64,000 nt of DNA from Paludibacteraceae bacterium (GTDB lineage Bacteria; Bacteroidota; Bacteroidia; Bacteroidales; Paludibacteraceae): NCBI GenBank assembly GCA_017647145.1, contig JAGCLD010000034.1, positions 92,838 to 156,837 of the forward strand, read 5' to 3'. Below are positions 1 through 64,000 of this stretch, one piece after another. Below the pieces are notes generated by a model, which saw only the letters and a program-made list of their open reading frames with translations, had not been told where the DNA came from and made no database searches. The position numbers and the translations under genes were made by a program. Position 1 is the stretch's first letter; every line of letters starts with the position of its first letter.

Positions 1-120
1 TGTTTGCTGGCGCAAAGGGTGTGTGCCTGCGGCAGGGTGTGTCGCGGAGCGAGGTGGAGATCGTTCGTTTCACTCACTGTAGAACGCTGCGCTGGAGGAT
101 GTTCATTGTAGATACATAGA

Positions 121-512
121 CGGACCCCCTCCGCTTCACTTCGTTTTGCTTTGCCCTCCGTCGCAACGAGGACGTTGCTCCCCTCGCTCGGCACGAATTG
201 ACATTTAGTCAATTCTATAAATACCTCGCTACGCCCCCTAACCCAGGGCGACAGTGTGGTTAGTATTTGTGTGAGGGAGTTACGCTAAATTCAACCCAAA
301 TTTCTGCGTTTGCTTAATCGCAATTCTAAATAAGACATACCCCCTCCGTTCCATTCTGCTCCGCTACATTCCACTCGTCCCCCTTGAAGTGGGGACAGTG
401 CTTTTTAGTTAGTTTTTGTATGAGGAAGCCATGCGAATAGATCCTGATCTTACAAGTACCTCGCTACGTCCACTACTCAGGGGGATAGTGTTATTTAGTT
501 GGTTTTGGATTG
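121..512. repeat. Degenerate extragenic repeat, about 2.5 copies
   Basis: There is no gene in the first 494 bases. The stretch holds related blocks. Positions 121-285 and 336-430 both begin near CCCCCTCCG, pass through a CGCTAC segment, reach an AGGGCGACAGTG or TGGGGACAGTG segment and end with TTAGTnnnTTTTGT and GTGAGG or ATGAGG. A third, shorter copy (455-512) runs TACCTCGCTACGTCC to AGGGGGATAGTG and TTATTTAGTTGGTTTT. The copy at 380-395 has a small palindrome, CCCCCTTGAAGTGGGG. Read on the minus strand this resembles the short palindromic extragenic repeats common in Bacteroidota genomes. The last copy runs into the 3' end of the neighbouring hydrolase gene and supplies its stop codon. Positions 1-120 show nothing I can name. 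Confidence 0.6.
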
Positions 513-1277
513 TTTTGTTGTTGGGTGTTGGAGGTGTTGTAGTAGGATATTTCCTATTTTAGGGCTGTGCCAGATGTAAGAGCCGTGATCTTCATTGGGA
601 ATGATGAGTAATTCTCCTTTGGGTATGCTTTCTGCAATGAGTCGGGTGTGTGCTTCGCTGATTAGGTCGTGTTCGCCTGCACATACCAGTACTGGGCATT
701 GAATGGTGCTTAGTTGTTCAATGGTGATGTTTGGTTCGTAGAGCATCATTCGGGTGAGTGGGTTGGTGGTGTCGGCTGTTGCGATAAAGTGTGCATGGAA
801 GTCTTCTTTGAGCCCGTTTGGGTTGAGATTGGCTCCGCAGATGATGAGTTGGGAAGCTGTTCCGGGATGCATGATTTCGAGTTCTAAAGCTATGATTCCT
901 CCATCGCTCCATCCATAGATGATAGGTTTTTGGATGTGTAGTTCGTGGCAGAATTGATAGACGTCTTCAGCCATGTCTTTATAGTGGTATTCGGCGAGGG
1001 GTGGGTTGGCGCCTTGTCCTCTGGAATCGAGTGAGAATACTCTGTATCCGGCTTGGTATAGTTGTGTGTGGAGTGTGTCTAAGTCGTGGTGTGAGCCTCC
1101 GTTTCCGTGTAAAAGGATGATGGGGTGGCCTGTTCCGCTTACTTTATAGAGGATGGATGTGTTGTTGACTGTGATGGTGAGTTCTTGTGCTTGTTGTTTT
1201 TGGGTGCAGGCAGTCAGTGTGAGTAGGCAGATGAGGAGGAAGAAGTGTGTCAGGGTGGTGTAGTGATTTTTTGTCAT
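495..1277 (-). CDS. Alpha/beta-hydrolase fold lipoprotein
   Basis: Predicted 260-residue lipid-anchored hydrolase. The start at 1277 gives a clean lipoprotein signal: a short basic start, a hydrophobic stretch, and the lipobox LTAC with Cys24. The longer frame from 1310 would begin inside an inverted repeat and bury the signal. The alpha/beta-hydrolase signature is complete: an oxyanion-loop HGNGGS, the nucleophile elbow GWSDGG, an acid in AGEHDLI and a late histidine in EDHGSY. Substrate is not evident; the family covers esterases, lipases and C-C hydrolases. It lies downstream of the GH57 gene on the same strand, separated by a hairpin, so it may be its own unit. An envelope location is inferred from the signal. 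Confidence 0.8.
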   Translation of the reverse strand: MTKNHYTTLTHFFLLICLLTLTACTQKQQAQELTITVNNTSILYKVSGTGHPIILLHGNGGSHHDLDTLHTQLYQAGYRVFSLDSRGQGANPPLAEYHYKDMAEDVYQFCHELHIQKPIIYGWSDGGIIALELEIMHPGTASQLIICGANLNPNGLKEDFHAHFIATADTTNPLTRMMLYEPNITIEQLSTIQCPVLVCAGEHDLISEAHTRLIAESIPKGELLIIPNEDHGSYIWHSPKIGNILLQHLQHPTTKQSKTN

Positions 1278-1296
1278 GGATGTTTTTAGTGTGAAT

Positions 1297-1333
1297 AAGG
1301 GCTGTAGCAAATGTGATGTTTGTTACAGCCCTT
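1297..1333 (-). terminator. 15-bp inverted repeat between GH57 and hydrolase genes
   Basis: AAGGGCTGTAGCAAA at 1297-1311 pairs with TTTGTTACAGCCCTT at 1319-1333 around a 7-base loop, with one G-U pair. It follows the GH57 stop by about 20 bases and lies just before the lipoprotein start. On the minus strand no clear T-run follows, so it is either a weak terminator, an mRNA stabiliser or an operator. It decides against starting the hydrolase at 1310. Confidence 0.55.
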
Positions 1334-1355
1334 TGTTGTGTTTAGTTGATTTGTT

Positions 1356-2648
1356 TTATTTCTTTTCTTTTTTTTCTTTTCGAGCTCGTGTTGCTTTGAG
1401 TTCTTTTTCCAAGCGTTCTATTTCTTTTTCTTGGTTGTTGATGGTTTTCAGCAACTCGTTGAGTTCTTCATTGTCAATGGTTGTTGGGTATTGTTCGTCA
1501 ACGCGTTGGAGGAAGTCGGCCAAAATGTTCATGTAGTTCATGAAAGCTTCGTATGGTGAGTCATAATTGGTGTCGAATGCATCAGTGTGACTCATGTATC
1601 TGAAGTGGTCAGCGCTTTGTAGGATTGTCCAATCGTGTTGTAATGATTTGTCGGAGCACAAGCGTACTCGTTCGGCAACAGCATATAATTTTTGGAGTGC
1701 TTCTTGTTGCAGGTCATTTCCAACCCATGCTGTGGTGTTTTTTGTTTCTCCTGACCATGAGATTGGTGTGGGTGCTGTGAGCATGTCTGCGCTTGCGAGT
1801 TTTTTGCCAGCTTCTTTTGGTAGTATGAATCCCATTTCTTGTTCCATGGCGTAGTAGGGCAATGCTTTGAGGAATTCAAATATGCCTGTGTAAGCTTGTT
1901 GTCTCATTCCGAATGTTTCGTATCCCATCCATAGGTTTACGATGGGTTCTTCTGCCGGTATGTTTTTAATCCATTCAATGAATTTTTCTGCGTTGAGTGG
2001 GTAGTTTTCCCATGTGTGGTCGTTGAATCGGAATGAAAGGTCATCGCTTAATTTTGGATTGCGTACCAGGAGTTTGAGTTTTGAGTGGCTGATGTGATTG
2101 TAGAGGTAGTTAGGACTCTTCCATCCCAGTACATTTTTAGCTCCAGGTATCATCATGGTGCGATAGCCTAATTGGTATGCTTTTTCTCCGATTTCATCGG
2201 AATATATCAGTTCTGAGTTGCACAGAGTGGTGGGCTTTACTCCGAATAGTTGTTCTATTTTTGCAGCATGTTCTTTGAGTTGTCCTTCCCATTCGTTTTC
2301 GTCCATCAATGATGCCAAACTATGTGAGTAGGGTTCTGCTACAAATTCCACGCATCCGGTTTCGGCTAAGTCTTTAAAAGAATCAATTACTTCCGGTGAG
2401 TATTGTTCTAACAGTTCCAGTGTAACTCCAGAAACAGCGATGGCGCATTTGAATTTACCATTAGAGCTTCTAATCATTTCTAAGAGTGTGCAGTTGGTAG
2501 GCAAGTAAGACAATGTTGCCAAAGAGCGAATCTTGCTTTCTGTTTGGAAGTCATCGTAGTAGTAATGGTCTTGACCAATTTCAAAGAAACGATAACGTTT
2601 GAGTCGATAAGGGGCGTGCAACTGTAGGCACATGCAAATATTTCTCAT
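1356..2648 (-). CDS. Glycoside hydrolase family 57 (alpha-amylase-like)
   Basis: A 430-residue GH57 protein, a family of retaining alpha-glucan hydrolases and transferases. Visible landmarks are the N-terminal LHAPYRL (family HQP region), CVEFVAEPYSHS near residue 99, CNSELIYSDEIG with the likely nucleophile Glu146, and WMGYETFG near residue 240. In this last region the family usually has Asp before the aromatic residue as acid/base; here Gly242 occupies that place, so activity may be altered. The C-terminus (about 395-430) is a charged coiled coil. It is the third gene of the glycogen operon, 63 bases behind the glycosyltransferase. No signal peptide, so it should act on cytoplasmic glycogen. 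Family assignment is firm; catalytic competence is uncertain. Confidence 0.88.
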   Translation of the reverse strand: MRNICMCLQLHAPYRLKRYRFFEIGQDHYYYDDFQTESKIRSLATLSYLPTNCTLLEMIRSSNGKFKCAIAVSGVTLELLEQYSPEVIDSFKDLAETGCVEFVAEPYSHSLASLMDENEWEGQLKEHAAKIEQLFGVKPTTLCNSELIYSDEIGEKAYQLGYRTMMIPGAKNVLGWKSPNYLYNHISHSKLKLLVRNPKLSDDLSFRFNDHTWENYPLNAEKFIEWIKNIPAEEPIVNLWMGYETFGMRQQAYTGIFEFLKALPYYAMEQEMGFILPKEAGKKLASADMLTAPTPISWSGETKNTTAWVGNDLQQEALQKLYAVAERVRLCSDKSLQHDWTILQSADHFRYMSHTDAFDTNYDSPYEAFMNYMNILADFLQRVDEQYPTTIDNEELNELLKTINNQEKEIERLEKELKATRARKEKKEKK

Positions 2649-2711
2649 ATTGTATAGATAGATATTTTTGTTTCTAATTAGCGTTGTTTGTAGTGTTGAG
2701 GTGCTTTGGTG

Positions 2712-3971
2712 TTAATAGCGATTGATAACTTGGTTGTAGATGTTGCGTACTTTTAGTCCGGCGTCGTACCAACGTATGTTGTTTACCTCGTGTTGTCCTA
2801 ATTCGCGCAGACTCTTGTACATGGCGGGGTATTTTACGATGGCGTAAATGGCGTCGGCCATTGCATCTATGTCCCAATAGTCGGTTTTTATGGCGTGTGA
2901 GAGGATTTCTGCACATCCTGATTGGTAGGATATGATTGAAGGTGTTCCGACTTGCATTGCTTCTAATGGTGATATTCCAAATGGTTCGGAAACGGATGGC
3001 ATGATGTATACATCGCTTTCAGCCAGCATTTCTTGTACTTGTCGTCCGCGTAGGAATCCTGTGAAGTGGAATTTGTCGGCAATGCCTTTTGCTGCGGCAA
3101 GGTGAATCATTTGGTTCATCATGTCTCCACTTCCAGCCATAACAAAGCGCACTCCATCTGTTTTTTGCAGCACTCGTGCGGCGGCTTCTACAAAATATTC
3201 CGGTCCTTTTTGCATGGTGATACGTCCAAGGAAAGTCACTACTTTGTCTTTACGAGGTGTTTTGGTGAAAGATTGTACGTCTTGTAATGGTTCTACGGCA
3301 TTGTGTACTGTGGTGACTTTTGCCGGGTCGATGTGGTATTTTTCTATTACAGTGTTGCGTGTGAGGTTGCTCACTGTGATGATGTGGTCAGCTTCCTCCA
3401 TACCTCTTTTTTCGATGCTGTACACTGTGGGGTTTACATTTCCTCTGGAGCGGTCGAAGTCGGTAGCATGTACGTGTATTACCAGTGGTTTTCCTGATAT
3501 TTGTTTTGCAAACACTCCGGCAGGGTAAGTGAGCCAATCGTGTGAATGTATGATGTCAAAGTCAAGCTGGTGAGCTAATACACTTGCCACTGCTTCGTAG
3601 TTGCCAATTTCTTCGATGAGATTGTCGGGGTATCTTCCGGAAAAATCCACACATCCTAATTCGTTGGTACCAATGCGTCGGAAGTCGTATTTGATTCCGT
3701 CTCTGAGTCGGTAGTATTCATCGGGGTGCATGAATTGTCCGAGTCGTTCTTGTACGTGGTGCCAGTCGCAGTCTTTCCATACGATGGGTACATTGCATGC
3801 TCCAATGATTCGCAGAAAAGACTGGTCTTCGTCTCCCCATGGTTTTGGGATAACAAATGTTATCTCCATGTCTTCTTGTTGTGCCATGCCTCTTGTTAGT
3901 CCGAAGCTTGCTGTTCCCAATCCTCCTAATATGTGGGGTGGGAACTCCCAACCAAACATTAATGCTTTCAT
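2712..3971 (-). CDS. Glycosyltransferase, glycogen-synthase-like (GT4/GT5 type)
   Basis: A 419-residue GT-B fold glycosyltransferase. The N-terminus has FGWEFPPHILGGLGTAS, the nucleotide-sugar glycine loop region typical of starch and glycogen synthases. The C-terminal half has FLGRITMQKGPEYF and the EPFGISPLEAMQVGTPS segment containing the E-x7-E motif of retaining GT-B enzymes. Placed 12 bases after the GH133 debranching enzyme and before GH57, it is best read as the chain-elongating enzyme of this glycogen operon, adding glucosyl units from a nucleotide sugar. Bacteroidota members of this branch are usually annotated as glycogen synthase or GT4; the donor (ADP- or UDP-glucose) cannot be read from sequence. 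Confidence 0.88.
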   Translation of the reverse strand: MKALMFGWEFPPHILGGLGTASFGLTRGMAQQEDMEITFVIPKPWGDEDQSFLRIIGACNVPIVWKDCDWHHVQERLGQFMHPDEYYRLRDGIKYDFRRIGTNELGCVDFSGRYPDNLIEEIGNYEAVASVLAHQLDFDIIHSHDWLTYPAGVFAKQISGKPLVIHVHATDFDRSRGNVNPTVYSIEKRGMEEADHIITVSNLTRNTVIEKYHIDPAKVTTVHNAVEPLQDVQSFTKTPRKDKVVTFLGRITMQKGPEYFVEAAARVLQKTDGVRFVMAGSGDMMNQMIHLAAAKGIADKFHFTGFLRGRQVQEMLAESDVYIMPSVSEPFGISPLEAMQVGTPSIISYQSGCAEILSHAIKTDYWDIDAMADAIYAIVKYPAMYKSLRELGQHEVNNIRWYDAGLKVRNIYNQVINRY

Positions 3972-3983
3972 GTGTATATTAGC

Positions 3984-5918
3984 CTATAAGATTTCTTCCG
4001 ATTCTTTAATCATTTCAATAATAGCAGCCACGCTTTGTGCGAACGACATGCCTCCGTGTCCTCTGAATGGTGGATTACCATCGTAGAGTTCGTTAAGACT
4101 TCCGATGCATAGTTCGCTCATTTCAGCCTCAAATCCTAACAACATTCTGTTGACAAAGGATTGTCCGCTTCGTTGGTATATTTTCAAATATGCAGTTGCA
4201 TATGCTCCCATTGTGCTAGGCCACACAGGTCCGTTGTGATAGTTTCTGTCGCGTTCTAATTGTCCTCCGATGTATTCCGGACGATAGTATCCGCTTTTAG
4301 GGCTGAGTGTTCGTAGTCCTTTAGGTGTGAGCAGTTCTTTGGTGCATATATCCACAATGGCTTTTTGTTGTTGTTTGCCGAGTGGGGAATAGGGTAGTGA
4401 AACTGCGTAAATCATGTTGGGGCGCACCTCTTTGTCTTGGTAATTATCTGTGACGTAGTCGTAGAGGTAGAGTCCATTCCAGAAGGTGTTGTTGAACGAT
4501 TCACGTGTGATTTCTGCTTGATAATCCAATAAATCAGCTGCGTGTTCTTTGCCATTTGCACGTGTGATGCTTGCGGTGAATCTTAGTGCATTGTACCACA
4601 AAGCATTGATTTCCACTACATAACCAGTTCGAGGAGTGATGGGGCGATTGTTTTCTACCGCATTCATCCATGTGGCAGGAGTTTCTGTTCCATCTACATA
4701 GAGCAGTCCGTTGTTTTGTAGGATGATGCGTGGGTGTTGTTGTTTTCGAATGAAACTGATGATGTCTTGTGCCAAATCGCCATATTGTTGGGCAGTCTGA
4801 TTGAAATCGTGATACTTGGCATACATTTGCAGTGCGCGAATAAACCACAATAGAGCATCCGGTGCGTCAAGGTCTTTGAGTTCATTTTGCTGATGTTTTC
4901 CTTCCATGAAATTGCGGATTTCAGTAACGGCTGTGTTGTCAACAATCAGTTTCCAATAGTCTTCACGGTCGGATAAGAATGTGCATGCCGGTAGTGCCAT
5001 AAATTCGTCTCTTGCTACGGCCTTAAACCATGGATAGCCTGCAATCAGGTGGCATTTCTCACCATTACGTTTGTAGAATTGTTGCGCGGAGTTTTTTAGG
5101 CAAGCGAACATGTCAACTCTTGCGTGTCGTCTTTCTAATTCTTTGTCCCATAGTGACTTCAGACTACGTGTTTTTACCTCAGTGATACCAGCAGAGAAGA
5201 TGATTTCTTCCCCTTTCTTAATTGGCATTTCAAAATAGCCGGGTACAAGTTGATCTTCTTTATATTCAAATCCTCGTTCTTGTTCTTTGTAGTATTCTAT
5301 ATCTTTGTACCAATTCGGAGTGTGTTCATATACATTCTTTTTAGAGAATTGCATGTGTAATTGTGGGAATTGAGGATATAGTCGCATTGCAACGCCGTTT
5401 TCCACTTGTTCATAGTTTGTGTCAGCAGAATCGTTGGCATGGGTGAGTTCGTTTACACTGCGGAATGCTAAGAACGGACGGAAGCGGATAGTGGTGGGTG
5501 AGTGTGCTTCAATGAGTTTGTAGCGAATCAGCACTCGGGGTTCAAAGGATACAAGCATACGCTCTTTTGACAATACGACTCCACCGACTCTATAGATGGT
5601 GCGTGATACTACTTCGCAGTCGAATTGGCGAATGTATTTATGTCCGTTTGGATTATATTGGTTGTTGTATTTGTGAATACCCAAATTAAATTCAGCCCCG
5701 TGTTGAATTACGGTTTCATCTAAAGATGATAATAATACATAATTGTCTTCTCCCAGTTCAGGTATAGGCAATACCAATTGTCCGTGATATTTGCGTGTGT
5801 TGCAATCAATGAGTGTGGTGCTATTGTAGGCACCGGCACGGTTTGTGCGAATCATTTCTTTTGTTAACGAACGTTCCAAGTTGGTTAACAGAGATTTGTC
5901 AAAATTCAGGTAGCTCAT
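3984..5918 (-). CDS. Amylo-alpha-1,6-glucosidase (GH133 glycogen debranching enzyme)
   Basis: A 644-residue cytoplasmic protein with the two-part architecture of bacterial GH133 debranching enzymes: an N-terminal beta-rich domain (about 1-260; it opens with RTNRAGAYNSTTLIDCNTRKYHG) and a C-terminal (alpha/alpha)6 domain with AGYPWFKAVARDEFMALP, a long helical region, and RNYHNGPVWPSTMG near the end. It removes alpha-1,6 branch stubs from glycogen. It is the first gene of the leftward operon with the glycosyltransferase and GH57, so synthesis and breakdown enzymes are made together. I saw no good TAnnTTTG box in the 150 bases upstream. Length is normal for the family. Confidence 0.9.
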   Translation of the reverse strand: MSYLNFDKSLLTNLERSLTKEMIRTNRAGAYNSTTLIDCNTRKYHGQLVLPIPELGEDNYVLLSSLDETVIQHGAEFNLGIHKYNNQYNPNGHKYIRQFDCEVVSRTIYRVGGVVLSKERMLVSFEPRVLIRYKLIEAHSPTTIRFRPFLAFRSVNELTHANDSADTNYEQVENGVAMRLYPQFPQLHMQFSKKNVYEHTPNWYKDIEYYKEQERGFEYKEDQLVPGYFEMPIKKGEEIIFSAGITEVKTRSLKSLWDKELERRHARVDMFACLKNSAQQFYKRNGEKCHLIAGYPWFKAVARDEFMALPACTFLSDREDYWKLIVDNTAVTEIRNFMEGKHQQNELKDLDAPDALLWFIRALQMYAKYHDFNQTAQQYGDLAQDIISFIRKQQHPRIILQNNGLLYVDGTETPATWMNAVENNRPITPRTGYVVEINALWYNALRFTASITRANGKEHAADLLDYQAEITRESFNNTFWNGLYLYDYVTDNYQDKEVRPNMIYAVSLPYSPLGKQQQKAIVDICTKELLTPKGLRTLSPKSGYYRPEYIGGQLERDRNYHNGPVWPSTMGAYATAYLKIYQRSGQSFVNRMLLGFEAEMSELCIGSLNELYDGNPPFRGHGGMSFAQSVAAIIEMIKESEEIL

Positions 5919-6066
5919 ATATGTCTGTTGATATACTTAAGGTTATCGCTATTGTCTGTGCTCCAATGCAATGTGTTAGAAAAACGCTGCAAGTTACTCT
6001 GTTTTTGTGAATAAAGCAAACAAAAAGCGAATTAAATTTATTTTGTTTGTGTTTTTGCAGTTAAAT

Positions 6067-6089
6067 CCCCATCAGATGTCTGATGTGGG
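6067..6089 (-). terminator. Hairpin after the xylose operon
   Basis: ATCAG and CTGAT arms with flanking CCC and GGG form a short hairpin about 30 bases past the GNAT stop. On the minus strand it is followed by ATTTAA rather than a strong T-run. It probably ends the xyl-GNAT transcript before the glycogen operon. Confidence 0.45.
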
Positions 6090-6119
6090 TGTTAATTGTT
6101 CACGATTTTGCATGTTTGA

Positions 6120-6608
6120 CTATAATAGTCGTTGATAGGCAATTCGTGGCGAATGATTACGTGTGTAGATGATTCCGCAACGCCGAAAACCATGCTTATC
6201 TATCAGGTGTTGCATGATGAGGTTGTCCTGATGTGTGTCAATGCGTAGATTGTTCCAATGTAGGTCACACCAGTTGATGATGTGTGTAAATATTCCTTTT
6301 TGTGAGCCATCCGATGCAATTCTGTGGAGGGTGGTGTAGGGTAGTGTGTTGTCTATCCATTCTCCGTCTTCAATGTGGGAGTATGTATTGTCTATTCCGG
6401 TAATAGCCGCAAATGCCCCCACTATTTTGTTTTTAGAAATCATCACCCAGCAATGTTTCGATGTAATGTCAGATTGTATCAGAGATAAAGAAGGGTAATC
6501 CTTTCCCCATTGAGAAGGATTACCCGATGAAATCATGTAATTTTGTGCAACATCATATAACCTTTCCAAGTGGTCAATGTCTTCATGAGTTGCTAAACGA
6601 ATCAGCAT
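6120..6608 (-). CDS. GNAT family N-acetyltransferase
   Basis: A 162-residue acetyltransferase of the GNAT fold. It begins MLIRLATHEDIDHLERLYD, the typical beta1-alpha1 start, and has the acetyl-CoA region around IASDGSQKGIFTHIINW and a final FRRCGIIY strand. Only one base separates its start from the xylE stop, so translation is probably coupled and it is the fourth gene of the xylose operon. The substrate is unknown. Enzymes of this type in Bacteroidota can modify small molecules or proteins; nothing in the sequence links it directly to xylose. Confidence 0.8.
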   Translation of the reverse strand: MLIRLATHEDIDHLERLYDVAQNYMISSGNPSQWGKDYPSLSLIQSDITSKHCWVMISKNKIVGAFAAITGIDNTYSHIEDGEWIDNTLPYTTLHRIASDGSQKGIFTHIINWCDLHWNNLRIDTHQDNLIMQHLIDKHGFRRCGIIYTRNHSPRIAYQRLL

Positions 6609-6609
6609 T

Positions 6610-8085
6610 TTATTTGCTTCTTTTGCCCCATAATTGGTTCATTTCTTCCAGAGTTTTATTTTTAGTTTCTGGTACAAGTTTCCATACGAAAACAGCCGCA
6701 ATGATGCATATAGCTCCATAGAGCGCATACACAAATATGTGGCCAAATTCAGTACCACCCTCTCCAATTTTAATATTGTAGAGAGGTATGAATGTAGAAG
6801 AGACAATGAAGTTGAATATCCATTGAAATGCAACCGCTACCGCTACAGCCGCACCTCTGATTGTGTTGGGGAATATTTCCGATATAAGAACCCAGCAAAT
6901 AGGTCCCCATGACCACATAAATGAGGCGCTATAGACCATAATACTTACAACAGGGATAATAGGCGGGAGTGTGCATAAATTGGAAAGTGCAACTCCAAAT
7001 GCTCCGATAGCCATTCCGATAGATCCACTGATTAGTAATGGTTTTCTTCCTAATTTTTCTACGGTGAAAACGGCAACCAATGTGAAAGTGATATTTACGA
7101 CACCCATGATTACAGTTTGCACCATAGGGTTGCCCATGTTCATGCTTTCAAAGATTCGCGGTGCAAAATACAATACGGCGTTAATGCCCACTGTTTGTTG
7201 GAATACGCTCAACATAATACCGACGAAAATTACCAGTATGCCATAGGTGAATAATCGTTCTTTTTTCTCTTGAATGGTGTCTTTGATTTCTGCTAATATA
7301 GCTTGTGCGCGATCTGAACCATTGATGCGACTGAGTACGTGTAGCGCTTGTGCATCTTTAGAACACATGGCTAAATAGCGTGGAGATTCCGGGATAAAAA
7401 GTACCAATATGGTGAATAAACCAGCAGGGAATGCTTCGCTGACAAACATTAAGCGCCAGCCGGTTTCAGTACTCCATAATGATTCTTGTGGGTTGATGAC
7501 CTGGTTTACCCCATCCACCAATTCAATGACAGGATTGATGTGGCTGCCCAATATTAAAAAGTTGACAAAGTACACTACTAATTGTCCGAATACGATGGCA
7601 AATTGATTCCATGAAACCAACGTACCCCTTAAATTACTCGGTGCGATTTCAGCTATGTACATAGGACAAACTGCAGAAGCCAATCCAACACCTATACCCC
7701 CTAAAATGCGATAACAATTAAACGCAATCAATAAAGAGAAACTTGCATCTCCCTTTGTGAAGAATAGAAATTCCGGATAATAGGACCCTAATGCAGATAG
7801 AAAAAACAAAACACCTGCGGTGAAAAGGGACTTTTTTCTTCCTAAGTAAGAAGCAAATAGTCCGGATAGTGCGCTACCTATTACGCATCCAATCAGTGCG
7901 CTACTGCATGTGATTCCATGAATGGCATCTGTGTATATAAAGTCCTTTGCATTCATGAAGAAAGCTTGCAGTCCTTTTTCAGCACCGGATATTACGGCAG
8001 TGTCATAGCCAAAAAGCAAACCACCTATTACCGCGACTAATACGGTGGAAAATAAATAAATTTTGCTAGCTTGTGAAGTTGTCAT
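6610..8085 (-). CDS. xylE: MFS sugar:proton symporter, D-xylose transporter type
   Basis: A 491-residue major facilitator of the sugar porter family with about 12 membrane segments. Diagnostic motifs are all present: GGLLFGYDTAVISG at the N-terminus, GRKKSLF and GRKPLL after helices 2 and 8, PESPRYL after helix 6, QQTVGINAVLYF in helix 7, and VPETKNKTLEE at the C-terminus. It brings xylose (or a related sugar) into the cytoplasm using an ion gradient. It lies 10 bases after xylA, which supports xylose as substrate. Between the first helices of the N-terminal half there is a long loop (about residues 180-205), as in other Bacteroidota XylE proteins. Confidence 0.93.
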   Translation of the reverse strand: MTTSQASKIYLFSTVLVAVIGGLLFGYDTAVISGAEKGLQAFFMNAKDFIYTDAIHGITCSSALIGCVIGSALSGLFASYLGRKKSLFTAGVLFFLSALGSYYPEFLFFTKGDASFSLLIAFNCYRILGGIGVGLASAVCPMYIAEIAPSNLRGTLVSWNQFAIVFGQLVVYFVNFLILGSHINPVIELVDGVNQVINPQESLWSTETGWRLMFVSEAFPAGLFTILVLFIPESPRYLAMCSKDAQALHVLSRINGSDRAQAILAEIKDTIQEKKERLFTYGILVIFVGIMLSVFQQTVGINAVLYFAPRIFESMNMGNPMVQTVIMGVVNITFTLVAVFTVEKLGRKPLLISGSIGMAIGAFGVALSNLCTLPPIIPVVSIMVYSASFMWSWGPICWVLISEIFPNTIRGAAVAVAVAFQWIFNFIVSSTFIPLYNIKIGEGGTEFGHIFVYALYGAICIIAAVFVWKLVPETKNKTLEEMNQLWGKRSK

Positions 8086-8095
8086 AACCTTGTTT

Positions 8096-9409
8096 TTAAC
8101 AATACATATTTAGGATTGCTTCGTAGAGTTCTTGCTTACCGCTGGTTTGCTTGGGTTCTCCTACTTTTTTACCGTAGTCATATAGTTGTTCAAGCGTGAG
8201 TTTTCCCTCTTCAAACTCTCTACCAATGCCCTTATCAAACGAAGCATATCTGTCGGCTAACATTTGCTTGTAAGGCGATTCTTCCAGGAGTTGTGCTGCA
8301 CTTTCTAATGCGCGTGCCATAGCATCCATTCCAGCAATATGAGCAATGAATATGTCTTCTAGGTCAGTGGAATTGCGACGTGTTTTTGCGTCAAAGTTTG
8401 TACCACCATTTCCGAATCCACCATTTCGTATGATGTGTATCATGGCTTGCGTGAGTTCGTAAGTGTCAATGGGGAATTGGTCGGTGTCCCAACCATTCTG
8501 ATAATCTCCGCGGTTTGCGTCAATAGAGCCGAGCATGTTATTGTCCACAGCAACAGCCAATTCATGTTCAAATGTGTGTCCAGCCAATGTAGCGTGATTA
8601 ACTTCGATATTAACTTTGAAATCTTGCTCTAAATTGTGAGCTTTCAAGAATCCAATGACCGTTTCAGTATCCACGTCGTATTGATGTTTGGTTGGTTCCA
8701 TCGGTTTAGGTTCAATGAGGAAGGTGCCTGTGAAGCCTTTGCTACGTGCATAATCGCGTGCCATGGTGAGCATTTGCGCCAAGTGTTCTTTTTCTCTCTT
8801 TTGGTCTGTGTTGAGTAAGCTCATATAGCCTTCTCGTCCTCCCCAGAAAACGTAGTTAGTACCGCCCAATTCAATGGTAGCATCGATGGCGTTTTTGATT
8901 TGTACAGCAGCTCTGGCAACTACGTCAAAGTCGGGGTTAGTAGCCGCGCCATTCATGTAGCGTTTGTGTCCAAATACATTAGCAGTTCCCCATAAGAGTT
9001 TAATTCCGGTTTCTTCCTGTTTTTGTTTGGCATATGCAACGATTTCCTTTAAGTTGGCTTCGTATTCTTCGATGCAGTTGCCTTCCTCAATTAAATCAAC
9101 ATCATGGAAACAGTAGTATTCGATGCCCATTTTCTGCATGAATTCAAATCCTGCATCCATTTTATTTTTTGCTCTTTCGAGTGGAGAAGTACCTTCGTTC
9201 CACGGAAACGATTTTGTGCTGCCTCCAAATTGGTCGCCTCCTTCAGCGCACAATGTGTGCCACCATGCCATGGAGAATTTGAGCCAGTCTTTCATTTTTT
9301 TACCCAAGATTAGTTTGTCGGCATCATAGTAGCGGAATGCCATGGGGTTTCTACTCTCTTTACCTTCAAATTGAATTTTGTTGATTCCAACGAAATATTC
9401 TCTATTCAT
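8096..9409 (-). CDS. xylA: Xylose isomerase
   Basis: A 437-residue class II xylose isomerase, converting D-xylose to D-xylulose in the cytoplasm. The TIM-barrel metal and substrate motifs are clear: [13 protein letters not shown] (catalytic His), [26 protein letters not shown], and [19 protein letters not shown], with a metal-binding [19 protein letters not shown] segment after it. Length is normal. It is the second gene of the operon, 40 bases after xylB. Anaerobic gut Bacteroidota isomerases of this type are highly conserved, which fits the excellent motif agreement. Confidence 0.97.
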
Positions 9410-9449
9410 AATCTATCATTTAGTAAGTTGTTGTTATTAGGAGTTTTCA

Positions 9450-10943
9450 TTATTGAAGTTGTAATTGTTTGTTTAGGTATGCTTTCCATCTTGTGTAGGC
9501 ATCTTGGTATTGCTCTTGTTTTTGTGTGTCAGGTTCTATGCTCATCAAACATTTGAGAGAACCAAAAGCTTCTTGAGTATTTTTGTATATTCCAGCTCCG
9601 ATGGCCGCTCCTTTGGCTGCTCCGGTTGCGCTATCAGTGTCGTACAATTTGATGGTAGCTCCGGTGATGTTGGCCAGAGTAGTTCTGAATAATGGGCTCA
9701 TGAACATATTGGAATTGCTAGCATGAATCTGGTGGATTGGCATACCCATTTCTTTCATGATGTCTATGCCGTATTTAAAGGCAAATACGATGCCCTCTTG
9801 CGCAGCCCGTAGGATGTGTTCCTTTCTGTGGATATTGAAGTTTACACCATGAATAGAACAGCCAATATCTTTATTTCCCAATACCCTTTCAGCACCATTT
9901 CCGAAGGGCAATATGCAAACTCCCTGACTTCCAATAGGTGCTGTGGCAGCCATTCGGTTGATGGCATCGTATGTGGTGTCAGGATTAACAATGTTGCGTT
10001 TACACCATGAGTTGAGAATACCAGTTCCGTTGATGCATAGTAGAACGCCCAGACGTGGATTGTCAGCCCGATGATTGACGTGTGCGAAACTGTTGACGCG
10101 TGAAAGAGTGTCGTAATTGATGGTGTTGTTTATGCCATATATTACCCCAGATGTTCCAGCGTTAGCGGCGAATTCACCAGGTTCAAACACATTGAGCGAT
10201 AGTGCATTGTTAGGTTGGTCGCCCGCCCGATAGGTTACCGGAGTTCCAGCAGTGAGATGTAACTGTTCGGCAGCTTCCTTTGTGAGTCTTCCTTGTTCTC
10301 CAAATGTGGGGCATAAAGCAGGGATGTGTGAGGGGTTGATTTGAAAGTGTTGCAGGAGTTTGTGGGCTATTGAGTTGTTTTTGAAGTCCCATAGTATACC
10401 TTCAGATAATCCAGAAGTGGTGGTGTGTATTTCTCCTGTCATTTTCATGGCTATGTAGTCGCCGGGTAGCATAAAAAAGTCGATTTGGTCGTACGACTTT
10501 GTTTCGTGCTCTTTGACCCATGCCAATTTTGCAGCTGTGAAATTTCCCGGTGAATTGAGGAAATGCTTTAAGCAGTAATCCTCTCCGATAGACCGGAAAG
10601 CATTTTCTCCATAAGAGATGGCGCGTGAGTCGCACCAGATGATGGAGGGTCGTATGACCTTTTGTTGTTTGTCAACACATACTAATCCGTGCATCTGATA
10701 TGTGATGCCAATGGCTTTGATGGCAGATGAGTCAATGTTGGTTTGTTTGAAGACCGATGTGATGGCATGTTGTAGGTATGTCCACCAATCTTCCGGGTGT
10801 TGTTCTGCCCATCCGGCATGGTGGGAGATGATGGGCGCTTCTGTTTGTGGATAATGAGCCGATGCTACGCATTGACCATTGTTAACTTCAACTAAAGCAA
10901 CTTTTACGGATGAACTTCCGATGTCAACTCCTAATGTGTACAT
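9450..10943 (-). CDS. xylB: Xylulokinase (FGGY family)
   Basis: A 497-residue FGGY-family carbohydrate kinase that phosphorylates D-xylulose with ATP to give xylulose 5-phosphate for the pentose phosphate pathway. Motifs: DIGSSSVKVALVEV (first phosphate loop), GITYQMHGLV and IIWCDSR (substrate side), AGDQPNNALSLN, and GNGAERVLGN in the second domain. It heads the xylBAE-GNAT operon. Many Bacteroidota xyl operons carry an adjacent NUDIX-type regulator (XylR); none is present here, so the regulator must be elsewhere. Confidence 0.95.
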   Translation of the reverse strand: MYTLGVDIGSSSVKVALVEVNNGQCVASAHYPQTEAPIISHHAGWAEQHPEDWWTYLQHAITSVFKQTNIDSSAIKAIGITYQMHGLVCVDKQQKVIRPSIIWCDSRAISYGENAFRSIGEDYCLKHFLNSPGNFTAAKLAWVKEHETKSYDQIDFFMLPGDYIAMKMTGEIHTTTSGLSEGILWDFKNNSIAHKLLQHFQINPSHIPALCPTFGEQGRLTKEAAEQLHLTAGTPVTYRAGDQPNNALSLNVFEPGEFAANAGTSGVIYGINNTINYDTLSRVNSFAHVNHRADNPRLGVLLCINGTGILNSWCKRNIVNPDTTYDAINRMAATAPIGSQGVCILPFGNGAERVLGNKDIGCSIHGVNFNIHRKEHILRAAQEGIVFAFKYGIDIMKEMGMPIHQIHASNSNMFMSPLFRTTLANITGATIKLYDTDSATGAAKGAAIGAGIYKNTQEAFGSLKCLMSIEPDTQKQEQYQDAYTRWKAYLNKQLQLQ

Positions 10944-10968
10944 GATGTATGAATGTGTGATTTGCCTA

Positions 10969-10976
10969 CAAAGTTA
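10969..10976 (-). promoter_or_regulatory. Promoter -7 box of the xylose operon
   Basis: CAAAGTTA on the plus strand reads TAACTTTG on the minus strand, an exact TAnnTTTG box 26 bases upstream of the xylB start. No clear TTG lies 19-20 bases further upstream, which would fit a promoter needing activation. Confidence 0.65.
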
Positions 10977-11098
10977 TATTATTTTGTTGATTAAAGTGAT
11001 ATTATTTATGGAGAAAATTTATAAATATTAACAATTGCTATAGGGTGCGTGTGGATGGGAGTTGTGAAAATAAAGCCAAGATATCTTGGTTTTTGCTG

Positions 11099-11142
11099 AA
11101 TAGCCTACTAATAGCCTACTAATAGCCTACTAATAACCTACT
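11099..11142. repeat. 11-bp tandem repeat, four units
   Basis: Three copies of AATAGCCTACT followed by AATAACCTACT, exactly contiguous. On the other strand the unit is AGTAGGCTATT. It sits in the 337-base divergent gap between xylB and the gene at 11281, outside both promoters. A related repeat with the same consensus occurs at 61461-61493. Apart from this repeat and the two promoters the gap shows nothing else. Confidence 0.9.
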
Positions 11143-11231
11143 AATGTAAAGACTTTCTTTGTGCTTGTTGTGTGAGTCGGAGGATGCTAAGGAGTAGGAG
11201 GGTAGGGAAGTGGATTTTTTTCTAAGTTCGG

Positions 11232-11260
11232 TTGGTATTCATTTAAAATGTGTAACTTTG
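11232..11260 (+). promoter_or_regulatory. Promoter of the gene at 11281
   Basis: TTG at 11232 and TAACTTTG at 11253-11260, spaced 18 bases. Transcription should begin near 11267, which places the first in-frame ATG at 11248 upstream of the transcript and supports the start at 11281. Confidence 0.75.
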
Positions 11261-11280
11261 CCCCAATAACTCTTTTATTT

Positions 11281-12396
11281 ATGCGGAGAAATGTCTTTTT
11301 TGCAGTGTTGTCTTGGGTGTGTCTATTGACGCCATCCGTGGTGTTTGGTGCGCGTGTTGTGGATTCTGTGGATGTAGCCATGAAGCCTCGTTTTCTCTAT
11401 AATGTTGATTTTTCCACTTATTTTGACAATAGGGAGTATCGTGGTCCGTATCAAAGCCCTCGCACGCTGTTTGCTTTTCGCCTTTCACCGGAGGTTGGTG
11501 TAGGCTTGACAGATGCATTAGGAGGTAAGCATCGTTTGATGGCCGGAGTTCATTATACACAGCCATTAGGAGCGGGCTGGAATCAAGTGCGTTTTTCACC
11601 TACGGCATATTATGATTATGATTATCGTGGTTTTTCTGTAGCTTTGGGTTCTATTCCTTTTGTGCATAGAATGGAGGCATTGCCGGAGTGGCTGCAGTAT
11701 GATTCCATCGCCTATGCACGTCCGAACATACAAGGGGCATTGATGTCATATAGTTCTCAGTGGGGATTTGCGGAGTTTATGTGTGATTGGCGTGGAGCTC
11801 AGTTGCCCGAACAGAGGGAGATGTTTCGACTGGTGTTGAATGGAGAGTTTCGATGGAAGTGGTTGACGGCGGGAGGATATTTCACATTAAACCATAAAGC
11901 TAATTATGCGCCTCCAACACCGCGCGAAGGCGTGTGTGATGATATTTTGATTCATCCCCGTGTCGGGGTGAATTTATCGAGGTATTTGCCTCTTGATTCA
12001 TTGGCTTTGAGGGTAGGGTATATAGCGGGAATGGAGAATCATCGAGATGCACATCTTTCTGAAAATCCGCAAGGTTTGTTGTTGGAGTGTTTTGTGAATT
12101 GGCGATTTTTGGGTTTGCGTAATGTTTTTTATTATGGAGGCAATTTGATGCCTTATTATGCAGAGTTTGGTGCAGACCTTCATCAGGGTGATCCATTCTA
12201 TCAATCCAGGTTGTATAATCGTACCGATTTATTTGCCTATTTATATAGAAATAATTTTGTGAACTGTTGTTTTGCATGGAATCTGCATTATGATGGTTAT
12301 CATTTGCAGCACCAACAGCAGTTGATTGTATATTTTTCGCTTGATGGATTGAAGCGAAATAAGGATGTGAAGTTGAGAGGTTTTTGGGGTAAATGA
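11281..12396 (+). CDS. Predicted outer-membrane or secreted protein, unknown function
   Basis: A 371-residue protein with an N-terminal signal peptide (MRRNVFFAVLSWVCLL then a small-residue cleavage region near VVFGA). The rest is rich in aromatic residues and short alternating segments with regular turns, such as MAGVHYTQPLGAGWNQVRF and YYDYDYRGFSVALGS, the pattern expected of an outer-membrane beta-barrel. No known catalytic motif was recognised. It is monocistronic, with its own promoter and the array of promoter-like repeats behind it. I do not recognise the family; a porin-like or surface barrel role is only inferred from composition. Confidence 0.7.
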   Translation: MRRNVFFAVLSWVCLLTPSVVFGARVVDSVDVAMKPRFLYNVDFSTYFDNREYRGPYQSPRTLFAFRLSPEVGVGLTDALGGKHRLMAGVHYTQPLGAGWNQVRFSPTAYYDYDYRGFSVALGSIPFVHRMEALPEWLQYDSIAYARPNIQGALMSYSSQWGFAEFMCDWRGAQLPEQREMFRLVLNGEFRWKWLTAGGYFTLNHKANYAPPTPREGVCDDILIHPRVGVNLSRYLPLDSLALRVGYIAGMENHRDAHLSENPQGLLLECFVNWRFLGLRNVFYYGGNLMPYYAEFGADLHQGDPFYQSRLYNRTDLFAYLYRNNFVNCCFAWNLHYDGYHLQHQQQLIVYFSLDGLKRNKDVKLRGFWGK

Positions 12397-12402
12397 TAGT
12401 TG

Positions 12403-12760
12403 CTTCTGCACTTGCCTTGCACTATCTTTGCTTTCAGCCAAGATAGGCTGCGGTTCGGCATAAAAACAAGTAAACTTGCTTTCTGCACTCACCTTGCACT
12501 ATCTTTTGATAAAATTCTTGACTGAATCAAGCGAACAAGTTCGAGCGGGCTTCGGCTTGGAAATGCTCAAATAAATTTACCCTTTGGTTTTATTTGCTCC
12601 TGCTCGGCATAAAAAGTAAACTTTTTCTGCTCTTACTTAATCGCAAATTTGGCATTTCTCTCACCTTGCACTATCTTTAAATAAGATAGGCTGCGGTTCG
12701 GCAATATCAAAAATTAAGTAAACTTATTTTTGTTATTTCACTCACCTTGCACTATCTTTG
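12403..12760 (+). repeat. Array of promoter-bearing palindromic repeats upstream of aspC
   Basis: This 428-base gene-free gap is filled with degenerate copies of one element. Each has AAGATAGGCTGCGGTTCGGC, then a palindrome around a central AA, then a C/T-rich stretch ending CCTTGCACTATCTTT. The terminal box is TATCTTTG at 12423-12430 and 12753-12760, TATCTTTT at 12500-12507 and TATCTTTA at 12672-12679. The palindromes are CAAGT-AA-ACTTG (12467-12478), AAAAAGT-AA-ACTTTTT (12611-12626) and TAAGT-AA-ACTTA (12715-12726). The last copy, with TTG at 12730 and a 20-base spacer, is the likely aspC promoter. Related copies lie at 34205-34378 and before thrS. Confidence 0.8.
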
Positions 12761-12824
12761 CAAAATCAATGTGCGAGCATTGGTTGTTGAGAAATGAAAT
12801 AATAACCTTAAAAATAAGAATTAA

Positions 12825-14018
12825 ATGGAACACTTGTCACAACGCTTGATGTCTCTAGCTCCCTCCGAGACATTAGCTATGTCGCAAAAGAGCGCAGAGT
12901 TGAGGGAAAAAGGAATTGATGTGATTAATCTTAGTGTGGGTGAGCCAGACTTTCATACTCCGGAACACATCAAGGAAGCAGCAAAGAAGGCTGTTGATGA
13001 AAACTTTTCGTTTTATTCACCTGTGCCCGGTTATCTTTCACTCCGCAAGGCAATATGTGAGAAGTTGAAACGTGAGAATGGTTTGGATTATACTCCAGAA
13101 CAAATAGTTTGCTCTAATGGTGCAAAACAATCGGTGTGTAATGTGATTATGGCCTTAGCAGGTCCTGGTGATGAGGTGATTGTTCCGGCACCTTACTGGG
13201 TGAGTTATCCGCAAATGGTGACTTTGGCTGATGCTAAAACCGTGATTGTCAGTGCAGGTATTGAACAAGATTTCAAGATTACTCCACAACAATTGGAAGA
13301 AACTATTACTCCAAACACACGTATTCTTGTGTTGTGCTCTCCTTCCAATCCAACAGGTAGTGTGTACACTAAAGAAGAGTTGGCGGCCTTGGCAGAAGTA
13401 GTTGCTAAGCATGAAAATCTCTATGTGGTGGCAGACGAAATTTATGAACACATCAATTATATAGGTCATCATGAAAGCATTGCCCAATTTGATGCTATCA
13501 AAGACAGAGTAGTGATTGTGAATGGAGTGTCTAAGGGATATGCAATGACCGGATGGCGTATTGGATGGATTGCGGCTCCGCTGTGGATTGCTAAGGCATG
13601 CAATAAACTGCAAGGACAATATACCTCAGGTCCAAGCTCAATCGCTCAAAAGGCAGCAGAAGCAGCCTATTTGGGAGATCAAGCATGTGTGGGTCAGATG
13701 CGTGAAGCCTTCCAACGTCGTCGTGACTTAGTTGTGGCGTTGACCAAAGATATAGAAGGTCTGAAAGTGAATGAACCTACAGGTGCGTTCTATGTGTTCC
13801 CACAATGTTCATCATTCTTTGGCAAGCGTAATGGCGACAGAGTGATAAACAATGCTGCAGATTTGGCTATGTACCTATTGGAAGAAGGTCATGTGGCATG
13901 TGTTGGTGGTGGAGCATTTGGTGCTCCAGATTGCATCCGCATGTCTTATGCCACTTCAGATGAAAACCTGCGCGAAGCATTCCGTCGTATTAAGGATGCT
14001 TTAGCTAAACTGGTTTAG
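12825..14018 (+). CDS. aspC: Aspartate aminotransferase (class I, PLP-dependent)
   Basis: A 397-residue fold-type I aminotransferase of the bacterial Ib group. It has NLSVGEPDFHTPEHIKEA at the N-terminus, SNGAKQ for cofactor phosphate, SPSNPTGSVY, VADEIYEHI with the cofactor aspartate, and the PLP lysine in VNGVSKGYAMTGWRIGW. The C-terminal RMSYATS supplies the substrate-carboxylate arginine. It exchanges amino groups between aspartate and 2-oxoglutarate; related enzymes also serve aromatic amino acids or prephenate. Transcription probably starts from the repeat-borne TATCTTTG at 12753. The DUF3078 gene follows 43 bases later and may be co-transcribed. Confidence 0.93.
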   Translation: MEHLSQRLMSLAPSETLAMSQKSAELREKGIDVINLSVGEPDFHTPEHIKEAAKKAVDENFSFYSPVPGYLSLRKAICEKLKRENGLDYTPEQIVCSNGAKQSVCNVIMALAGPGDEVIVPAPYWVSYPQMVTLADAKTVIVSAGIEQDFKITPQQLEETITPNTRILVLCSPSNPTGSVYTKEELAALAEVVAKHENLYVVADEIYEHINYIGHHESIAQFDAIKDRVVIVNGVSKGYAMTGWRIGWIAAPLWIAKACNKLQGQYTSGPSSIAQKAAEAAYLGDQACVGQMREAFQRRRDLVVALTKDIEGLKVNEPTGAFYVFPQCSSFFGKRNGDRVINNAADLAMYLLEEGHVACVGGGAFGAPDCIRMSYATSDENLREAFRRIKDALAKLV

Positions 14019-14061
14019 TAATTAAGTATAAAACTTTTAAAATCAAGTAAAAACAATTGAG

Positions 14062-15045
14062 ATGAGAAAACTAACAACTTTCTTGATGTTGTGTGTGGCG
14101 ATGTTATTGTCTGCACAAGAAGTGGATAAAGCCACTGTAACGGCTCAAGCTGATGTTGCAAAAGCAGCTGTGGGCGATTTAAGTAAACTATCTGTTGGCG
14201 AAGAAAGCTCATGGAAGTGTACCGGGGTGATTGGATTAAATGCTTCAGCCACCGGATTAGTAAATTGGGCTGCAGGGGGTAAGAATAACGTAAATGGAGT
14301 AGCATTTGCCAATATTCGTCTTCTTTACAAAAAGAACAGAATGGCGTGGGATACTAACCTTGATACAGATTTAGGCTATTCATGGATTGACCAAGATGAA
14401 GACCCATTGCAAAAAACCAATGACAAGATTGTTTTTACTACCAAGTTTGGATATGAATTTGCAAAATCTTGGTATGCAACAGCAGTGGGTAGTTTTCGCT
14501 CATCTTACCTTTATGGTTATGAATATGCTACGGGAGACAATCCTGTAATGTCTAAATGGTTGGCACCATCATACACCGATTTGTCTGTCGGTATTGATTG
14601 GAAGCCTAATGATATATTCTCAGTGTATCTCTCTCCGGTGGCAGGACGTATTACTACGGCTTATGTAGCGAATAATGACTCCTTGGCAAATGTGCTCAAA
14701 GTGAAATATGGGGTGACAGATGCAGAAGGAAATCCTGCTACTTCCAACTTTAGAGCAGAGATGGGTATGACATTCAAGGGCTCTGTGAACTACACTTTGG
14801 TGAAGAATCTGAAGATACTTTCTACAGTGTCATTGTTTACGCCTTATAGCCAAAAGTTTGGTAACTTTGATGTGGATTGGGATGTGTCTATTTCCTATCA
14901 ATTTTTGAAAGTGCTTAATGTGAGTCTTGGTACATCATTGAAATACTATGACTCAGTGATGATTGCCGATAAAAACGGTGAAAATGCAAAGCAACGAGTG
15001 CAGTTCAAGAGTGTGTTAGGATTGGGAATAGGATATAGTTTCTAA
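14062..15045 (+). CDS. DUF3078 domain outer-membrane protein
   Basis: A 327-residue protein with a signal peptide (MRKLTTFLMLCVAMLLSAQ) and the DUF3078 pattern: WKCTGVIGLNASATGLVNWAAGG, NGVAFANIRLLYKKNRMAWD, LGYSWIDQDEDPLQKTNDK, and terminal beta-strands ending in an aromatic residue (GIGYSF), which is a usual barrel-assembly signal. The family is a Bacteroidota outer-membrane barrel of unknown function. It follows aspC closely and is followed by a terminator shared with the convergent kinase gene. Family call is good; role unknown. Confidence 0.87.
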   Translation: MRKLTTFLMLCVAMLLSAQEVDKATVTAQADVAKAAVGDLSKLSVGEESSWKCTGVIGLNASATGLVNWAAGGKNNVNGVAFANIRLLYKKNRMAWDTNLDTDLGYSWIDQDEDPLQKTNDKIVFTTKFGYEFAKSWYATAVGSFRSSYLYGYEYATGDNPVMSKWLAPSYTDLSVGIDWKPNDIFSVYLSPVAGRITTAYVANNDSLANVLKVKYGVTDAEGNPATSNFRAEMGMTFKGSVNYTLVKNLKILSTVSLFTPYSQKFGNFDVDWDVSISYQFLKVLNVSLGTSLKYYDSVMIADKNGENAKQRVQFKSVLGLGIGYSF

Positions 15046-15069
15046 TCATACAATCTAATACAAAAGAAC

Positions 15070-15105
15070 ACGACACTGCTGAAAATGGTCATTGTCGTTT
15101 TTTTT
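15070..15105 (+). terminator. Terminator after the DUF3078 gene
   Basis: ACGACA (15070-15075) pairs with TGTCGT (15093-15098), followed by a long T-run. It lies between convergent genes. Confidence 0.75.
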
Positions 15106-15126
15106 GTTTGTTAGTGTTGTGAAGAG

Positions 15127-17358
15127 TTATGTGAGAGGATGTTCTTCAGTGTGTTCACTGATGTGTTGTGCAGGCGTGGATGCTCGGATGAATTCTAAGA
15201 AGAAGCATGTGCCTTGTTCAGACGATGTGAAGTGAATCATACCTCCAGAGTCCTCTACAATCTTTTTTGTAATCACTAGTCCCATTCCCATACCGGTGGT
15301 TTTGGTGGTGAAGTTAGGAATGAAAACCTGGTCTTTAATTTCATCGGGTATGCCGGGTCCGTTGTCGGCAACCTTAATAAGGATGGTTTCCGGGTGCTCT
15401 TCTATAGTAATATCAATTTGTCCATTCGTTTTTTTGTTGAGTGCTTGAATGGCGTTTTTAATCAGGTTGTTGAATACTTGCAAGATGAGTTTTTCGTCGC
15501 TCATTGCCCAAGCGTCCGATGGTTTTCCATGATAGTTGATTTGTATTCTGTTTTCCACTTCCGGAAGGAATAATTCAATGCTGGCCTGTGCTTTTGCAGC
15601 CATGTCCACTTCTTCTACTTGTGTGGAAGGCATTTTTGCAAAGTAGGAGAACTCGTTGGCTATGAGAGTAAGGTTGTCAATTTGTTCGATTAATAGATGA
15701 GTCGCCTTTTGGAAGTGTTCTTCAAAATTGTCGGGGTGTATTTTTTGCATGCGTTGTAGTTGCTGAATGGAAAGTTTCATGGGAGTGAGTGGGTTTTTGA
15801 TTTCGTGTGCCACTTGTCGTGCCATTGTTTTCCAAGCTTCTTCGCGCTCTTGCTGTGCAAGTAAGGCGGTACTTTGCTCTACTTCGTCCACCATTTGGTT
15901 ATATTGTTCTACCAGCAAACCAATTTCATCTTGTTGATGGTAAATAATCTTTTCGTTGTGTTGGTCAATTTTGAGTTTTCTGAGTTTTTCCCCCATGGTG
16001 ATAATGGGATTGGTGATTTTCTTACTGATAAAGAAAGTTAAGAGTATGCTCACCACCATAATGGTCATGTAGATGGGTATTAAAATCGCCAGAAGACTAT
16101 TGATTTGCGCTTTGATGAGATTGCTACTAATAAAGAATGGCACTGCTATGTAGCCAATCACACTGTAGTCGCCATTCACTAAATCAGAATAGGCCGAGAT
16201 GTAGTGTAACTGTCCGATGGTTTCTTCTTGAATGATGTTGGGATCTTTGCTAAAAAACGGACGAGGAGATATGCGATGACTCAGCAAACCCAAATCAAAG
16301 AGTGCAGGTTGTGAACTACCAATCAAATGCCCATATATATCATAAACGTGTATGTCGGTTTTATAGGTGTATGAAAGGTCTTTGAGATACACATTGAGTG
16401 AAGATGTGTTGTGTCGGCTCAAATGAGTGTTCCAGAAATACGTGTCTTGTAGGGCTTTTTGAATATAGAGTGCTTTTTCTTGCAACAAGAAACGCTGTCT
16501 TCTTTCGTAGTTTTTACGGATGTAGTCCATGGTGACCAGCAATACAATGAAAAAACCAACAAAGATGATAAACGAAAAGACGATCTGAAACTTGTAGTTA
16601 ATGCGTAAGTTGGCAAACCCTTTATGTTTATACAACATGTATATAAACCATCCTAAATAGATGATGAGAGGAATGAGAAACAAATAGGCGTAGAATCGTA
16701 TCGTGTTGTGGGATATGTGCGAGATCCTTTCGATTGTGTTATTTTCAGTCTCTAATAAAGGAGTGTAACTGAAAGTTTGTACAGCCTTTGTGTTAATGTG
16801 GGTTGTTGTTTTCTTTTTCTTTTGTTTGATGATAGAAAAAAGGTAGTTGCCTTCTTTGTTGTAGAATTTGTGTCCTGTTTTTTCTGTGGGGCGATAAGTT
16901 AAGTCCCATTTAGTGTCCAGTTTCAGGTAGTCGGCAAAGTTGTTTTGTAGGTATTTGTTTTCAATGATATAGGTGTATTTGATTGGCATGATGGCAAAGA
17001 TGTCAAATACACCCACTCCTTGCCATTTCACAATACAGTGAGCATTCTCAAACTCTTGATAATGCCAATCTCCACAAGGTAGTTTGTGAAGGTCGTTGAC
17101 TACCAACCAATTGTCAGACCAAAAGAATAGTTCTCCATTGCCAAATACCAAGTATAAAGCTTCAGATGGAGTGTAGGACTGATGAGGGAGCGAGTCTAAT
17201 TTTCCCTCCATAAGTAGTTGGGCAATGCGCTGTGTAGTCTGTTCGGCTTCAGTTTGTGCTTTGTGCAGTCGTTCTTCAAAGGTTTTTAACTCTTTGGAGT
17301 AGGCTATTAGTGCGCATCCCCAAGCGATTATGACTAAAATGAGCTTTCGGCTTATCAT
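15127..17358 (-). CDS. NtrY-like membrane sensor histidine kinase
   Basis: A 743-residue sensor kinase. Hydrophobic segments occur at about 4-20 (signal or first helix), 212-235, 252-273 and 425-446; the stretch between the last two is probably periplasmic sensing. A HAMP-like linker follows, then the H-box VAHEIKNPLTPMKL, the N-box NLIKNAIQAL, DNGPGIPDEI (G1) and GMGMGLVITKKIV (G2). The HEIKNPLTP form is typical of the NtrY branch. No response regulator is adjacent; NtrY partners usually activate sigma-54, and rpoN is at 26130, but any link is inference. It has its own promoter-like site upstream. Confidence 0.9.
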   Translation of the reverse strand: MISRKLILVIIAWGCALIAYSKELKTFEERLHKAQTEAEQTTQRIAQLLMEGKLDSLPHQSYTPSEALYLVFGNGELFFWSDNWLVVNDLHKLPCGDWHYQEFENAHCIVKWQGVGVFDIFAIMPIKYTYIIENKYLQNNFADYLKLDTKWDLTYRPTEKTGHKFYNKEGNYLFSIIKQKKKKTTTHINTKAVQTFSYTPLLETENNTIERISHISHNTIRFYAYLFLIPLIIYLGWFIYMLYKHKGFANLRINYKFQIVFSFIIFVGFFIVLLVTMDYIRKNYERRQRFLLQEKALYIQKALQDTYFWNTHLSRHNTSSLNVYLKDLSYTYKTDIHVYDIYGHLIGSSQPALFDLGLLSHRISPRPFFSKDPNIIQEETIGQLHYISAYSDLVNGDYSVIGYIAVPFFISSNLIKAQINSLLAILIPIYMTIMVVSILLTFFISKKITNPIITMGEKLRKLKIDQHNEKIIYHQQDEIGLLVEQYNQMVDEVEQSTALLAQQEREEAWKTMARQVAHEIKNPLTPMKLSIQQLQRMQKIHPDNFEEHFQKATHLLIEQIDNLTLIANEFSYFAKMPSTQVEEVDMAAKAQASIELFLPEVENRIQINYHGKPSDAWAMSDEKLILQVFNNLIKNAIQALNKKTNGQIDITIEEHPETILIKVADNGPGIPDEIKDQVFIPNFTTKTTGMGMGLVITKKIVEDSGGMIHFTSSEQGTCFFLEFIRASTPAQHISEHTEEHPLT

Positions 17359-17417
17359 GGTAATTTCAATTTTTCTGAAACAAGATACTTTGACGATATT
17401 TTTGCGTCATAGTTCCA

Positions 17418-17450
17418 CAAAAGTACTTCTTTTTATTCATATCTTACAAA
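17418..17450 (-). promoter_or_regulatory. Promoter of the sensor kinase gene
   Basis: Minus-strand TACTTTTG at 17418-17425 with TTTG at 17447-17450, spacer 21 bases. One mismatch to TAnnTTTG. Confidence 0.5.
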
Positions 17451-17506
17451 AATAGTGCTGAAAACAATTTAGAAAACATAAAAACAAAAAATAATCTGCA
17501 AAATAC

Positions 17507-17537
17507 TTGCCCATATCATAAAACTTGCGTATCATTG
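17507..17537 (+). promoter_or_regulatory. Promoter of gdhA
   Basis: TTG at 17507-17509 and TATCATTG at 17530-17537, spacer 20 bases, one mismatch in the -7 box. It would give a leader of about 80 bases. An 8-base palindrome, AGACGTCT, lies in the leader at about 17551-17558. Confidence 0.55.
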
Positions 17538-17624
17538 CAGTGTTTTTCGGAGACGTCTGTGGCGTGAAGAAAAAACAAGTGAATATTACTAACTTTTTAA
17601 TAATAATCTAATAAAAAACACACC

Positions 17625-18968
17625 ATGAATGTAGAACAAATTATGCAGTCATTGGCTGCAAAGCATCCAGGCGAAAACGAGTACTTACAAGCAGTACAAG
17701 AAGTGTTGGAATCAATTGAAGAAGTGTACAACCAACACCCTGAATTTGAAAAAGCTAAGATTGTTGAACGTATGGTTGAACCAGACCGTATTTTCACTTT
17801 CCGTGTTACTTGGGTAGATGATAATGGTGAAGTACAATCTAACCTTGGTTATCGTGTACAATTCAACGGCGCAATCGGACCTTACAAAGGCGGTCTTCGT
17901 TTCCACCCAGCTGTTAACTTGTCAATGTTGAAATTCTTAGGTTTTGAACAAACATTCAAAAACGCTTTGACTACTTTGCCTATGGGCGGTGGTAAAGGTG
18001 GTGCTGACTTCAACCCAGTTGGAAAATCAGACGCTGAAATCATGCGTTTCTGCCAAGCATTCATGCTTGAATTGTGGCAACACCTTGGTCCTGACACTGA
18101 CGTTCCTGCAGGTGACGTAGGTGTAGGTGGACGTGAAATCGGTTACATGTACGGTATGTACAAAAAATTGGCTCGTGAATACAACACTGGAGTATTGACC
18201 GGTAAAGGTATGACTTGGGGTGGATCTATCCTTCGTCCAGAAGCTACTGGTTTTGGTGCATTGTATTTCACAGAACACCTTCTCGCAACTGCTGGAACTG
18301 ACATTAAAGGCAAAACTGTTGCATTGTCTGGTTTCGGTAACGTAGCATGGGGTGCAGCAACTAAAGCTACTGAACTCGGTGCTAAAGTTGTGGCTATCTC
18401 TGGTCCTGACGGAGTTTGCGAAATCCCTGATGGTATCACTAAAGAAATGATTGACTATATGCTCGAAATGCGTGCTTCTAACCGCAATAAAGTAGAAGAT
18501 ATGGCTACTAAATTCCCAGCAGCTGCTAAATTTACTGCAGGTAAGAAAGCATGGAGCGTAAAATGTGATATCGCATTGCCTTGCGCATTCCAAAACGAAT
18601 TGAATGGTGACGACGCTAAAGAATTGATCGCTAACGGTACTAAATACTGCTGCGAAGTTTCTAACATGGGTTGTACTCCAGAAGCTATCCACACTTTCCA
18701 AACTAACGGCGTAATCTTCGCTCCTGGTAAAGCTGTGAACGCTGGTGGTGTTGCTACTTCAGGTCTTGAAATGACTCAAAATGCTGCTCACCTTTCTTGG
18801 GCTCCTGCTGAAGTTGATGCTAAATTGCACTTCATCATGGAAAGCATCCACGAAGCATGTGTTAAATTTGGTAAGAAAGAAGATGGCACTATTGACTATG
18901 TTAAGGGTGCTAACATCGCAGGCTTCATGAAAGTGGCTCAAGCTATGCTCGAACAAGGTATTATCTAA
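17625..18968 (+). CDS. gdhA: NADP-specific glutamate dehydrogenase
   Basis: A 447-residue hexameric-type glutamate dehydrogenase that makes glutamate from 2-oxoglutarate, ammonium and NADPH. Motifs are FNGAIGPYKGGLRFHP (substrate), the catalytic lysine in LPMGGGKGGADFNP, PAGDVGVGGREIGYM, and the dinucleotide loop ALSGFGNVAWGAA. The serine after the fingerprint fits NADP use, though this is not decisive. It is a single gene flanked by its own promoter and a strong terminator. Codon use is unusually even and rich in GCT, GGT and AAC compared with its neighbours, as expected for a highly expressed protein. The long frame on the opposite strand is a shadow of that bias. Confidence 0.97.
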   Translation: MNVEQIMQSLAAKHPGENEYLQAVQEVLESIEEVYNQHPEFEKAKIVERMVEPDRIFTFRVTWVDDNGEVQSNLGYRVQFNGAIGPYKGGLRFHPAVNLSMLKFLGFEQTFKNALTTLPMGGGKGGADFNPVGKSDAEIMRFCQAFMLELWQHLGPDTDVPAGDVGVGGREIGYMYGMYKKLAREYNTGVLTGKGMTWGGSILRPEATGFGALYFTEHLLATAGTDIKGKTVALSGFGNVAWGAATKATELGAKVVAISGPDGVCEIPDGITKEMIDYMLEMRASNRNKVEDMATKFPAAAKFTAGKKAWSVKCDIALPCAFQNELNGDDAKELIANGTKYCCEVSNMGCTPEAIHTFQTNGVIFAPGKAVNAGGVATSGLEMTQNAAHLSWAPAEVDAKLHFIMESIHEACVKFGKKEDGTIDYVKGANIAGFMKVAQAMLEQGII

Positions 18969-18990
18969 TACACATAGCAACATAACACGA

Positions 18991-19020
18991 AAAGCGGGTA
19001 AGTATTTGCCCGCTTTTTTT
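18991..19020 (+). terminator. Terminator of gdhA
   Basis: AAAGCGGG at 18991-18998 pairs with CCCGCTTT at 19009-19016, with a run of T to 19020. Classical intrinsic terminator. Confidence 0.9.
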
Positions 19021-19105
19021 ATTGCCCCTATCTTGATACTATCTCAATAATTTACATTATCTTCGCATCGAAAAACTTTTTTACACCAAAGAATATCTAT
19101 AGACA

Positions 19106-19747
19106 ATGAAGAAGAACATTATGATAGCACTATTTGCAATGATAGTGGCTACAATTTCAGCACAGGTTACAACAACGTGGAGAATTGAAGCAGGGTATGT
19201 ACAACCCTATCAATTCGGAAACGGATATAGAACCACTTACTTTCATGGAGGAAAATTAGGAACGTTGGTAGATGTGAATTTTAAATACAACCTCTCCTTG
19301 CAAACCGGACTTTCCTATTCTTTGGCATACGGACTAAATCAGCAGAATTATCCCTATTTAGGCGAATATGTGCGCTATTCAACACAATTACACCAACTGG
19401 AACTCCCCGTAAGAGCCATGTATAAAATCCAACTCCCAAAGAAATTTGCACTCTTTGCATTCGCCGGACCAACATTTCAACTAGGTGTATATGCTCCGGA
19501 AAAAGCAGACGCACATCTTTCTGAGGTTACCGCCGCTACTACGGGTATTGAATCTGGTGTTACTAATCTTTATGCAGAGCGCGTTTTGCCATTCAACTTT
19601 ATGTTAGGAGTTGGCGGAGGTTTAGAGTGGAGTGACTATCGCCTGCAAGCTGGTTATGATTTTGGTCTGCACAATCTATATCGCAATGATTTAGGATGTA
19701 AAATGTATCAACGTAATTGGTTCGTGTCATTCTCATATGCATTTTAA
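19106..19747 (+). CDS. Small outer-membrane beta-barrel protein
   Basis: A 213-residue protein with a signal peptide (MKKNIMIALFAMIVATISAQ, cleaved after SAQ) and a barrel-like body: LSLQTGLSYSLAYGL, YSTQLHQLELPVRAMYKI, FALFAFAGPTFQLGVY and a final aromatic strand WFVSFSYAF. This is the pattern of the outer membrane beta-barrel (porin-like, OmpA/PorT-type) proteins widespread in Bacteroidota. A near-consensus TATCTTCG at 19068 may be its promoter. Its last 11 bases overlap the NUDIX gene, so the two are probably translated together. Specific function unknown. Confidence 0.75.
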   Translation: MKKNIMIALFAMIVATISAQVTTTWRIEAGYVQPYQFGNGYRTTYFHGGKLGTLVDVNFKYNLSLQTGLSYSLAYGLNQQNYPYLGEYVRYSTQLHQLELPVRAMYKIQLPKKFALFAFAGPTFQLGVYAPEKADAHLSEVTAATTGIESGVTNLYAERVLPFNFMLGVGGGLEWSDYRLQAGYDFGLHNLYRNDLGCKMYQRNWFVSFSYAF

Positions 19748-20258
19748 GCAAAAATTTCGTTACTGTCCGGCTTGTGCGGCCCTTTTCTCTGACCACAACT
19801 TCAAGGCCAAGACATGCCGACAATGTGGCTTTACATACTATCATAATCCCTCTGCGGCTGTAGCGGCTTTTGTGCTAAATCCTCAGAGAGAATTACTCGT
19901 ATGCCGTCGTGCAAAAGAACCAGCCAAAGGTACACTCGATTTACCCGGTGGATTCGTTGATTATGATGAAACAGCAGAACAAGCAGCTTGTAGGGAAGTA
20001 AAAGAAGAAACAGGACTGACCCTGCATGACTTGAACTACCTTTTTTCCATTCCTAATCATTACCTCTATTCTGATTTGGATGTTCCTACATTAGATCTGT
20101 TTTTTCTTGCACACCTCGAAGATGATACGCTTATACAAGCAGCGGATGATGTGTCGGAGTGTTTCTTTCTCCCTGTCTCAAGCCTTAATCCTCAGCAATT
20201 CGGTTTGGACTCTATTCGCGAAGCAGTGCGTAGATTTCAAGTAATTTCTCACGGATAA
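19737..20258 (+). CDS. NUDIX hydrolase with N-terminal zinc ribbon
   Basis: A 173-residue NUDIX pyrophosphohydrolase. The N-terminus has two CxxC knuckles (YCPAC and CRQCG), a zinc ribbon like that of NADH pyrophosphatase NudC. The NUDIX box is complete: GGFVDYDETAEQAACREVKEETGL matches G-x5-E-x7-R-E-U-x-E-E-x-G-U. It would cleave a nucleoside diphosphate linked to another group, perhaps NAD(H) or a capped RNA, in the cytoplasm. It starts inside the end of the barrel gene. It is not close to the xyl operon and lacks the DNA-binding tail of XylR-type NUDIX regulators, so I do not read it as the xylose regulator. Confidence 0.87.
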   Translation: MHFKQKFRYCPACAALFSDHNFKAKTCRQCGFTYYHNPSAAVAAFVLNPQRELLVCRRAKEPAKGTLDLPGGFVDYDETAEQAACREVKEETGLTLHDLNYLFSIPNHYLYSDLDVPTLDLFFLAHLEDDTLIQAADDVSECFFLPVSSLNPQQFGLDSIREAVRRFQVISHG

Positions 20259-20330
20259 TCCTCGATTAAATGGGGAAAAATCATTAGTGCTCTCCTATAA
20301 AAAACTAAAAAACACCTCCCCTTGATTGGG

Positions 20331-20418
20331 CATCATCGGGACCATTTCGGGACCACCTCGCGACCACTAGGTAGAAAACAGATAGGAACTAGATAGGAAC
20401 GATATACAATCAAGATAC
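20331..20418. repeat. Composite 11-bp modular repeat, eight modules
   Basis: Eight contiguous 11-base modules without any phase break: catcatcggga, ccatttcggga, ccacctcgcga, ccactaggtag, aaaacagatag, gaactagatag, gaacgatatac, aatcaagatac. The same modules in the same order occur at 52066-52142 and, inverted, at 37828-37915. The element lies between two convergent genes. Confidence 0.9.
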
Positions 20419-20457
20419 TTTAATATATCTTTTACCATACACCAATAATAATAAATT

Positions 20458-20488
20458 AACTCCGCTATCAATAGATGGTAGCGGAGTT
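20458..20488 (-). terminator. Terminator of the beta-CASP hydrolase gene
   Basis: AACTCCGCTA (20458-20467) pairs perfectly with TAGCGGAGTT (20479-20488). AT-rich on both sides, so it may serve both convergent genes. Confidence 0.7.
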
Positions 20489-20537
20489 TAATATTGTTTG
20501 ATTTATTGTTTGGGTTTACTTGCCCGTTTGTGTTGAT

Positions 20538-21944
20538 TTATAACTCAAATTCATCACCGGGAGCCGGTGTGCTAATGTTTCTCCAGCCGGCTTCGTGTAG
20601 TTGTATCTTGTAGTGGCTTTCGGCTTCGTAGTCGCCATGTACAAGGAATGTGCGTTTAATGTTTTCTTTAGGTTGACAACTGATGTATTGCATCATTTCT
20701 TGATAATCGCCATGTCCTGATAGTCCGTCAATTTTAACTATTTTGGCTTTAACTCGATGTGGAATGCCAAAGATGGATACCTCTTTTAATCCCTTGCGTT
20801 GTAGGCGTGCCCCGAGTGATGTAGGTGTACAATAGCCCACAATGAGAATAGTATTACGTGGATCGCTGATGTTGTTAGATACATGATGTTTCACTCGACC
20901 GGCTTCTAACATCCCTGAAGCAGAGATGATAATACAAGGTTTGTTATGACTATTCAACGCTTTAGATTCGGCTTGATCCTTGATATAGTGAAGAGAGTTA
21001 AAGCCAAAAGGGTCTTTGTCAGTGATCATTGTTTTCTTTACGTCTTCATTCATGCTGTCAGCATACAAACGGAAAATCTCTGTAGCGTTGACAGATAATG
21101 GACTATCTACAAAAACATCGATGGATTCGGGTAAATCGCCTTGGTTGTAGAGTTTGTTTAGGATATAAACAATCTCTTGTGTCCGACCAATGGAGAAGGA
21201 TGGTATGATGAGTTTCCCACGGCGTTGAATACATGTGTCGCGCACTACGTGTAGGAGCTCTTGCTCTGTAGCTTCTGTGGCCTCATGGGTGCGATTGCCA
21301 TATGTAGATTCTGTGATGAGGTAATCGCAGGGAAGGAATGGTTCTGGTGCTTTCAGAATGCGGTTATGTGGTCGTCCAATATCACCGGTGTATGTGATAC
21401 GCTTGATTTCATCGCCTTCTTTTACCTGTAGATTAATAGCGGCACTACCGAGCATGTGACCGGTGTTGGTGAACTTAACACTGATCTCATCGTTAATATA
21501 GAAACGTCTTCCATAAGGTACGCTAATAAACAACTCCATGCATTGTTCTGCGTGAACCACATTGTAAATGGGCTGTATGAATGGCAGTCCTTTACGTGCT
21601 GCCTTTTTGTTATACCACTTGGCATCTAATTCTTGAATATATGCACTATCAGCAAGCATGATAGAACATAGGTCGCGTGTGGCATGTGTGCAAATGACAG
21701 AACCTCTAAATCCTTTTTTGTAGAGGTAAGGTATGAGTCCGGAATGATCAATGTGTGCATGCGAGAGTAGGACATAGTCTAATTCTCGTGGGTCAAATCG
21801 TAGGTCACGGTTGAGTTGGTCGGTCTCTAATCCTTTACCTTGAAACATTCCGCAGTCTAGCAAAATGCGTTTACCTTTGTTGGTGGTGATGAGATGTTTA
21901 CTTCCAGTCACTTCTTGAGCGGCTCCAATAAATGTGATTTTCAT
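20538..21944 (-). CDS. MBL-fold beta-CASP ribonuclease-like hydrolase
   Basis: A 468-residue metallo-beta-lactamase fold protein of the beta-CASP RNA-processing branch. The N-terminus (MKITFIGAAQEVTGSKHL) supports the start at 21944 rather than the longer frame. Metal motifs are present: LLDCGMFQG, the HAHIDHSG signature, GHMLGSAA, YTGDIGRPHN, and the late RNA-specificity region with SASGMLEAGRVKHH and GLSGHGDYQEM and VHGD near the end. Homologues are RNA endonucleases or exonucleases. It lies downstream of the PUR-like gene but is separated from it by a terminator. Substrate here is unknown. Confidence 0.92.
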   Translation of the reverse strand: MKITFIGAAQEVTGSKHLITTNKGKRILLDCGMFQGKGLETDQLNRDLRFDPRELDYVLLSHAHIDHSGLIPYLYKKGFRGSVICTHATRDLCSIMLADSAYIQELDAKWYNKKAARKGLPFIQPIYNVVHAEQCMELFISVPYGRRFYINDEISVKFTNTGHMLGSAAINLQVKEGDEIKRITYTGDIGRPHNRILKAPEPFLPCDYLITESTYGNRTHEATEATEQELLHVVRDTCIQRRGKLIIPSFSIGRTQEIVYILNKLYNQGDLPESIDVFVDSPLSVNATEIFRLYADSMNEDVKKTMITDKDPFGFNSLHYIKDQAESKALNSHNKPCIIISASGMLEAGRVKHHVSNNISDPRNTILIVGYCTPTSLGARLQRKGLKEVSIFGIPHRVKAKIVKIDGLSGHGDYQEMMQYISCQPKENIKRTFLVHGDYEAESHYKIQLHEAGWRNISTPAPGDEFEL

Positions 21945-21995
21945 GCGTATACATGTTTTTATGGGTTTTACGGTGCTAAGATAGTGATAAAAATA

Positions 21996-22025
21996 AAAAC
22001 GACCACTGATTAGAGCGGTCGTTTT
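21996..22025 (-). terminator. Terminator after the PUR-like gene
   Basis: AAAACGACC (21996-22004) pairs perfectly with GGTCGTTTT (22017-22025); on the minus strand it is followed by TTTTTATTTTT. Confidence 0.8.
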
Positions 22026-22044
22026 ATATGAATTAACAATTTGA

Positions 22045-22431
22045 TTAGAAGAATTTATCAAAAAAACCTTTCTTTTGGGGCTTTTCTTCTACTTCTTCTT
22101 CGTTTTTCAATACAGGTTCTTGTGTTTCAGTTGCATTGGCGCGTTCGGCATATTCGGAACGTGGTATGATAGGTGTTCCTAACTCGCGTTTGATGAAGCT
22201 GATAACGTCTTCCAAACCTTCCGTGAATTCACCAAAGTCTTCCTTGTAGAGGAAGATTTTGTGTTTCTCGTAAGATACTTGTGCATCGTCACTTCCCATG
22301 ACCCGTTTCTTGCTCTCTGTAATCGATAAATACAAATCATCGTTACGACTTTTCTTCACATCTAAGTAATAAATCCTTTTGCCTGCTTTAATGGCTTTGG
22401 AATAGATGATGTCATTCTCTTTCTTTTCCAT
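22045..22431 (-). CDS. DUF3276 PUR-family nucleic-acid-binding protein
   Basis: A 128-residue protein of the DUF3276 (PUR-alpha-like) family of Bacteroidota and spirochaetes. The core runs from IIYSKAIKAGKRIYYLDVKK through DLYLSITESKK to KHKIFLYKEDFGEF and ends with an acidic linker and the short basic tail KKGFFDKFF. PUR domains bind single-stranded DNA or RNA. The start at 22431 begins the conserved MEKKEND segment; the longer frame from 22494 adds residues that lie close to the promoter box and is less likely. It is divergently transcribed from nusB. Confidence 0.85.
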   Translation of the reverse strand: MEKKENDIIYSKAIKAGKRIYYLDVKKSRNDDLYLSITESKKRVMGSDDAQVSYEKHKIFLYKEDFGEFTEGLEDVISFIKRELGTPIIPRSEYAERANATETQEPVLKNEEEVEEKPQKKGFFDKFF

Positions 22432-22506
22432 CTCTAATCTCTTTTCCTTTTCCAAAATTAATACAATAAATCTACTATTATCATGCGACTGCATGCGTTT
22501 CGGCTA

Positions 22507-22619
22507 CAAATGTAGCAATCTTTTGTGGAAAACCAATTTTTTCACCTTCTTTTTTTATCTAAAAGAATAAAATTTGTGCTGTGGTGTGTTGGTGTAGCCA
22601 AAAAATAACCGTAACTTTG
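22507..22619. promoter_or_regulatory. Divergent promoters for the PUR-like gene and nusB
   Basis: Leftward: TACATTTG (plus-strand CAAATGTA at 22507-22514) with TTG as CAA at 22534-22536, spacer 19. Rightward: TTG at 22589-22591 and TAACTTTG at 22612-22619, spacer 20. Both are good Bacteroidota promoters and set the starts chosen for the two genes. Confidence 0.8.
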
Positions 22620-22652
22620 CACCATAGAAACAAAGAGTTTATTTCACATCCT

Positions 22653-23591
22653 ATGATTAATCGAACAATGCTTCGTATTCGCATCGTGCAAATGATGTTT
22701 GCATATCTAAAATCAGATGCGGACAGTGCAAGGGCAGTAGAAAAACAATTACTGCAGAGTTTTCAAGATACCTATGATTTATATTTCCAACTTCTATTGT
22801 TGCCTGTGGAGATTACACGTTTTGCGCAGCAACGGATAGAAAATGCGAAGTCTAAATACCTTCCGACAGATGCAGAGAGGAATCCTAATATGCGTTTTGT
22901 GGAAAATACATTTGTGGCTCAACTTGAGAAAAATGTTGACCTTAATTTCCGCATGAAGGAGAATAAGCGTATTTCATGGAATGATAATGTAGAAGTGATA
23001 GCGGAGTTGTATGCTTTGATACAAGAATCAGATATCTATAAGGAATATATGGCTAAGCCGGTGGTTTCTTATGATGATGATAAACAAATGTGGCGTAAGT
23101 TGCTCACGGATGTTATAATTCCTAACGAGGCTTTTTGCGATGCATTGGAGTCAATGAGCATTTATTGGATAGGCGACTTGGATTCAGTGGCAAGTTTTGT
23201 AGTGAAGACCATCAGACGATTCCAAGCTGAAAATGAGTATGCACAAGAACTCTTGCCGATGTTTGCCGATGATGAGGATAGAGAGTTTGCTATGACAGTG
23301 TTGCGCGATGCCATCAAGCATTTGGATCAGTATAGAAAATTGATTGATGAACATGCTAATAATTGGGATGTAGAGCGCTTGGCATATATGGATATTGTGA
23401 TTATGCTGGTAGCTGTGGCAGAGATAATGTCTGTGCCAACTATTCCGGTGTCGGTGACCTTGAATGAGTATATGGAAATTGCCAAGGAATATAGTACAGA
23501 GAAGAGCGCTTCGTTTATTAACGGTGTGTTGGATAATATTGTGAAGAAATTAAAAAGCGAAAAGAAATTGATTAAAGTGGCATTGGTATAG
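22653..23591 (+). CDS. nusB: Transcription antitermination factor NusB
   Basis: A 312-residue long-form NusB as found in Bacteroidota: an N-terminal helical extension beginning MINRTMLRIRIVQMMFAYL, and the NusB fold in the C-terminal third with NWDVERLAYMDIVIMLVAVAEIM, IPVSVTLNEYMEIAKEYS and KSASFINGVLDNIV. It helps RNA polymerase read through rRNA operons with NusE. The frame from 22581 is rejected because the -7 box lies at 22612-22619. It starts a rightward run of seven genes that ends near 29079. Confidence 0.93.
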   Translation: MINRTMLRIRIVQMMFAYLKSDADSARAVEKQLLQSFQDTYDLYFQLLLLPVEITRFAQQRIENAKSKYLPTDAERNPNMRFVENTFVAQLEKNVDLNFRMKENKRISWNDNVEVIAELYALIQESDIYKEYMAKPVVSYDDDKQMWRKLLTDVIIPNEAFCDALESMSIYWIGDLDSVASFVVKTIRRFQAENEYAQELLPMFADDEDREFAMTVLRDAIKHLDQYRKLIDEHANNWDVERLAYMDIVIMLVAVAEIMSVPTIPVSVTLNEYMEIAKEYSTEKSASFINGVLDNIVKKLKSEKKLIKVALV

Positions 23592-23645
23592 TGTTTGCAT
23601 AAGCACATGAAGCAAGCCTTTCTAAATTAATAAAACGATAGAACA

Positions 23646-23969
23646 ATGAACTTATTAAATGTATTTTTACAAGCACAACCTCAACAGAATGGTTGGATGT
23701 CCATCTTAATGATGGTGCTTATCTTTGTGGTGTTTTACTTCTTTATGATTCGTCCACAAACTAAGAAACAAAAAGAAATTCAAAAACAACGTGCAGCTAT
23801 GAAAGCAGGTGATAAAGTGGTGACTGCCGGTGGTATTTATGGCAAAATCAAAGAAGTAAATGAAACTACTATTTTGATGGAAATAGCAGATAATGTGAGA
23901 ATCAAAGTAGATAAGAGTTCTGTATATGTGGCAGTAGAAGACGCTCAACAAGCTACTACCACTAAATAA
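23646..23969 (+). CDS. yajC: Preprotein translocase subunit YajC
   Basis: A 107-residue YajC. It has a single N-terminal membrane helix (SILMMVLIFVVFYFFMI), the conserved RPQTKKQKE turn, and the small cytoplasmic beta domain MKAGDKVVTAGGIYGKIKEV. It associates with SecDF-type complexes of the general secretory pathway. Position right after nusB is common in Bacteroidota. The gene for the YbbR-like protein follows 11 bases later. Confidence 0.93.
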   Translation: MNLLNVFLQAQPQQNGWMSILMMVLIFVVFYFFMIRPQTKKQKEIQKQRAAMKAGDKVVTAGGIYGKIKEVNETTILMEIADNVRIKVDKSSVYVAVEDAQQATTTK

Positions 23970-23980
23970 TTTGAAAAGAT

Positions 23981-24970
23981 ATGTCCGCATCTCATAGGAT
24001 ATGGGTTCGGAAGCAACTGAAAAAAGTTAAGGCGTTTTTCTTCACAAAGGACGTCTTGACTTTTTTAGTCTTCTTATTCATATCAACATCCTTTTGGTTT
24101 GTACACGCTTTGGATCGTCCGCGTGAAACAAAAGTAAATATTCCTTTTGTTGTTGAGGGGGTGCCTGCTGACGTGCAGTTGCTTAATAAATTGCCTGAAA
24201 CTCTAGAGGTGAAGGTAAGGGATAAGGGTAAGAATTTATTCCGTTACAGCAAAAAGAAAATTACGCCCATACGGTTGGAATTAACGGAAGAATTTAAGCA
24301 AGATGAAGGCATTGTGCGCTTGTCTAAAGAGTTGTTGCAGCAAAAGGTTTTAGCTACCCTGAATGCAACATCGGAGTTGTTGAAATTTTCTCCGGATACC
24401 ATGTTGTTGCTTTACACGCATCAACATCAGAAAGAGGTTCCTGTGGCAATGAGTGCAGTGTTGCAACCTCTGAGGCAATATCAATTACGAAGTGTGGATT
24501 TCTATCCTAAGACTGTGTTGGTTTATGGTACAAAAGAAAAGTTGAAAACTTTGGATTCAGTTTACACAGAGAAAACTATTGTAGTAAACCTCAAAGATAG
24601 TGTGGATGTAAGCGTACCTTTGTTGCAAATGGAGGATGTTACCATACCCATAAAAGATGTGATGGTGCATGTTGTGGCTGAGCGATTTACAGAGAAGAAG
24701 ATGATAGTTCCAATAGAACCTGTCAATTTTCCGGATCAATATGCTGTGAAAGTTTTTCCTGCTGAAGTGGAGCTTTCCTTTAATGTACCTTTGAGTGAGT
24801 TTGCTTTTGTTTCGCCACAAGATGTGAAAGTGCTCTTGGATTATCGCTCCGTTCAGCCTAATCTAGCTGCCCAAAAGCTTGTATTTGAATGTAATTTAGA
24901 TTATATCACCAATGTAAAAGTAAAACCCCAAGAAGTGGAGTTTTTGTTGGAAAATAAAGTGGAGGAATGA
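23981..24970 (+). CDS. YbbR/CdaR-like membrane-anchored protein
   Basis: A 329-residue protein with one N-terminal membrane helix (about 25-45, FLVFLFISTSFWFVHAL) and extracytoplasmic YbbR-like repeats, for example FVVEGVPADVQLLNKLPE followed by VKVRDKGKNLF, and a second set near YPKTVLVYGTKEKL. In Firmicutes YbbR proteins (CdaR) control a diadenylate cyclase; here no cyclase gene is adjacent, so that role is not implied. It overlaps the next gene by four bases (ATGA), indicating translational coupling. In several Bacteroidota the gene after this one is coaE; here it is an aminotransferase. Confidence 0.82.
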   Translation: MSASHRIWVRKQLKKVKAFFFTKDVLTFLVFLFISTSFWFVHALDRPRETKVNIPFVVEGVPADVQLLNKLPETLEVKVRDKGKNLFRYSKKKITPIRLELTEEFKQDEGIVRLSKELLQQKVLATLNATSELLKFSPDTMLLLYTHQHQKEVPVAMSAVLQPLRQYQLRSVDFYPKTVLVYGTKEKLKTLDSVYTEKTIVVNLKDSVDVSVPLLQMEDVTIPIKDVMVHVVAERFTEKKMIVPIEPVNFPDQYAVKVFPAEVELSFNVPLSEFAFVSPQDVKVLLDYRSVQPNLAAQKLVFECNLDYITNVKVKPQEVEFLLENKVEE

Positions 24971-26103
24971 TGATGAGAAAAATTCAAATGGTTGATTTAC
25001 GCACCCAGTATGAGGCCATCAGGCAAGAAGTGAACGCTGAAATGCAAGAAGTCTTGGATACAGCTACCTATGTAAAGGGTGGTAAGGTGGTGCAATTTCA
25101 GCAACATTTGCAGGATTATTTAGGTGTTAAACACGTAATTCCTGTTGCTAATGGTACGGATGCCTTGCAGATTGCTTTGATGTCTTTGGGACTTGTTCCC
25201 GGAGATGAGGTAATAACGCCTACTTTTACGTTTGCAGCAACAGTGGAAGTGGTTGCTCTTTTAGGACTTAAACCGGTGATGGTAGATGTTGATTATGATA
25301 CATTTACCCTCTCTATGGAGAGTTTAAGAAAGTCTATTACGCCTAAAACCAAAGCCATTATACCTGTGCATCTCTATGGACAAAATGCTTACATGGACGG
25401 GGTGTTACAGATAGCCAAAGAATATGGCTTATATGTAGTGGAGGATGCATGTCAATCCATCGGAACAAATTATTATTTTGCAGATGGAACTATAGGACGC
25501 TCTGGATGTATGGGTCACATTGGATGTACATCCTTTTTCCCATCGAAGAATCTAGGTTGTTATGGAGATGGAGGTGCATTATTTACTAATGACGATGAGT
25601 TGGCTGCCAAAATTACAGCTATAGCTAATCATGGAATGTCAGTGCGCTATCATCATGATGTGATTGGAGTTAATTCGCGTCTTGATAGTTTGCAGGCTGC
25701 TGTGTTAGATGTGAAATTAAAGTATCTCGATACCTATTTACAACGTCGTCAGCAGGCTGCTGCTTATTATGATGCTCAATTAGCAGGAAATCCAAATATT
25801 GTATTACCTGCTCGTGCTAATTATTCTGATCATACCTTTCATCAATACACAGTTAAATTGATAGGGGTGGACCGTAACAAGGTGCAACAGAAACTGGCAG
25901 AACAAGATGTTCCGGCAATGATTTATTACCCCATTCCGTTGCACATGCAGAAGGCTTATTACTCACCACGTTATAGCCAAGGGGATTTTCCTGTGGCAGA
26001 ATCATTGGCTCAAACTGTTTTGAGCCTGCCTATGCATACCGAATTGGATGAAGAACAACTGAACTATATTACTTCTAGATTGTTGGAAGTAGTACATTTA
26101 TAA
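24967..26103 (+). CDS. DegT/DnrJ/EryC1/StrS-family aminotransferase
   Basis: A 378-residue PLP-dependent sugar aminotransferase of the DegT family. Motifs: PVANGTDALQIALMSLGL, GDEVITPTFTFAAT, VEDACQSIGTNY (cofactor Asp region), and TSFFPSKNLGCYGDGGAL with the PLP lysine. Close relatives (WbpE, ArnB, FdtB type) transfer an amino group to a 3- or 4-keto nucleotide sugar for surface glycans. Its site in the nusB-rpoN operon gives no sugar-pathway context. Overlaps the YbbR-like gene by four bases; rpoN follows 26 bases on. Confidence 0.92.
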   Translation: MMMRKIQMVDLRTQYEAIRQEVNAEMQEVLDTATYVKGGKVVQFQQHLQDYLGVKHVIPVANGTDALQIALMSLGLVPGDEVITPTFTFAATVEVVALLGLKPVMVDVDYDTFTLSMESLRKSITPKTKAIIPVHLYGQNAYMDGVLQIAKEYGLYVVEDACQSIGTNYYFADGTIGRSGCMGHIGCTSFFPSKNLGCYGDGGALFTNDDELAAKITAIANHGMSVRYHHDVIGVNSRLDSLQAAVLDVKLKYLDTYLQRRQQAAAYYDAQLAGNPNIVLPARANYSDHTFHQYTVKLIGVDRNKVQQKLAEQDVPAMIYYPIPLHMQKAYYSPRYSQGDFPVAESLAQTVLSLPMHTELDEEQLNYITSRLLEVVHL

Positions 26104-26129
26104 AAGTCTCTAAATAAGTTAATCTCAGT

Positions 26130-27593
26130 ATGCTGAAGTTAGAACAACAACAAAAATTACAACAAAAGTTATCACCTGCTCAAATACAGGTGATAAGAAT
26201 GTTGGAATTGCCTACGTTGGAGTTTGAAGAGCGTATCCAGCATGAGTTGGAAGAAAACCCGGTTCTTGAAGAGGCTTCGTCTAAAGATGAATTTCAGAAT
26301 GAGGAGGATGAATACAATGATCCGGAAGGAAGAAATGAATTGGAAAATGAAGACTTTAATTTGGATGAATACATCAGTGATGATGAAGTCCCAGATTATA
26401 GGCTGCATGCCAATAATTATTCCAGAGATGACAAACAAGAGGATATACCTTTCTCCTCGGGAATGACTTTCCATGAATATCTGATTGACCAATTAGGACT
26501 ACAGAATATTAATGAACAGGAAAAACAAATAGCCGAATTTATCATTGGTAATATTGACGAAGATGGCTATCTGCGTCGTTCTGTGGAATCAATTACCGAT
26601 GATTTGGCATTTCAAGTTGGGTTGGAAATTACCGATGATGAGGTGTTGCAGTTGGTGCGCATTATTCAGCAGTTCGATCCTCCGGGAGTTGGGGCTGTTT
26701 CCTTGCAAGACTGTTTGCTCATGCAATTACAGCGCAAAGAGAAGCAAACAGAAGATATCACATATGCCATCAGAATCCTGACTGATTATTTCGAAGAGTT
26801 TTCTAAAAAACACTATGAAAAAATCAAACATAAGTTGTCTTTGACCGAAGAACAACTCAAAAGGGTAATTGCTGAGATTGTTAAACTGAATCCTAAGCCT
26901 GGAAGTGCATGGAGTGGAAATATTTATGAAAAGAACATGACGGCATTGGTCCCTGATTTCATGGTGGAAAATCACAATGGAACATTACACTTGTCATTAA
27001 ATAACCTGCATATTCCGGAATTGAGAATCAGTAGAGAATATTCTGAACTATTAGAAGACTATTCCTCCAATAAAGCCAATCGCACAAGGGAAATGAAGGA
27101 TGCTGTGACTTTTGTTAAGCAAAAAATAGATTCGGCAAGGTGGTTTATTGATGCTGTCAAACAAAGAAATGAAACTCTGCTGAAAACAATGACCGCCATA
27201 TTGGATTTTCAGAAAGATTTCTTTGTAGAGGGTGATGAAACATATTTGAAACCAATGATATTGAAGGACATTGCCGATATGACAGGGTTTGACATCTCTA
27301 CAATATCACGTGTGAGCAATAGTAAATATGTCCAAACCGAATATGGTATCTTTTCTTTAAAATTCTTTTTCTCGGAGGCTATGACCAACGATGCCGGAGA
27401 AGAAGTCTCTACACGTGAAATAAAAAAGATTCTGCAAGAAGCTATTGATGCAGAGAATAAAAAGCGTCCGCTTACTGATGATCAGCTCAAGGAAGTACTG
27501 AAAATTCAAGGCTATATAATTGCTCGCAGAACAGTGGCAAAATATCGTGAACAGTTAAATATTCCAGTTGCGCGATTGAGAAAAGAAGTATAA
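26130..27593 (+). CDS. rpoN: RNA polymerase sigma-54 factor
   Basis: A 487-residue sigma-54. Region I is glutamine- and leucine-rich (LEQQQKLQQKLSPAQIQVI) and ends in EENPVLEE; region II is strongly acidic (about 45-95); the core-binding domain follows; the helix-turn-helix is near DMTGFDISTISRVSNSKYV; the RpoN box is ARRTVAKYREQLNIP close to the C-terminus. It directs transcription from -24/-12 promoters with AAA+ activators. No activator gene is in the window. It is the fifth gene of the nusB operon. Confidence 0.96.
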   Translation: MLKLEQQQKLQQKLSPAQIQVIRMLELPTLEFEERIQHELEENPVLEEASSKDEFQNEEDEYNDPEGRNELENEDFNLDEYISDDEVPDYRLHANNYSRDDKQEDIPFSSGMTFHEYLIDQLGLQNINEQEKQIAEFIIGNIDEDGYLRRSVESITDDLAFQVGLEITDDEVLQLVRIIQQFDPPGVGAVSLQDCLLMQLQRKEKQTEDITYAIRILTDYFEEFSKKHYEKIKHKLSLTEEQLKRVIAEIVKLNPKPGSAWSGNIYEKNMTALVPDFMVENHNGTLHLSLNNLHIPELRISREYSELLEDYSSNKANRTREMKDAVTFVKQKIDSARWFIDAVKQRNETLLKTMTAILDFQKDFFVEGDETYLKPMILKDIADMTGFDISTISRVSNSKYVQTEYGIFSLKFFFSEAMTNDAGEEVSTREIKKILQEAIDAENKKRPLTDDQLKEVLKIQGYIIARRTVAKYREQLNIPVARLRKEV

Positions 27594-27609
27594 ACTTACG
27601 TATCCGAGA

Positions 27610-28239
27610 ATGACAAGATTAGCTAGAGTTATATCCGTTCTTTTTCATCCTACACTCATTCCTTTGTATGGAATCTTGTGTTTCTTCTTTTATTCTCCTT
27701 TTGCGTGGATTCCGGTCTCTGCATCATACAGATGGTTCGTCATTTCCTCAACACTTTTGTACACAATTGTTTTTCCGGCATTGGTGGTGTGGTGGATGAA
27801 AAGGGTAGGGGCTGTTTCTGATATCTTTGTCCGAGAGAGGAAAGAGCGTACGGCGCTTTATGTTGCCACCATCATTCTCTATTTTGCATGGTTTTATTCT
27901 CTTTGGCGTTTGGCCAGAATGTCTCACATGGCTGTTGCTGCTACGCTTGCAATTGTGGTGATTAATATCTTGGTAATGCTCATTAATTTACGCTGGAAGG
28001 TTAGTGCGCATGCGGCTGCATGTGGTGGCGTAGTGGGTGTTCTCACAGCTATTTCTTATTTATTATACTTCAATCCGGTATGGTTGGTGTGTTTATCGCT
28101 AGTCTATTCGCTGCTTGTTATGCTGGCGCGTCTTATATTGGATGAACACACGCCTTTGCAACTCATTGTAGGCTTCTATGTTGGAGTTGGTGGTGCATGG
28201 ATGGCTTATGTAATTTCTTATACCTTCTTGTTTGCCTAA
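27610..28239 (+). CDS. PAP2-like membrane protein
   Basis: A 209-residue integral membrane protein with about five or six helices, starting at TLIPLYGILCFFFYSPF. The C-terminal LARLILDEHTPLQLIVGFYVGVGGAW resembles the last conserved block of PAP2 phosphatases (R, then H, then a glycine-rich helix), but the first KxxxxxxRP block is not visible, so catalytic activity is doubtful. It lies between rpoN and the MetH reactivation-domain gene, with 16-base and 3-base gaps, so it belongs to the same operon. Function unknown; a lipid-phosphate role is only a family guess. Confidence 0.6.
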   Translation: MTRLARVISVLFHPTLIPLYGILCFFFYSPFAWIPVSASYRWFVISSTLLYTIVFPALVVWWMKRVGAVSDIFVRERKERTALYVATIILYFAWFYSLWRLARMSHMAVAATLAIVVINILVMLINLRWKVSAHAAACGGVVGVLTAISYLLYFNPVWLVCLSLVYSLLVMLARLILDEHTPLQLIVGFYVGVGGAWMAYVISYTFLFA

Positions 28240-28242
28240 CAC

Positions 28243-29079
28243 ATGTCTGCTGTAGTTGTTTCCATATCACTTGAGGAACTCATCCCCTACATCAATTGGA
28301 CCTATTTCTTTAATGCATGGCACATTCCAGGCAATTATGAGGGGATTACATCGCTTTGCACGTGTGAAGCTTGTCGTCAGCAGTGGCTTTCTCGTTTTTT
28401 TGCCGCTGAACGTCCAAAGGCTCAGGAAGCCTTACAACTTTATTTGGATGCACAAGTGCAACTTAAAGAGTGGAACGAACAGCACACGCTCACCATTCAG
28501 GTGAAATACGGCTTCTATGATGCTACCTCTTCTGAACAAGTTATCACGTTATGCAATGATTCGGAATGTCTCAAAATCCCCACTTTACGTCAACAGCGTC
28601 CTCGTCCGGATGGAACGTGTTGGGCATTGGCTGATTTTATTGCAGCAGAAGCAGACACTGTTGGGCTCTTTGCTGTGGCTGTTCATGGCGTGAATGAGGT
28701 GAATGATGATGAATATATATCCCTGCTTCGACGTACCTTGGCTGATAGGCTTGCAGAAGCAACATCTGAATTCATGCAACGCAAGCTTCTCTCTCAAAAT
28801 GCCATCCGACCTGCATTTGGCTATCCTTCTCTGCCTGATTTGTCTTTACTTTTTGATGTGGAGCGTTTTTTTACTTTGTCTGAAATCGGCATTCACCTCA
28901 CCCATCATGCAGCCATGAAGCCCACATCCTCTATTTGTGGTTTATATATACAGCATCCACAAGTGCGCTATTTTATGGTGGGTGATATCTCAATGCAACA
29001 ATTCACGTGGTATGCAAAACAACGTAATATGTCGCTCCAAGCCCTAAAACCCTTCTTAAATCTGAATGTCTTACCCTAA
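28243..29079 (+). CDS. Stand-alone methionine synthase reactivation domain
   Basis: A 278-residue protein that corresponds to the C-terminal S-adenosylmethionine-binding reactivation domain of cobalamin-dependent methionine synthase. It starts with EELIPYINWTYFFNAWHIPG, has LADRLAEATSEFMQR, then the SAM-binding RPAFGYPSLPD and ends with HPQVRYFMVGDISMQQ and a MSLQAL tail. In MetH this module re-methylates oxidised cobalamin with help from a flavodoxin. Standing alone, it implies that the MetH catalytic protein is encoded elsewhere without this domain. Last gene of the nusB operon. Confidence 0.88.
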   Translation: MSAVVVSISLEELIPYINWTYFFNAWHIPGNYEGITSLCTCEACRQQWLSRFFAAERPKAQEALQLYLDAQVQLKEWNEQHTLTIQVKYGFYDATSSEQVITLCNDSECLKIPTLRQQRPRPDGTCWALADFIAAEADTVGLFAVAVHGVNEVNDDEYISLLRRTLADRLAEATSEFMQRKLLSQNAIRPAFGYPSLPDLSLLFDVERFFTLSEIGIHLTHHAAMKPTSSICGLYIQHPQVRYFMVGDISMQQFTWYAKQRNMSLQALKPFLNLNVLP

Positions 29080-29139
29080 TACGTAAACCTTTCCTGCTTT
29101 TTACTTGTTTTATGTATAGGCTATGTGAAACAAAATCAC

Positions 29140-29147
29140 TAACTTTG
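29140..29147 (+). promoter_or_regulatory. Promoter -7 box of the DUF4861 gene
   Basis: TAACTTTG 22 bases before the start codon. No clear -33 TTG at the right distance. Confidence 0.65.
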
Positions 29148-29169
29148 CACCATTGAAATTAAGTAAGGT

Positions 29170-30381
29170 ATGAAAAGATTTGTGTTTATATGCGCTTGTT
29201 GCGTGGCGTTGGCTGCACAAGCAAAGTCTCTTAGCCTTTATGTCTCTAATCCTGCAGAATTTGAGCAAACGGATGTTCCTGTAGTACTCACACTAGACGA
29301 ATATGCTGAGTTTTCAATTTCCGACAGAGCTAAATTAGCCGTTCTTGTCAACGGACAGCAAATTCCTTCTCAATTAGATGATCTTAATGCTGATAAAGTG
29401 CCTGATGAATTGGTATTTCAGCTTTCTATGTCTGCACACTCCACACAGAAGGTGGTGTTAAAAACGCTTCCTGAAAAGCAACGCAAATGCTTTACTAAGG
29501 AAATGAATGCACAAATGTGGCGTAAAGACAAGGAGAACAACACCATGTATGAGGTTACAGAAGCATCATCCACGCAAAATGATATGTACAATCAGATGCA
29601 CCATCATGGAGTGGCTTGGGAATCTTCTCTCATGGCCTATCGCATCTACTTTGATAATAAGCAAACCATTGATATTTACGGAAAGAAAACCCCACAATTA
29701 GAACTTGAGCGAAGCTTGTGGTATCCTACAGACGAACAACTTGCACAAGGTTTTGGCGATGATGTGCTGAGAGTGAGCGGTAGCGTGGGTGTGGGAACTG
29801 TCAAACCATGGAATGGGAAAAAGGCGGTACATATTACCGATTTTGAAAAACGTACACAGCGTATTGTTGCTGAAGGTAATTTGCGCACCATCTGTGAGAT
29901 AGAAGTAGAAGGGTGGAAGTATGAAGGAAAAACCATCAATATGATAGTACGCTACACCATGTATGCACGCCATCGTGATTGTCAAGTTACTGTTCTCACA
30001 AGCACAGATGTTGATACACTTGTTACCGGAGTGCAAAAAGTGAAAGGAGGAATCTTGCTTGAAGAACCTGAGTTGGTGGGATGTTGGGGTACAGACTGGC
30101 CAGTTAATGACACAGTTAAGTATGCCAAAGAAACAGTAGGTCTTGGTGTGGTTCTACCGCAACAAACTGCTTATCTGCAAAAGCAAGACAAGGCAAACAA
30201 CCTTTTGTTCTTCACTACAAAGGCCAACCAACCATTCTCTTTTTACATCACGGCTGTATCCATGAAGGAAATTAACAGTCCGATTTCCTCTGCTGAAACA
30301 TTCTTCGCCCATCTTCATCAGTGGCAGAAGGCAATGTCAGTTCCACTCATAGTAAATAAAAATAAACCATCAAATAAATAA
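29170..30381 (+). CDS. DUF4861 family secreted protein
   Basis: A 403-residue protein with a signal peptide (MKRFVFICACCVALAAQAKS). The body fits DUF4861: VPVVLTLDEYAEF, VNGQQIPSQLDDLNADKVPDELVF, MYNQMHHHGVAWESSLMAYRIYF, and IDIYGKKTPQLELE. Family members sit near polysaccharide utilisation loci and are thought to act on or bind glycans in the periplasm, but the activity is not established. It has its own promoter and is followed 27 bases later by the PPi-PFK gene, so the two are probably co-transcribed, an odd pairing. Confidence 0.83.
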   Translation: MKRFVFICACCVALAAQAKSLSLYVSNPAEFEQTDVPVVLTLDEYAEFSISDRAKLAVLVNGQQIPSQLDDLNADKVPDELVFQLSMSAHSTQKVVLKTLPEKQRKCFTKEMNAQMWRKDKENNTMYEVTEASSTQNDMYNQMHHHGVAWESSLMAYRIYFDNKQTIDIYGKKTPQLELERSLWYPTDEQLAQGFGDDVLRVSGSVGVGTVKPWNGKKAVHITDFEKRTQRIVAEGNLRTICEIEVEGWKYEGKTINMIVRYTMYARHRDCQVTVLTSTDVDTLVTGVQKVKGGILLEEPELVGCWGTDWPVNDTVKYAKETVGLGVVLPQQTAYLQKQDKANNLLFFTTKANQPFSFYITAVSMKEINSPISSAETFFAHLHQWQKAMSVPLIVNKNKPSNK

Positions 30382-30408
30382 TTGTCAATCAATAAAATCG
30401 ATAAAACA

Positions 30409-32061
30409 ATGAAAAAAAGTCCATTGCAAGCAGCGCGGGCATCTTATCAACCAAAATTGCCTGCTGTACTTAGAGAACATGTTTCTTTAGTAGAAGGTAC
30501 ACCAACCCAATCTGTAGCCGATCAAGACGATATTAAGACCCTCTTCCCTAATACCTATGGAATGCCAATCATTGGTTTCGAAAAAGGTGAACAAAAACAA
30601 TATGCACCTGTAAACGTCGGAGTAATCCTTTCTGGCGGACAAGCTCCCGGCGGACACAATGTAATCTCCGGTCTTTTCGATGGATTGAAAAAACTAAATC
30701 CGGATAGCCGTCTGTATGGATTCTTGGGAGGACCAAGCGGATTGGTTGACCATAAATACATCGAACTTACCGCTTCTATCATCGATGACTACAGAAACAC
30801 CGGAGGATTCGACATCATAGGTTCAGGAAGAACTAAGTTGGAAGAAACAGAACAATTCGACAAAGGCCTCGAAATCTGTAAAAAACTCAATATCAATGCC
30901 ATTGTTATCATCGGTGGTGACGACTCTAACACCAATGCATGTGTTTTGGCTGAATACTACGCAAAAAACAATAGTGGAGTACAAGTAATCGGATGTCCTA
31001 AAACGATTGACGGGGACCTGAAAAACGAGATGATTGAAACTTCATTCGGTTTCGACACGGCATGTAAAATCTACTCTGAGCTCATCGGTAACATCCAACG
31101 TGATGTTAGTTCTTCTAAAAAATACTGGCACTTTATGCGCCTCATGGGACGATCTGCATCACACATCACACTTGAATGTGCTTTGCAGAGCCAACCAAAC
31201 ATCTGCCTTATCTCAGAAGAAGTGGAAGCCAATAATATGACCCTTAGCGATGTTGTGAATTCTATCGTAGAAGTTGTCGTTGAGAGAGCCAGCAGAGGAC
31301 TTAACTACGGAACTGTGTTGGTGCCGGAAGGATTGATTGAATTCATCCCGGCTATGAAAAAACTCATTGCAGAACTCAATGACTTGCTCGCACACAATGA
31401 AGAATTCAACGGACTAGAAACTGATGACGAAAAACGTCAATACGTTAAGGCTAAACTCTCGCCAGAAAGTCGTGCAGTATATTCAGACCTGCCAAAAGGT
31501 ATTGCGAAACAACTCACCTTGGACCGCGACCCACACGGAAACGTACAAGTATCGCTCATCGAAACAGAAAAACTGCTCATTGAAATGGTGGCGAAAAAAC
31601 TTGCACTCCTCAAAGGAGAAGGAAAGTACAAAGGTAAATTCTCCACTATCAACCACTTCTTTGGATATGAAGGACGTTGCGGTATTCCTTCTAACTTTGA
31701 TGCCGACTACTGTTACTCTTTGGGTTACACAGCATCTGTGCTCATCGGTGAAGGAAAAACAGGATACATGTCGTCTGTTCGCAACCTTACTGCACCTGCG
31801 GCAGAATGGGTTCCAGGTGGTGTGCCCATCACAATGATGATGAACATGGAACGTCGTCACGGCGCAATGAAACCGGTAATACAAAAAGCACTCGTTAAAC
31901 TTGATGGTGCACCTTTCCGATACCTTGTGGCGCATCGTGATGAGTGGGCAAGTTCATGCCAAACCTACATCTATCCGGGACCAATTCAATATTACGGACC
32001 AACAGAAGTATGTGATATGCCTACACGCACACTCCTCTTAGAACATGGTAAGATGAAATAA
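30409..32061 (+). CDS. pfp: Diphosphate--fructose-6-phosphate 1-phosphotransferase
   Basis: A 550-residue long-form PPi-dependent phosphofructokinase. It reversibly phosphorylates fructose 6-phosphate with pyrophosphate in glycolysis. Motifs are [24 protein letters not shown] (the second Asp marks PPi rather than ATP use), [11 protein letters not shown] with the catalytic TIDGD, and [11 protein letters not shown]. The ATG at 30409 is chosen; the frame extends back only to a TTG. A terminator follows directly. PPi-PFK as the glycolytic enzyme is usual in anaerobic Bacteroidales. Confidence 0.95.
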
Positions 32062-32087
32062 ACACATACACACACTTACGCTTAAAC

Positions 32088-32130
32088 AAATGTGGCTGAT
32101 TCACCTAAAAGAGTCAGCCATTTTTGTTTT
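32088..32130 (+). terminator. Terminator of pfp
   Basis: GGCTGA at 32094-32099 pairs with TCAGCC at 32114-32119, extended by flanking A/T pairs and followed by TTTTTGTTTT. Confidence 0.82.
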
Positions 32131-32166
32131 AACCCATATCCATCCTTCGATTTTCTAAATCTCATC

Positions 32167-32221
32167 ATCTGACCTACCATATATGTAGGATACATGAAGG
32201 ATACAGATAGGACGAAGATAG
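32167..32221. repeat. Degenerate 11-bp repeat, about five units
   Basis: Units atctgacctac, catatatgtag, gatacatgaag, gatacagatag and gacgaagatag follow each other in 11-base phase. They share the GAnnnAGATAG form of the composite elements at 20331, 37828 and 52066 but are more diverged. This lies in the 643-base gap between pfp and the FISUMP gene. The rest of the gap holds the pfp terminator, a promoter and a folded leader. Confidence 0.7.
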
Positions 32222-32387
32222 AAATAGTATATTGCTGCTTCCAATAATTTTTGTGACAAGGTCGGCAAGCATTTGATACTTTTTCTGTTAGCATATCCGT
32301 CACCATAAGGATAATCAACTGAACAAAATTTTTATGCGTAAGAAAATGAATAAAAAGGCGATTTTTTAACAATCAATACATTTTTAC

Positions 32388-32395
32388 TACCTTTG
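32388..32395 (+). promoter_or_regulatory. Promoter -7 box upstream of the folded leader
   Basis: TACCTTTG, an exact match to TAnnTTTG, with only a T-run in place of the -33 TTG. Transcription should start near 32402, giving a leader of about 300 bases that includes the structure at 32480-32651. No second box was seen closer to the structure. Confidence 0.7.
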
Positions 32396-32479
32396 TACGT
32401 ATAATACTAACAAAGTAAAAATAAATTAAAAACTAAAACAGGAAAATAAAAGAAAACTAACAACGATAGAGCATACATC

Positions 32480-32651
32480 AGAAGGCGTTACGTATTTATT
32501 CTTGTCTTTGAAACTTAGGAACTTTCACATGCTACCAAGGGTAATACACGATAACGTTCACGTTATGGGCGTGGACTATATTCGTATATTTGGTAGTAAG
32601 GGTTTCCTAAGACCTCAAAGACAAATATTCCGGATAGAGTTCTCGCCTTCT
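32480..32651 (+). ncRNA. Candidate structured RNA leader of the FISUMP gene
   Basis: A long rod of nested helices can be read directly. P1: AGAAGGCG 32480-32487 with CGCCTTCT 32644-32651. P2: TTGTCTTTGA 32502-32511 with TCAAAGACAA 32615-32624. P3: CTTAGGAA 32514-32521 with TTCCTAAG 32604-32611. P4: GCTACCAA 32531-32538 with TTGGTAGT 32590-32597. Inside P4 is a hairpin, CACG-ATAACG 32547-32556 with CGTTAT 32561-32566 and CGTG 32570-32573, and a small TATA-TTCG-TATA hairpin. P1 and P2 are separated by an asymmetric 14 by 19 base bubble. It ends 53 bases before the FISUMP start with no terminator between. I recognise no known riboswitch; a 6S-like RNA is an alternative. Confidence 0.75.
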
Positions 32652-32704
32652 TAATTCTTAGACAAGCCAACTCAACCACTAACCCAATCTAAATACTACC
32701 ATCA

Positions 32705-33220
32705 ATGAAACAAGGATTCCTCAACAATCATGCATGGATTGACCTTGGACTGTCGGTCAAATGGGCGACATGTAATATCGGAACTGATAAACCTGAACAA
32801 ATCGGAAAACACTATGCATGGGGTGAAATGCAAGACAAGTCACCACATCTCTACACGCTTGACCACTATCAATATACAGGGGATGTGGTGAGCATGCTAT
32901 GGGGAGAAGGCTGGAGACTGCCAACCCTCAAGGAACAAGAAGAACTGCTGAACAAATGTGAGTGGATATGGACACGTAATGAATACAGCTGTGGATTCAC
33001 CATTATAGGACCTAATCACAACTCTATTTTCCTCCCGGCAGCAGGACTACACTGTGGAAAAGGACTGGTGGCACTCTCACAACAAGGCACTTACTGGAGC
33101 GAAACATTGCTGCAGGCAGATAATAGTTATGCCTACTACTTGCACTTCACACCCGGTGAGAGAAAATGGAAAATCAGCAGATACTTTTACGGAAGAAGCA
33201 TCAGGCCCGTATGTGTCTGA
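32705..33220 (+). CDS. FISUMP domain protein (Fibrobacter succinogenes major paralogous domain)
   Basis: A 171-residue protein that is almost exactly one FISUMP domain: HAWIDLGLSVKWATCNIG, an HYAWGE segment, GWRLPTLKEQEELLNKC, FLPAAGLHCGKG and the closing GRSIRPVCV. These domains are usually carried by exported lipoproteins. Here there is no signal peptide, so the protein as read would be cytoplasmic, or the true start may differ. Function of the family is unknown. It is monocistronic and preceded by a long folded leader, which suggests post-transcriptional control. Confidence 0.82.
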   Translation: MKQGFLNNHAWIDLGLSVKWATCNIGTDKPEQIGKHYAWGEMQDKSPHLYTLDHYQYTGDVVSMLWGEGWRLPTLKEQEELLNKCEWIWTRNEYSCGFTIIGPNHNSIFLPAAGLHCGKGLVALSQQGTYWSETLLQADNSYAYYLHFTPGERKWKISRYFYGRSIRPVCV

Positions 33221-33263
33221 CTTATACATCAAAAGAGTAAACGCACAGAATGTATAGGCGCAA

Positions 33264-34085
33264 TCAGCGCATCGCATACGACTGTTCCTTCACCCATTGA
33301 GCCCACTCAATAGGTTTGCGGCTCTTATCCTCAAAGGTTTGCCAAGGAATAGGCTTGCCAATGCGTAAGGTGAAGTGATTGTTGCGTTGCTTAAACATTT
33401 CGTCAGCAAGGTAAAACAACTCAATGTTAAACTTGATGCCCAAAGCAATGCGAATGCGTGATAGATTATAATAGAACTTGGAATTTTGACCCACAAAATA
33501 CAATGGTACAATGTCACGCTGATGTTGAACAGACTTGCTGATAAAGTTTTTCTTCCATTCCCAATCTGCAATCACACCTCCTTTTTGCTTACGAGAACAT
33601 GCACCGGCAGGGAAGGTCATCACATGGTTTTCCGACTCATAAGCTTCGTCCACGACACGCACATTCTTTTTTGATTGAGCGCCTGTCTTGTTCACCGGAA
33701 CAAAGATGCCACGAAGTGGATGCAGGTTCATTAACAGGTCATTAATCAACACACGAAGTTTACCATGATAGTGACGTCCGAGAATTAATGCTATCACCAT
33801 TCCGTCCATACCACCCAGAGGATGATTACTTGCAAAGATGTATTTACGACCATCTTGAGGAAGATTTTCTAAACCTTCTACCGACCAACTTACATTGAAG
33901 TAATCCAGCACAGCCTCCAGAAACTCAAAGTCAGTCAAACCGGGATGATTTTCAAAAAAGTCGTTTATCTCATCCTGATGAACAATACGCTTTACATAGT
34001 TCACAAGAAACTTAGGAACTTTCGTATTCGGAGCTTTAGCCTTGATCACCTTAGGAATATCTATACGAATAATGTCGTCACTCAT
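33264..34085 (-). CDS. PlsC-like acyltransferase (possible GlsB-type N-acyltransferase)
   Basis: A 273-residue acyltransferase of the lysophospholipid acyltransferase superfamily. It has FASNHPLGGMDGM (the H-x4-D catalytic block), RGIFVPVNKTG and a FPAGACSRKQKG block. In Bacteroides, proteins of this type (GlsB) with a GNAT partner make N-acyl glycine and related amino lipids; the partner is not adjacent here, so GlsB identity is only likely. A general lysophospholipid acyltransferase is the other option. The start at 34085 follows a promoter box at 34121; the longer frame from 34151 would begin upstream of it. Confidence 0.75.
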   Translation of the reverse strand: MSDDIIRIDIPKVIKAKAPNTKVPKFLVNYVKRIVHQDEINDFFENHPGLTDFEFLEAVLDYFNVSWSVEGLENLPQDGRKYIFASNHPLGGMDGMVIALILGRHYHGKLRVLINDLLMNLHPLRGIFVPVNKTGAQSKKNVRVVDEAYESENHVMTFPAGACSRKQKGGVIADWEWKKNFISKSVQHQRDIVPLYFVGQNSKFYYNLSRIRIALGIKFNIELFYLADEMFKQRNNHFTLRIGKPIPWQTFEDKSRKPIEWAQWVKEQSYAMR

Positions 34086-34120
34086 AGCAATGTGTCTTAG
34101 TGTTAGTAATCTTTCAGCCA

Positions 34121-34152
34121 CAAAGGTACAACAAATAATATCAACCGACAAA
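34121..34152 (-). promoter_or_regulatory. Promoter of the acyltransferase gene
   Basis: Minus-strand TACCTTTG at 34121-34128 and TTTG at 34149-34152, spacer 20 bases. Confidence 0.75.
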
Positions 34153-34204
34153 ACTCTGTCATGGGAGGAAAGAAATCATTGAGGGGTGTACTAGCTTTAA
34201 ATCA

Positions 34205-34378
34205 GATAGGCTATGGCTCGACATAATCAAAAATTAAACAAGTTTATTTTTGCTTCTTCGCTCGCCTTGCACTATCTCTTAATAAGATAAACTGCACTCG
34301 CTGTGAAAAATATTGAAGTAAACTTCATATTTCTCGCTCGTTTGTATTATCTTTGCATAATAGTTAAAAAGTAAACTT
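34205..34378 (+). repeat. Two promoter-bearing palindromic repeats upstream of waaA
   Basis: Two copies of the element seen upstream of aspC. The first has AGATAGGCTATGG, palindrome TAAAC-AA-GTTTA (34235-34246) and a decayed box TATCTCTT (34273-34280). The second has palindrome TGAAGT-AA-ACTTCA (34314-34327) and an intact TATCTTTG at 34348-34355, the probable waaA promoter. The palindrome core AAGTAAACTT appears once more at 34369-34378, directly against the waaA ATG and inside the predicted leader. Confidence 0.8.
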
Positions 34379-35572
34379 ATGTTTGAATCGATATATTTTC
34401 TATGTGTGCGGATAGCGGCTTTGTTTAATAGGAAAGCACGTAGTTTGTCGCATGGAGAGAGGGGTGCGCTGAACCACTTGAAGGAACATATTCGGCAGAA
34501 TGAGCGCTACATCTGGTTTCATGCTGCTTCGGTGGGTGAGTTTGAACAAGCAAGGCCTATCATGGAGCGAATCAGACAATGTCATCCGGAGAAAAAGATA
34601 CTCCTAACCTTCTTTTCACCCTCGGGATATGAACTGCGAAAGAACTATTCCGGGGTGGATGTAGTGGCTTATTTGCCTTTTGCGACTAAGAGAAAGGTTC
34701 AACGCTTTTTGGATATTGTACATCCTGAAATGGCGGTGTTTGTAAAGTATGAGTTTTGGCCTAACTACCTGAAACAACTCCATAAACGAGCTATTCCTAC
34801 TTATTTGATAGCGGGTATATTTCGCCCTTCACAAGTGTTTTTTAGTTGGTATGGAAGGGGGTATAGAAAGTGCTTGACGTATTTTACACACCTTTTCTTG
34901 CAAGACGAAGATTCTGCTAATTTGTTGGCTAAGTATGAAATTCACAATAGTACAGTGTGTGGCGATCCACGCTTTGATAGAGTGGTGGAGATAGCGCAAG
35001 AGGCTAAGCATCTACCTGTGTTGCAACAGTTTGCACAAGGTGCTCTTGTGATTGTGGCTGGTAGTACGTGGTTGCCAGATGAAGAACTCTTGGCGCGTTA
35101 TTTCCAAGAGAATGAGGATGTGAAACTGGTGATTGTTCCTCATGAGATTGACAAACATCATTTGCATGCCATCTATCATCTTCTTCATGGACGTTATGTG
35201 CGCTATACGGAGGCTACGGCTCAAAACCTTGAGTTTGCACGTTGTCTGGTGGTGGACACTGTTGGTATTCTATCCAGCATCTATCGTTATGCAACAGTGG
35301 CTTATGTAGGTGGAGGATTTGGCGTGGGCATACATAATACGCTTGAGGCTGCTGTTTATGGCTGTCCGGTGGTGTTTGGACCGAACTATGAAAAGTTTAG
35401 AGAAGCACATGGATTGATAGCGTGTGGAGGTGCTTACTCGGTAAAGAATTATAAAATGTTTAAGAGTGTAATGGATGGATTGCTTCAAGATCCACAAAAC
35501 AACAATTCAAGGCGTTATGTTGTGGAAAATTGTGGTGCGACAGAGGTAATCTATAAGGCAATAATGAAGTAA
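34379..35572 (+). CDS. waaA: 3-deoxy-D-manno-octulosonic acid transferase
   Basis: A 397-residue Kdo transferase (GT30) that adds Kdo to lipid A precursor at the inner membrane. It has the N-terminal hydrophobic segment, WFHAASVGEFEQARP with the catalytic Glu, PEMAVFVKYEFWPNYL, CGDPRFDRV, AGSTWLPDEE and the late GGGFGVGIHNTLEAA. Length is typical. Its likely promoter comes from the palindromic repeat. hisS follows after 19 bases, so both are probably in one transcript. Confidence 0.94.
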   Translation: MFESIYFLCVRIAALFNRKARSLSHGERGALNHLKEHIRQNERYIWFHAASVGEFEQARPIMERIRQCHPEKKILLTFFSPSGYELRKNYSGVDVVAYLPFATKRKVQRFLDIVHPEMAVFVKYEFWPNYLKQLHKRAIPTYLIAGIFRPSQVFFSWYGRGYRKCLTYFTHLFLQDEDSANLLAKYEIHNSTVCGDPRFDRVVEIAQEAKHLPVLQQFAQGALVIVAGSTWLPDEELLARYFQENEDVKLVIVPHEIDKHHLHAIYHLLHGRYVRYTEATAQNLEFARCLVVDTVGILSSIYRYATVAYVGGGFGVGIHNTLEAAVYGCPVVFGPNYEKFREAHGLIACGGAYSVKNYKMFKSVMDGLLQDPQNNNSRRYVVENCGATEVIYKAIMK

Positions 35573-35591
35573 CTATTAATTTTTAAGGTAT

Positions 35592-36953
35592 ATGCAAAAA
35601 CCAAGTATTCCAAAGGGAACGCGTGATTTTACGCCAGAAGAAATGGCGAAACGCAACTATATTTTTGATACGATTAAATCGGTTTTTAAATTGTATGGTT
35701 ATCAACAAATCGAGACTCCAGCCATGGAAAACCTTTCTACTTTGATGGGCAAGTATGGTGAAGAGGGTGATAAATTGTTGTTCAAGATACTTAACTCGGG
35801 TGATTTTATGGCCAATGTCTCTGAGCAAGAATGTGCCGACAAGAATAGTGTGAAGATTACTAAATTGATTTCCGAAAAGGGATTAAGATATGATCTTACT
35901 GTTCCTTTTGCACGTTTTGTGGTGCAAAACAGAGATAAACTCTCTTTCCCCTTTAAGCGTTATCAGATTCAACCGGTGTGGAGAGCCGACCGTCCTCAGA
36001 AAGGACGTTATCGTGAGTTTTATCAATGTGATGTTGATGTGGTGGGAAGTGATAGTCTGCTCAATGAGTTGGAACTGATTCAGATGGTGGATGAAGTGTA
36101 TCGTCGTTTGAATGTGAGGGTGTGCCTGAAAATCAACAATCGTAAAATACTTAGCGGTATTGCAGAAATCATTGGCGAAGCCGACAGAATTATTGATATC
36201 ACAGTGGCTATTGACAAATTGGATAAGATTGGTCTTGACAAGGTGAATGAGGAGTTGTTGGCAAAGGGTGTGAGTCGTGATGCTGTGGAAAAGTTACAAC
36301 CTATACTACATCTTGCCGGAAGTAATCAAGATAAAATTCAGTCACTCAAAAGCATTCTTGCTGCATCAGAAGTGGGTATGAAGGGGGTAGAGGAGATGGA
36401 GACTATTTTTGCACTCTGTGAGAGAGTGACACTCACAACTCCTATAGAACTGGACCTTACTTTGGCACGTGGGCTCAACTACTACACGGGTGCTATCTTT
36501 GAAGTGAAAGCGCTTGATGTGCAGATTGGTAGCATTACAGGTGGAGGTAGGTATGATAATCTCACGGGAGTGTTTGGCATGGACGGCATGTCGGGTGTGG
36601 GTATTTCGTTTGGTGCGGACCGTATCTATGATGTGCTTAATCAATTGGATCTTTATCCGAAGACCAATACAGAAAACACAAAACTACTCTTCGTGTGCTT
36701 CGGACAAGAGGAACAACATTATGCTTTGCCTTGGATGCAGATGTTGAGGGCAAATGGTGTGAATGTGGAGATTTATCCTGAAGTGGCTAAGATGAAGAAG
36801 CAGATGAGTTATGCCGACAATAAGAAGATTCCTTTTGTGGCGATTGTGGGAGGTGATGAGATGGCTAACCACACTGTGATGCTTAAGAATATGATTACGG
36901 GTGAACAGGCACCTTGTAGTGCAGAGCAAATCTTGCAAATAGTGAGAGGATAA
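35592..36953 (+). CDS. hisS: Histidyl-tRNA synthetase
   Basis: A 453-residue class II aminoacyl-tRNA synthetase. Motif 1 is near [13 protein letters not shown] and PAMENL; motif 2 is [18 protein letters not shown]; histidine-specific [15 protein letters not shown] and motif 3 with [13 protein letters not shown] are present, and an anticodon-binding domain closes the protein. It charges tRNA-His. It follows waaA and ends in a strong hairpin terminator. Confidence 0.96.
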
Positions 36954-37032
36954 CCTTGATGACTTAACCCTGATGACTTGTTGCTTGAAGATAAGGAGAG
37001 TGACAGCAGAAGTGGGGTCATGAGATATAAAG

Positions 37033-37076
37033 AAATCCGCAGTGCTTTCTAACGTGAAAGTGTTGCGGATTTTTGT
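37033..37076 (+). terminator. Terminator of hisS
   Basis: AAATCCGCA pairs with TGCGGATTT, with a further G-U-rich helix inside (GTGCTTTC with GAAAGTGT), followed by TTTTTGTTG. Confidence 0.82.
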
Positions 37077-37122
37077 TGCTTAATTAACATTGGTTGTGTG
37101 AGCAGTCAGTGGGGTGCATATC

Positions 37123-37701
37123 TCACCATACTATGCCCAATCGAATACTGAAACTCAAGGCTATGTTGTCGTTTTTCGTGTTAAACCAGTTCCATAGTTG
37201 AAATCCGTGATGATAGCCTGTCTCCGCGGGTGTGCCCAGTGCATATCCTCCTCCCACCCATGCGTCGGCAATGAAGTGTCCGAGGCATAATTGGTAGCCC
37301 ACAGTGCCCAGCAGGGCTCCCATGCGGGCAGGGGTGCGTAGTTGGGTTTGTGAGTGTGTGTAGTTGTAGTGGGAATACATCAGTTCGGGGCGGAGGTAGA
37401 ATCCCATGAGTGGTTTTTCCGGTGTGTATCCGGCAAGGAAGAATTTATGTCCGTAGCGTACTGTGAAACCTAAGGGTTTGTTGTGATACTTGTCGTATCC
37501 GGCACCTATGACACTACCGCATATCTCGCCACTCTGACGTGTGTTCTTAAATGCATGTTCGTAGGAGATTTTTGTACTGCCGCTTGTCCATGACAAGAAG
37601 GTGAGTTTAACAGCATTGCGTTTTGGATTCCCGGCTTTTACTTCGTGTGATGTGGAGCAGACCAGGAGAATGAGTAGCATCAGGCAGAGTGTTCGTTGCA
37701 T
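37123..37701 (-). CDS. Putative outer-membrane protein, unknown family
   Basis: A 192-residue protein with a signal peptide (MQRTLCLMLLILLVC, cleavage after VKA). The remainder shows amphipathic beta-strand spacing, with KISYEHAF, GFTVRYGHKFFLAGY, GFYLRPELMYSHYNY, MGALLGTVGYQLCL and a terminal IALSFSIRLGIVW. A small outer-membrane barrel is likely. It has some resemblance to TraO-type barrel proteins, but no conjugation genes are near. It is monocistronic with its own promoter. Function unknown. Confidence 0.68.
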   Translation of the reverse strand: MQRTLCLMLLILLVCSTSHEVKAGNPKRNAVKLTFLSWTSGSTKISYEHAFKNTRQSGEICGSVIGAGYDKYHNKPLGFTVRYGHKFFLAGYTPEKPLMGFYLRPELMYSHYNYTHSQTQLRTPARMGALLGTVGYQLCLGHFIADAWVGGGYALGTPAETGYHHGFQLWNWFNTKNDNIALSFSIRLGIVW

Positions 37702-37740
37702 ATAATTTTAAGGTTATCTTAATAATGGTCATTTCATTGA

Positions 37741-37770
37741 CAAAGATAAGATAAACCGAAATCAGTACAA
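37741..37770 (-). promoter_or_regulatory. Promoter of the gene at 37701
   Basis: Minus-strand TATCTTTG at 37741-37748 with TTG at 37768-37770, spacer 19 bases: consensus match. Confidence 0.82.
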
Positions 37771-37827
37771 AATAAAATTCATTTTATTATTGGTGTTCGG
37801 TGAAAGAAAAATTATTGTGGCTTGATG

Positions 37828-37915
37828 TTATCTAGTTCCTATCTAGTTCCTATCTGTTTTGTATCTGATTCCTATCTAGTGGTCCCGATGTGGTCGCGAT
37901 GTGGTCGCGGAGATG
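37828..37915. repeat. Composite 11-bp modular repeat, eight modules, inverted copy
   Basis: Read on the minus strand: catctccgcga, ccacatcgcga, ccacatcggga, ccactagatag, gaatcagatac, aaaacagatag, gaactagatag, gaactagataa. Exactly 88 bases, no break in phase. Module order matches 52066-52142 and 20331-20418. It fills the middle of a 367-base gap; the rest holds the upstream gene's promoter and the fumarase terminator. Confidence 0.92.
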
Positions 37916-38013
37916 GAGGGAGGACTAGGGGACGAGGGCTCTAGTGGGAATTGGTGAATAGGTGTGGGGGTATGATTATTGAATGTATTTATTGGGTAGT
38001 GGTATGAGAAATA

Positions 38014-38044
38014 AAAGAGCCCGACTTTTGTTGTCGGGCTCTTT
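38014..38044 (-). terminator. Terminator of the thrS-fumarase unit
   Basis: AAAGAGCCCGAC (38014-38025) pairs perfectly with GTCGGGCTCTTT (38033-38044); on the minus strand a T-rich tail follows. Confidence 0.88.
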
Positions 38045-38068
38045 GGTGTATGTGACTTATGGAGTTGT

Positions 38069-39703
38069 TTACTTACAGGTGCAACGTGGTTTGAGTTGCT
38101 TGAAGAAGTCGTTTCCTTTGTCGTCAACAAGGATGAATGCGGGGAAGTCTTCCACTTCAATTTTCCAGATGGCTTCCATTCCGAGTTCCGGATATTCTAC
38201 GCATTCGATGCTCTTGATGTTGTTTTGTGCCAAGATTGCTGCCGGTCCTCCGATAGAGCCGAGGTAGAATCCTCCGTGTTTTTTACATGCGTCGGTTACA
38301 TCTTGGCTACGGTTACCTTTTGCGAGCATAATCATGCTTCCTCCGTGGCTTTGGAACAGGTCAACGTAGGAGTCCATGCGTCCTGCTGTTGTAGGTCCCA
38401 TTGATCCGCACGGCATTCCTTCCGGTGTTTTTGCCGGTCCGGCATAGTAGATTGGGTGGTCTTTGATGTATTGAGGCAATCCTTCTCCGTTGTCTATGCG
38501 TTCTTTGAGTTTCGCGTGTGCGATGTCACGTCCAACAATGATTGTACCGTTGAGGCTCAGGCGTGTGGCAACCGGATATTTTGTGAGTTGTTTGAGGATA
38601 TCAGCCATTGGTTGATTGAGGTCGATTTTTACTGCATCTCCTTCACCTGCTTCGCGTAATTCAGCAGGGATGAGGTTGCCCGGATTATCGTCCATTTTTT
38701 CAATCCAGATACCGTCTTTGTTGATTTTACACTTGATGTTGCGGTCGGCAGAGCAGCTTACTCCGAGTCCGATTGGGCAGCTTGCTCCGTGGCGTGGCAG
38801 GCGCACAATGCGTACGTCGTGTGCCATGTATTTTCCTCCGAATTGTGCACCGAGTCCGATTTTATATGCTTCTTCGAGTACTTGTTTTTCGAGTTCGATG
38901 TCACGGAACGCTCTTCCGTGTTCGTTTCCTGTTGTTGGCAATGAGTCGTAGTAGTGTGTGGAAGCCAGCTTGACAGTGTGCAGGTTTTTTTCTGCAGATG
39001 TTCCTCCGATGACGAATGCGATGTGGTAGGGTGGGCATGCTGCTGTTCCGAGCGACTTCATTTTTTCCACAAGGAATGGTACGAGTGTTTTTGGATTGAG
39101 CACCGCCTTGGTTTCTTGATAGAGGTAGGTCTTATTTGCTGAACCGCCCCCCTTTGTGACGCAGAGGAATTTGTATTCCATTCCTTCTGTAGCTTCAAGG
39201 TCAATTTGTGCAGGGAGGTTACATTTTGTGTTTACCTCGTCGTACATGTTGAGTGGTGCGTTTTGTGAATAGCGCAGGTTTTCTTCTGTGTAGGTTTTGA
39301 ACACTCCTAATGAGAGTGCTTCTTCATCACAGTAGCCAGTCCATACTTGTTGTCCTTTTTCTCCGTGTATGATGGCGGTACCTGTGTCTTGACAGAGTGG
39401 CAACTTACCTTTAGCTGATACTTCAGCATTGCGCAGGAATGTGAGTGCTACGTATTTGTCATTGTCGCTTGCTTCGGGGTCGTTGAGAATTTTTGCCACT
39501 TGCAAGTTGTGTTCACGACGGAGTAGGAATGATACATCACGGAAGGCAGCGTTTGCCATCTTTGTGAGTCCTTCTTTCTCGATTTTCAAGATGGGTTTTC
39601 CTTCAAATTCACTCACTGAGACATGGTCTTTGGTGAGCAAATAGTACTCGGTGGTGTCTTCTCCGAGCGGGAACATGTGTTGGTAATGAAATTCTGTTGC
39701 CAT
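38069..39703 (-). CDS. Class I fumarate hydratase
   Basis: A 544-residue oxygen-sensitive [4Fe-4S] fumarase that interconverts fumarate and malate. Cluster cysteines are in [11 protein letters not shown] and [16 protein letters not shown] and [15 protein letters not shown]; the N-terminal alpha and C-terminal beta parts are fused as in the one-chain form. [13 protein letters not shown] is a substrate loop. In anaerobic Bacteroidales it works in the reductive branch toward succinate and propionate. Its start is 2 bases from the thrS stop, so they are co-transcribed. Confidence 0.95.
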
Positions 39704-39705
39704 GG

Positions 39706-41646
39706 TTAGTATTGATTTATCATTTGGTTAATTTCGTTTGTTACTTGTGTTGCAAATTCTTCTACGCTCATGGTGCCTTGGTCTCCTTCGCCTTGTTTTC
39801 TGACGGCTACTTGACGGTTTTCAGCTTCTTTTTCGCCAACGATGAGCATGTAAGGGATGCGTTTTAATTCGTTGTCACGGATTTTTCGGCCGATTTTTTC
39901 GTTTCTGTCATCTACGATGGCTCTGATGTCTTGTCGTTTGAGCATCATGCGCACTTCTTGGGCGTAGTCGTTATATTTTTCTGATATAGGCAGGATGGCT
40001 ACTTGGTCGGGTGTGAGCCAGAGTGGGAATTTTCCTGCTGTGTGTTCGATGAGTACGGCTACGAATCTTTCCATGGAACCGAATGGTGCGCGGTGAATCA
40101 TCACAGGGCGGTGTTTTTGGTTGTCTTCTCCGGTGTATTCCAATTCGAAGCGTTCGGGCAGGTTGTAGTCCACTTGTATGGTTCCTAACTGCCAGCGACG
40201 TCCGATGGCGTCTTTTACCATGAAGTCGAGTTTAGGTCCGTAGAATGCTGCTTCTCCATATTCAATTTTAGCAGGCAGCCCTTTTTCTTGGCATGCTTCT
40301 ACGATGGCTTGTTCTGCTTTTTCCCAGTTTTCGTCGCTACCGATGTATTTTTCTCTGTTCACTTTGTCGCGCAATGAGATTTGTGCTTCGAAGTTGGCAA
40401 AGTTCATTGATTTGAACACAATGGATATGATTTCCATTACGCGTATGAATTCATCTTTCACTTGGTCAGGACGGCAGAAGATGTGTGCGTCATCTTGGGT
40501 GAAGCTGCGCACGCGTGTCAGTCCGTGTAGTTCTCCGCTCTGCTCGTAGCGACACACGGTGCCGAATTCGGACAGACGCAAAGGTAATTCACGATAAGAA
40601 CGTGGACTGTTCTTGTAAATCATGCAGTGGTGTGGGCAGTTCATCGGTTTGAGGAAGTATTCTTCGCCTTCTTCCGGTGTGTGGATAGGCTGATAAGCGT
40701 CCTTTCCGTATTTTGCATAGTGACCTGATGTGACATAAAGCAGTTTGTTGCCAATGGGCGGACACATCACTTCTTGATAGTCATAACGTGCTTGTATGCG
40801 GCGCATGAAGTCTTGCAGGCGCAGGCGCAGTGCGGTTCCTTTTGGTAACCACATGGGGAGTCCTTTACCAACGGTGTCGGAGAACATGAACAGGTCCATT
40901 TCTTTTCCGATCTTGCGGTGGTCGCGCTTTTTGGCTTCTTCAAGCATGACAAGGTATTCATCGAGCATTTTTTTCTTTGGGTAGGTGATGCCGTAGATAC
41001 GTGTCAACATGGGACGATGTTCGTCGCCTCTCCAATATGCTCCAGCTACGCTGAGTAATTTGATAGCTTTGATGGCCCCGGTGTCAGGAAGGTGTGGTCC
41101 GCGACACAGGTCGGTGAATGATCCTTGTGTGTAGGTAGTGATGGTTCCGTCTTCAAGTTCAGAGATGAGTTCTGTCTTATAGTTTTCACCACGTTGTTGA
41201 AACATGTCGAGTGCGTCAGCCTTAGTGATGTCTTGACGTACAAGGGTTTCCTTGCGTGCTGCCAATTCAGCCATTTTAGCCTCAATGGCTGCCAGGTCGG
41301 CTTCTTTGATTACTGCTGTGCCCGGGTCAACGTCGTAGTAGAATCCGTTTTCAATAGCCGGTCCGATTCCAAACTTGATGCCGGGGTACAACTCCTGCAA
41401 TGCTTCTGCCATAAGATGGGCAGATGTATGCCAGAAAGTGTGTTTACCTTCTGGGTCATCAAATTTGTGTAATTTTACTGTGCAGTCTTCTTCGATAGGG
41501 CGCATGAGGTCGCGCACTTGTTCGTTGACGCTGATAGCCAGCACTTCTTGTGCTAGTCTGCTGCTGATAGATTCAGCAATCTGCATGCCTGTAGTTCCTT
41601 TGGCATACTCACGGACGCTACCGTCCGGAAATGTTACTTTAATCAT
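39706..41646 (-). CDS. thrS: Threonyl-tRNA synthetase
   Basis: A 646-residue class II synthetase with all domains: N-terminal TGS (residues 1-60), the editing domain with [16 protein letters not shown], the catalytic core with [15 protein letters not shown], motif 2 [18 protein letters not shown] and motif 3 [11 protein letters not shown], and the anticodon domain. The zinc ligands (Cys in MNCPHH, later His residues) are present. It charges and proofreads tRNA-Thr. The promoter upstream belongs to the AGTAAACT palindrome class shared with aspC and waaA. Confidence 0.97.
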
Positions 41647-41686
41647 ACTTTTTTTCTTTACCTTACAAATGGTTTTTTATCTCATG

Positions 41687-41728
41687 CAAAGATAGTGAAA
41701 GGCGCGCGAAATGCAAAATAAGTTTACT
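41687..41728 (-). promoter_or_regulatory. thrS promoter with AGTAAACT palindrome
   Basis: Minus strand: TTTG (41714-41717), 19-base spacer, TATCTTTG (41687-41694). Just upstream is AGT-AA-ACT (41721-41728), and the whole segment CACTATCTTTGCA with its preceding CCTT and pyrimidine-rich tract matches the repeat-borne promoters of aspC and waaA. Confidence 0.82.
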
Positions 41729-41855
41729 AAATTTACATTGCAATTCGTGTCGTATTTTATCAAAGGATAGTAAATGAATTTCTGTAACTCTTGCTTACTC
41801 GTACTTTGCAGTTTATACTTGGCTTTTGTGTGGTGGGTGTGAGGTTTGTGAAGGG

Positions 41856-42962
41856 TCACCATTTTGTGTTGTTCAAGAGGCCCGAACATGCTGCCATTAT
41901 GATGTAGAAAGGGTAAAAAATGGAGAGAATAAGGGTGTGGAGCAGGAGGTTGTGGATTGTAAAAGTGTTTTGTGTGTGGCGAAGGAATGTGTAGTCAGCT
42001 AGCCATTTGCCAATGAATAAGATCAGTGCACACAGTCTGCATGCGGGGGAGAAGAATGCTCCAGCATAGAGGATGATTTGGGTGATGCAGATTGTGAATA
42101 TTCCGCCTGCTACCCATAGGCTGTCTTTATCGGTGTAGGAAAGGGTTTTAGAGCCCCATCGTGAGCGTTGTCGCATGAAGGAGGAGATGGTGGTTGTAGG
42201 ATGTGTGCTGACAATGAGGTCGGGGTGTGTGAGCACCTGAATTTTGCCGTGTTGTTGCTTGATGGCGTGTAGCAGAAAAACATCGTCACCGGAGATGAGT
42301 TGGTTGTGTAGTTTGTCTTGTGCTTGCAACCATGCTGAGCGTCGGAATGCAAGGTTGGCTCCGTTACACATGATGGGGTGGGAAATGCCGGCTAATGCCA
42401 TGCCCGAGCTGACGAGACTGAGGAATTCTAATCGTGTGATTTGTGCTACGAGATTAGTGCCTTGTGACATTGTGACGGGCAGGATGAGGATGTCAAAGGG
42501 GTGGTGTGTGTAGGATTGGATGATGGTGTGTGCCCATTGTGAGGGGAGGATACAATCGGCGTCTGTGCATAGTATGAGTTCGCTTTGGGTGGAGAGGATG
42601 GCCTGTTGGAGCGCAGCTTTCTTTCCGCATTGTGTGGCTGTGAGTAGGTGAGCATTGTTGTGTTGGGTAGTCCAATCGTGTAGGATGGAATGGGTGTTAT
42701 CGGTGGAATGGTCATCAATGAAGATAATTTCATCAATGGGATGTGTTTGTAGTGCGATGGATGCTAACAAAGCAGGCAGATTGGCTTCTTCGTTGTGGAA
42801 TGCCACAACAAGGGTACAAGTAGGATAGGAGGTATGGTGATGGTTTTGGAATGTTGTGGGTGAAGTGATGTTTTTCCACCCCTTTTTTAGATTGTGTGTG
42901 AATAGTGCATAGGCTGTTAAACACACTGTTGTGATGAGTGATGCAAATATGGCAATTAACAT
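41856..42962 (-). CDS. Membrane-associated family 2 glycosyltransferase
   Basis: A 368-residue GT2 enzyme. An N-terminal hydrophobic segment is followed by the GT-A core TLVVAFHNEEANLPALLASI, IIFIDDHSTDNT, CTDADC (DxD), LISGDDVFLL and MRQRSRWGSK (QxxRW), then three or four C-terminal membrane helices. This layout fits processive or membrane-bound transferases for surface glycans or glycolipids. The substrate is unknown. It overlaps the end of aroA by seven bases, so the two are coupled. Coding-strand bias is strongly toward C and A. Confidence 0.88.
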   Translation of the reverse strand: MLIAIFASLITTVCLTAYALFTHNLKKGWKNITSPTTFQNHHHTSYPTCTLVVAFHNEEANLPALLASIALQTHPIDEIIFIDDHSTDNTHSILHDWTTQHNNAHLLTATQCGKKAALQQAILSTQSELILCTDADCILPSQWAHTIIQSYTHHPFDILILPVTMSQGTNLVAQITRLEFLSLVSSGMALAGISHPIMCNGANLAFRRSAWLQAQDKLHNQLISGDDVFLLHAIKQQHGKIQVLTHPDLIVSTHPTTTISSFMRQRSRWGSKTLSYTDKDSLWVAGGIFTICITQIILYAGAFFSPACRLCALILFIGKWLADYTFLRHTQNTFTIHNLLLHTLILSIFYPFYIIMAACSGLLNNTKW

Positions 42963-44131
42963 AATTTGCTGTATTCTGTCCAGAAGTCAGGAAATGATTT
43001 ACTGACAACTTCATGATTTTTTATTTGAAGATTGGGATATACCAATGATGCGGGAGCAAATGCCATGGCCATGCGGTGGTCGTTGTAGGTTTCGATTGTG
43101 GGACAGTTGTCGGGCAAACATCGTGTGCCGTCCCATGAGAGTGTCCCAATTTGCTCGCTGGTAAGAATGTAGCCTAATTTTCTCATTTCATTGATGAGGG
43201 CTGCTATGCGGTTGGTCTCTTTAATGTAGAGCGTCTGTAGTCCGTTTAATGTGAATGGGATGTTTTTCAGACAGCATGTTACGGCTATGGTTTGTGCTAA
43301 ATCGGGTTGGTTGATGAGGTTTCTGACGTAACGTCGTGGGGACTTGTGTGAGTGGGAGGTGATGTACACTCCCTCTTTCTTATAGGATGTATTGACTCCT
43401 AATGATTGGAAGAACGTGGCACATTGTGCATCTCCTTGCAGACTGTTTTTGTGTAGGTTAGGCAGAAAGAGTTGTCCGTTTCCCTTGATGGCGAGATATT
43501 CGTAAAAATAGGATGCCGCTGTCCAATCGTTTTCTACTGTAATGGGTTGTGGGGTATATTCTTGTGGAGGAATGGTGATGTGAGGACCGTTGATTTCTAC
43601 CTTGACTCCAAAATACTGCATTAACGAACGGGTCATGCGTATGTATTGTTCTGACACCGGCTGACCTTCTATGTGTAGTATTAATCCTTTTTCCATGTAA
43701 GGAGCCACCATCATGAGTGCTGAGATGTATTGACTGCTGATGCTTCCGTCAATGGTATATTCTCCTCCTTGTAGGGCTGAACCAAAGATGTGGAGTGGGG
43801 GAAAACCTTCTTTCCCGGTGTACTCTATTTTGGCTCCTAAATGGTTGAGCGCATCAACCAATACTTTGATGGGACGCTCTAACATACGCTCCGAGCCTGT
43901 GATGTGCCATTCACCATATGTTTTAGCCAAAAAGGCTGTGAGAAACCGCATGGCTGTACCTGCAGTTCCGATGTTAAATTGATTAGTGTCTGAATCCAGC
44001 ACCTCAAGCAACACACGAGTATCATCACAGTCAGACAGATTGTTTATCTGATAGGGACTATATGACAAAGCATTCAGCAATAGGACTCTGTTGCAAATGC
44101 TTTTGGAAGATGGGAGATGGATGGTAATCAT
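42956..44131 (-). CDS. aroA: 3-phosphoshikimate 1-carboxyvinyltransferase (EPSP synthase)
   Basis: A 391-residue EPSP synthase, shorter than the usual 420-440. It has PSSKSICNRVLLLNAL (catalytic Lys and phosphate ligands), GTAGTAMRFLTAF, DGSISSQYISALMM, and near the C-terminus YIKETNRIAALI and YNDHRMAMAFAP. It joins shikimate 3-phosphate and phosphoenolpyruvate in the aromatic amino acid pathway. The leading LPSSKS in place of LPGSKS is a known variant in this group. It follows the DUF4954 gene by five bases. Confidence 0.93.
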   Translation of the reverse strand: MITIHLPSSKSICNRVLLLNALSYSPYQINNLSDCDDTRVLLEVLDSDTNQFNIGTAGTAMRFLTAFLAKTYGEWHITGSERMLERPIKVLVDALNHLGAKIEYTGKEGFPPLHIFGSALQGGEYTIDGSISSQYISALMMVAPYMEKGLILHIEGQPVSEQYIRMTRSLMQYFGVKVEINGPHITIPPQEYTPQPITVENDWTAASYFYEYLAIKGNGQLFLPNLHKNSLQGDAQCATFFQSLGVNTSYKKEGVYITSHSHKSPRRYVRNLINQPDLAQTIAVTCCLKNIPFTLNGLQTLYIKETNRIAALINEMRKLGYILTSEQIGTLSWDGTRCLPDNCPTIETYNDHRMAMAFAPASLVYPNLQIKNHEVVSKSFPDFWTEYSKLC

Positions 44132-44136
44132 ATCTG

Positions 44137-46119
44137 CTATAGGATAGCTTGCAGGCGTGTTAACATCTTGTCGCCCAATGCACCTTTTACTTCAATGTGT
44201 TTTTTAACGCTTAAGACGAATGGATTGTTTTCAAAACTACCCCTTACGCTTGTGAAGTCAAGGTGTTTCTGTGTTTCGTCTCCATCAATGCCAAAACCTG
44301 TTTGAGCGTTAAGATTAAATTCTTTTTGTGCGTCATCGTAGAGCATGTAATCGAGATCGATGACAGCCTTTTTCCATTGTTTGATGGTGGTGATTAGGTC
44401 TTCCATTTGAATGTCTTCATTGCTTTTCCCCCATCGTTGGAGTAGTTTTTCGTGTGCCCAAGTCCATTCATATTCATAGTAGGATTGATGGATTTGCTCA
44501 AATCGAGTCTGTATGTTGGCTAATGTGACTTGTCCGGCTTCTATTTGGTCTAGCAGGGTAGAAATAGCTTCTTTAGGTGCTATCATTCCTGATAGGTCAA
44601 TCCATTCGCCCAAACCGATGGAGGTGGATGGCTGCAAGATGCGTCTTATATCTTCTAAACTGTTCCATGGGTGTTGCTCAAGTCGACTGATAAGCGAGTT
44701 GCCCAAGAATTTGTTGATACCCATCTCATAGAGTTGGATTCCATGTCGGAGTGATGAGTTTCTAATCTTACAATTTTGATATACATACACTTCAGATGTT
44801 TTTCCGGAGATGGCTTGCAATTTTCGCAATACGGCTTGTCCATGAAACATTTTTTGAATAGTGTATGGACTCAATAAGTTGAAGTTAATCTGGTCTAATT
44901 GATGTGGGTCTTTACGATTATCACGTTTAGGCCATTTTTGTGCATCGCGTACGGTTCCTACACTTCGCAAATTAACAGCAGGCACAAGGTAACTTTCTGT
45001 GGCATTTTCTATCATGTAGGAGAATGGCAGATCGCTTGTGTCGCTGTGTTTGGAGTGACGTCCCATCACTAATGTAAATGCTCCTACACGAGCAGGCCAG
45101 AGAATGTATGAGTCACTAGTGGTTTTGGCTCCTCGCTCGGCTATTCCTTGATGGATAGGGCCTAATTTATACATGTGGTTACTTTGATTGGAACCACTTC
45201 CGGCATTTAGGAATGAAAACATTCCGGCTATGAGCAAAGAGGATTTGTGGTGGGACACGGTGTATGGTCCGGCAAAGATGGCTGTGGCTTCTCCGTGCAT
45301 GCCTTGACAGTTGGAGAAGAAGAGGGAGTCTAATGCGGAATAGTGTTTACCCATGATACATCCTTGGCCGATGAAACATTTGGAAACCAGTGTGGAGTCA
45401 GTGATTTCTACTCCGGAACAGAGAATAAAGTCATTACACTTCACTCCCGAACCTATCTTAACAGGAGCGTGTTGATTACTATTGATGGACCCGTTTTTCA
45501 GTAGTGATGCTCCATTAATCACAGCATGACTGCCTATATAGACATTTTTGATGGTTCCGCAATTCAGAATATGTACGTTTTTACCTATGTATCCTCGTTC
45601 GCTACGGTGGGTTTCAGCATATTTGTCAATGAGTTGCTGTAGGCGTTCGATGAGTTGCGGGCGGTGACGGTACAATGTCAATACATAGGCTAATTGAGCC
45701 GATAGTTCGTTGTAAATAGGGATTTCTCGTCCGCCCCCTTCGTTCATTACGGGCACTTTCACTCCATTGCCGAAGGTTGTGCTCCCGTCCACGAGTAGTG
45801 TGTTGATATTTTCTATGCACGTATCTTCGTCAATGTCATAGTTGGCCATGTAGTTTTGTACATTGAATATGCGCACGTTGTTGCCAATGGTACAATTATG
45901 AATGGTGGCATGGTGTATCCCCGATGTCACTTTTAGCCCTCCGGGAATAATATATTCTTTTTCAAAAACACCTAATCGCACTCTGCCGGAGAAATTGGCA
46001 TAATGAATGTGATGTGGCTGAAAGTCGATAGCCACTTGTATGTTGTTCCAGTCGTCTGCATAACAATGTTGTTCTTGCAGTTGTTTTATTTCGTTCTGAC
46101 TAAGGCTTCTGTATTCCAT
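44137..46119 (-). CDS. DUF4954 family protein with hexapeptide-repeat N-terminal half
   Basis: A 660-residue Bacteroidota protein of the DUF4954 family. The first half contains left-handed beta-helix (hexapeptide) repeats, for example ATIHNCTIGNNVRIFNVQNY, VHILNCGTIKNVYIGSHAVI and VKCNDFILCSGVEITDSTLV, as in sugar nucleotidyl- and acyltransferases. The second half (after about 430) is helical and unlike known domains. Its role is unproven; a sugar-phosphate or nucleotide-sugar function is only suggested by the fold. It starts the leftward run DUF4954-aroA-GT2. No frameshift is visible. Confidence 0.85.
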   Translation of the reverse strand: MEYRSLSQNEIKQLQEQHCYADDWNNIQVAIDFQPHHIHYANFSGRVRLGVFEKEYIIPGGLKVTSGIHHATIHNCTIGNNVRIFNVQNYMANYDIDEDTCIENINTLLVDGSTTFGNGVKVPVMNEGGGREIPIYNELSAQLAYVLTLYRHRPQLIERLQQLIDKYAETHRSERGYIGKNVHILNCGTIKNVYIGSHAVINGASLLKNGSINSNQHAPVKIGSGVKCNDFILCSGVEITDSTLVSKCFIGQGCIMGKHYSALDSLFFSNCQGMHGEATAIFAGPYTVSHHKSSLLIAGMFSFLNAGSGSNQSNHMYKLGPIHQGIAERGAKTTSDSYILWPARVGAFTLVMGRHSKHSDTSDLPFSYMIENATESYLVPAVNLRSVGTVRDAQKWPKRDNRKDPHQLDQINFNLLSPYTIQKMFHGQAVLRKLQAISGKTSEVYVYQNCKIRNSSLRHGIQLYEMGINKFLGNSLISRLEQHPWNSLEDIRRILQPSTSIGLGEWIDLSGMIAPKEAISTLLDQIEAGQVTLANIQTRFEQIHQSYYEYEWTWAHEKLLQRWGKSNEDIQMEDLITTIKQWKKAVIDLDYMLYDDAQKEFNLNAQTGFGIDGDETQKHLDFTSVRGSFENNPFVLSVKKHIEVKGALGDKMLTRLQAIL

Positions 46120-46169
46120 ATATGCATCAATTAGGAGTGTTTTTTGTGATGTTTTTCGGAGGGAGAGAG

Positions 46170-46955
46170 TTAGAGCGTCATGCGCTTAGCTTCTTGCCAG
46201 AGTTGTTCCATCTCGGCAAGGGTCATTTCGCGTAAACTTCGTCCTTGTTGCTTGGCTTGTTGTTCGATATAATTAAAACGAGCGATGAACTTTTTATTGG
46301 TGAGTTCAAGTGCATTTTCCGGATTGATATTGTAGAGGCGTGCTGCATTAACAAGACTGAAGAATACATCTCCAAATTCTTTTTCCATTTCTGAAGCATC
46401 AAGTTTGTTCACCTCTGCTTGAAATTCGTTGATTTCTTCCTTTACTTTGTCCCACACTTGTGATTTCTCTTCCCAGTCAAATCCCACAGAACATGCTTTC
46501 TCTTGTATTCTGCATGCCTTGATTAGAGCGGGTAGAGATGATGGCACGCCACCTAACACGGTTTTGTTTCCTTCTTTTTCTTTTAATTTTAGGTCCTCCC
46601 AGTTTCTCACTACTTGTTCAGCATTGGCCACTTCTGTAGTTCCAAATACATGTGGATGACGATAGATTAGTTTTTCGCACAGACGATTGCACACATCTAC
46701 AATGTCAAAATCTTTTGTCTCGCTGCCAATGCGGCTATAGAACACAATGTGTAACAATACATCACCAAGCTCTTTACATATATTCGACTTGTCATCATTA
46801 AGCAATGCTTCTGACAATTCGTAGGTTTCCTCTATTGTATTACAACGTAATGACTCAAAGGTTTGTTTTCTGTCCCAAGGACATTCTTCTCGAAGTCGGT
46901 CCATGATGTCCAACAATCGAGAAAATGCTTCTAATTTTTCTTCTTTACTATGCAT
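46170..46955 (-). CDS. mazG: Nucleoside triphosphate pyrophosphohydrolase MazG
   Basis: A 261-residue tandem MazG protein. The first domain has LREECPWDRKQTFESL, TIEETYELSEAL and KELGDVLLHIVFYS; the second has EINEFQAEVNK and EKEFGDVFFSLVNAARLY. The E-E-x-x-E and E-x-x-D motifs bind magnesium. It hydrolyses aberrant or surplus NTPs to NMP and PPi. It begins 2 bases after the exopolysaccharide permease stop, so it is probably the last gene of the export operon transcript. Confidence 0.93.
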   Translation of the reverse strand: MHSKEEKLEAFSRLLDIMDRLREECPWDRKQTFESLRCNTIEETYELSEALLNDDKSNICKELGDVLLHIVFYSRIGSETKDFDIVDVCNRLCEKLIYRHPHVFGTTEVANAEQVVRNWEDLKLKEKEGNKTVLGGVPSSLPALIKACRIQEKACSVGFDWEEKSQVWDKVKEEINEFQAEVNKLDASEMEKEFGDVFFSLVNAARLYNINPENALELTNKKFIARFNYIEQQAKQQGRSLREMTLAEMEQLWQEAKRMTL

Positions 46956-46957
46956 GG

Positions 46958-47803
46958 TTATACTGTGTCCATAAAACTGCGTTGCACCTTATTGAAAACA
47001 ACGATACCGAGTCCCAATAAAATCAACATAAATACAAAACTATAACTTAGGCCGATCCAACTGAATTCACCAACACCCAACATGCCATATTTGAATGCCT
47101 CGATGATGGAGGTGAGGGGATTGAGTGACATCACTAAGCGTAATTTTTCATTGGTGATGGTGCTCAGTGGGTAAATCACAGGTGTAGCATACATCCACAA
47201 CTGAACAAAAAACGTCAGAAGCAGTGTTAGGTCTCTATATTTGGTAGTCATAGAGGAGAAAAGTATCCCAAATCCTAAGGATAATCCCGCCAACATGAGT
47301 ACAAGCACCGGCAACAACAGAGCGTAGAGATTGGTGTGTATGCAGACCGGCGTGAACAAGGCATAATACAAATACACAATCGCAAAGAGTATAAATTGTA
47401 TGCTAAAGCGAATCAGATTGGAGGTTACTGTTGACAAGGGAACTATCAAACGTGGAAAATACACCTTACCAAAAATACCTGCATTGGTAGTAAAAGTAGA
47501 GGAGGTCTTGTTCAAGCAATCGGCAAAATATTGCCACATGCAGATACCCGCAAGATAAAACAAAGGCTGAGGTAGTCCGTCTGTACTGATTTGGGCTATC
47601 CCTCCAAACACCACCATATACATGATTGTGGTCATCAAGGGCTGAATCACATACCACATGGGGCCCAGTATTGTTTGTTTGTATTGGGTGATAATATCAC
47701 GTTTGACAAAGAGGCTCCACAAATCACGATATTGCCAAATCTCCTTAAGGTCAACTTGCAATAATTTGTTTTTGGGTTTAATCTCGGTTGTCCATTTTTC
47801 CAT
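46958..47803 (-). CDS. ABC-2 type polysaccharide export permease (Wzm/TagG-like)
   Basis: A 281-residue permease with a cytoplasmic N-terminal helix (WQYRDLWSLFVKRDIITQYK) and six membrane helices; WYVIQPLMTTIMYMVVFGGI and SLNPLTSIIEAFKYGMLG are family segments. Such permeases export O-antigen, teichoic-acid or capsule precursors with an ATPase partner. No ATP-binding gene is next to it: upstream is wzc and downstream mazG. The start at 47803 is the first ATG; a TTG at 47827 is in frame. The partner ATPase must lie outside the window. Confidence 0.88.
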   Translation of the reverse strand: MEKWTTEIKPKNKLLQVDLKEIWQYRDLWSLFVKRDIITQYKQTILGPMWYVIQPLMTTIMYMVVFGGIAQISTDGLPQPLFYLAGICMWQYFADCLNKTSSTFTTNAGIFGKVYFPRLIVPLSTVTSNLIRFSIQFILFAIVYLYYALFTPVCIHTNLYALLLPVLVLMLAGLSLGFGILFSSMTTKYRDLTLLLTFFVQLWMYATPVIYPLSTITNEKLRLVMSLNPLTSIIEAFKYGMLGVGEFSWIGLSYSFVFMLILLGLGIVVFNKVQRSFMDTV

Positions 47804-47855
47804 GTCCCTAAACTTTTGAATAATCAATTAAATAAATCCTTAAGTCAAATAGTGT

Positions 47856-50336
47856 TTATGCAAGGTCATCATCATGATAATACTTCACATACTGACTCGC
47901 ATCTTTTTTTGGAGAACGATAATAGTGTCCATATGTGCCTCCATAATTATAATATCCGGGTTTGTCAATAGGCATATCGGCCAATATAGTGTAGAAAGAT
48001 GCTTTGTCATTCTCAAGTTGTTCCAAGGTTGACTGACACATGCCCTTATGGGTTTTATGACTACGGACAATGAACAGGTTAATATCACTTATCTCCAACA
48101 ATGGATAAGCATCTGACACTAATCCTAATGGACTCGTGTCTATTACGATGAAGTCATAACGTTGTTTCAATAAGTCAAACATCTCACGCACTTTTTGTGT
48201 ACGAACCAATTCGCCTGGATTTGGAGGTACTGTGCCGGCAAGGAGTACGTCAAAGTTGGCTTCTTTATAAGGGTGAATCACTTCATCCAATGCCACTTCT
48301 CCAATCAAATAGTTGGTCACACCCTTGCCTCCGGTTATGCCCAACTTCTCATGAATGTTAGGCTTACGGATGTCCATGTCCACTAACAGTACTTTCTTTC
48401 CGGTCATGCCATAGATGGTGGCCATTGTGCTACAGAAGAATGTCTTACCATCACCTGATTCGGCTGATGATACCAAGAGAGTAATGTCACTCTTGCGTTG
48501 CACAACAAATTCAATACGTGTACGAATGCTGCGCAACATCTCCGAAAAGGACGAACGTGGACTCTTCGCAGGCAACACAGGGCTTTGTGAGCGTGTATGA
48601 CGTATTACACCCAACAATGGATATGAAGTCAGTTTAGTCAGTTCCTTCACTCCTCTTACATACGGATTAAGCAATTCCTTCAACACTACAAACAGCAAAG
48701 GCAATATAAAGCCAATGAGCAAGAACGTAGTCAACGTACGTTTTTTGGCAGTTGTGTTTGTCACACTCAATGTGCGTGCCTTATCCAATATCTTGTTGTC
48801 AGGCGTATTAGAAGCCTTCTGAATCTCAGCTTCTGCTCTTTTCTGAAGGAAGAATGTGTAGTAGTTGTCATCAATGCGATAAGCACGTTCAATTGACACC
48901 ATTTCCAGCTCCTTTTCAGGCAGTTGTGCTATCTCTCTCTTCACAACAGCATAACGTTCATTCAGGTCATTTTTCTCTATTTCCAGTGATGCACGCATGC
49001 TCTTCACTACCTCTTCGATGGTTTCCTTCACCTTGTCAATATCATTGCTATATTGCTCATAGAAGACATTCTTTTCTGATAGTTCGCTACGCTGCATGTT
49101 CAGGTCATTCAGTTGCTGAACAAGGGTCATCAGCATGGGCTCGTTTAGACCAAGGCTACTTGGGGCTACTACCGAACCATTTTCCATGTTCGTTTTCAAA
49201 TAATTGGTCAAGTAGTCCAGGTAGGTCTCTTTTAAGCGTAAATCCGCCATACCTGCATCATACTGAGCGGCTTTGCCCAAAATGTCTCCGGCATGACTCG
49301 ATACATCCACTATTTGGTTTTGTTGGCGGAAGTGAGTCATCGCACTTTCCGATACAGCCAACGACTTACTGATGTTCTCCAACTGTACATTGATAAATTT
49401 GATAGTGTTGTCGGCCACATCATTCTTTCGAGCCAAGTTGTCGGCTAGATACACCTCGCCAAGTTTATCAATAAAGTCTTTATCACGTCCCGGAGTGGTA
49501 CTGATAAGCGAGATTGCCAACACAGAAGAACCTTCTGAAAGGAAATTCAAGGTGAGACGAGACGAGAAATCCGCTACCAATGACTCGCGAGAACGGAAGC
49601 AAAAATACATCTGCGCATTAGCCAACATGTTTTGAGTTGGATACACCGTAAAGTCAGCAAAAGGAGTCTCAACTACTTCACCATAACGACCACTCACTGA
49701 AAAATCTTTGTATTCATCATAGTCAGGTAGCGCAATCTTAAAACTACCATCTTCCTTCAAGATGATTTGAAAATCCAAACCATATGCATCAGGATGTATT
49801 CTGGTGCTCTCAATGATGATGGGAGTGGAGGTATATAAATTGCGAGTCTTAAAGCGGCCTATTGTCTTATAGTCCACATTCATAAACGGAAGACTATCCA
49901 CAACACGACACAATAAATCATACGAACCCAACATAATAACCTGATTGTTGATGTTACGATAACCCGGGTCCACACCAAAACCTTGTAACAATGATTGTGA
50001 ACCATATGGCATGCGATTACCACCATACTCTTCTATCAAAATCGTACCTGTGGTCTGATACGTGGGCAACCATGAGCGATTCTTTAAGTAAGAAGCACCA
50101 AGTGCCACAACTATACCAATCACAAACAAATACCAATAATGCAGGATCTTAAACAACCATTCCTTCCAATCAAATGAAGATTCCTCATCTCCAAACAGAT
50201 TGTCATTCATTCCTCCTGACAAATACTTACCTCCATGCAAACGACCATATGCATTACCATAAGCACCTCCATAACCATAAGCGTTGCCGTATGGCTGTTC
50301 CCCGTAAGCATGTTTATTATCTTCTTTCTGACTCAT
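47856..50336 (-). CDS. wzc: Polysaccharide co-polymerase / tyrosine autokinase (Wzc-like)
   Basis: An 826-residue inner-membrane BY-kinase. After an unusual Tyr/Gly-rich N-terminus (about 11-38) it has one helix near 67-85, a long periplasmic coiled-coil region, a second helix near 545, and the kinase: SSAESGDGKTF (Walker A), LLVDMDIRKP (Walker A'), FIVIDTSPLG (Walker B). The C-terminus is a tyrosine cluster, with GYYNYGG, YGHYYR and YVKYYHD, for autophosphorylation. It sets chain length and export with Wza. It follows the second wza by 20 bases. Confidence 0.93.
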   Translation of the reverse strand: MSQKEDNKHAYGEQPYGNAYGYGGAYGNAYGRLHGGKYLSGGMNDNLFGDEESSFDWKEWLFKILHYWYLFVIGIVVALGASYLKNRSWLPTYQTTGTILIEEYGGNRMPYGSQSLLQGFGVDPGYRNINNQVIMLGSYDLLCRVVDSLPFMNVDYKTIGRFKTRNLYTSTPIIIESTRIHPDAYGLDFQIILKEDGSFKIALPDYDEYKDFSVSGRYGEVVETPFADFTVYPTQNMLANAQMYFCFRSRESLVADFSSRLTLNFLSEGSSVLAISLISTTPGRDKDFIDKLGEVYLADNLARKNDVADNTIKFINVQLENISKSLAVSESAMTHFRQQNQIVDVSSHAGDILGKAAQYDAGMADLRLKETYLDYLTNYLKTNMENGSVVAPSSLGLNEPMLMTLVQQLNDLNMQRSELSEKNVFYEQYSNDIDKVKETIEEVVKSMRASLEIEKNDLNERYAVVKREIAQLPEKELEMVSIERAYRIDDNYYTFFLQKRAEAEIQKASNTPDNKILDKARTLSVTNTTAKKRTLTTFLLIGFILPLLFVVLKELLNPYVRGVKELTKLTSYPLLGVIRHTRSQSPVLPAKSPRSSFSEMLRSIRTRIEFVVQRKSDITLLVSSAESGDGKTFFCSTMATIYGMTGKKVLLVDMDIRKPNIHEKLGITGGKGVTNYLIGEVALDEVIHPYKEANFDVLLAGTVPPNPGELVRTQKVREMFDLLKQRYDFIVIDTSPLGLVSDAYPLLEISDINLFIVRSHKTHKGMCQSTLEQLENDKASFYTILADMPIDKPGYYNYGGTYGHYYRSPKKDASQYVKYYHDDDLA

Positions 50337-50356
50337 AAACTCAGTGATTTATTGTT

Positions 50357-51112
50357 TTATTTAATGTAATACAATACCGTGATTAATAATGACAATGAGG
50401 ATGTTATCAAACCAATAAAGGAACTATAAGTGTTCATCTTATAAAAACTTCCCTTACTGCGTTGAACATAGATAACATCATTAGGATATACATAATAATA
50501 CTTAGATTCGATGATACTATTTGGACGAATATCAAATTCCAAAATCTCTGGCTTCCCATTCGTCTCACGAATAATGCGCACATGCTTACGATCTCCCGAT
50601 AAAGCTAAATCCCCCGACATAGAGAGCGCTTGAAAAATGGTCAACTTGTCTTTATACACGTTGAACACTCCTGAACCTATATCACCAATAACCGTAAATG
50701 TTTTATTACCCAATGCTAATTTCACCTCTGCATCTGGAATCAACTCCCGATAGCGCCTACACACCTCTGCCTCTGCCTCACTGATGGTCTTGCCAACCAC
50801 CTCAACAGAATCCAAAAATGGCAAATCAACCGTTCCGTCTGAATTCACCTTATACGAATTGGTATAATTCAAATTATAACTATTCCCACCGCTTGAAATC
50901 ACCTTGGCTAAAGTCTCATCTTTCGTAATCAAACGGTAAATCAATTCATCATTAACGCGTATCTTATAGGGCACATACTCCGCTTGTTCATAAACAGGAA
51001 GACTCTTGTTCTTCTCCTGAAGAAGACCCGTGTTTCTGTAATTGTAACATGAAGACATACAACACACAAAGCACACTGTCACAAATATATATATCTTTCG
51101 CATACGGTTCAT
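50357..51112 (-). CDS. Polysaccharide export lipoprotein, Wza family (second copy)
   Basis: A 251-residue outer-membrane exporter. The start at 51112 is an ATG; the frame extends to a TTG at 51121. Signal and lipobox are clear (VCFVCCMSSC). A Poly_export domain starts at PYKIRVNDELIYRLITKD and a SLBB domain follows with KTFTVIGDIGSGVFNVYKDK and LTIFQALSMSGDLALSGDR. A C-terminal hydrophobic segment (LITSSLSLLITVLYYI) could be the outer-membrane helix. It is a paralogue of the gene just upstream, with about the same architecture. Confidence 0.9.
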   Translation of the reverse strand: MNRMRKIYIFVTVCFVCCMSSCYNYRNTGLLQEKNKSLPVYEQAEYVPYKIRVNDELIYRLITKDETLAKVISSGGNSYNLNYTNSYKVNSDGTVDLPFLDSVEVVGKTISEAEAEVCRRYRELIPDAEVKLALGNKTFTVIGDIGSGVFNVYKDKLTIFQALSMSGDLALSGDRKHVRIIRETNGKPEILEFDIRPNSIIESKYYYVYPNDVIYVQRSKGSFYKMNTYSSFIGLITSSLSLLITVLYYIK

Positions 51113-51129
51113 ACTCTCCAAGATGATAA

Positions 51130-51939
51130 CTATTTAAAAGGTTTAACAAGATAAGTATCAATAAAGGAATAAACAAAAATGCCAAACGACAATGTAGTAG
51201 CTATGGTGGACAATACTGAAGCAAAAGAACTCATACTGAAAAATTGCTCATTCAAGGTCTGAATATAAATCACATCGTTTGGCTCAACATAATAATACTC
51301 AGAATTAATTATCTCCTTGCTACGAATATCAAAACTCTTCACCTCCGTACCATCTTCTGATTCACGAATGATACGCACCTTGCTGCGGTCGCCAAAATTA
51401 GATATATCACCCGCCATGGCCAAAGCTTCAAAAATGGTCACTTTCTCTTTCGGAAGCATAAAACGACCCGACCGGTTGGCACCAATCACACTAAAATAAC
51501 GCTGAACAACCCTCACTTCAACAGAAGAAGTATGAGTGATAGGCTGCAATGCCTTCTCTAGTTCACGTTTCACTTCCCGAACGGTCAAGCCACGCACAGA
51601 TATTCCACCTATCAATGGAAAATGAATTTCTCCTTGGTCATCCACTAAGTAAGTATATAAATCCGAACCCGAATTCTGTTGACTACCAATCTGGTTCATA
51701 TACTGACCGCTCATACCCCCATTCAGCATGGTGTTGGTTTTCTCATCAATCGTATAGACACGAATGTAAAGACGATCCCCCTTTTGGAGAATATAGTCCG
51801 TATAAGCCAATGTGTCCGAATAAGAAGGAATCGGACCACCGGGTTGCTGCATGTAATTAACACGTTGAGAGGTAATGCATGATGCAAAACACAAACACAT
51901 CAACCCACTTATCAAGATAAATAACTTTCTTAACTGCAT
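51130..51939 (-). CDS. Polysaccharide export lipoprotein, Wza family (first copy)
   Basis: A 269-residue Wza-like exporter and first gene of the export operon. ATG at 51939 is preferred over the in-frame TTG at 51960. It has a lipoprotein signal (GLMCLCFASC), the Poly_export domain (DYILQKGDRLYIRVYT), SLBB regions (YFSVIGANRSGRFMLPKEK and VTIFEALAMAGDISNFGDR) and a final hydrophobic helix. Compared with its neighbour it has an extra 35-residue insertion rich in Gly, Asn and Gln (NGGMSGQYMNQIGSQQ). No UpxY-type antiterminator precedes it, unlike classical Bacteroides capsule loci. Confidence 0.9.
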   Translation of the reverse strand: MQLRKLFILISGLMCLCFASCITSQRVNYMQQPGGPIPSYSDTLAYTDYILQKGDRLYIRVYTIDEKTNTMLNGGMSGQYMNQIGSQQNSGSDLYTYLVDDQGEIHFPLIGGISVRGLTVREVKRELEKALQPITHTSSVEVRVVQRYFSVIGANRSGRFMLPKEKVTIFEALAMAGDISNFGDRSKVRIIRESEDGTEVKSFDIRSKEIINSEYYYVEPNDVIYIQTLNEQFFSMSSFASVLSTIATTLSFGIFVYSFIDTYLVKPFK

Positions 51940-51984
51940 TAACTTGACGTTTTTTAACAAAAAAAATATACTTGAATAATCTCA

Positions 51985-52016
51985 CAAAAGTAGTCATTTA
52001 TTCTCATCCTTACAAA
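51985..52016 (-). promoter_or_regulatory. Promoter of the polysaccharide export operon
   Basis: Minus-strand TACTTTTG at 51985-51992 with TTTG at 52013-52016, spacer 20. One mismatch in the -7 box. No flanking inverted repeats that would make it an invertible promoter were seen. Confidence 0.6.
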
Positions 52017-52065
52017 TGCGACACGCAAATAATCTCCATTTGCTCCACAACCACCCCTGACTTAG

Positions 52066-52142
52066 CATCTCCGCGACCACTTCGGGACCACTAAATAGGA
52101 ATTAGATACAAAACAGATAGGAACTAGATAGGAACTACATAC
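52066..52142. repeat. Composite 11-bp modular repeat, seven modules
   Basis: Contiguous modules catctccgcga, ccacttcggga, ccactaaatag, gaattagatac, aaaacagatag, gaactagatag, gaactacatac: 77 bases, exactly seven units. It lies in the roughly 300-base divergent gap between the export operon and manA, 73-74 bases from each -7 box. The remaining bases of the gap are the two promoters and AT-rich sequence. Confidence 0.92.
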
Positions 52143-52191
52143 TTTTCCTCTTCTTCATAAACCCCTAATAGAAAATTATCAAACCACAATA

Positions 52192-52222
52192 TTTGTTAAT
52201 AAAAAAACTATCATTATCTTTG
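52192..52222 (+). promoter_or_regulatory. Promoter of manA
   Basis: TTTG at 52192-52195, 19-base spacer, TATCTTTG at 52215-52222. Full consensus; the start codon is 19 bases downstream. Confidence 0.88.
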
Positions 52223-52241
52223 CCAACAACTATTGAGTACC

Positions 52242-53240
52242 ATGGAAAATCAGTCAATGCTATACCCATTTAAGTTTAATCCCATCTTTAAAACCAAAGT
52301 ATGGGGAGGTTCTCGTCTCCCGATTATGGCAGGACAACCTCCAAAGGATGGAGTAGGAGAGAATTGGATTCTCTCAGCACATGGGGAAGATGATTCCTTG
52401 ATTACCAACGGATTTCTTGCTGATAACACTTTGGAAGAACTCATAGAAGTCTATATGGATGAATTAGTGGGAGACAAAGTTTTTGAACAATATCAAAACG
52501 ACTTCCCATTGTTGTTCAAGTTAATCGACGCCCATGACGATTTGTCCATACAAGTACATCCGAACGACGAAATAGCACGAAAAAATCACGGACCGCAAGC
52601 CAACGGTAAAGCGGAAATGTGGTATGTGATGCAAGCAGAACCCGGAGCAAAGTTAGTTGTAGGATTCAAAAATAATATCACACAACAAGAATATGACAGG
52701 GCGGTCAATGATGGCACCATAGAGCAAATGCTACAATGGGTAGAAGTGAAGCCGGGAGATGTGGTTTTCATTCCACCTGGAGTGGTACATGCCATCGGTA
52801 AAGGCATTCTGTTGGCTGAAATACAACAATCTAGCGACATCACGTATCGAATACACGATTACAACAGACGTGATAAAGACGGAAACTTACGACCTCTGCA
52901 CATCAAAGAAGCCCAAGAAGTAGTCTTCCTCGAACTTGTGAATCAACCCACCATTCACTACTCCATGCGCCCTGATGAAGCAACACCATTGGTGCAATGC
53001 GAGTATTTTACAACCAACCTTTTGTCTGTGACATCACGCATGAGGAGAAACTATCAAGACTTAGATAGTTTCGTTGTTCTGCTCTGCACACAAGGTAAGG
53101 CTGAAATATCGGCAATGAACAAAACATACACACTCACTCAAGGAGAACTATTATTCATTCCGGCCTCACTCACAGAAGTCCTGATTCAGACGATGGAACA
53201 AAACACTGACACTAAACTATTAGAAACATACATACCATAA
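52242..53240 (+). CDS. manA: Mannose-6-phosphate isomerase, class I
   Basis: A 332-residue type I phosphomannose isomerase linking fructose 6-phosphate and mannose 6-phosphate, needed for GDP-mannose in surface glycans. Start is the ATG at 52242; the frame also has a TTG at 52233. Cupin motifs: KTKVWGGSRLP, LFKLIDAHDDLSIQVHPND (zinc His), GKAEMWYVMQAEPGAK, and PGDVVFIPPGVVHAIGKG. It is divergent from the polysaccharide export operon, which fits a supply role. Its promoter is a consensus type. Confidence 0.94.
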   Translation: MENQSMLYPFKFNPIFKTKVWGGSRLPIMAGQPPKDGVGENWILSAHGEDDSLITNGFLADNTLEELIEVYMDELVGDKVFEQYQNDFPLLFKLIDAHDDLSIQVHPNDEIARKNHGPQANGKAEMWYVMQAEPGAKLVVGFKNNITQQEYDRAVNDGTIEQMLQWVEVKPGDVVFIPPGVVHAIGKGILLAEIQQSSDITYRIHDYNRRDKDGNLRPLHIKEAQEVVFLELVNQPTIHYSMRPDEATPLVQCEYFTTNLLSVTSRMRRNYQDLDSFVVLLCTQGKAEISAMNKTYTLTQGELLFIPASLTEVLIQTMEQNTDTKLLETYIP

Positions 53241-53288
53241 ACATACAACACTTTACTCACTAATCTTAAATCAAATACACCAAATAGC

Positions 53289-54053
53289 ATGAGAGTTTTT
53301 ATTATTGAAGATGAAATTCCAACCCAAATCAATCTAAAACGAGCATTGCGTCAAAACTTCGATGACGTAGAGTTTGTAGGAACAGCTGATTCAATAGTAT
53401 CTGCAGTAGAATGGCTTTCTGACCCGGACAATCAAACAGACATCGTTTTTATGGACGTGGAGTTGTCTGATGGTGTATGCTTTGAAATCTTCAATAGAGT
53501 GAAAATTGATGCTAAGGTTATCATCACAACAGCCTATGACAATTATGCTATCAAAGCTTTCAAATGTAATTGTGTGGATTATCTACTTAAACCAATTGAC
53601 AATAGAGAACTCGTAGCGGCTGTAGAACGTTGTAGAGCAATGATAGACTCACAACCCATTGATGATGGTATTGAAATCAATCCCATGCCACTTGTCGGCA
53701 TGACCAATAGAGAATACAAACAAAGATTTGTAGTAAAAATTGGTGATCACATCATTGTAATTCCAACAGAAGACATTGCATACTTCATTTCTAAAGAAAA
53801 AACCTCTTACATCATTACAAAAGACGCAAAGTCCTACATTGCCGACTATTCATTGGACACCATAGAAACACTGCTCGACCCAAAACACTTCTTCAGGGTA
53901 TCAAGAGCATGCATCACACACATCTCTGCTATTGCCACAATAGCAAAGCATTTTAGCGGAAGAATACGCATCACGCTCAACCCCAAACAAACTGAAGATG
54001 TGTTCATTAGTAGAGTTCGAACAACTGATTTTATGCGGTGGATAAATGGTTGA
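53289..54053 (+). CDS. LytTR-family response regulator
   Basis: A 254-residue response regulator. The receiver has the acidic pocket IIEDEIP, phospho-acceptor Asp in DIVFMDVEL, the switch TTAYDNYAIKAF and LLKPID. The C-terminal LytTR DNA-binding domain (about 145-254) contains KIGDHIIVIPTEDIAYFISK and HFFRVSRACITHISAI. LytTR regulators usually pair with a 5TM or 7TM histidine kinase next door; none is present. It follows manA by 48 bases and may be in the same transcript. Target genes unknown. Confidence 0.92.
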   Translation: MRVFIIEDEIPTQINLKRALRQNFDDVEFVGTADSIVSAVEWLSDPDNQTDIVFMDVELSDGVCFEIFNRVKIDAKVIITTAYDNYAIKAFKCNCVDYLLKPIDNRELVAAVERCRAMIDSQPIDDGIEINPMPLVGMTNREYKQRFVVKIGDHIIVIPTEDIAYFISKEKTSYIITKDAKSYIADYSLDTIETLLDPKHFFRVSRACITHISAIATIAKHFSGRIRITLNPKQTEDVFISRVRTTDFMRWING

Positions 54054-54096
54054 TAAGTTGTAAGAAGAAAACAAAGACATTTTCCTAAAAAATATG

Positions 54097-54104
54097 TAAA
54101 TTTG
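54097..54104 (+). promoter_or_regulatory. Promoter -7 box of mtaB
   Basis: TAAATTTG. Its final G is also the first base of the hairpin at 54104-54142. No TTG was seen at the -33 distance. Confidence 0.6.
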
Positions 54105-54142
54105 CAACTCCATCATGAGAATGTGGGGTTGCATTTTATTTT
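54104..54142 (+). terminator. Terminator of the LytTR regulator gene
   Basis: GCAACTCC (54104-54111) pairs with GGGGTTGC (54125-54132) with one G-U pair, followed by ATTTTATTTT. It overlaps the mtaB promoter. Confidence 0.68.
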
Positions 54143-54167
54143 GATGATTTGAATAAAACTAAAATAC

Positions 54168-55490
54168 ATGAAGACAGAGAACAACTTGCCGTTACTAGGA
54201 AAAAAAGTAGTATTTACCACACTGGGCTGCAAACTCAATTTTGCAGAAACATCCACCATTGGTAAAATGCTCATACAAATGGGGTGTGAGAGAGCAGGAA
54301 AAACGGATAAAGCTGACATCTGTTTCATTAACACATGTTCAGTCACAGAAGTAGCGAATAGAAAAGGGCGTCAAGCCATCAGTAAATTGAGAAAAAAACA
54401 TCCCGAAGCGATAATCGTGGTTTCAGGATGTTATGCACAACTCAAGCCGGATGAAGTCTTACAATTAGACGGTGTTGACCTTGTGTTAGGCATGAACCAT
54501 AAGTTTGACTTGCCGCAATTATTAACTCAAATAAAAGCCAAATTAGAACAACCTAAAAAAATCATAGCAGAAGACATTCGTAAAGTTATGGATTTCCATG
54601 GTTCATGTTCAGCAGATGACCGCACACGTCATTTCCTGAAAGTACAAGATGGTTGCGATTATTTCTGTACATATTGCACCATCCCATTGGCAAGAGGAAG
54701 AAGTAGAAACGGAAAAATTGAAGACATCCTCAAACAAGCCAAAATGGCTATTGATGAGGGAGCAAGAGAAATTGTCTTGTCTGGAGTGAATATAGGAGAT
54801 TTTGGTAAAACAACAGGGGAAAACTTCTTCCAATTAGTGAAAGCATTAGATGCTGTTGAAGAAAACGTACGCTATCGCATATCAAGCATTGAGCCTAATT
54901 TATTGACGGATGAAATGATTGATTTTCTTGCCACATCTCAACGATTCACACCTCATTTCCATATACCATTACAGAGTGGCTCGGATGCTATGCTTGATAT
55001 CATGCACAGAAGATACCACACAGACCTCTTCGCGCAAAAAGTAAAACGTATTAAGCAGTCTATGCCCCACGCTTTCATTGGAGTGGATGTTATTGTGGGA
55101 GCAAGAGGAGAGACTGAAGAATATTTTGAACAATGCAGAGCCTTCTTGGAAACCTTGGATGTGGCACAATTACACGTCTTTACATATTCCGAGAGAGAAG
55201 GTACACGCATGCTACAAATCCCCTATGTCGTACCTGACAAAGAAAAGAAAAAAAGGAGCGAAATATTACATCAACTCTCCGAGCAAAAGCTGCAAGCATT
55301 CTATCACTCACAGATAGGAACAAATGCAACAGTCTTGTGGGAAAGTAAGGCAATACATGGAAAAATGTATGGATTCACGGAAAACTATCTTAGGGTAATG
55401 ACAGATTATGATGCTAAGAAAGTAAACCGTTTCGAACCCATCCTAATCACAGACCAAAACATAGCTCCTAATCCATCAGCAGAAGCATAA
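54168..55490 (+). CDS. mtaB: tRNA t6A37 methylthiotransferase MtaB
   Basis: A 440-residue radical-SAM methylthiotransferase that converts t6A37 to ms2t6A37 in ANN-decoding tRNAs. N-terminal UPF0004 domain cysteines are in TTLGCKLN, NTCSVTE and SGCYAQ; the radical-SAM cluster is CDYFCTYCTIP; the C-terminus has a TRAM-like domain ending near TDYDAKKVN. The subgroup (MtaB rather than MiaB or RimO) is assigned from the TLGCKLN start. dnaB follows after about 50 bases. Confidence 0.92.
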   Translation: MKTENNLPLLGKKVVFTTLGCKLNFAETSTIGKMLIQMGCERAGKTDKADICFINTCSVTEVANRKGRQAISKLRKKHPEAIIVVSGCYAQLKPDEVLQLDGVDLVLGMNHKFDLPQLLTQIKAKLEQPKKIIAEDIRKVMDFHGSCSADDRTRHFLKVQDGCDYFCTYCTIPLARGRSRNGKIEDILKQAKMAIDEGAREIVLSGVNIGDFGKTTGENFFQLVKALDAVEENVRYRISSIEPNLLTDEMIDFLATSQRFTPHFHIPLQSGSDAMLDIMHRRYHTDLFAQKVKRIKQSMPHAFIGVDVIVGARGETEEYFEQCRAFLETLDVAQLHVFTYSEREGTRMLQIPYVVPDKEKKKRSEILHQLSEQKLQAFYHSQIGTNATVLWESKAIHGKMYGFTENYLRVMTDYDAKKVNRFEPILITDQNIAPNPSAEA

Positions 55491-55541
55491 TTAAAGCAGT
55501 AAAGGTTTAGAATTTAGTAATACAATTTTTAGAAATTATAT

Positions 55542-57086
55542 ATGGCTGAAGCAAGGCAAAATTACAGAAAGAAAAACGACAATAAGTATGTACCTGTCGG
55601 ACCGAATGAAATGGGTAAACTTCCTCCTCAAGCATTAGAACTGGAAGAAGCTGTCCTTGGAGCAATCATGTTGGAAACGAGTGCTCACGCTTTAGTGGCT
55701 GGATTCCTCAGAGATGTTCATTTCTATAAGGAAGCACACCAAATGATTTATCGTGCTGTCACCAGCTTGGTGGCAAAGCAAGAACCGGTGGATATGCACA
55801 CGGTTACCGAACAACTCCGCCGTGACGGAACACTCGAACAAGCAGGTGGCGCTTATTATATTGCATTGCTCACATCTAAAGTATCTTCGTCTGCGCACAT
55901 AGAATTTCATGCACGCATTATTGTACAGAAGTACCTCGCACGCGAACTCATACGCATATCATCATCAGTACAAACCAAAGCGTTTGATGATGCTACCGAT
56001 GTGGATACACTGATACAAGAATCAGGAGATATGATTTTCCACCTTTCACAGCAATCTATGCAACGAAGCATAGTGCAAATCGACCCGGTCATCTCTGAAG
56101 CTATCAATCGAATTAAAGATGCAAATACTAAAGAAGGATCCAGTGGAGTACCTACTGGTTTCAAAGACTTAGATAGAATGACATCTGGTTGGCAACGTTC
56201 TGACCTGATTATCATTGCGGCGCGTCCGGCAATGGGTAAAACAGCATTCGTCTTGTCTATGGCGAAAAACATGGCGGTCGATCATAAAAAAGCAGTGGCA
56301 CTCTTCTCTTTGGAAATGTCAAACGTACAGTTAGTCAACCGTCTCTTGATGAATGTCTGTGAAATCGAAGGGGAGAAAATCAAGAATGGAAAACTCGATT
56401 CATACGAATGGGAACAACTCGAAAAAATGGTTCATAAACTTTATGGAGCGCCTATTTATGTGGACGATACACCTAACTTGTCTATCTTTGAATTGCGCAG
56501 TAAGGCTAAGCAACTTTATCGAGAGAAAAAGCTGGATTGTATCATCATTGACTATTTGCAGTTGATGAATGCCTCAGGAATGAATTTTGGTAGCCGTGAG
56601 CAAGAAGTAAGTATGATTTCTCGCTCCTTGAAAGGATTAGCCAAAGAGTTAGACATTCCTATCATTGCTCTTTCTCAGCTCAATCGTAACGTAGAAGGTC
56701 GTAGCGCAGGAAATGGAGTCGATGGTAAACGTCCACAGTTAAGTGACTTGCGTGAGTCAGGAGCAATTGAGCAAGATGCTGACATGGTGTGCTTCATTCA
56801 CAGACCTGAGTACTATTATCCTAACGAACCGGATTATAAAGGTAAAGCAGTAGTCATTATTGCTAAACATCGTAATGGTCAAGTGGGAGATGTTAATTTA
56901 AGATTCCGAGCTAAATATACCAAGTTCCAAAATCTTAATGACGATGAGACCTCGATAATGAGCTCAAAACTGAATGCGGCCATAGACGAACAGGTAATTA
57001 CAGAGGTAGATAATAATCCAATGAATAATGATGACCCATTGTATGGTGATGCTAATCCTCAAAATTATAATGCTTTCCAATTGTAA
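55542..57086 (+). CDS. dnaB: Replicative DNA helicase DnaB
   Basis: A 514-residue hexameric replicative helicase. The N-terminal primase-interacting domain starts at PPQALELEEAVLGAIML; the RecA-like domain has IIIAARPAMGKTAFVLSMA (Walker A), LDCIIIDYLQLM (Walker B), ALSQLNRNVEGR and the arginine-finger region. There is no intein or frameshift. It unwinds DNA ahead of the fork. The N-terminal tail is basic (RQNYRKKNDNK), and the last 40 residues are acidic and Asn-rich. Confidence 0.96.
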   Translation: MAEARQNYRKKNDNKYVPVGPNEMGKLPPQALELEEAVLGAIMLETSAHALVAGFLRDVHFYKEAHQMIYRAVTSLVAKQEPVDMHTVTEQLRRDGTLEQAGGAYYIALLTSKVSSSAHIEFHARIIVQKYLARELIRISSSVQTKAFDDATDVDTLIQESGDMIFHLSQQSMQRSIVQIDPVISEAINRIKDANTKEGSSGVPTGFKDLDRMTSGWQRSDLIIIAARPAMGKTAFVLSMAKNMAVDHKKAVALFSLEMSNVQLVNRLLMNVCEIEGEKIKNGKLDSYEWEQLEKMVHKLYGAPIYVDDTPNLSIFELRSKAKQLYREKKLDCIIIDYLQLMNASGMNFGSREQEVSMISRSLKGLAKELDIPIIALSQLNRNVEGRSAGNGVDGKRPQLSDLRESGAIEQDADMVCFIHRPEYYYPNEPDYKGKAVVIIAKHRNGQVGDVNLRFRAKYTKFQNLNDDETSIMSSKLNAAIDEQVITEVDNNPMNNDDPLYGDANPQNYNAFQL

Positions 57087-57116
57087 TAAGTAGAGGAGGC
57101 TTTCTTTAAAAAACAT

Positions 57117-57124
57117 TATCTTTG
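57117..57124 (+). promoter_or_regulatory. Promoter -7 box of the GH13 operon
   Basis: TATCTTTG. Transcription from about 57131 gives a leader of about 125 bases that ends in a hairpin next to the start codon. Confidence 0.7.
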
Positions 57125-57206
57125 CAAACAAAATAGGAAAAATTGTGTTGTAATGGATGTGTACATTGCTACATTTTAAGGTATAAATAGTGTAATTTAA
57201 TAATTA

Positions 57207-57244
57207 AGACAATAACCTTGTTTAATTTAAGAAAGGTATTGTCT
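57207..57244 (+). promoter_or_regulatory. Leader hairpin directly upstream of the GH13 start
   Basis: AGACAATA-CCTT (57207-57219, one bulged A) pairs with AAGG-TATTGTCT (57233-57244). The helix ends 13 bases before the ATG at 57258, so it could affect ribosome access. Confidence 0.6.
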
Positions 57245-57257
57245 CAGGAACGTAAAT

Positions 57258-58940
57258 ATGTCAAAATTTGTCATCTATCAAGTCTTGCCTCGTTTATTTG
57301 GCAATTATAATACTACCCGAAAAATGAATGGGGGAATTGAGGAAAACGGGTGTGGAAAATTTAATAGCTTTACACCTAAAGCCTTGAAAGCTATCAAAGA
57401 TTTAGGCGTAACTCACATTTGGTACACCGGGGTAATAGAACACGCAACCCAAACGGATTATACAAAATATTCCATACCTCTTGATCATCCGGCTGTAGTG
57501 AAAGGAAAAGCCGGAAGTCCCTATGCTATAAAGGATTATTATGATGTAGATCCCGACTTGGCTGAAGATGTGCCTAATAGAATGACTGAATTTGAAGACA
57601 TGATTAGAAGAACGCACAAAGAGGGAATGAAAGTTATTATAGATTTTGTGCCAAATCACGTAGCCAGACAATATCATTCGGATGCAAAACCGCAAGGAGT
57701 GGCCGACTTGGGGGAAAACGACCACCAAGAATGGGCATTCTCACCACTCAATAATTTCTATTACATACCCGGAGAACACTTTGCGCCTTCATTTGATGTT
57801 GCAGACTATCAAGAATCCCCGGCCAAAGCCACTGGTAACGATGTCTTTTCTGCACACCCTGATAAAAATGATTGGTATGAAACAGTCAAACTCAATTATG
57901 GAATATTCTACACGGGTGGGGGAGAAAAACAATTTAACCCCACACCTGATACATGGATTAAGATGCGTGATATTGTCATGTATTGGGCTGCTAAAGATAT
58001 TGATGGATTCAGATGTGACATGGCAGAAATGGTACCGGTTGAATTCTGGGAATGGCTTATTCCTCAAGTAAAAAAAGCATACCCACACATCATCTTTATT
58101 GCAGAAGTTTACCAACCTGCCCTCTATTCAACCTACATAAAACAAGGACAATTTGACTATTTATACGACAAGGTAGGATTGTATGATACATTGCGTAATG
58201 TTACCAGTCGTAACTTCCCGGTGGCTGATATCACACATTGCTGGCAGAACTTAAATGATTTGCAAGACTCAATGCTTAATTTCCTCGAAAATCATGACGA
58301 ACAACGAATCGCCTCTGGATTCTTCTCAGGAAGTGGCATGTGTGCTCAACCGGCTATGATTGTGGCTGCTACATTAACAAAAGCTCCTGTCATGATTTAT
58401 GCAGGACAAGAGTTTGGAGAATTGGGAATGGATCATGAAGGATTCAGTGGAATGGATGGACGAACCACTATTTTTGATTATTGGTCAGTCCCTTCTATTG
58501 CTGCTTGGGCGAATGATGGTAAATTCGATGGCAAAAAACTTACACCTGAACAATCGGAGTTACGTCAATTCTACAAAAAACTGTTGCACATCACCTTGGA
58601 GCAAAAGGCAATCACTCAGGGAGTAATGTACGACTTGGAATACGCCCAAGATCCCATACACTTCAACTCTCACGAACATTTCGTTTATGTGAGAAAATAT
58701 CAAGATGAAGTCTTGTTGTTTGTTCTTAATTTCGATGATAAATGTGCGAATATGCGCATCAGAATACCGCAAGAGGCATTCGACTTCCTCCAATGGAAAC
58801 CAAATCAAAACTACAATTACATTGACCTCCTGCAAGAGGAAGACATGGGAACTGCAATATTCTCACCTGACAACGATTTTGCAGTAAAATTGCCCGCATG
58901 GAAAGGTAAAATATTCAAACTGACTTTAAATAATAAATAA
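57258..58940 (+). CDS. Alpha-amylase family glycoside hydrolase (GH13)
   Basis: A 560-residue GH13 enzyme without a signal peptide, so cytoplasmic. The four conserved regions are present: DFVPNH (region I), GFRCDMAEM with the nucleophile Asp (II), FIAEVYQP with the acid/base Glu (III), and FLENHDEQR (IV). An all-beta C-terminal domain closes it. It likely hydrolyses or rearranges alpha-1,4-glucans such as glycogen fragments, adding to the GH57/GT/GH133 block at the other end. The UbiA gene follows after 29 bases. Confidence 0.92.
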   Translation: MSKFVIYQVLPRLFGNYNTTRKMNGGIEENGCGKFNSFTPKALKAIKDLGVTHIWYTGVIEHATQTDYTKYSIPLDHPAVVKGKAGSPYAIKDYYDVDPDLAEDVPNRMTEFEDMIRRTHKEGMKVIIDFVPNHVARQYHSDAKPQGVADLGENDHQEWAFSPLNNFYYIPGEHFAPSFDVADYQESPAKATGNDVFSAHPDKNDWYETVKLNYGIFYTGGGEKQFNPTPDTWIKMRDIVMYWAAKDIDGFRCDMAEMVPVEFWEWLIPQVKKAYPHIIFIAEVYQPALYSTYIKQGQFDYLYDKVGLYDTLRNVTSRNFPVADITHCWQNLNDLQDSMLNFLENHDEQRIASGFFSGSGMCAQPAMIVAATLTKAPVMIYAGQEFGELGMDHEGFSGMDGRTTIFDYWSVPSIAAWANDGKFDGKKLTPEQSELRQFYKKLLHITLEQKAITQGVMYDLEYAQDPIHFNSHEHFVYVRKYQDEVLLFVLNFDDKCANMRIRIPQEAFDFLQWKPNQNYNYIDLLQEEDMGTAIFSPDNDFAVKLPAWKGKIFKLTLNNK

Positions 58941-58969
58941 ACATACATACAACCCATATTGTAATACTT

Positions 58970-59965
58970 ATGAAACACTATTTGGAACTGATACGTTGGA
59001 AAAATCTACTTATTCTGGCTCTCACATTATTCTTGATGCAATACGTTGTAGTCAATCCAACATTGGCTGTCTATGGATGGCAACCTATGCTCAATACCTA
59101 TCAGGTACTTCTGATGATTCTGGCTGGAGTGATGATTGCAGCCGGAGGATATGCAGTCAACGATTACTTTGATGTGAAAATTGACGCAATCAACCGACCG
59201 CTAACACGCATAGTTGGACGTCTCATTGACCGTCAGCAAGCAATTTTGGCTCACCAGATATTAACGGCTGTTGGAGTCGTGGCTGGCCTGTCATTGGCCG
59301 TATGGTTGCGTAGTTTCACGCTGGGAGTACTCTATGTCTTTGTCCCTGGTCTTTTATGGTTCTATTCTGCAAGTTACAAGCGTCAGTTCTTTATCGGAAA
59401 CATCATCGTAGCATTCAATGCAGCCCTCTCCATCATCATTGTTGGAATGGCTAATGTCACTCCTTTGGAAACTACATATGGAGAATTATTACACCACACT
59501 CCTGTGCTGCGACAACTCTATGCGTGGACACTCGGATATGCAATTTTCGCTTTCTTGTGCACGCTCCTACGTGAAATAATCAAAGATGTGGAGGATGAAA
59601 CAGGAGATAGAGAAATGGAATGCCACACACTACCCATTAAATTAGGTATTAACAAGACCAAATATATCCTTTATTCACTCATTGTAGTGATTATTGCCTT
59701 GCTATGCTTGGTGAATTTTCTCTGGCTCCCATTTCCTATTAAGGGAAGTCTCTCCACGCGATATCTTATCTTTGGACTAATCATACCTTTCCTTGTGTTG
59801 GCATATTTGCTGTTTACTGCTAAACGTAAAAATGACTATAAATCTGCATCTTCTATGAGCAAGTTTATCATGCTCTTAGGGCTTCTTTATAGTTTTATTT
59901 ACTATTTCCTTTTAGCAAAGCAATACGGCATTGCTCTCTTCGGACTATTTGTTCTGCAATCATAG
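58970..59965 (+). CDS. UbiA-family prenyltransferase
   Basis: A 331-residue integral membrane prenyltransferase with about eight helices. It has the first aspartate motif NDYFDVKIDAINRP and the second KDVEDETGDREME, both binding magnesium-prenyl diphosphate. Bacteroidota relatives are commonly annotated as geranylgeranylglycerol-phosphate geranylgeranyltransferase, but the acceptor in bacteria is not proven; quinone or lipid precursors are alternatives. It is between GH13 and the sodium symporter on one strand. Confidence 0.88.
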   Translation: MKHYLELIRWKNLLILALTLFLMQYVVVNPTLAVYGWQPMLNTYQVLLMILAGVMIAAGGYAVNDYFDVKIDAINRPLTRIVGRLIDRQQAILAHQILTAVGVVAGLSLAVWLRSFTLGVLYVFVPGLLWFYSASYKRQFFIGNIIVAFNAALSIIIVGMANVTPLETTYGELLHHTPVLRQLYAWTLGYAIFAFLCTLLREIIKDVEDETGDREMECHTLPIKLGINKTKYILYSLIVVIIALLCLVNFLWLPFPIKGSLSTRYLIFGLIIPFLVLAYLLFTAKRKNDYKSASSMSKFIMLLGLLYSFIYYFLLAKQYGIALFGLFVLQS

Positions 59966-60005
59966 TCACATTGTTGCGCCTACTAAGTCTTGCTAATCAT
60001 TGGTC

Positions 60006-61454
60006 ATGTCCAACAGCCTTTCAATCGCATTACTTTTGCTGCTCTATTTCGCAGTACTCATGCTTGTGTCTTTCTTCACAAGTAAAAAGGCTGATAACGA
60101 CACCTTTTTCAGAGCAAGGCGCCGTTCGCCATGGATGATAGTCGCATTTGGCATGATTGGAGCCTCCATCTCTGGAGTCACTGTCGTATCAGTACCCGGG
60201 ATGGTGCAATATCAAGGTTTCACTTACCTCCAAATGTGCATGGGATTCTTCTTGGGATATGTGTTGATTGCCCATCTCTTGCTTCCCCTATATTATCGCC
60301 GCAATTACACATCTATCTATACTTTCCTTGAGGAACGCTTTGGAACTACCTCACATCGTGCAGGAACAGTAGTTTTCTTGATTGGCAAACTCATTAGCGC
60401 AGCCACACGACTCTATCTGGCATGTCTCATTCTGCATCATTTGATATGTAAAGATTGGGGAATACCATTTGTTCTCACTGCGCTCAGCGTTGTACTTCTG
60501 GTTTGGTTATACACCCATTCAGGAGGCATTCGCACAATTGTCTGGACTGACGCACTACAAACATTGTGTTTGCTCATAGCATTAGGAGGAATGTTCTGCC
60601 AAGTATTGCATAATTTAGATATGAATCTCGGACAATTTATGAGTAACATCACTCAACGGGGCTACACCCAATGGTTCGTCTGGGAAGATTGGCTATCCCC
60701 TCAACACTTCTTAAAACAATTCTTAAGTGGAGCATTCATCACCATAGTCATGACAGGACTTGATCAAGACACAATGCAAAAAAACCTCACATGCCGCAAT
60801 TTGCGTGCTGCACAAAAGAATATGTATTCCTATGGCATAACGTTCTTACCCATCAATTTCCTGTTCTTGCTTTTAGGTGCAGCACTCCTGTTGTGGGCAG
60901 AAATGAATGCACTCACCGTCCCGCAGCAAGGCGATCAATTACTGCTCACAATGGTCACATCGGGCGGATTGGGTAGGGGAATCCTCTTTTGTTTTGCACT
61001 GGGAATAGTCGCTGCCGCATTCTCCAGTGCCGACTCAGCAATGACAGCCCTCACCACGGGGGTTTGTGTTGACCTGCTCAATATACAACAAGCCGACCCC
61101 ACAAAAGCAATCAAAATTCGTCGTTACACACACGCTGCAGTCGCATTCGCCATCTTCTTGTCTATATGCCTCCTCTCATGCTCCACATCAGGAACACTCC
61201 TCGATACGCTCTACACACTCGTTAGTTACACCTATGGCCCTCTGCTCGGACTCTATACATTCGGACTATGCACTAAACGCCAGATTAACGACAAACTCAC
61301 ACCCTATATCTGTATCACTGCACCCATCCTATGTGCTGTCATCTCCTTCCTGCTCTACCACTACCTACACTACCAAATGGGCTATGAACTACTCCTGCTC
61401 AATGGCATTCTGACCATCATAGCACTCAGCCTCTCCAACAACCGCACAACATAA
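60006..61454 (+). CDS. Sodium:solute symporter family protein
   Basis: A 482-residue transporter of the SSS family with about 13 membrane helices. The first ATG is 60006; the frame opens at a TTG six bases earlier. Family features include the early GMIGASISGVTVVSVPGMVQYQ, the GLDQDTMQKNLTCRN loop and FSSADSAMTALTTG near helix 8-9, which carries the Na+ site serines. It imports a solute with sodium; related Bacteroidota proteins are annotated for sugars, sialic acid or pantothenate, and the substrate cannot be told here. It lies 40 bases after the UbiA gene. Confidence 0.92.
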   Translation: MSNSLSIALLLLLYFAVLMLVSFFTSKKADNDTFFRARRRSPWMIVAFGMIGASISGVTVVSVPGMVQYQGFTYLQMCMGFFLGYVLIAHLLLPLYYRRNYTSIYTFLEERFGTTSHRAGTVVFLIGKLISAATRLYLACLILHHLICKDWGIPFVLTALSVVLLVWLYTHSGGIRTIVWTDALQTLCLLIALGGMFCQVLHNLDMNLGQFMSNITQRGYTQWFVWEDWLSPQHFLKQFLSGAFITIVMTGLDQDTMQKNLTCRNLRAAQKNMYSYGITFLPINFLFLLLGAALLLWAEMNALTVPQQGDQLLLTMVTSGGLGRGILFCFALGIVAAAFSSADSAMTALTTGVCVDLLNIQQADPTKAIKIRRYTHAAVAFAIFLSICLLSCSTSGTLLDTLYTLVSYTYGPLLGLYTFGLCTKRQINDKLTPYICITAPILCAVISFLLYHYLHYQMGYELLLLNGILTIIALSLSNNRTT

Positions 61455-61460
61455 AGGTTT

Positions 61461-61493
61461 AGTAGGATATTAGTAGGATATTAGTAGGTTATT
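61461..61493. repeat. 11-bp tandem repeat, three units
   Basis: agtaggatatt twice, then agtaggttatt. The reverse complement, AATATCCTACT, differs from the unit at 11099-11142 by one base. It starts 7 bases after the symporter stop and ends 77 bases before the maf -7 box. Confidence 0.9.
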
Positions 61494-61547
61494 ATGCTCC
61501 AACCAACATACCCTAACACACCTAACATCGATCTCCTAACATCCATC

Positions 61548-61577
61548 TTGTAAATCAAGCACATTTCAGTATATTTG
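61548..61577 (+). promoter_or_regulatory. Promoter of maf
   Basis: TTG at 61548-61550, 19-base spacer, TATATTTG at 61570-61577. Confidence 0.8.
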
Positions 61578-61602
61578 CACTCTGCTAACAATTCACAACA
61601 TT

Positions 61603-62181
61603 ATGCAACACTACAAAATAGTATTAGGCTCGCAATCTCCCAGAAGAAAAGAATTACTCGCCGGATTAGGCTATACATTCACCTGCCGTACAACAGACGC
61701 CGAAGAGATCTTCCCGGATTCACTTTCGGCGGAAGAAATACCCATCTTCTTATCAAGATTAAAAGCAGAAGACTTAATGCCAACACTCCAAGCCGATGAA
61801 CTACTCATCACAGCCGACACAATCGTCTGGCACAATCAACGTGTTTTGGGAAAACCGCACGACGAAGCAGAAGCAAAAGAAATGTTGCGTTCGCTGTCAG
61901 CAGCCACACATGAAGTAATCACAGGAGTCACCCTCACCACACTCCAACGTCAACACTCATTTGCAGTAAACACAAAAGTACGATTCGCCTCCCTCACAGA
62001 AGAAGAAATCACACACTACATACAGCAATTCAAACCTATGGACAAAGCAGGAGCATATGGAATACAAGAATGGATTGGCTATATAGGAGTAGAACGCATA
62101 GAAGGATCCTATTTTAACGTGATGGGACTACCCGTACAACGACTATACAAAGAACTAAAACAATGGGAACTTGAACGATAA
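61603..62181 (+). CDS. maf: Maf-like nucleoside triphosphate pyrophosphatase
   Basis: A 192-residue Maf protein that hydrolyses modified or canonical nucleoside triphosphates (dTTP/UTP type in the main subfamily) to the monophosphate. Motifs: LGSQSPRRKELLAGLG, ADTIVWHNQRVLGKP, and GAYGIQEWIGYIGVERIEGS. It limits mutagenic nucleotides and has been linked with septum control. It has its own promoter and ends 71 bases before pepD. Confidence 0.94.
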   Translation: MQHYKIVLGSQSPRRKELLAGLGYTFTCRTTDAEEIFPDSLSAEEIPIFLSRLKAEDLMPTLQADELLITADTIVWHNQRVLGKPHDEAEAKEMLRSLSAATHEVITGVTLTTLQRQHSFAVNTKVRFASLTEEEITHYIQQFKPMDKAGAYGIQEWIGYIGVERIEGSYFNVMGLPVQRLYKELKQWELER

Positions 62182-62185
62182 AAAC

Positions 62186-62215
62186 TTGTATATTCCCCAC
62201 TTTTTACTATCTTTG
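62186..62215 (+). promoter_or_regulatory. Promoter of pepD
   Basis: TTG at 62186-62188, 19-base spacer, TATCTTTG at 62208-62215. Full consensus. Confidence 0.85.
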
Positions 62216-62252
62216 CCAACGATGATAACAAACCTTTAAAAATAAATATATC

Positions 62253-63707
62253 ATGGAATCTAATGACATTCGCCAATTACAACCTACGGCAGTTTGGCAA
62301 AACTTTTACAACCTGTGTCAAGTACCTCACCCTTCTGGTAAAAGAAAAGAAGTAGGAGAGTTTGTGATGAATTTCGGTAAAGCACTTGGACTCGAAACTT
62401 TACAAGACGAAACAGGTAATGTGTTGATTCGTAAACCGGCCTCTCCGGGTATGGAAGACCACGACGGAGTAATCCTACAAGCACACCTTGACATGGTGCC
62501 GCAAAAAAACAACGATACAGTATTCGATTTCGAAACAGACGCTATTCGTGCCTATATTGATGGAGAATGGGTAACAGCTGATGGAACTACACTCGGTGCC
62601 GACAACGGTATAGGAGTAGCAGCCGCAATGGCAGTGTTGGCTGACAAATCATTAAAACACCCACCATTGGAAGCATTCTTTACTGTGGACGAAGAAACAG
62701 GTATGTTCGGAGCATTTGGATTGCAACCTAACTTCTTACAAGGAAAGATCCTTTTGAATATGGACTCTGAAGATGAAGGAGAATTATACATCGGTTGTGC
62801 AGGCGGTGTAGATGGAAATATCACATTCCGTTACTTTGAAACTGAAGTGCCTGAAGGCGATGTGGCTGTAAAAATCACACTCACAGGACTTAATGGTGGA
62901 CACTCAGGACTCAACATCAACCTACAACGTGCTAACGCTAACAAACTCATTTTCCGCTTCCTCAAAGAAGCTGTCAGCAACTATGAAGCACGCCTTGCTT
63001 CTGTAGATGGTGGAAATATGCGCAACGCTATTCCACGTGAAGCTGTAGCTGTTGTTACTGTTCCTGCTGAAGGATTAGAAGATTTGATGGATTTGGTACA
63101 TGATTACGAAACATTATTCCTCACAGAATACGCAGGCGTAGAAAAAACACTCTCTTTCACAGCTGAACAAGTAGCATTGCCTTCTGGATTAATCCCTGAA
63201 GAAGTACAAGATGACCTCATCAATGCTATCACAGCATGCCCTAACGGAATGATGCGTTACATCCAAGATATGCCTGACGTAGTGGAAACATCTACTAATC
63301 TATCTATCGTTAAGTCGGATGGAGAACAAATATATGTAGCCACACTCACCAGAAGCTCAGTAGAATCACGCAAAGAAGAATTGGCATCAATGATAGAAAG
63401 CGTATTCACAATGGCTGGTGCTAAAGTTGAGTTCTCAGGATCATATCCGGGATGGCAACCTAACCTCCAATCACGCATACTCAACACCATGTCTAAAGTA
63501 TATCAAGATATGTATGGTGTGACGCCAAAAATCATGACAGTACACGCTGGATTGGAATGTGGTATTCTTGGACGCAACTACCCTGAAATGGACATGATTT
63601 CATTCGGACCTACTATGAGATTCCCACACTCACCGGATGAAAAAGTAAACATACCTACAGTGGCTAAATTCTGGGACTTCTTGGTAGCAACACTGGCTGC
63701 TTTATAA
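62253..63707 (+). CDS. pepD: Aminoacyl-histidine dipeptidase (M20 family)
   Basis: A 484-residue M20 metallopeptidase of the PepD (X-His dipeptidase) type. Metal motifs are LQAHLDMVPQKN, DGTTLGADNGIG and EETGMFGAFG, with MDSEDEGELYIGCAGG in between and a late SFGPTMRFPHSPDE carrying the last ligand. It cleaves unspecific dipeptides with C-terminal histidine, including carnosine, in the cytoplasm. It is a single gene with consensus promoter and a strong terminator. Confidence 0.95.
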   Translation: MESNDIRQLQPTAVWQNFYNLCQVPHPSGKRKEVGEFVMNFGKALGLETLQDETGNVLIRKPASPGMEDHDGVILQAHLDMVPQKNNDTVFDFETDAIRAYIDGEWVTADGTTLGADNGIGVAAAMAVLADKSLKHPPLEAFFTVDEETGMFGAFGLQPNFLQGKILLNMDSEDEGELYIGCAGGVDGNITFRYFETEVPEGDVAVKITLTGLNGGHSGLNINLQRANANKLIFRFLKEAVSNYEARLASVDGGNMRNAIPREAVAVVTVPAEGLEDLMDLVHDYETLFLTEYAGVEKTLSFTAEQVALPSGLIPEEVQDDLINAITACPNGMMRYIQDMPDVVETSTNLSIVKSDGEQIYVATLTRSSVESRKEELASMIESVFTMAGAKVEFSGSYPGWQPNLQSRILNTMSKVYQDMYGVTPKIMTVHAGLECGILGRNYPEMDMISFGPTMRFPHSPDEKVNIPTVAKFWDFLVATLAAL

Positions 63708-63732
63708 GAAAAACTCAAAGAATAAATAACAT

Positions 63733-63770
63733 CAGACCACCGCACTATCGTAGTGTGGTGGTCTGTCTTT
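63733..63770 (+). terminator. Terminator of pepD
   Basis: CAGACCACCGCACTA (63733-63747) pairs with TAGTGTGGTGGTCTG (63751-63765) with one G-U pair and a 3-base loop, followed by TCTTTT. Confidence 0.9.
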
Positions 63771-63786
63771 TAGGAGTATGAACTGA

Positions 63787-63814
63787 TGCATTGTTGCGCC
63801 TAAAGAACAATGCA
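63787..63814. promoter_or_regulatory. Inverted repeat upstream of umuD
   Basis: TGCATTGTT and AACAATGCA are perfect 9-base arms around a 10-base centre. No T-run follows. It lies 58 bases upstream of the umuD -7 box and could be an operator. Confidence 0.45.
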
Positions 63815-63871
63815 GAAAAACTCCTTCCTCAAATAAGTCCTCTTGCAGCATGGTAATAGCAATATTTTCTG

Positions 63872-63879
63872 TATCTTTG
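63872..63879 (+). promoter_or_regulatory. Promoter -7 box of umuD
   Basis: TATCTTTG only 8 bases before the ATG, so the mRNA would start within a few bases of the start codon. Confidence 0.65.
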
Positions 63880-63887
63880 TTTCTGCT

Positions 63888-64000
63888 ATGGATAAGTTTG
63901 TACCACACATGATAGATGCAGAAGAGTCATTTGAAACTCATCTGCTGGGTGATGTGAAAGCTGGATTCCCATCACCCGCTGAAGATATACACGAGAAATT
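63888..64000 (+). CDS. umuD: UmuD/LexA-like autoproteolytic subunit (partial, cut by window end)
   Basis: The first 37 codons of a gene that continues past the window. The peptide ends with the characteristic LGDVKAGFPSPAEDIHEKL; AGFPSPAED is the UmuD self-cleavage region, where an Ala-Gly or Cys-Gly bond is cut during the SOS response. UmuD' joins UmuC to form translesion polymerase V. A umuC gene would be expected just downstream. The start is fixed by the promoter box eight bases upstream. Confidence 0.85.
   Translation, partial: MDKFVPHMIDAEESFETHLLGDVKAGFPSPAEDIHEK

Follow-up and report, generated by a model that had tools for sequence, protein, structure and literature searches.

A family of leader RNAs with a putative bistable switch ahead of unrelated genes in Bacteroidota and Kiritimatiellota

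A stretch of 172 nucleotides just upstream of a FISUMP-like gene in a Paludibacteraceae genome is predicted to form a long, nested RNA structure, which raises the question of whether it is a regulatory leader and, if so, of what kind. An earlier note, made from the letters alone, had read it mainly as an unrecognised structured leader of that gene. Here, we describe the element within its window (the whole stretch of 64,000 nucleotides that was analyzed; all features below lie on its forward strand) together with the RNA family to which it belongs.

RESULTS

A long rod-shaped fold lies between a promoter box and a FISUMP-like gene

The segment at 32480 to 32651 had a predicted minimum free energy of -61.4 kcal/mol, compared with -35.5 ± 4.0 kcal/mol in dinucleotide shuffles (z = -6.55; matched by 0 of 200 shuffles), so the set of nested helices reported there does go beyond chance. 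Both of the flanking features that had been pointed out were recovered as well: an exact -7 promoter box of the Bacteroidota type (TAnnTTTG), TACCTTTG, at 32388 to 32395, 107 nt 5' of helix P2, and the start of a FISUMP-like open reading frame of 171 amino acids at 32705 to 33220, which is the presumed regulated gene. In the window fold, the outermost helix of the earlier note, P1, joins 32480 to 32487 with 32644 to 32651. Inside it lies a rod, in which P2 (32502 to 32511 with 32615 to 32624) is followed by a core helix (CUUAGGA at 32514 to 32520 with UCCUAAG at 32605 to 32611), by P3 (32531 to 32538 with 32590 to 32597), and by an apical stem-loop at 32556 to 32576, made of an arm X' (32556 to 32564), a loop, and a 3' arm (32568 to 32576).

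Searches against known RNAs gave no assignment. Rfam 15, which includes 6S, had no match at its gathering score in the window, nor over the element in the loci of 18 and of 20 relatives, and at E ≤ 10 around the window it gave only chance matches, none of which overlapped the rod. ARAGORN found no tRNA or tmRNA in the 64-kb window. The family appears undescribed by its absence from Rfam 15, through which alone the motifs of Weinberg and colleagues (2017) were compared.

The element recurs in many copies and in two phyla

Searching at the DNA level recovered related leaders from other genera, including a pair in one genome that are 96% alike. We then compared the pattern of their shared letters with genome contigs and obtained at least 118 stretches, the taxa among the matches listed being Bacteroidales, Sphingobacteriales, Chitinophagaceae, Flavobacterium, Kiritimatiellota, and one Lentisphaeraceae bin. 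A few matches were chance hits inside genes, such as one in Sporomusa (L064), judged by its open reading frame and excluded; a match on a viral contig was likewise a chance match within a phage gene.

Within the window's family, a first covariance model (R1) detected the element in 144 of 200 genomes, and within its phylum in 36 of 395. With a second model (R2), made from a less biased alignment, the window's genome held 12 copies, two of them weaker than an E-value of 0.001 (the E-values of both models are rough), and the copy in the window scored highest among them (99.5 bits). R2 also found 38 and 23 copies in the genomes of two relatives and 14 and 25 copies in two genomes of Kiritimatiellota, a phylum in which 14 of 145 genomes carried the element. 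The leader RNA family spans two phyla at up to 38 copies per genome, and its copies stand ahead of many unrelated accessory genes.

Compensatory changes support the rod and its two internal loops

The covariance search proposed for such leaders returned many homologues with compensatory changes. We counted base pairs in 59 aligned copies, including one reverse-strand and one partial match; 96.1% of the cells were paired, and two-sided changes were seen at 23 of 25 pairs, in an alignment that was fitted to the covariance model and thus somewhat favors the structure. The covariation score was 0.74, compared with 0.23 in shuffled alignments (0 of 500) and 0.13 at most when the structure was slid along the alignment. 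Permutation tests, which are independent of the alignment, gave z = -35 for P2 and z = -25.3 for P3 when each arm was paired with its own rather than a permuted partner. Two-sided changes occurred at 7/7 modeled pairs of P2 (98.3% of cells paired), at 7/7 pairs of the core helix among paralogs (99% paired), and at 7/7 pairs of the apical stem (helix 5 of alignment A4; 98.7% paired). These changes exceed both the shuffled and the slid controls and show that a structured RNA is conserved, rather than DNA or coding sequence. Compensatory change in homologous leaders thus holds for P2, the core helix, P3, and the apical stem. It does not firmly extend to P1, whose signal in the family (z = -4.6) counted the U-tract described below and was gone without it, so P1 is weakly supported as a part of the family.

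The most constant letters are unpaired and form two internal loops. In the first, AA at 32512 to 32513 (both A's in 87/87 aligned copies) faces ACC at 32612 to 32614 (the two C's in 84/87 and 86/87 copies). In the second, the window's ACUUU at 32521 to 32525, A(A/C)UUU in the family (A in 86/87, UUU in 95 to 99%), faces a GG(U) motif at 32600 to 32604 (in consensus columns, G 83/86 and U 81/86). An apparently invariant CUUAGGAACUUU...CCUAAGAC in the core helix proved to be an artefact: the search pattern had imposed its letters, and paralogs found by the covariance model vary there, for example, CUUCGAC/GUCGAAG and GUUUGGCG/CGCCAAAC.

Some copies (L222, L229, L243, L248, L249, and L379) form a subtype whose apical stem carries a large insertion of about 50 nt. 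Two of these, L248 and L249, share one genome and are 85% alike over the rod, with unrelated genes behind them. A SAM-II riboswitch (long loop) match of 56.8 bits lies at L249:2784-2843, about 0.6 to 0.8 kb from another leader copy of the same genome.

Copies carry a promoter, a U-tract, and a gene on the same strand

Of 149 nonredundant upstream regions, 120 had a TAnnTTTG box, mostly 50 to 130 nt 5' of P2; shuffles gave about 18, and the opposite strand gave 38. On the other side of the rod, 162 of 168 copies showed a U-tract no more than 45 nt from P2, compared with 81 in shuffles. The downstream gene was on the same strand at 88 of 106 loci, as was the preceding gene at 58 of 110, and the start codon lay mostly 60 to 130 nt 3' of P2. 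Together, the enrichment of promoter box and U-tract, the strand of the next gene, and the distance to its start codon indicate a leader with its own promoter. With this fixed orientation and short gap, a cis-regulatory role is strongly supported by the arrangement of the loci as the probable function, in keeping with the main reading of the earlier note.

The window copy departs from its relatives at the U-tract, with only CGCC-TTCTTAATTCTT remaining at 32648 to 32659. The claim that the structure is followed by no terminator is thus right for this copy and does not carry over to its relatives. Termination at the window copy may be weak or lost, and the FISUMP-like gene may, through decay of the tract, have lost this control. 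The degenerate tract also explains why the terminator and the switch described below, the most telling features of the family, had been missed.

Two further conserved segments were seen upstream. A GACATATT-like motif occurs about 30 to 40 nt 5' of P2 in 48 of the 149 upstream regions, and the Kiritimatiellota copies L350 to L377 share, 60 nt 5' of the rod, a TATnCTA box and a hairpin containing GGGAGAGCC.

A predicted second partner, next to the U-tract, for one arm of the apical stem

We compared, in 74 dissimilar copies, the 16 nt directly 5' of the U-tract (segment Y; 32632 to 32647 in the window) with segment X (32567 to 32583), the 3' side of the apical stem and otherwise the partner of X'. 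Y was far more complementary to the X of its own copy than to X segments from other copies (z = -12.9, a value that ignores relatedness), and in the window copy, the two would pair with -17.2 kcal/mol. Other segments tried as partners of Y in these copies, apart from the segment Z named below, stayed within about 4.3 standard deviations, with no signal from the 5' region; having been handled in the same way, they argue against relatedness as the cause of the X:Y signal. The 5' arm of P1, also tried as a partner, gave no signal, or a weak one once the U-tract was included. The X:Y signal held among the paralogs of a single genome with 33 copies (z = -7.3). Y had a secondary complementary segment in the 74 copies, Z (z = -7.6), which lies 20 to 46 nt beyond the point where the U-tract begins.

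The Kiritimatiellota copies gave the X:Y signal independently (z = -9.3), with duplexes of -16 to -33 kcal/mol that end at the U-tract and reach up to 18 unbroken pairs. The start codon in these copies often directly follows the U-tract, and Y has, by reading of the sequence, purine-rich letters resembling a Shine-Dalgarno stretch. Given its complementarity to Y, X could occupy either the rod or a helix that would act as a terminator or block the start site. The combination of X:Y complementarity with a U-tract is what an attenuator or the expression platform of a riboswitch would be expected to have, and X:Y is the predicted stem of a putative intrinsic terminator in the relatives, its U-tract being degenerate in the window copy. 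Sequence evidence thus supports a bistable switch. The rod has the lower predicted energy of the two folds, with a median gap to X:Y of 15 kcal/mol (in the window copy, -61.5 against -53.3, i.e., 8 kcal/mol apart), suggesting that a trigger, folding kinetics, or a protein would be needed to tip the balance toward X:Y.

Another possible alternative pairing was seen in the Bacteroides-type copies L021, L039, L097, and L126, in which CTTAGGATAC, roughly 40 nt beyond the U-tract, has its complement in GTATCCTAAG, the 3' arm of the core helix.

Leaders and downstream genes have been re-assorted

The genes behind the copies encode BspA-like leucine-rich repeat, FISUMP (TIGR02145), and GLUG proteins, lipoproteins, EcoRI- and MmeI-type methyltransferases, small HTH proteins, and acyltransferases; in Kiritimatiellota, judged by sequence reading only, they encode HsdM-like, restriction-like, acyltransferase-like, and secreted proteins. 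We failed to find any function or pathway common to the genes behind the copies, and these genes therefore give no hint of a ligand. By a crude heuristic, starts resembling a signal peptide or lipobox were slightly enriched among them (81/145, compared with 108/298 neighbors).

For one small HTH protein, 17 homologues were compared across six genomes; 9 of them stand behind an R1 match, and at least three more (one being L378) stand behind a rod that R1 missed. Two EcoRI-type methyltransferase genes (L025 and L247) have both retained a leader, with diverged leader sequences. Conversely, the leaders L212 and L213 are 96% alike and have unrelated genes behind them. Diverged leaders on related genes and near-identical leaders on unrelated ones indicate that leader and gene have been re-assorted.

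A conserved open reading frame for a small protein (68 to 72 amino acids, one of 88) follows the Sphingobacteria/Chitinophagaceae-type copies L011, L013, L014, L046, L048, L052, L087, L093, L101, L117, and L122, on the same strand and about 70 nt past the rod. The members tested had no Pfam match above the cut-off.

DISCUSSION

Our results are best explained if the structure in the window belongs to an undescribed class of cis-regulatory leader RNAs that are bistable and respond to some trigger, a reading to which we give a probability of about two in three. Transcription from the promoter would yield a long rod (P2, core, P3, and the apical X':X) with its two conserved internal loops, and X would have a second partner, Y, just 5' of the U-tract or, in Kiritimatiellota, of the U-tract and start codon. 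As long as X is held in the rod, the gene would be read. Pairing of X with Y would produce a terminator-like hairpin at the U-tract, which in Kiritimatiellota would also cover the Shine-Dalgarno-like stretch, and pairing of Y with Z, just downstream, would keep Y off X and leave X free. A factor binding the conserved loops, possibly a metabolite or a protein, would set the balance. The family, its covariation, the enrichment of promoter and U-tract, the same-strand gene, and the X:Y and Y:Z complementarities are direct observations; from them, we infer that the alternative pairings compete in vivo, that control runs in this direction, and that a ligand exists. Several points speak against this reading, namely the energy gap in favor of the rod, the lack of a common pathway among the downstream genes, an X:Y loop of about 60 nt, which is long for an intrinsic terminator, and the degenerate U-tract of the window copy.

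That energy gap would be expected if the leader were static, with the rod merely shielding the mRNA or providing a site for processing or loading, and with X:Y arising as a by-product of similar GC-rich arms. Y does resemble X', as it should if both pair with X. We consider a static leader rather unlikely, as it does not account for the preference of Y for its own X, for the 16 to 18 nt of X:Y pairing in Kiritimatiellota, which exceed the short apical stem, or for the fixed position of the U-tract. A trans-acting small RNA ending at the U-tract, with the next gene incidental, would have its own promoter and U-tract in the same way, and a discrete RNA of about 170 to 250 nt is plausible. This is quite improbable in view of the strand bias, which is confined to the next gene, the narrow range of start-codon distances, the many diverged copies per genome, and the start codons directly after the U-tract in Kiritimatiellota. 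The 6S-like promoter mimic suggested earlier, which would bind RNA polymerase, was based on the resemblance of TGTCTTTG in P2 to the -7 box. It fails because the window's genome has its sole Bacteroidales-1/6S (RF01693) match elsewhere (G000:C9:11675-11857, 71.9 bits, above the cut-off) and holds 12 copies of the element, and because P2, including TGTCTTTG, varies freely among copies of the family; with no Rfam match over the element either, we regard this reading as almost certainly wrong.

The number of copies, up to 38 per genome, would also fit a mobile repeat acting at the level of DNA (MITE- or REP-like), with a hairpin for transposition, as would the sharply bounded stretch of about 230 bp that L212 and L213 share between unrelated flanks and genes, its 96% identity being over the rod. 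As the whole explanation, it is very improbable, given that all helices of the rod covary at high divergence, that the orientation relative to the next gene is fixed, and that the element carries a promoter and a U-tract. Mobility and regulation of the leader are not mutually exclusive. The one locus compared for a precise empty site (L213 with G097) was rearranged and showed none, and two queries against plasmid and phage collections found no similar DNA. Retrons and integron attC sites were rejected from the neighboring genes alone, among which neither a reverse transcriptase nor an integrase nor a cassette array was seen.

A further idea, possible but doubtful at present, is that the leader represents a new class of sensor RNA in Bacteroidota and Kiritimatiellota that places dozens of unrelated genes per genome under one signal, the leader cassette being copied from gene to gene. 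Acquired genes would then join a common RNA-controlled regulon of surface, secreted, and DNA-modification genes. The class is common in gut and rumen Bacteroidota while absent from Rfam 15, and its readable on/off platform could lead to the signal that governs surface and restriction/methylation genes, offering a direct handle for finding it, with a single hairpin defining a testable regulon.

Among known RNAs, Bacteroidales-1/6S (RF01693) is likewise structured, of comparable length, and found in Bacteroidales but differs in sequence, structure, and genomic site. DUF805b (RF02914) is a short 5'-leader motif found, in the same genomes, just before start codons. In several copies, it occupies the gap from the U-tract to the start codon, with no match in the window; however, it is only 35 nt long, lies outside the rod, and often occurs without one, and we rejected it as a part of the element, since it is a separate motif located 3' of the U-tract or elsewhere. 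A catalogue of 3161 microbiome RNA motifs (PMC8040213) describes several that are palindromic and terminator-like in Bacteroidetes, and 15 that lie in potential 5' UTRs, upstream of HTH_XRE genes. Compared by description only, it may include fragments of this leader family, the common point being small HTH genes downstream; passages of its main text present the candidates as catalogue entries and do not describe the class, the switch, or the link to Kiritimatiellota (PMC8040213). In its logic, the element resembles trp-type attenuators and riboswitch platforms, as generally known, with a series of helices that exclude one another (X':X, X:Y with the U-tract, and Y:Z) before a gene, but the contested arm X here sits at the tip of a long rod, and the downstream genes are mutually unrelated. 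To our knowledge, riboswitch-like RNAs seldom reach dozens of copies per genome, and the known ones ahead of unrelated genes sense global signals, as the c-di-GMP riboswitches do.
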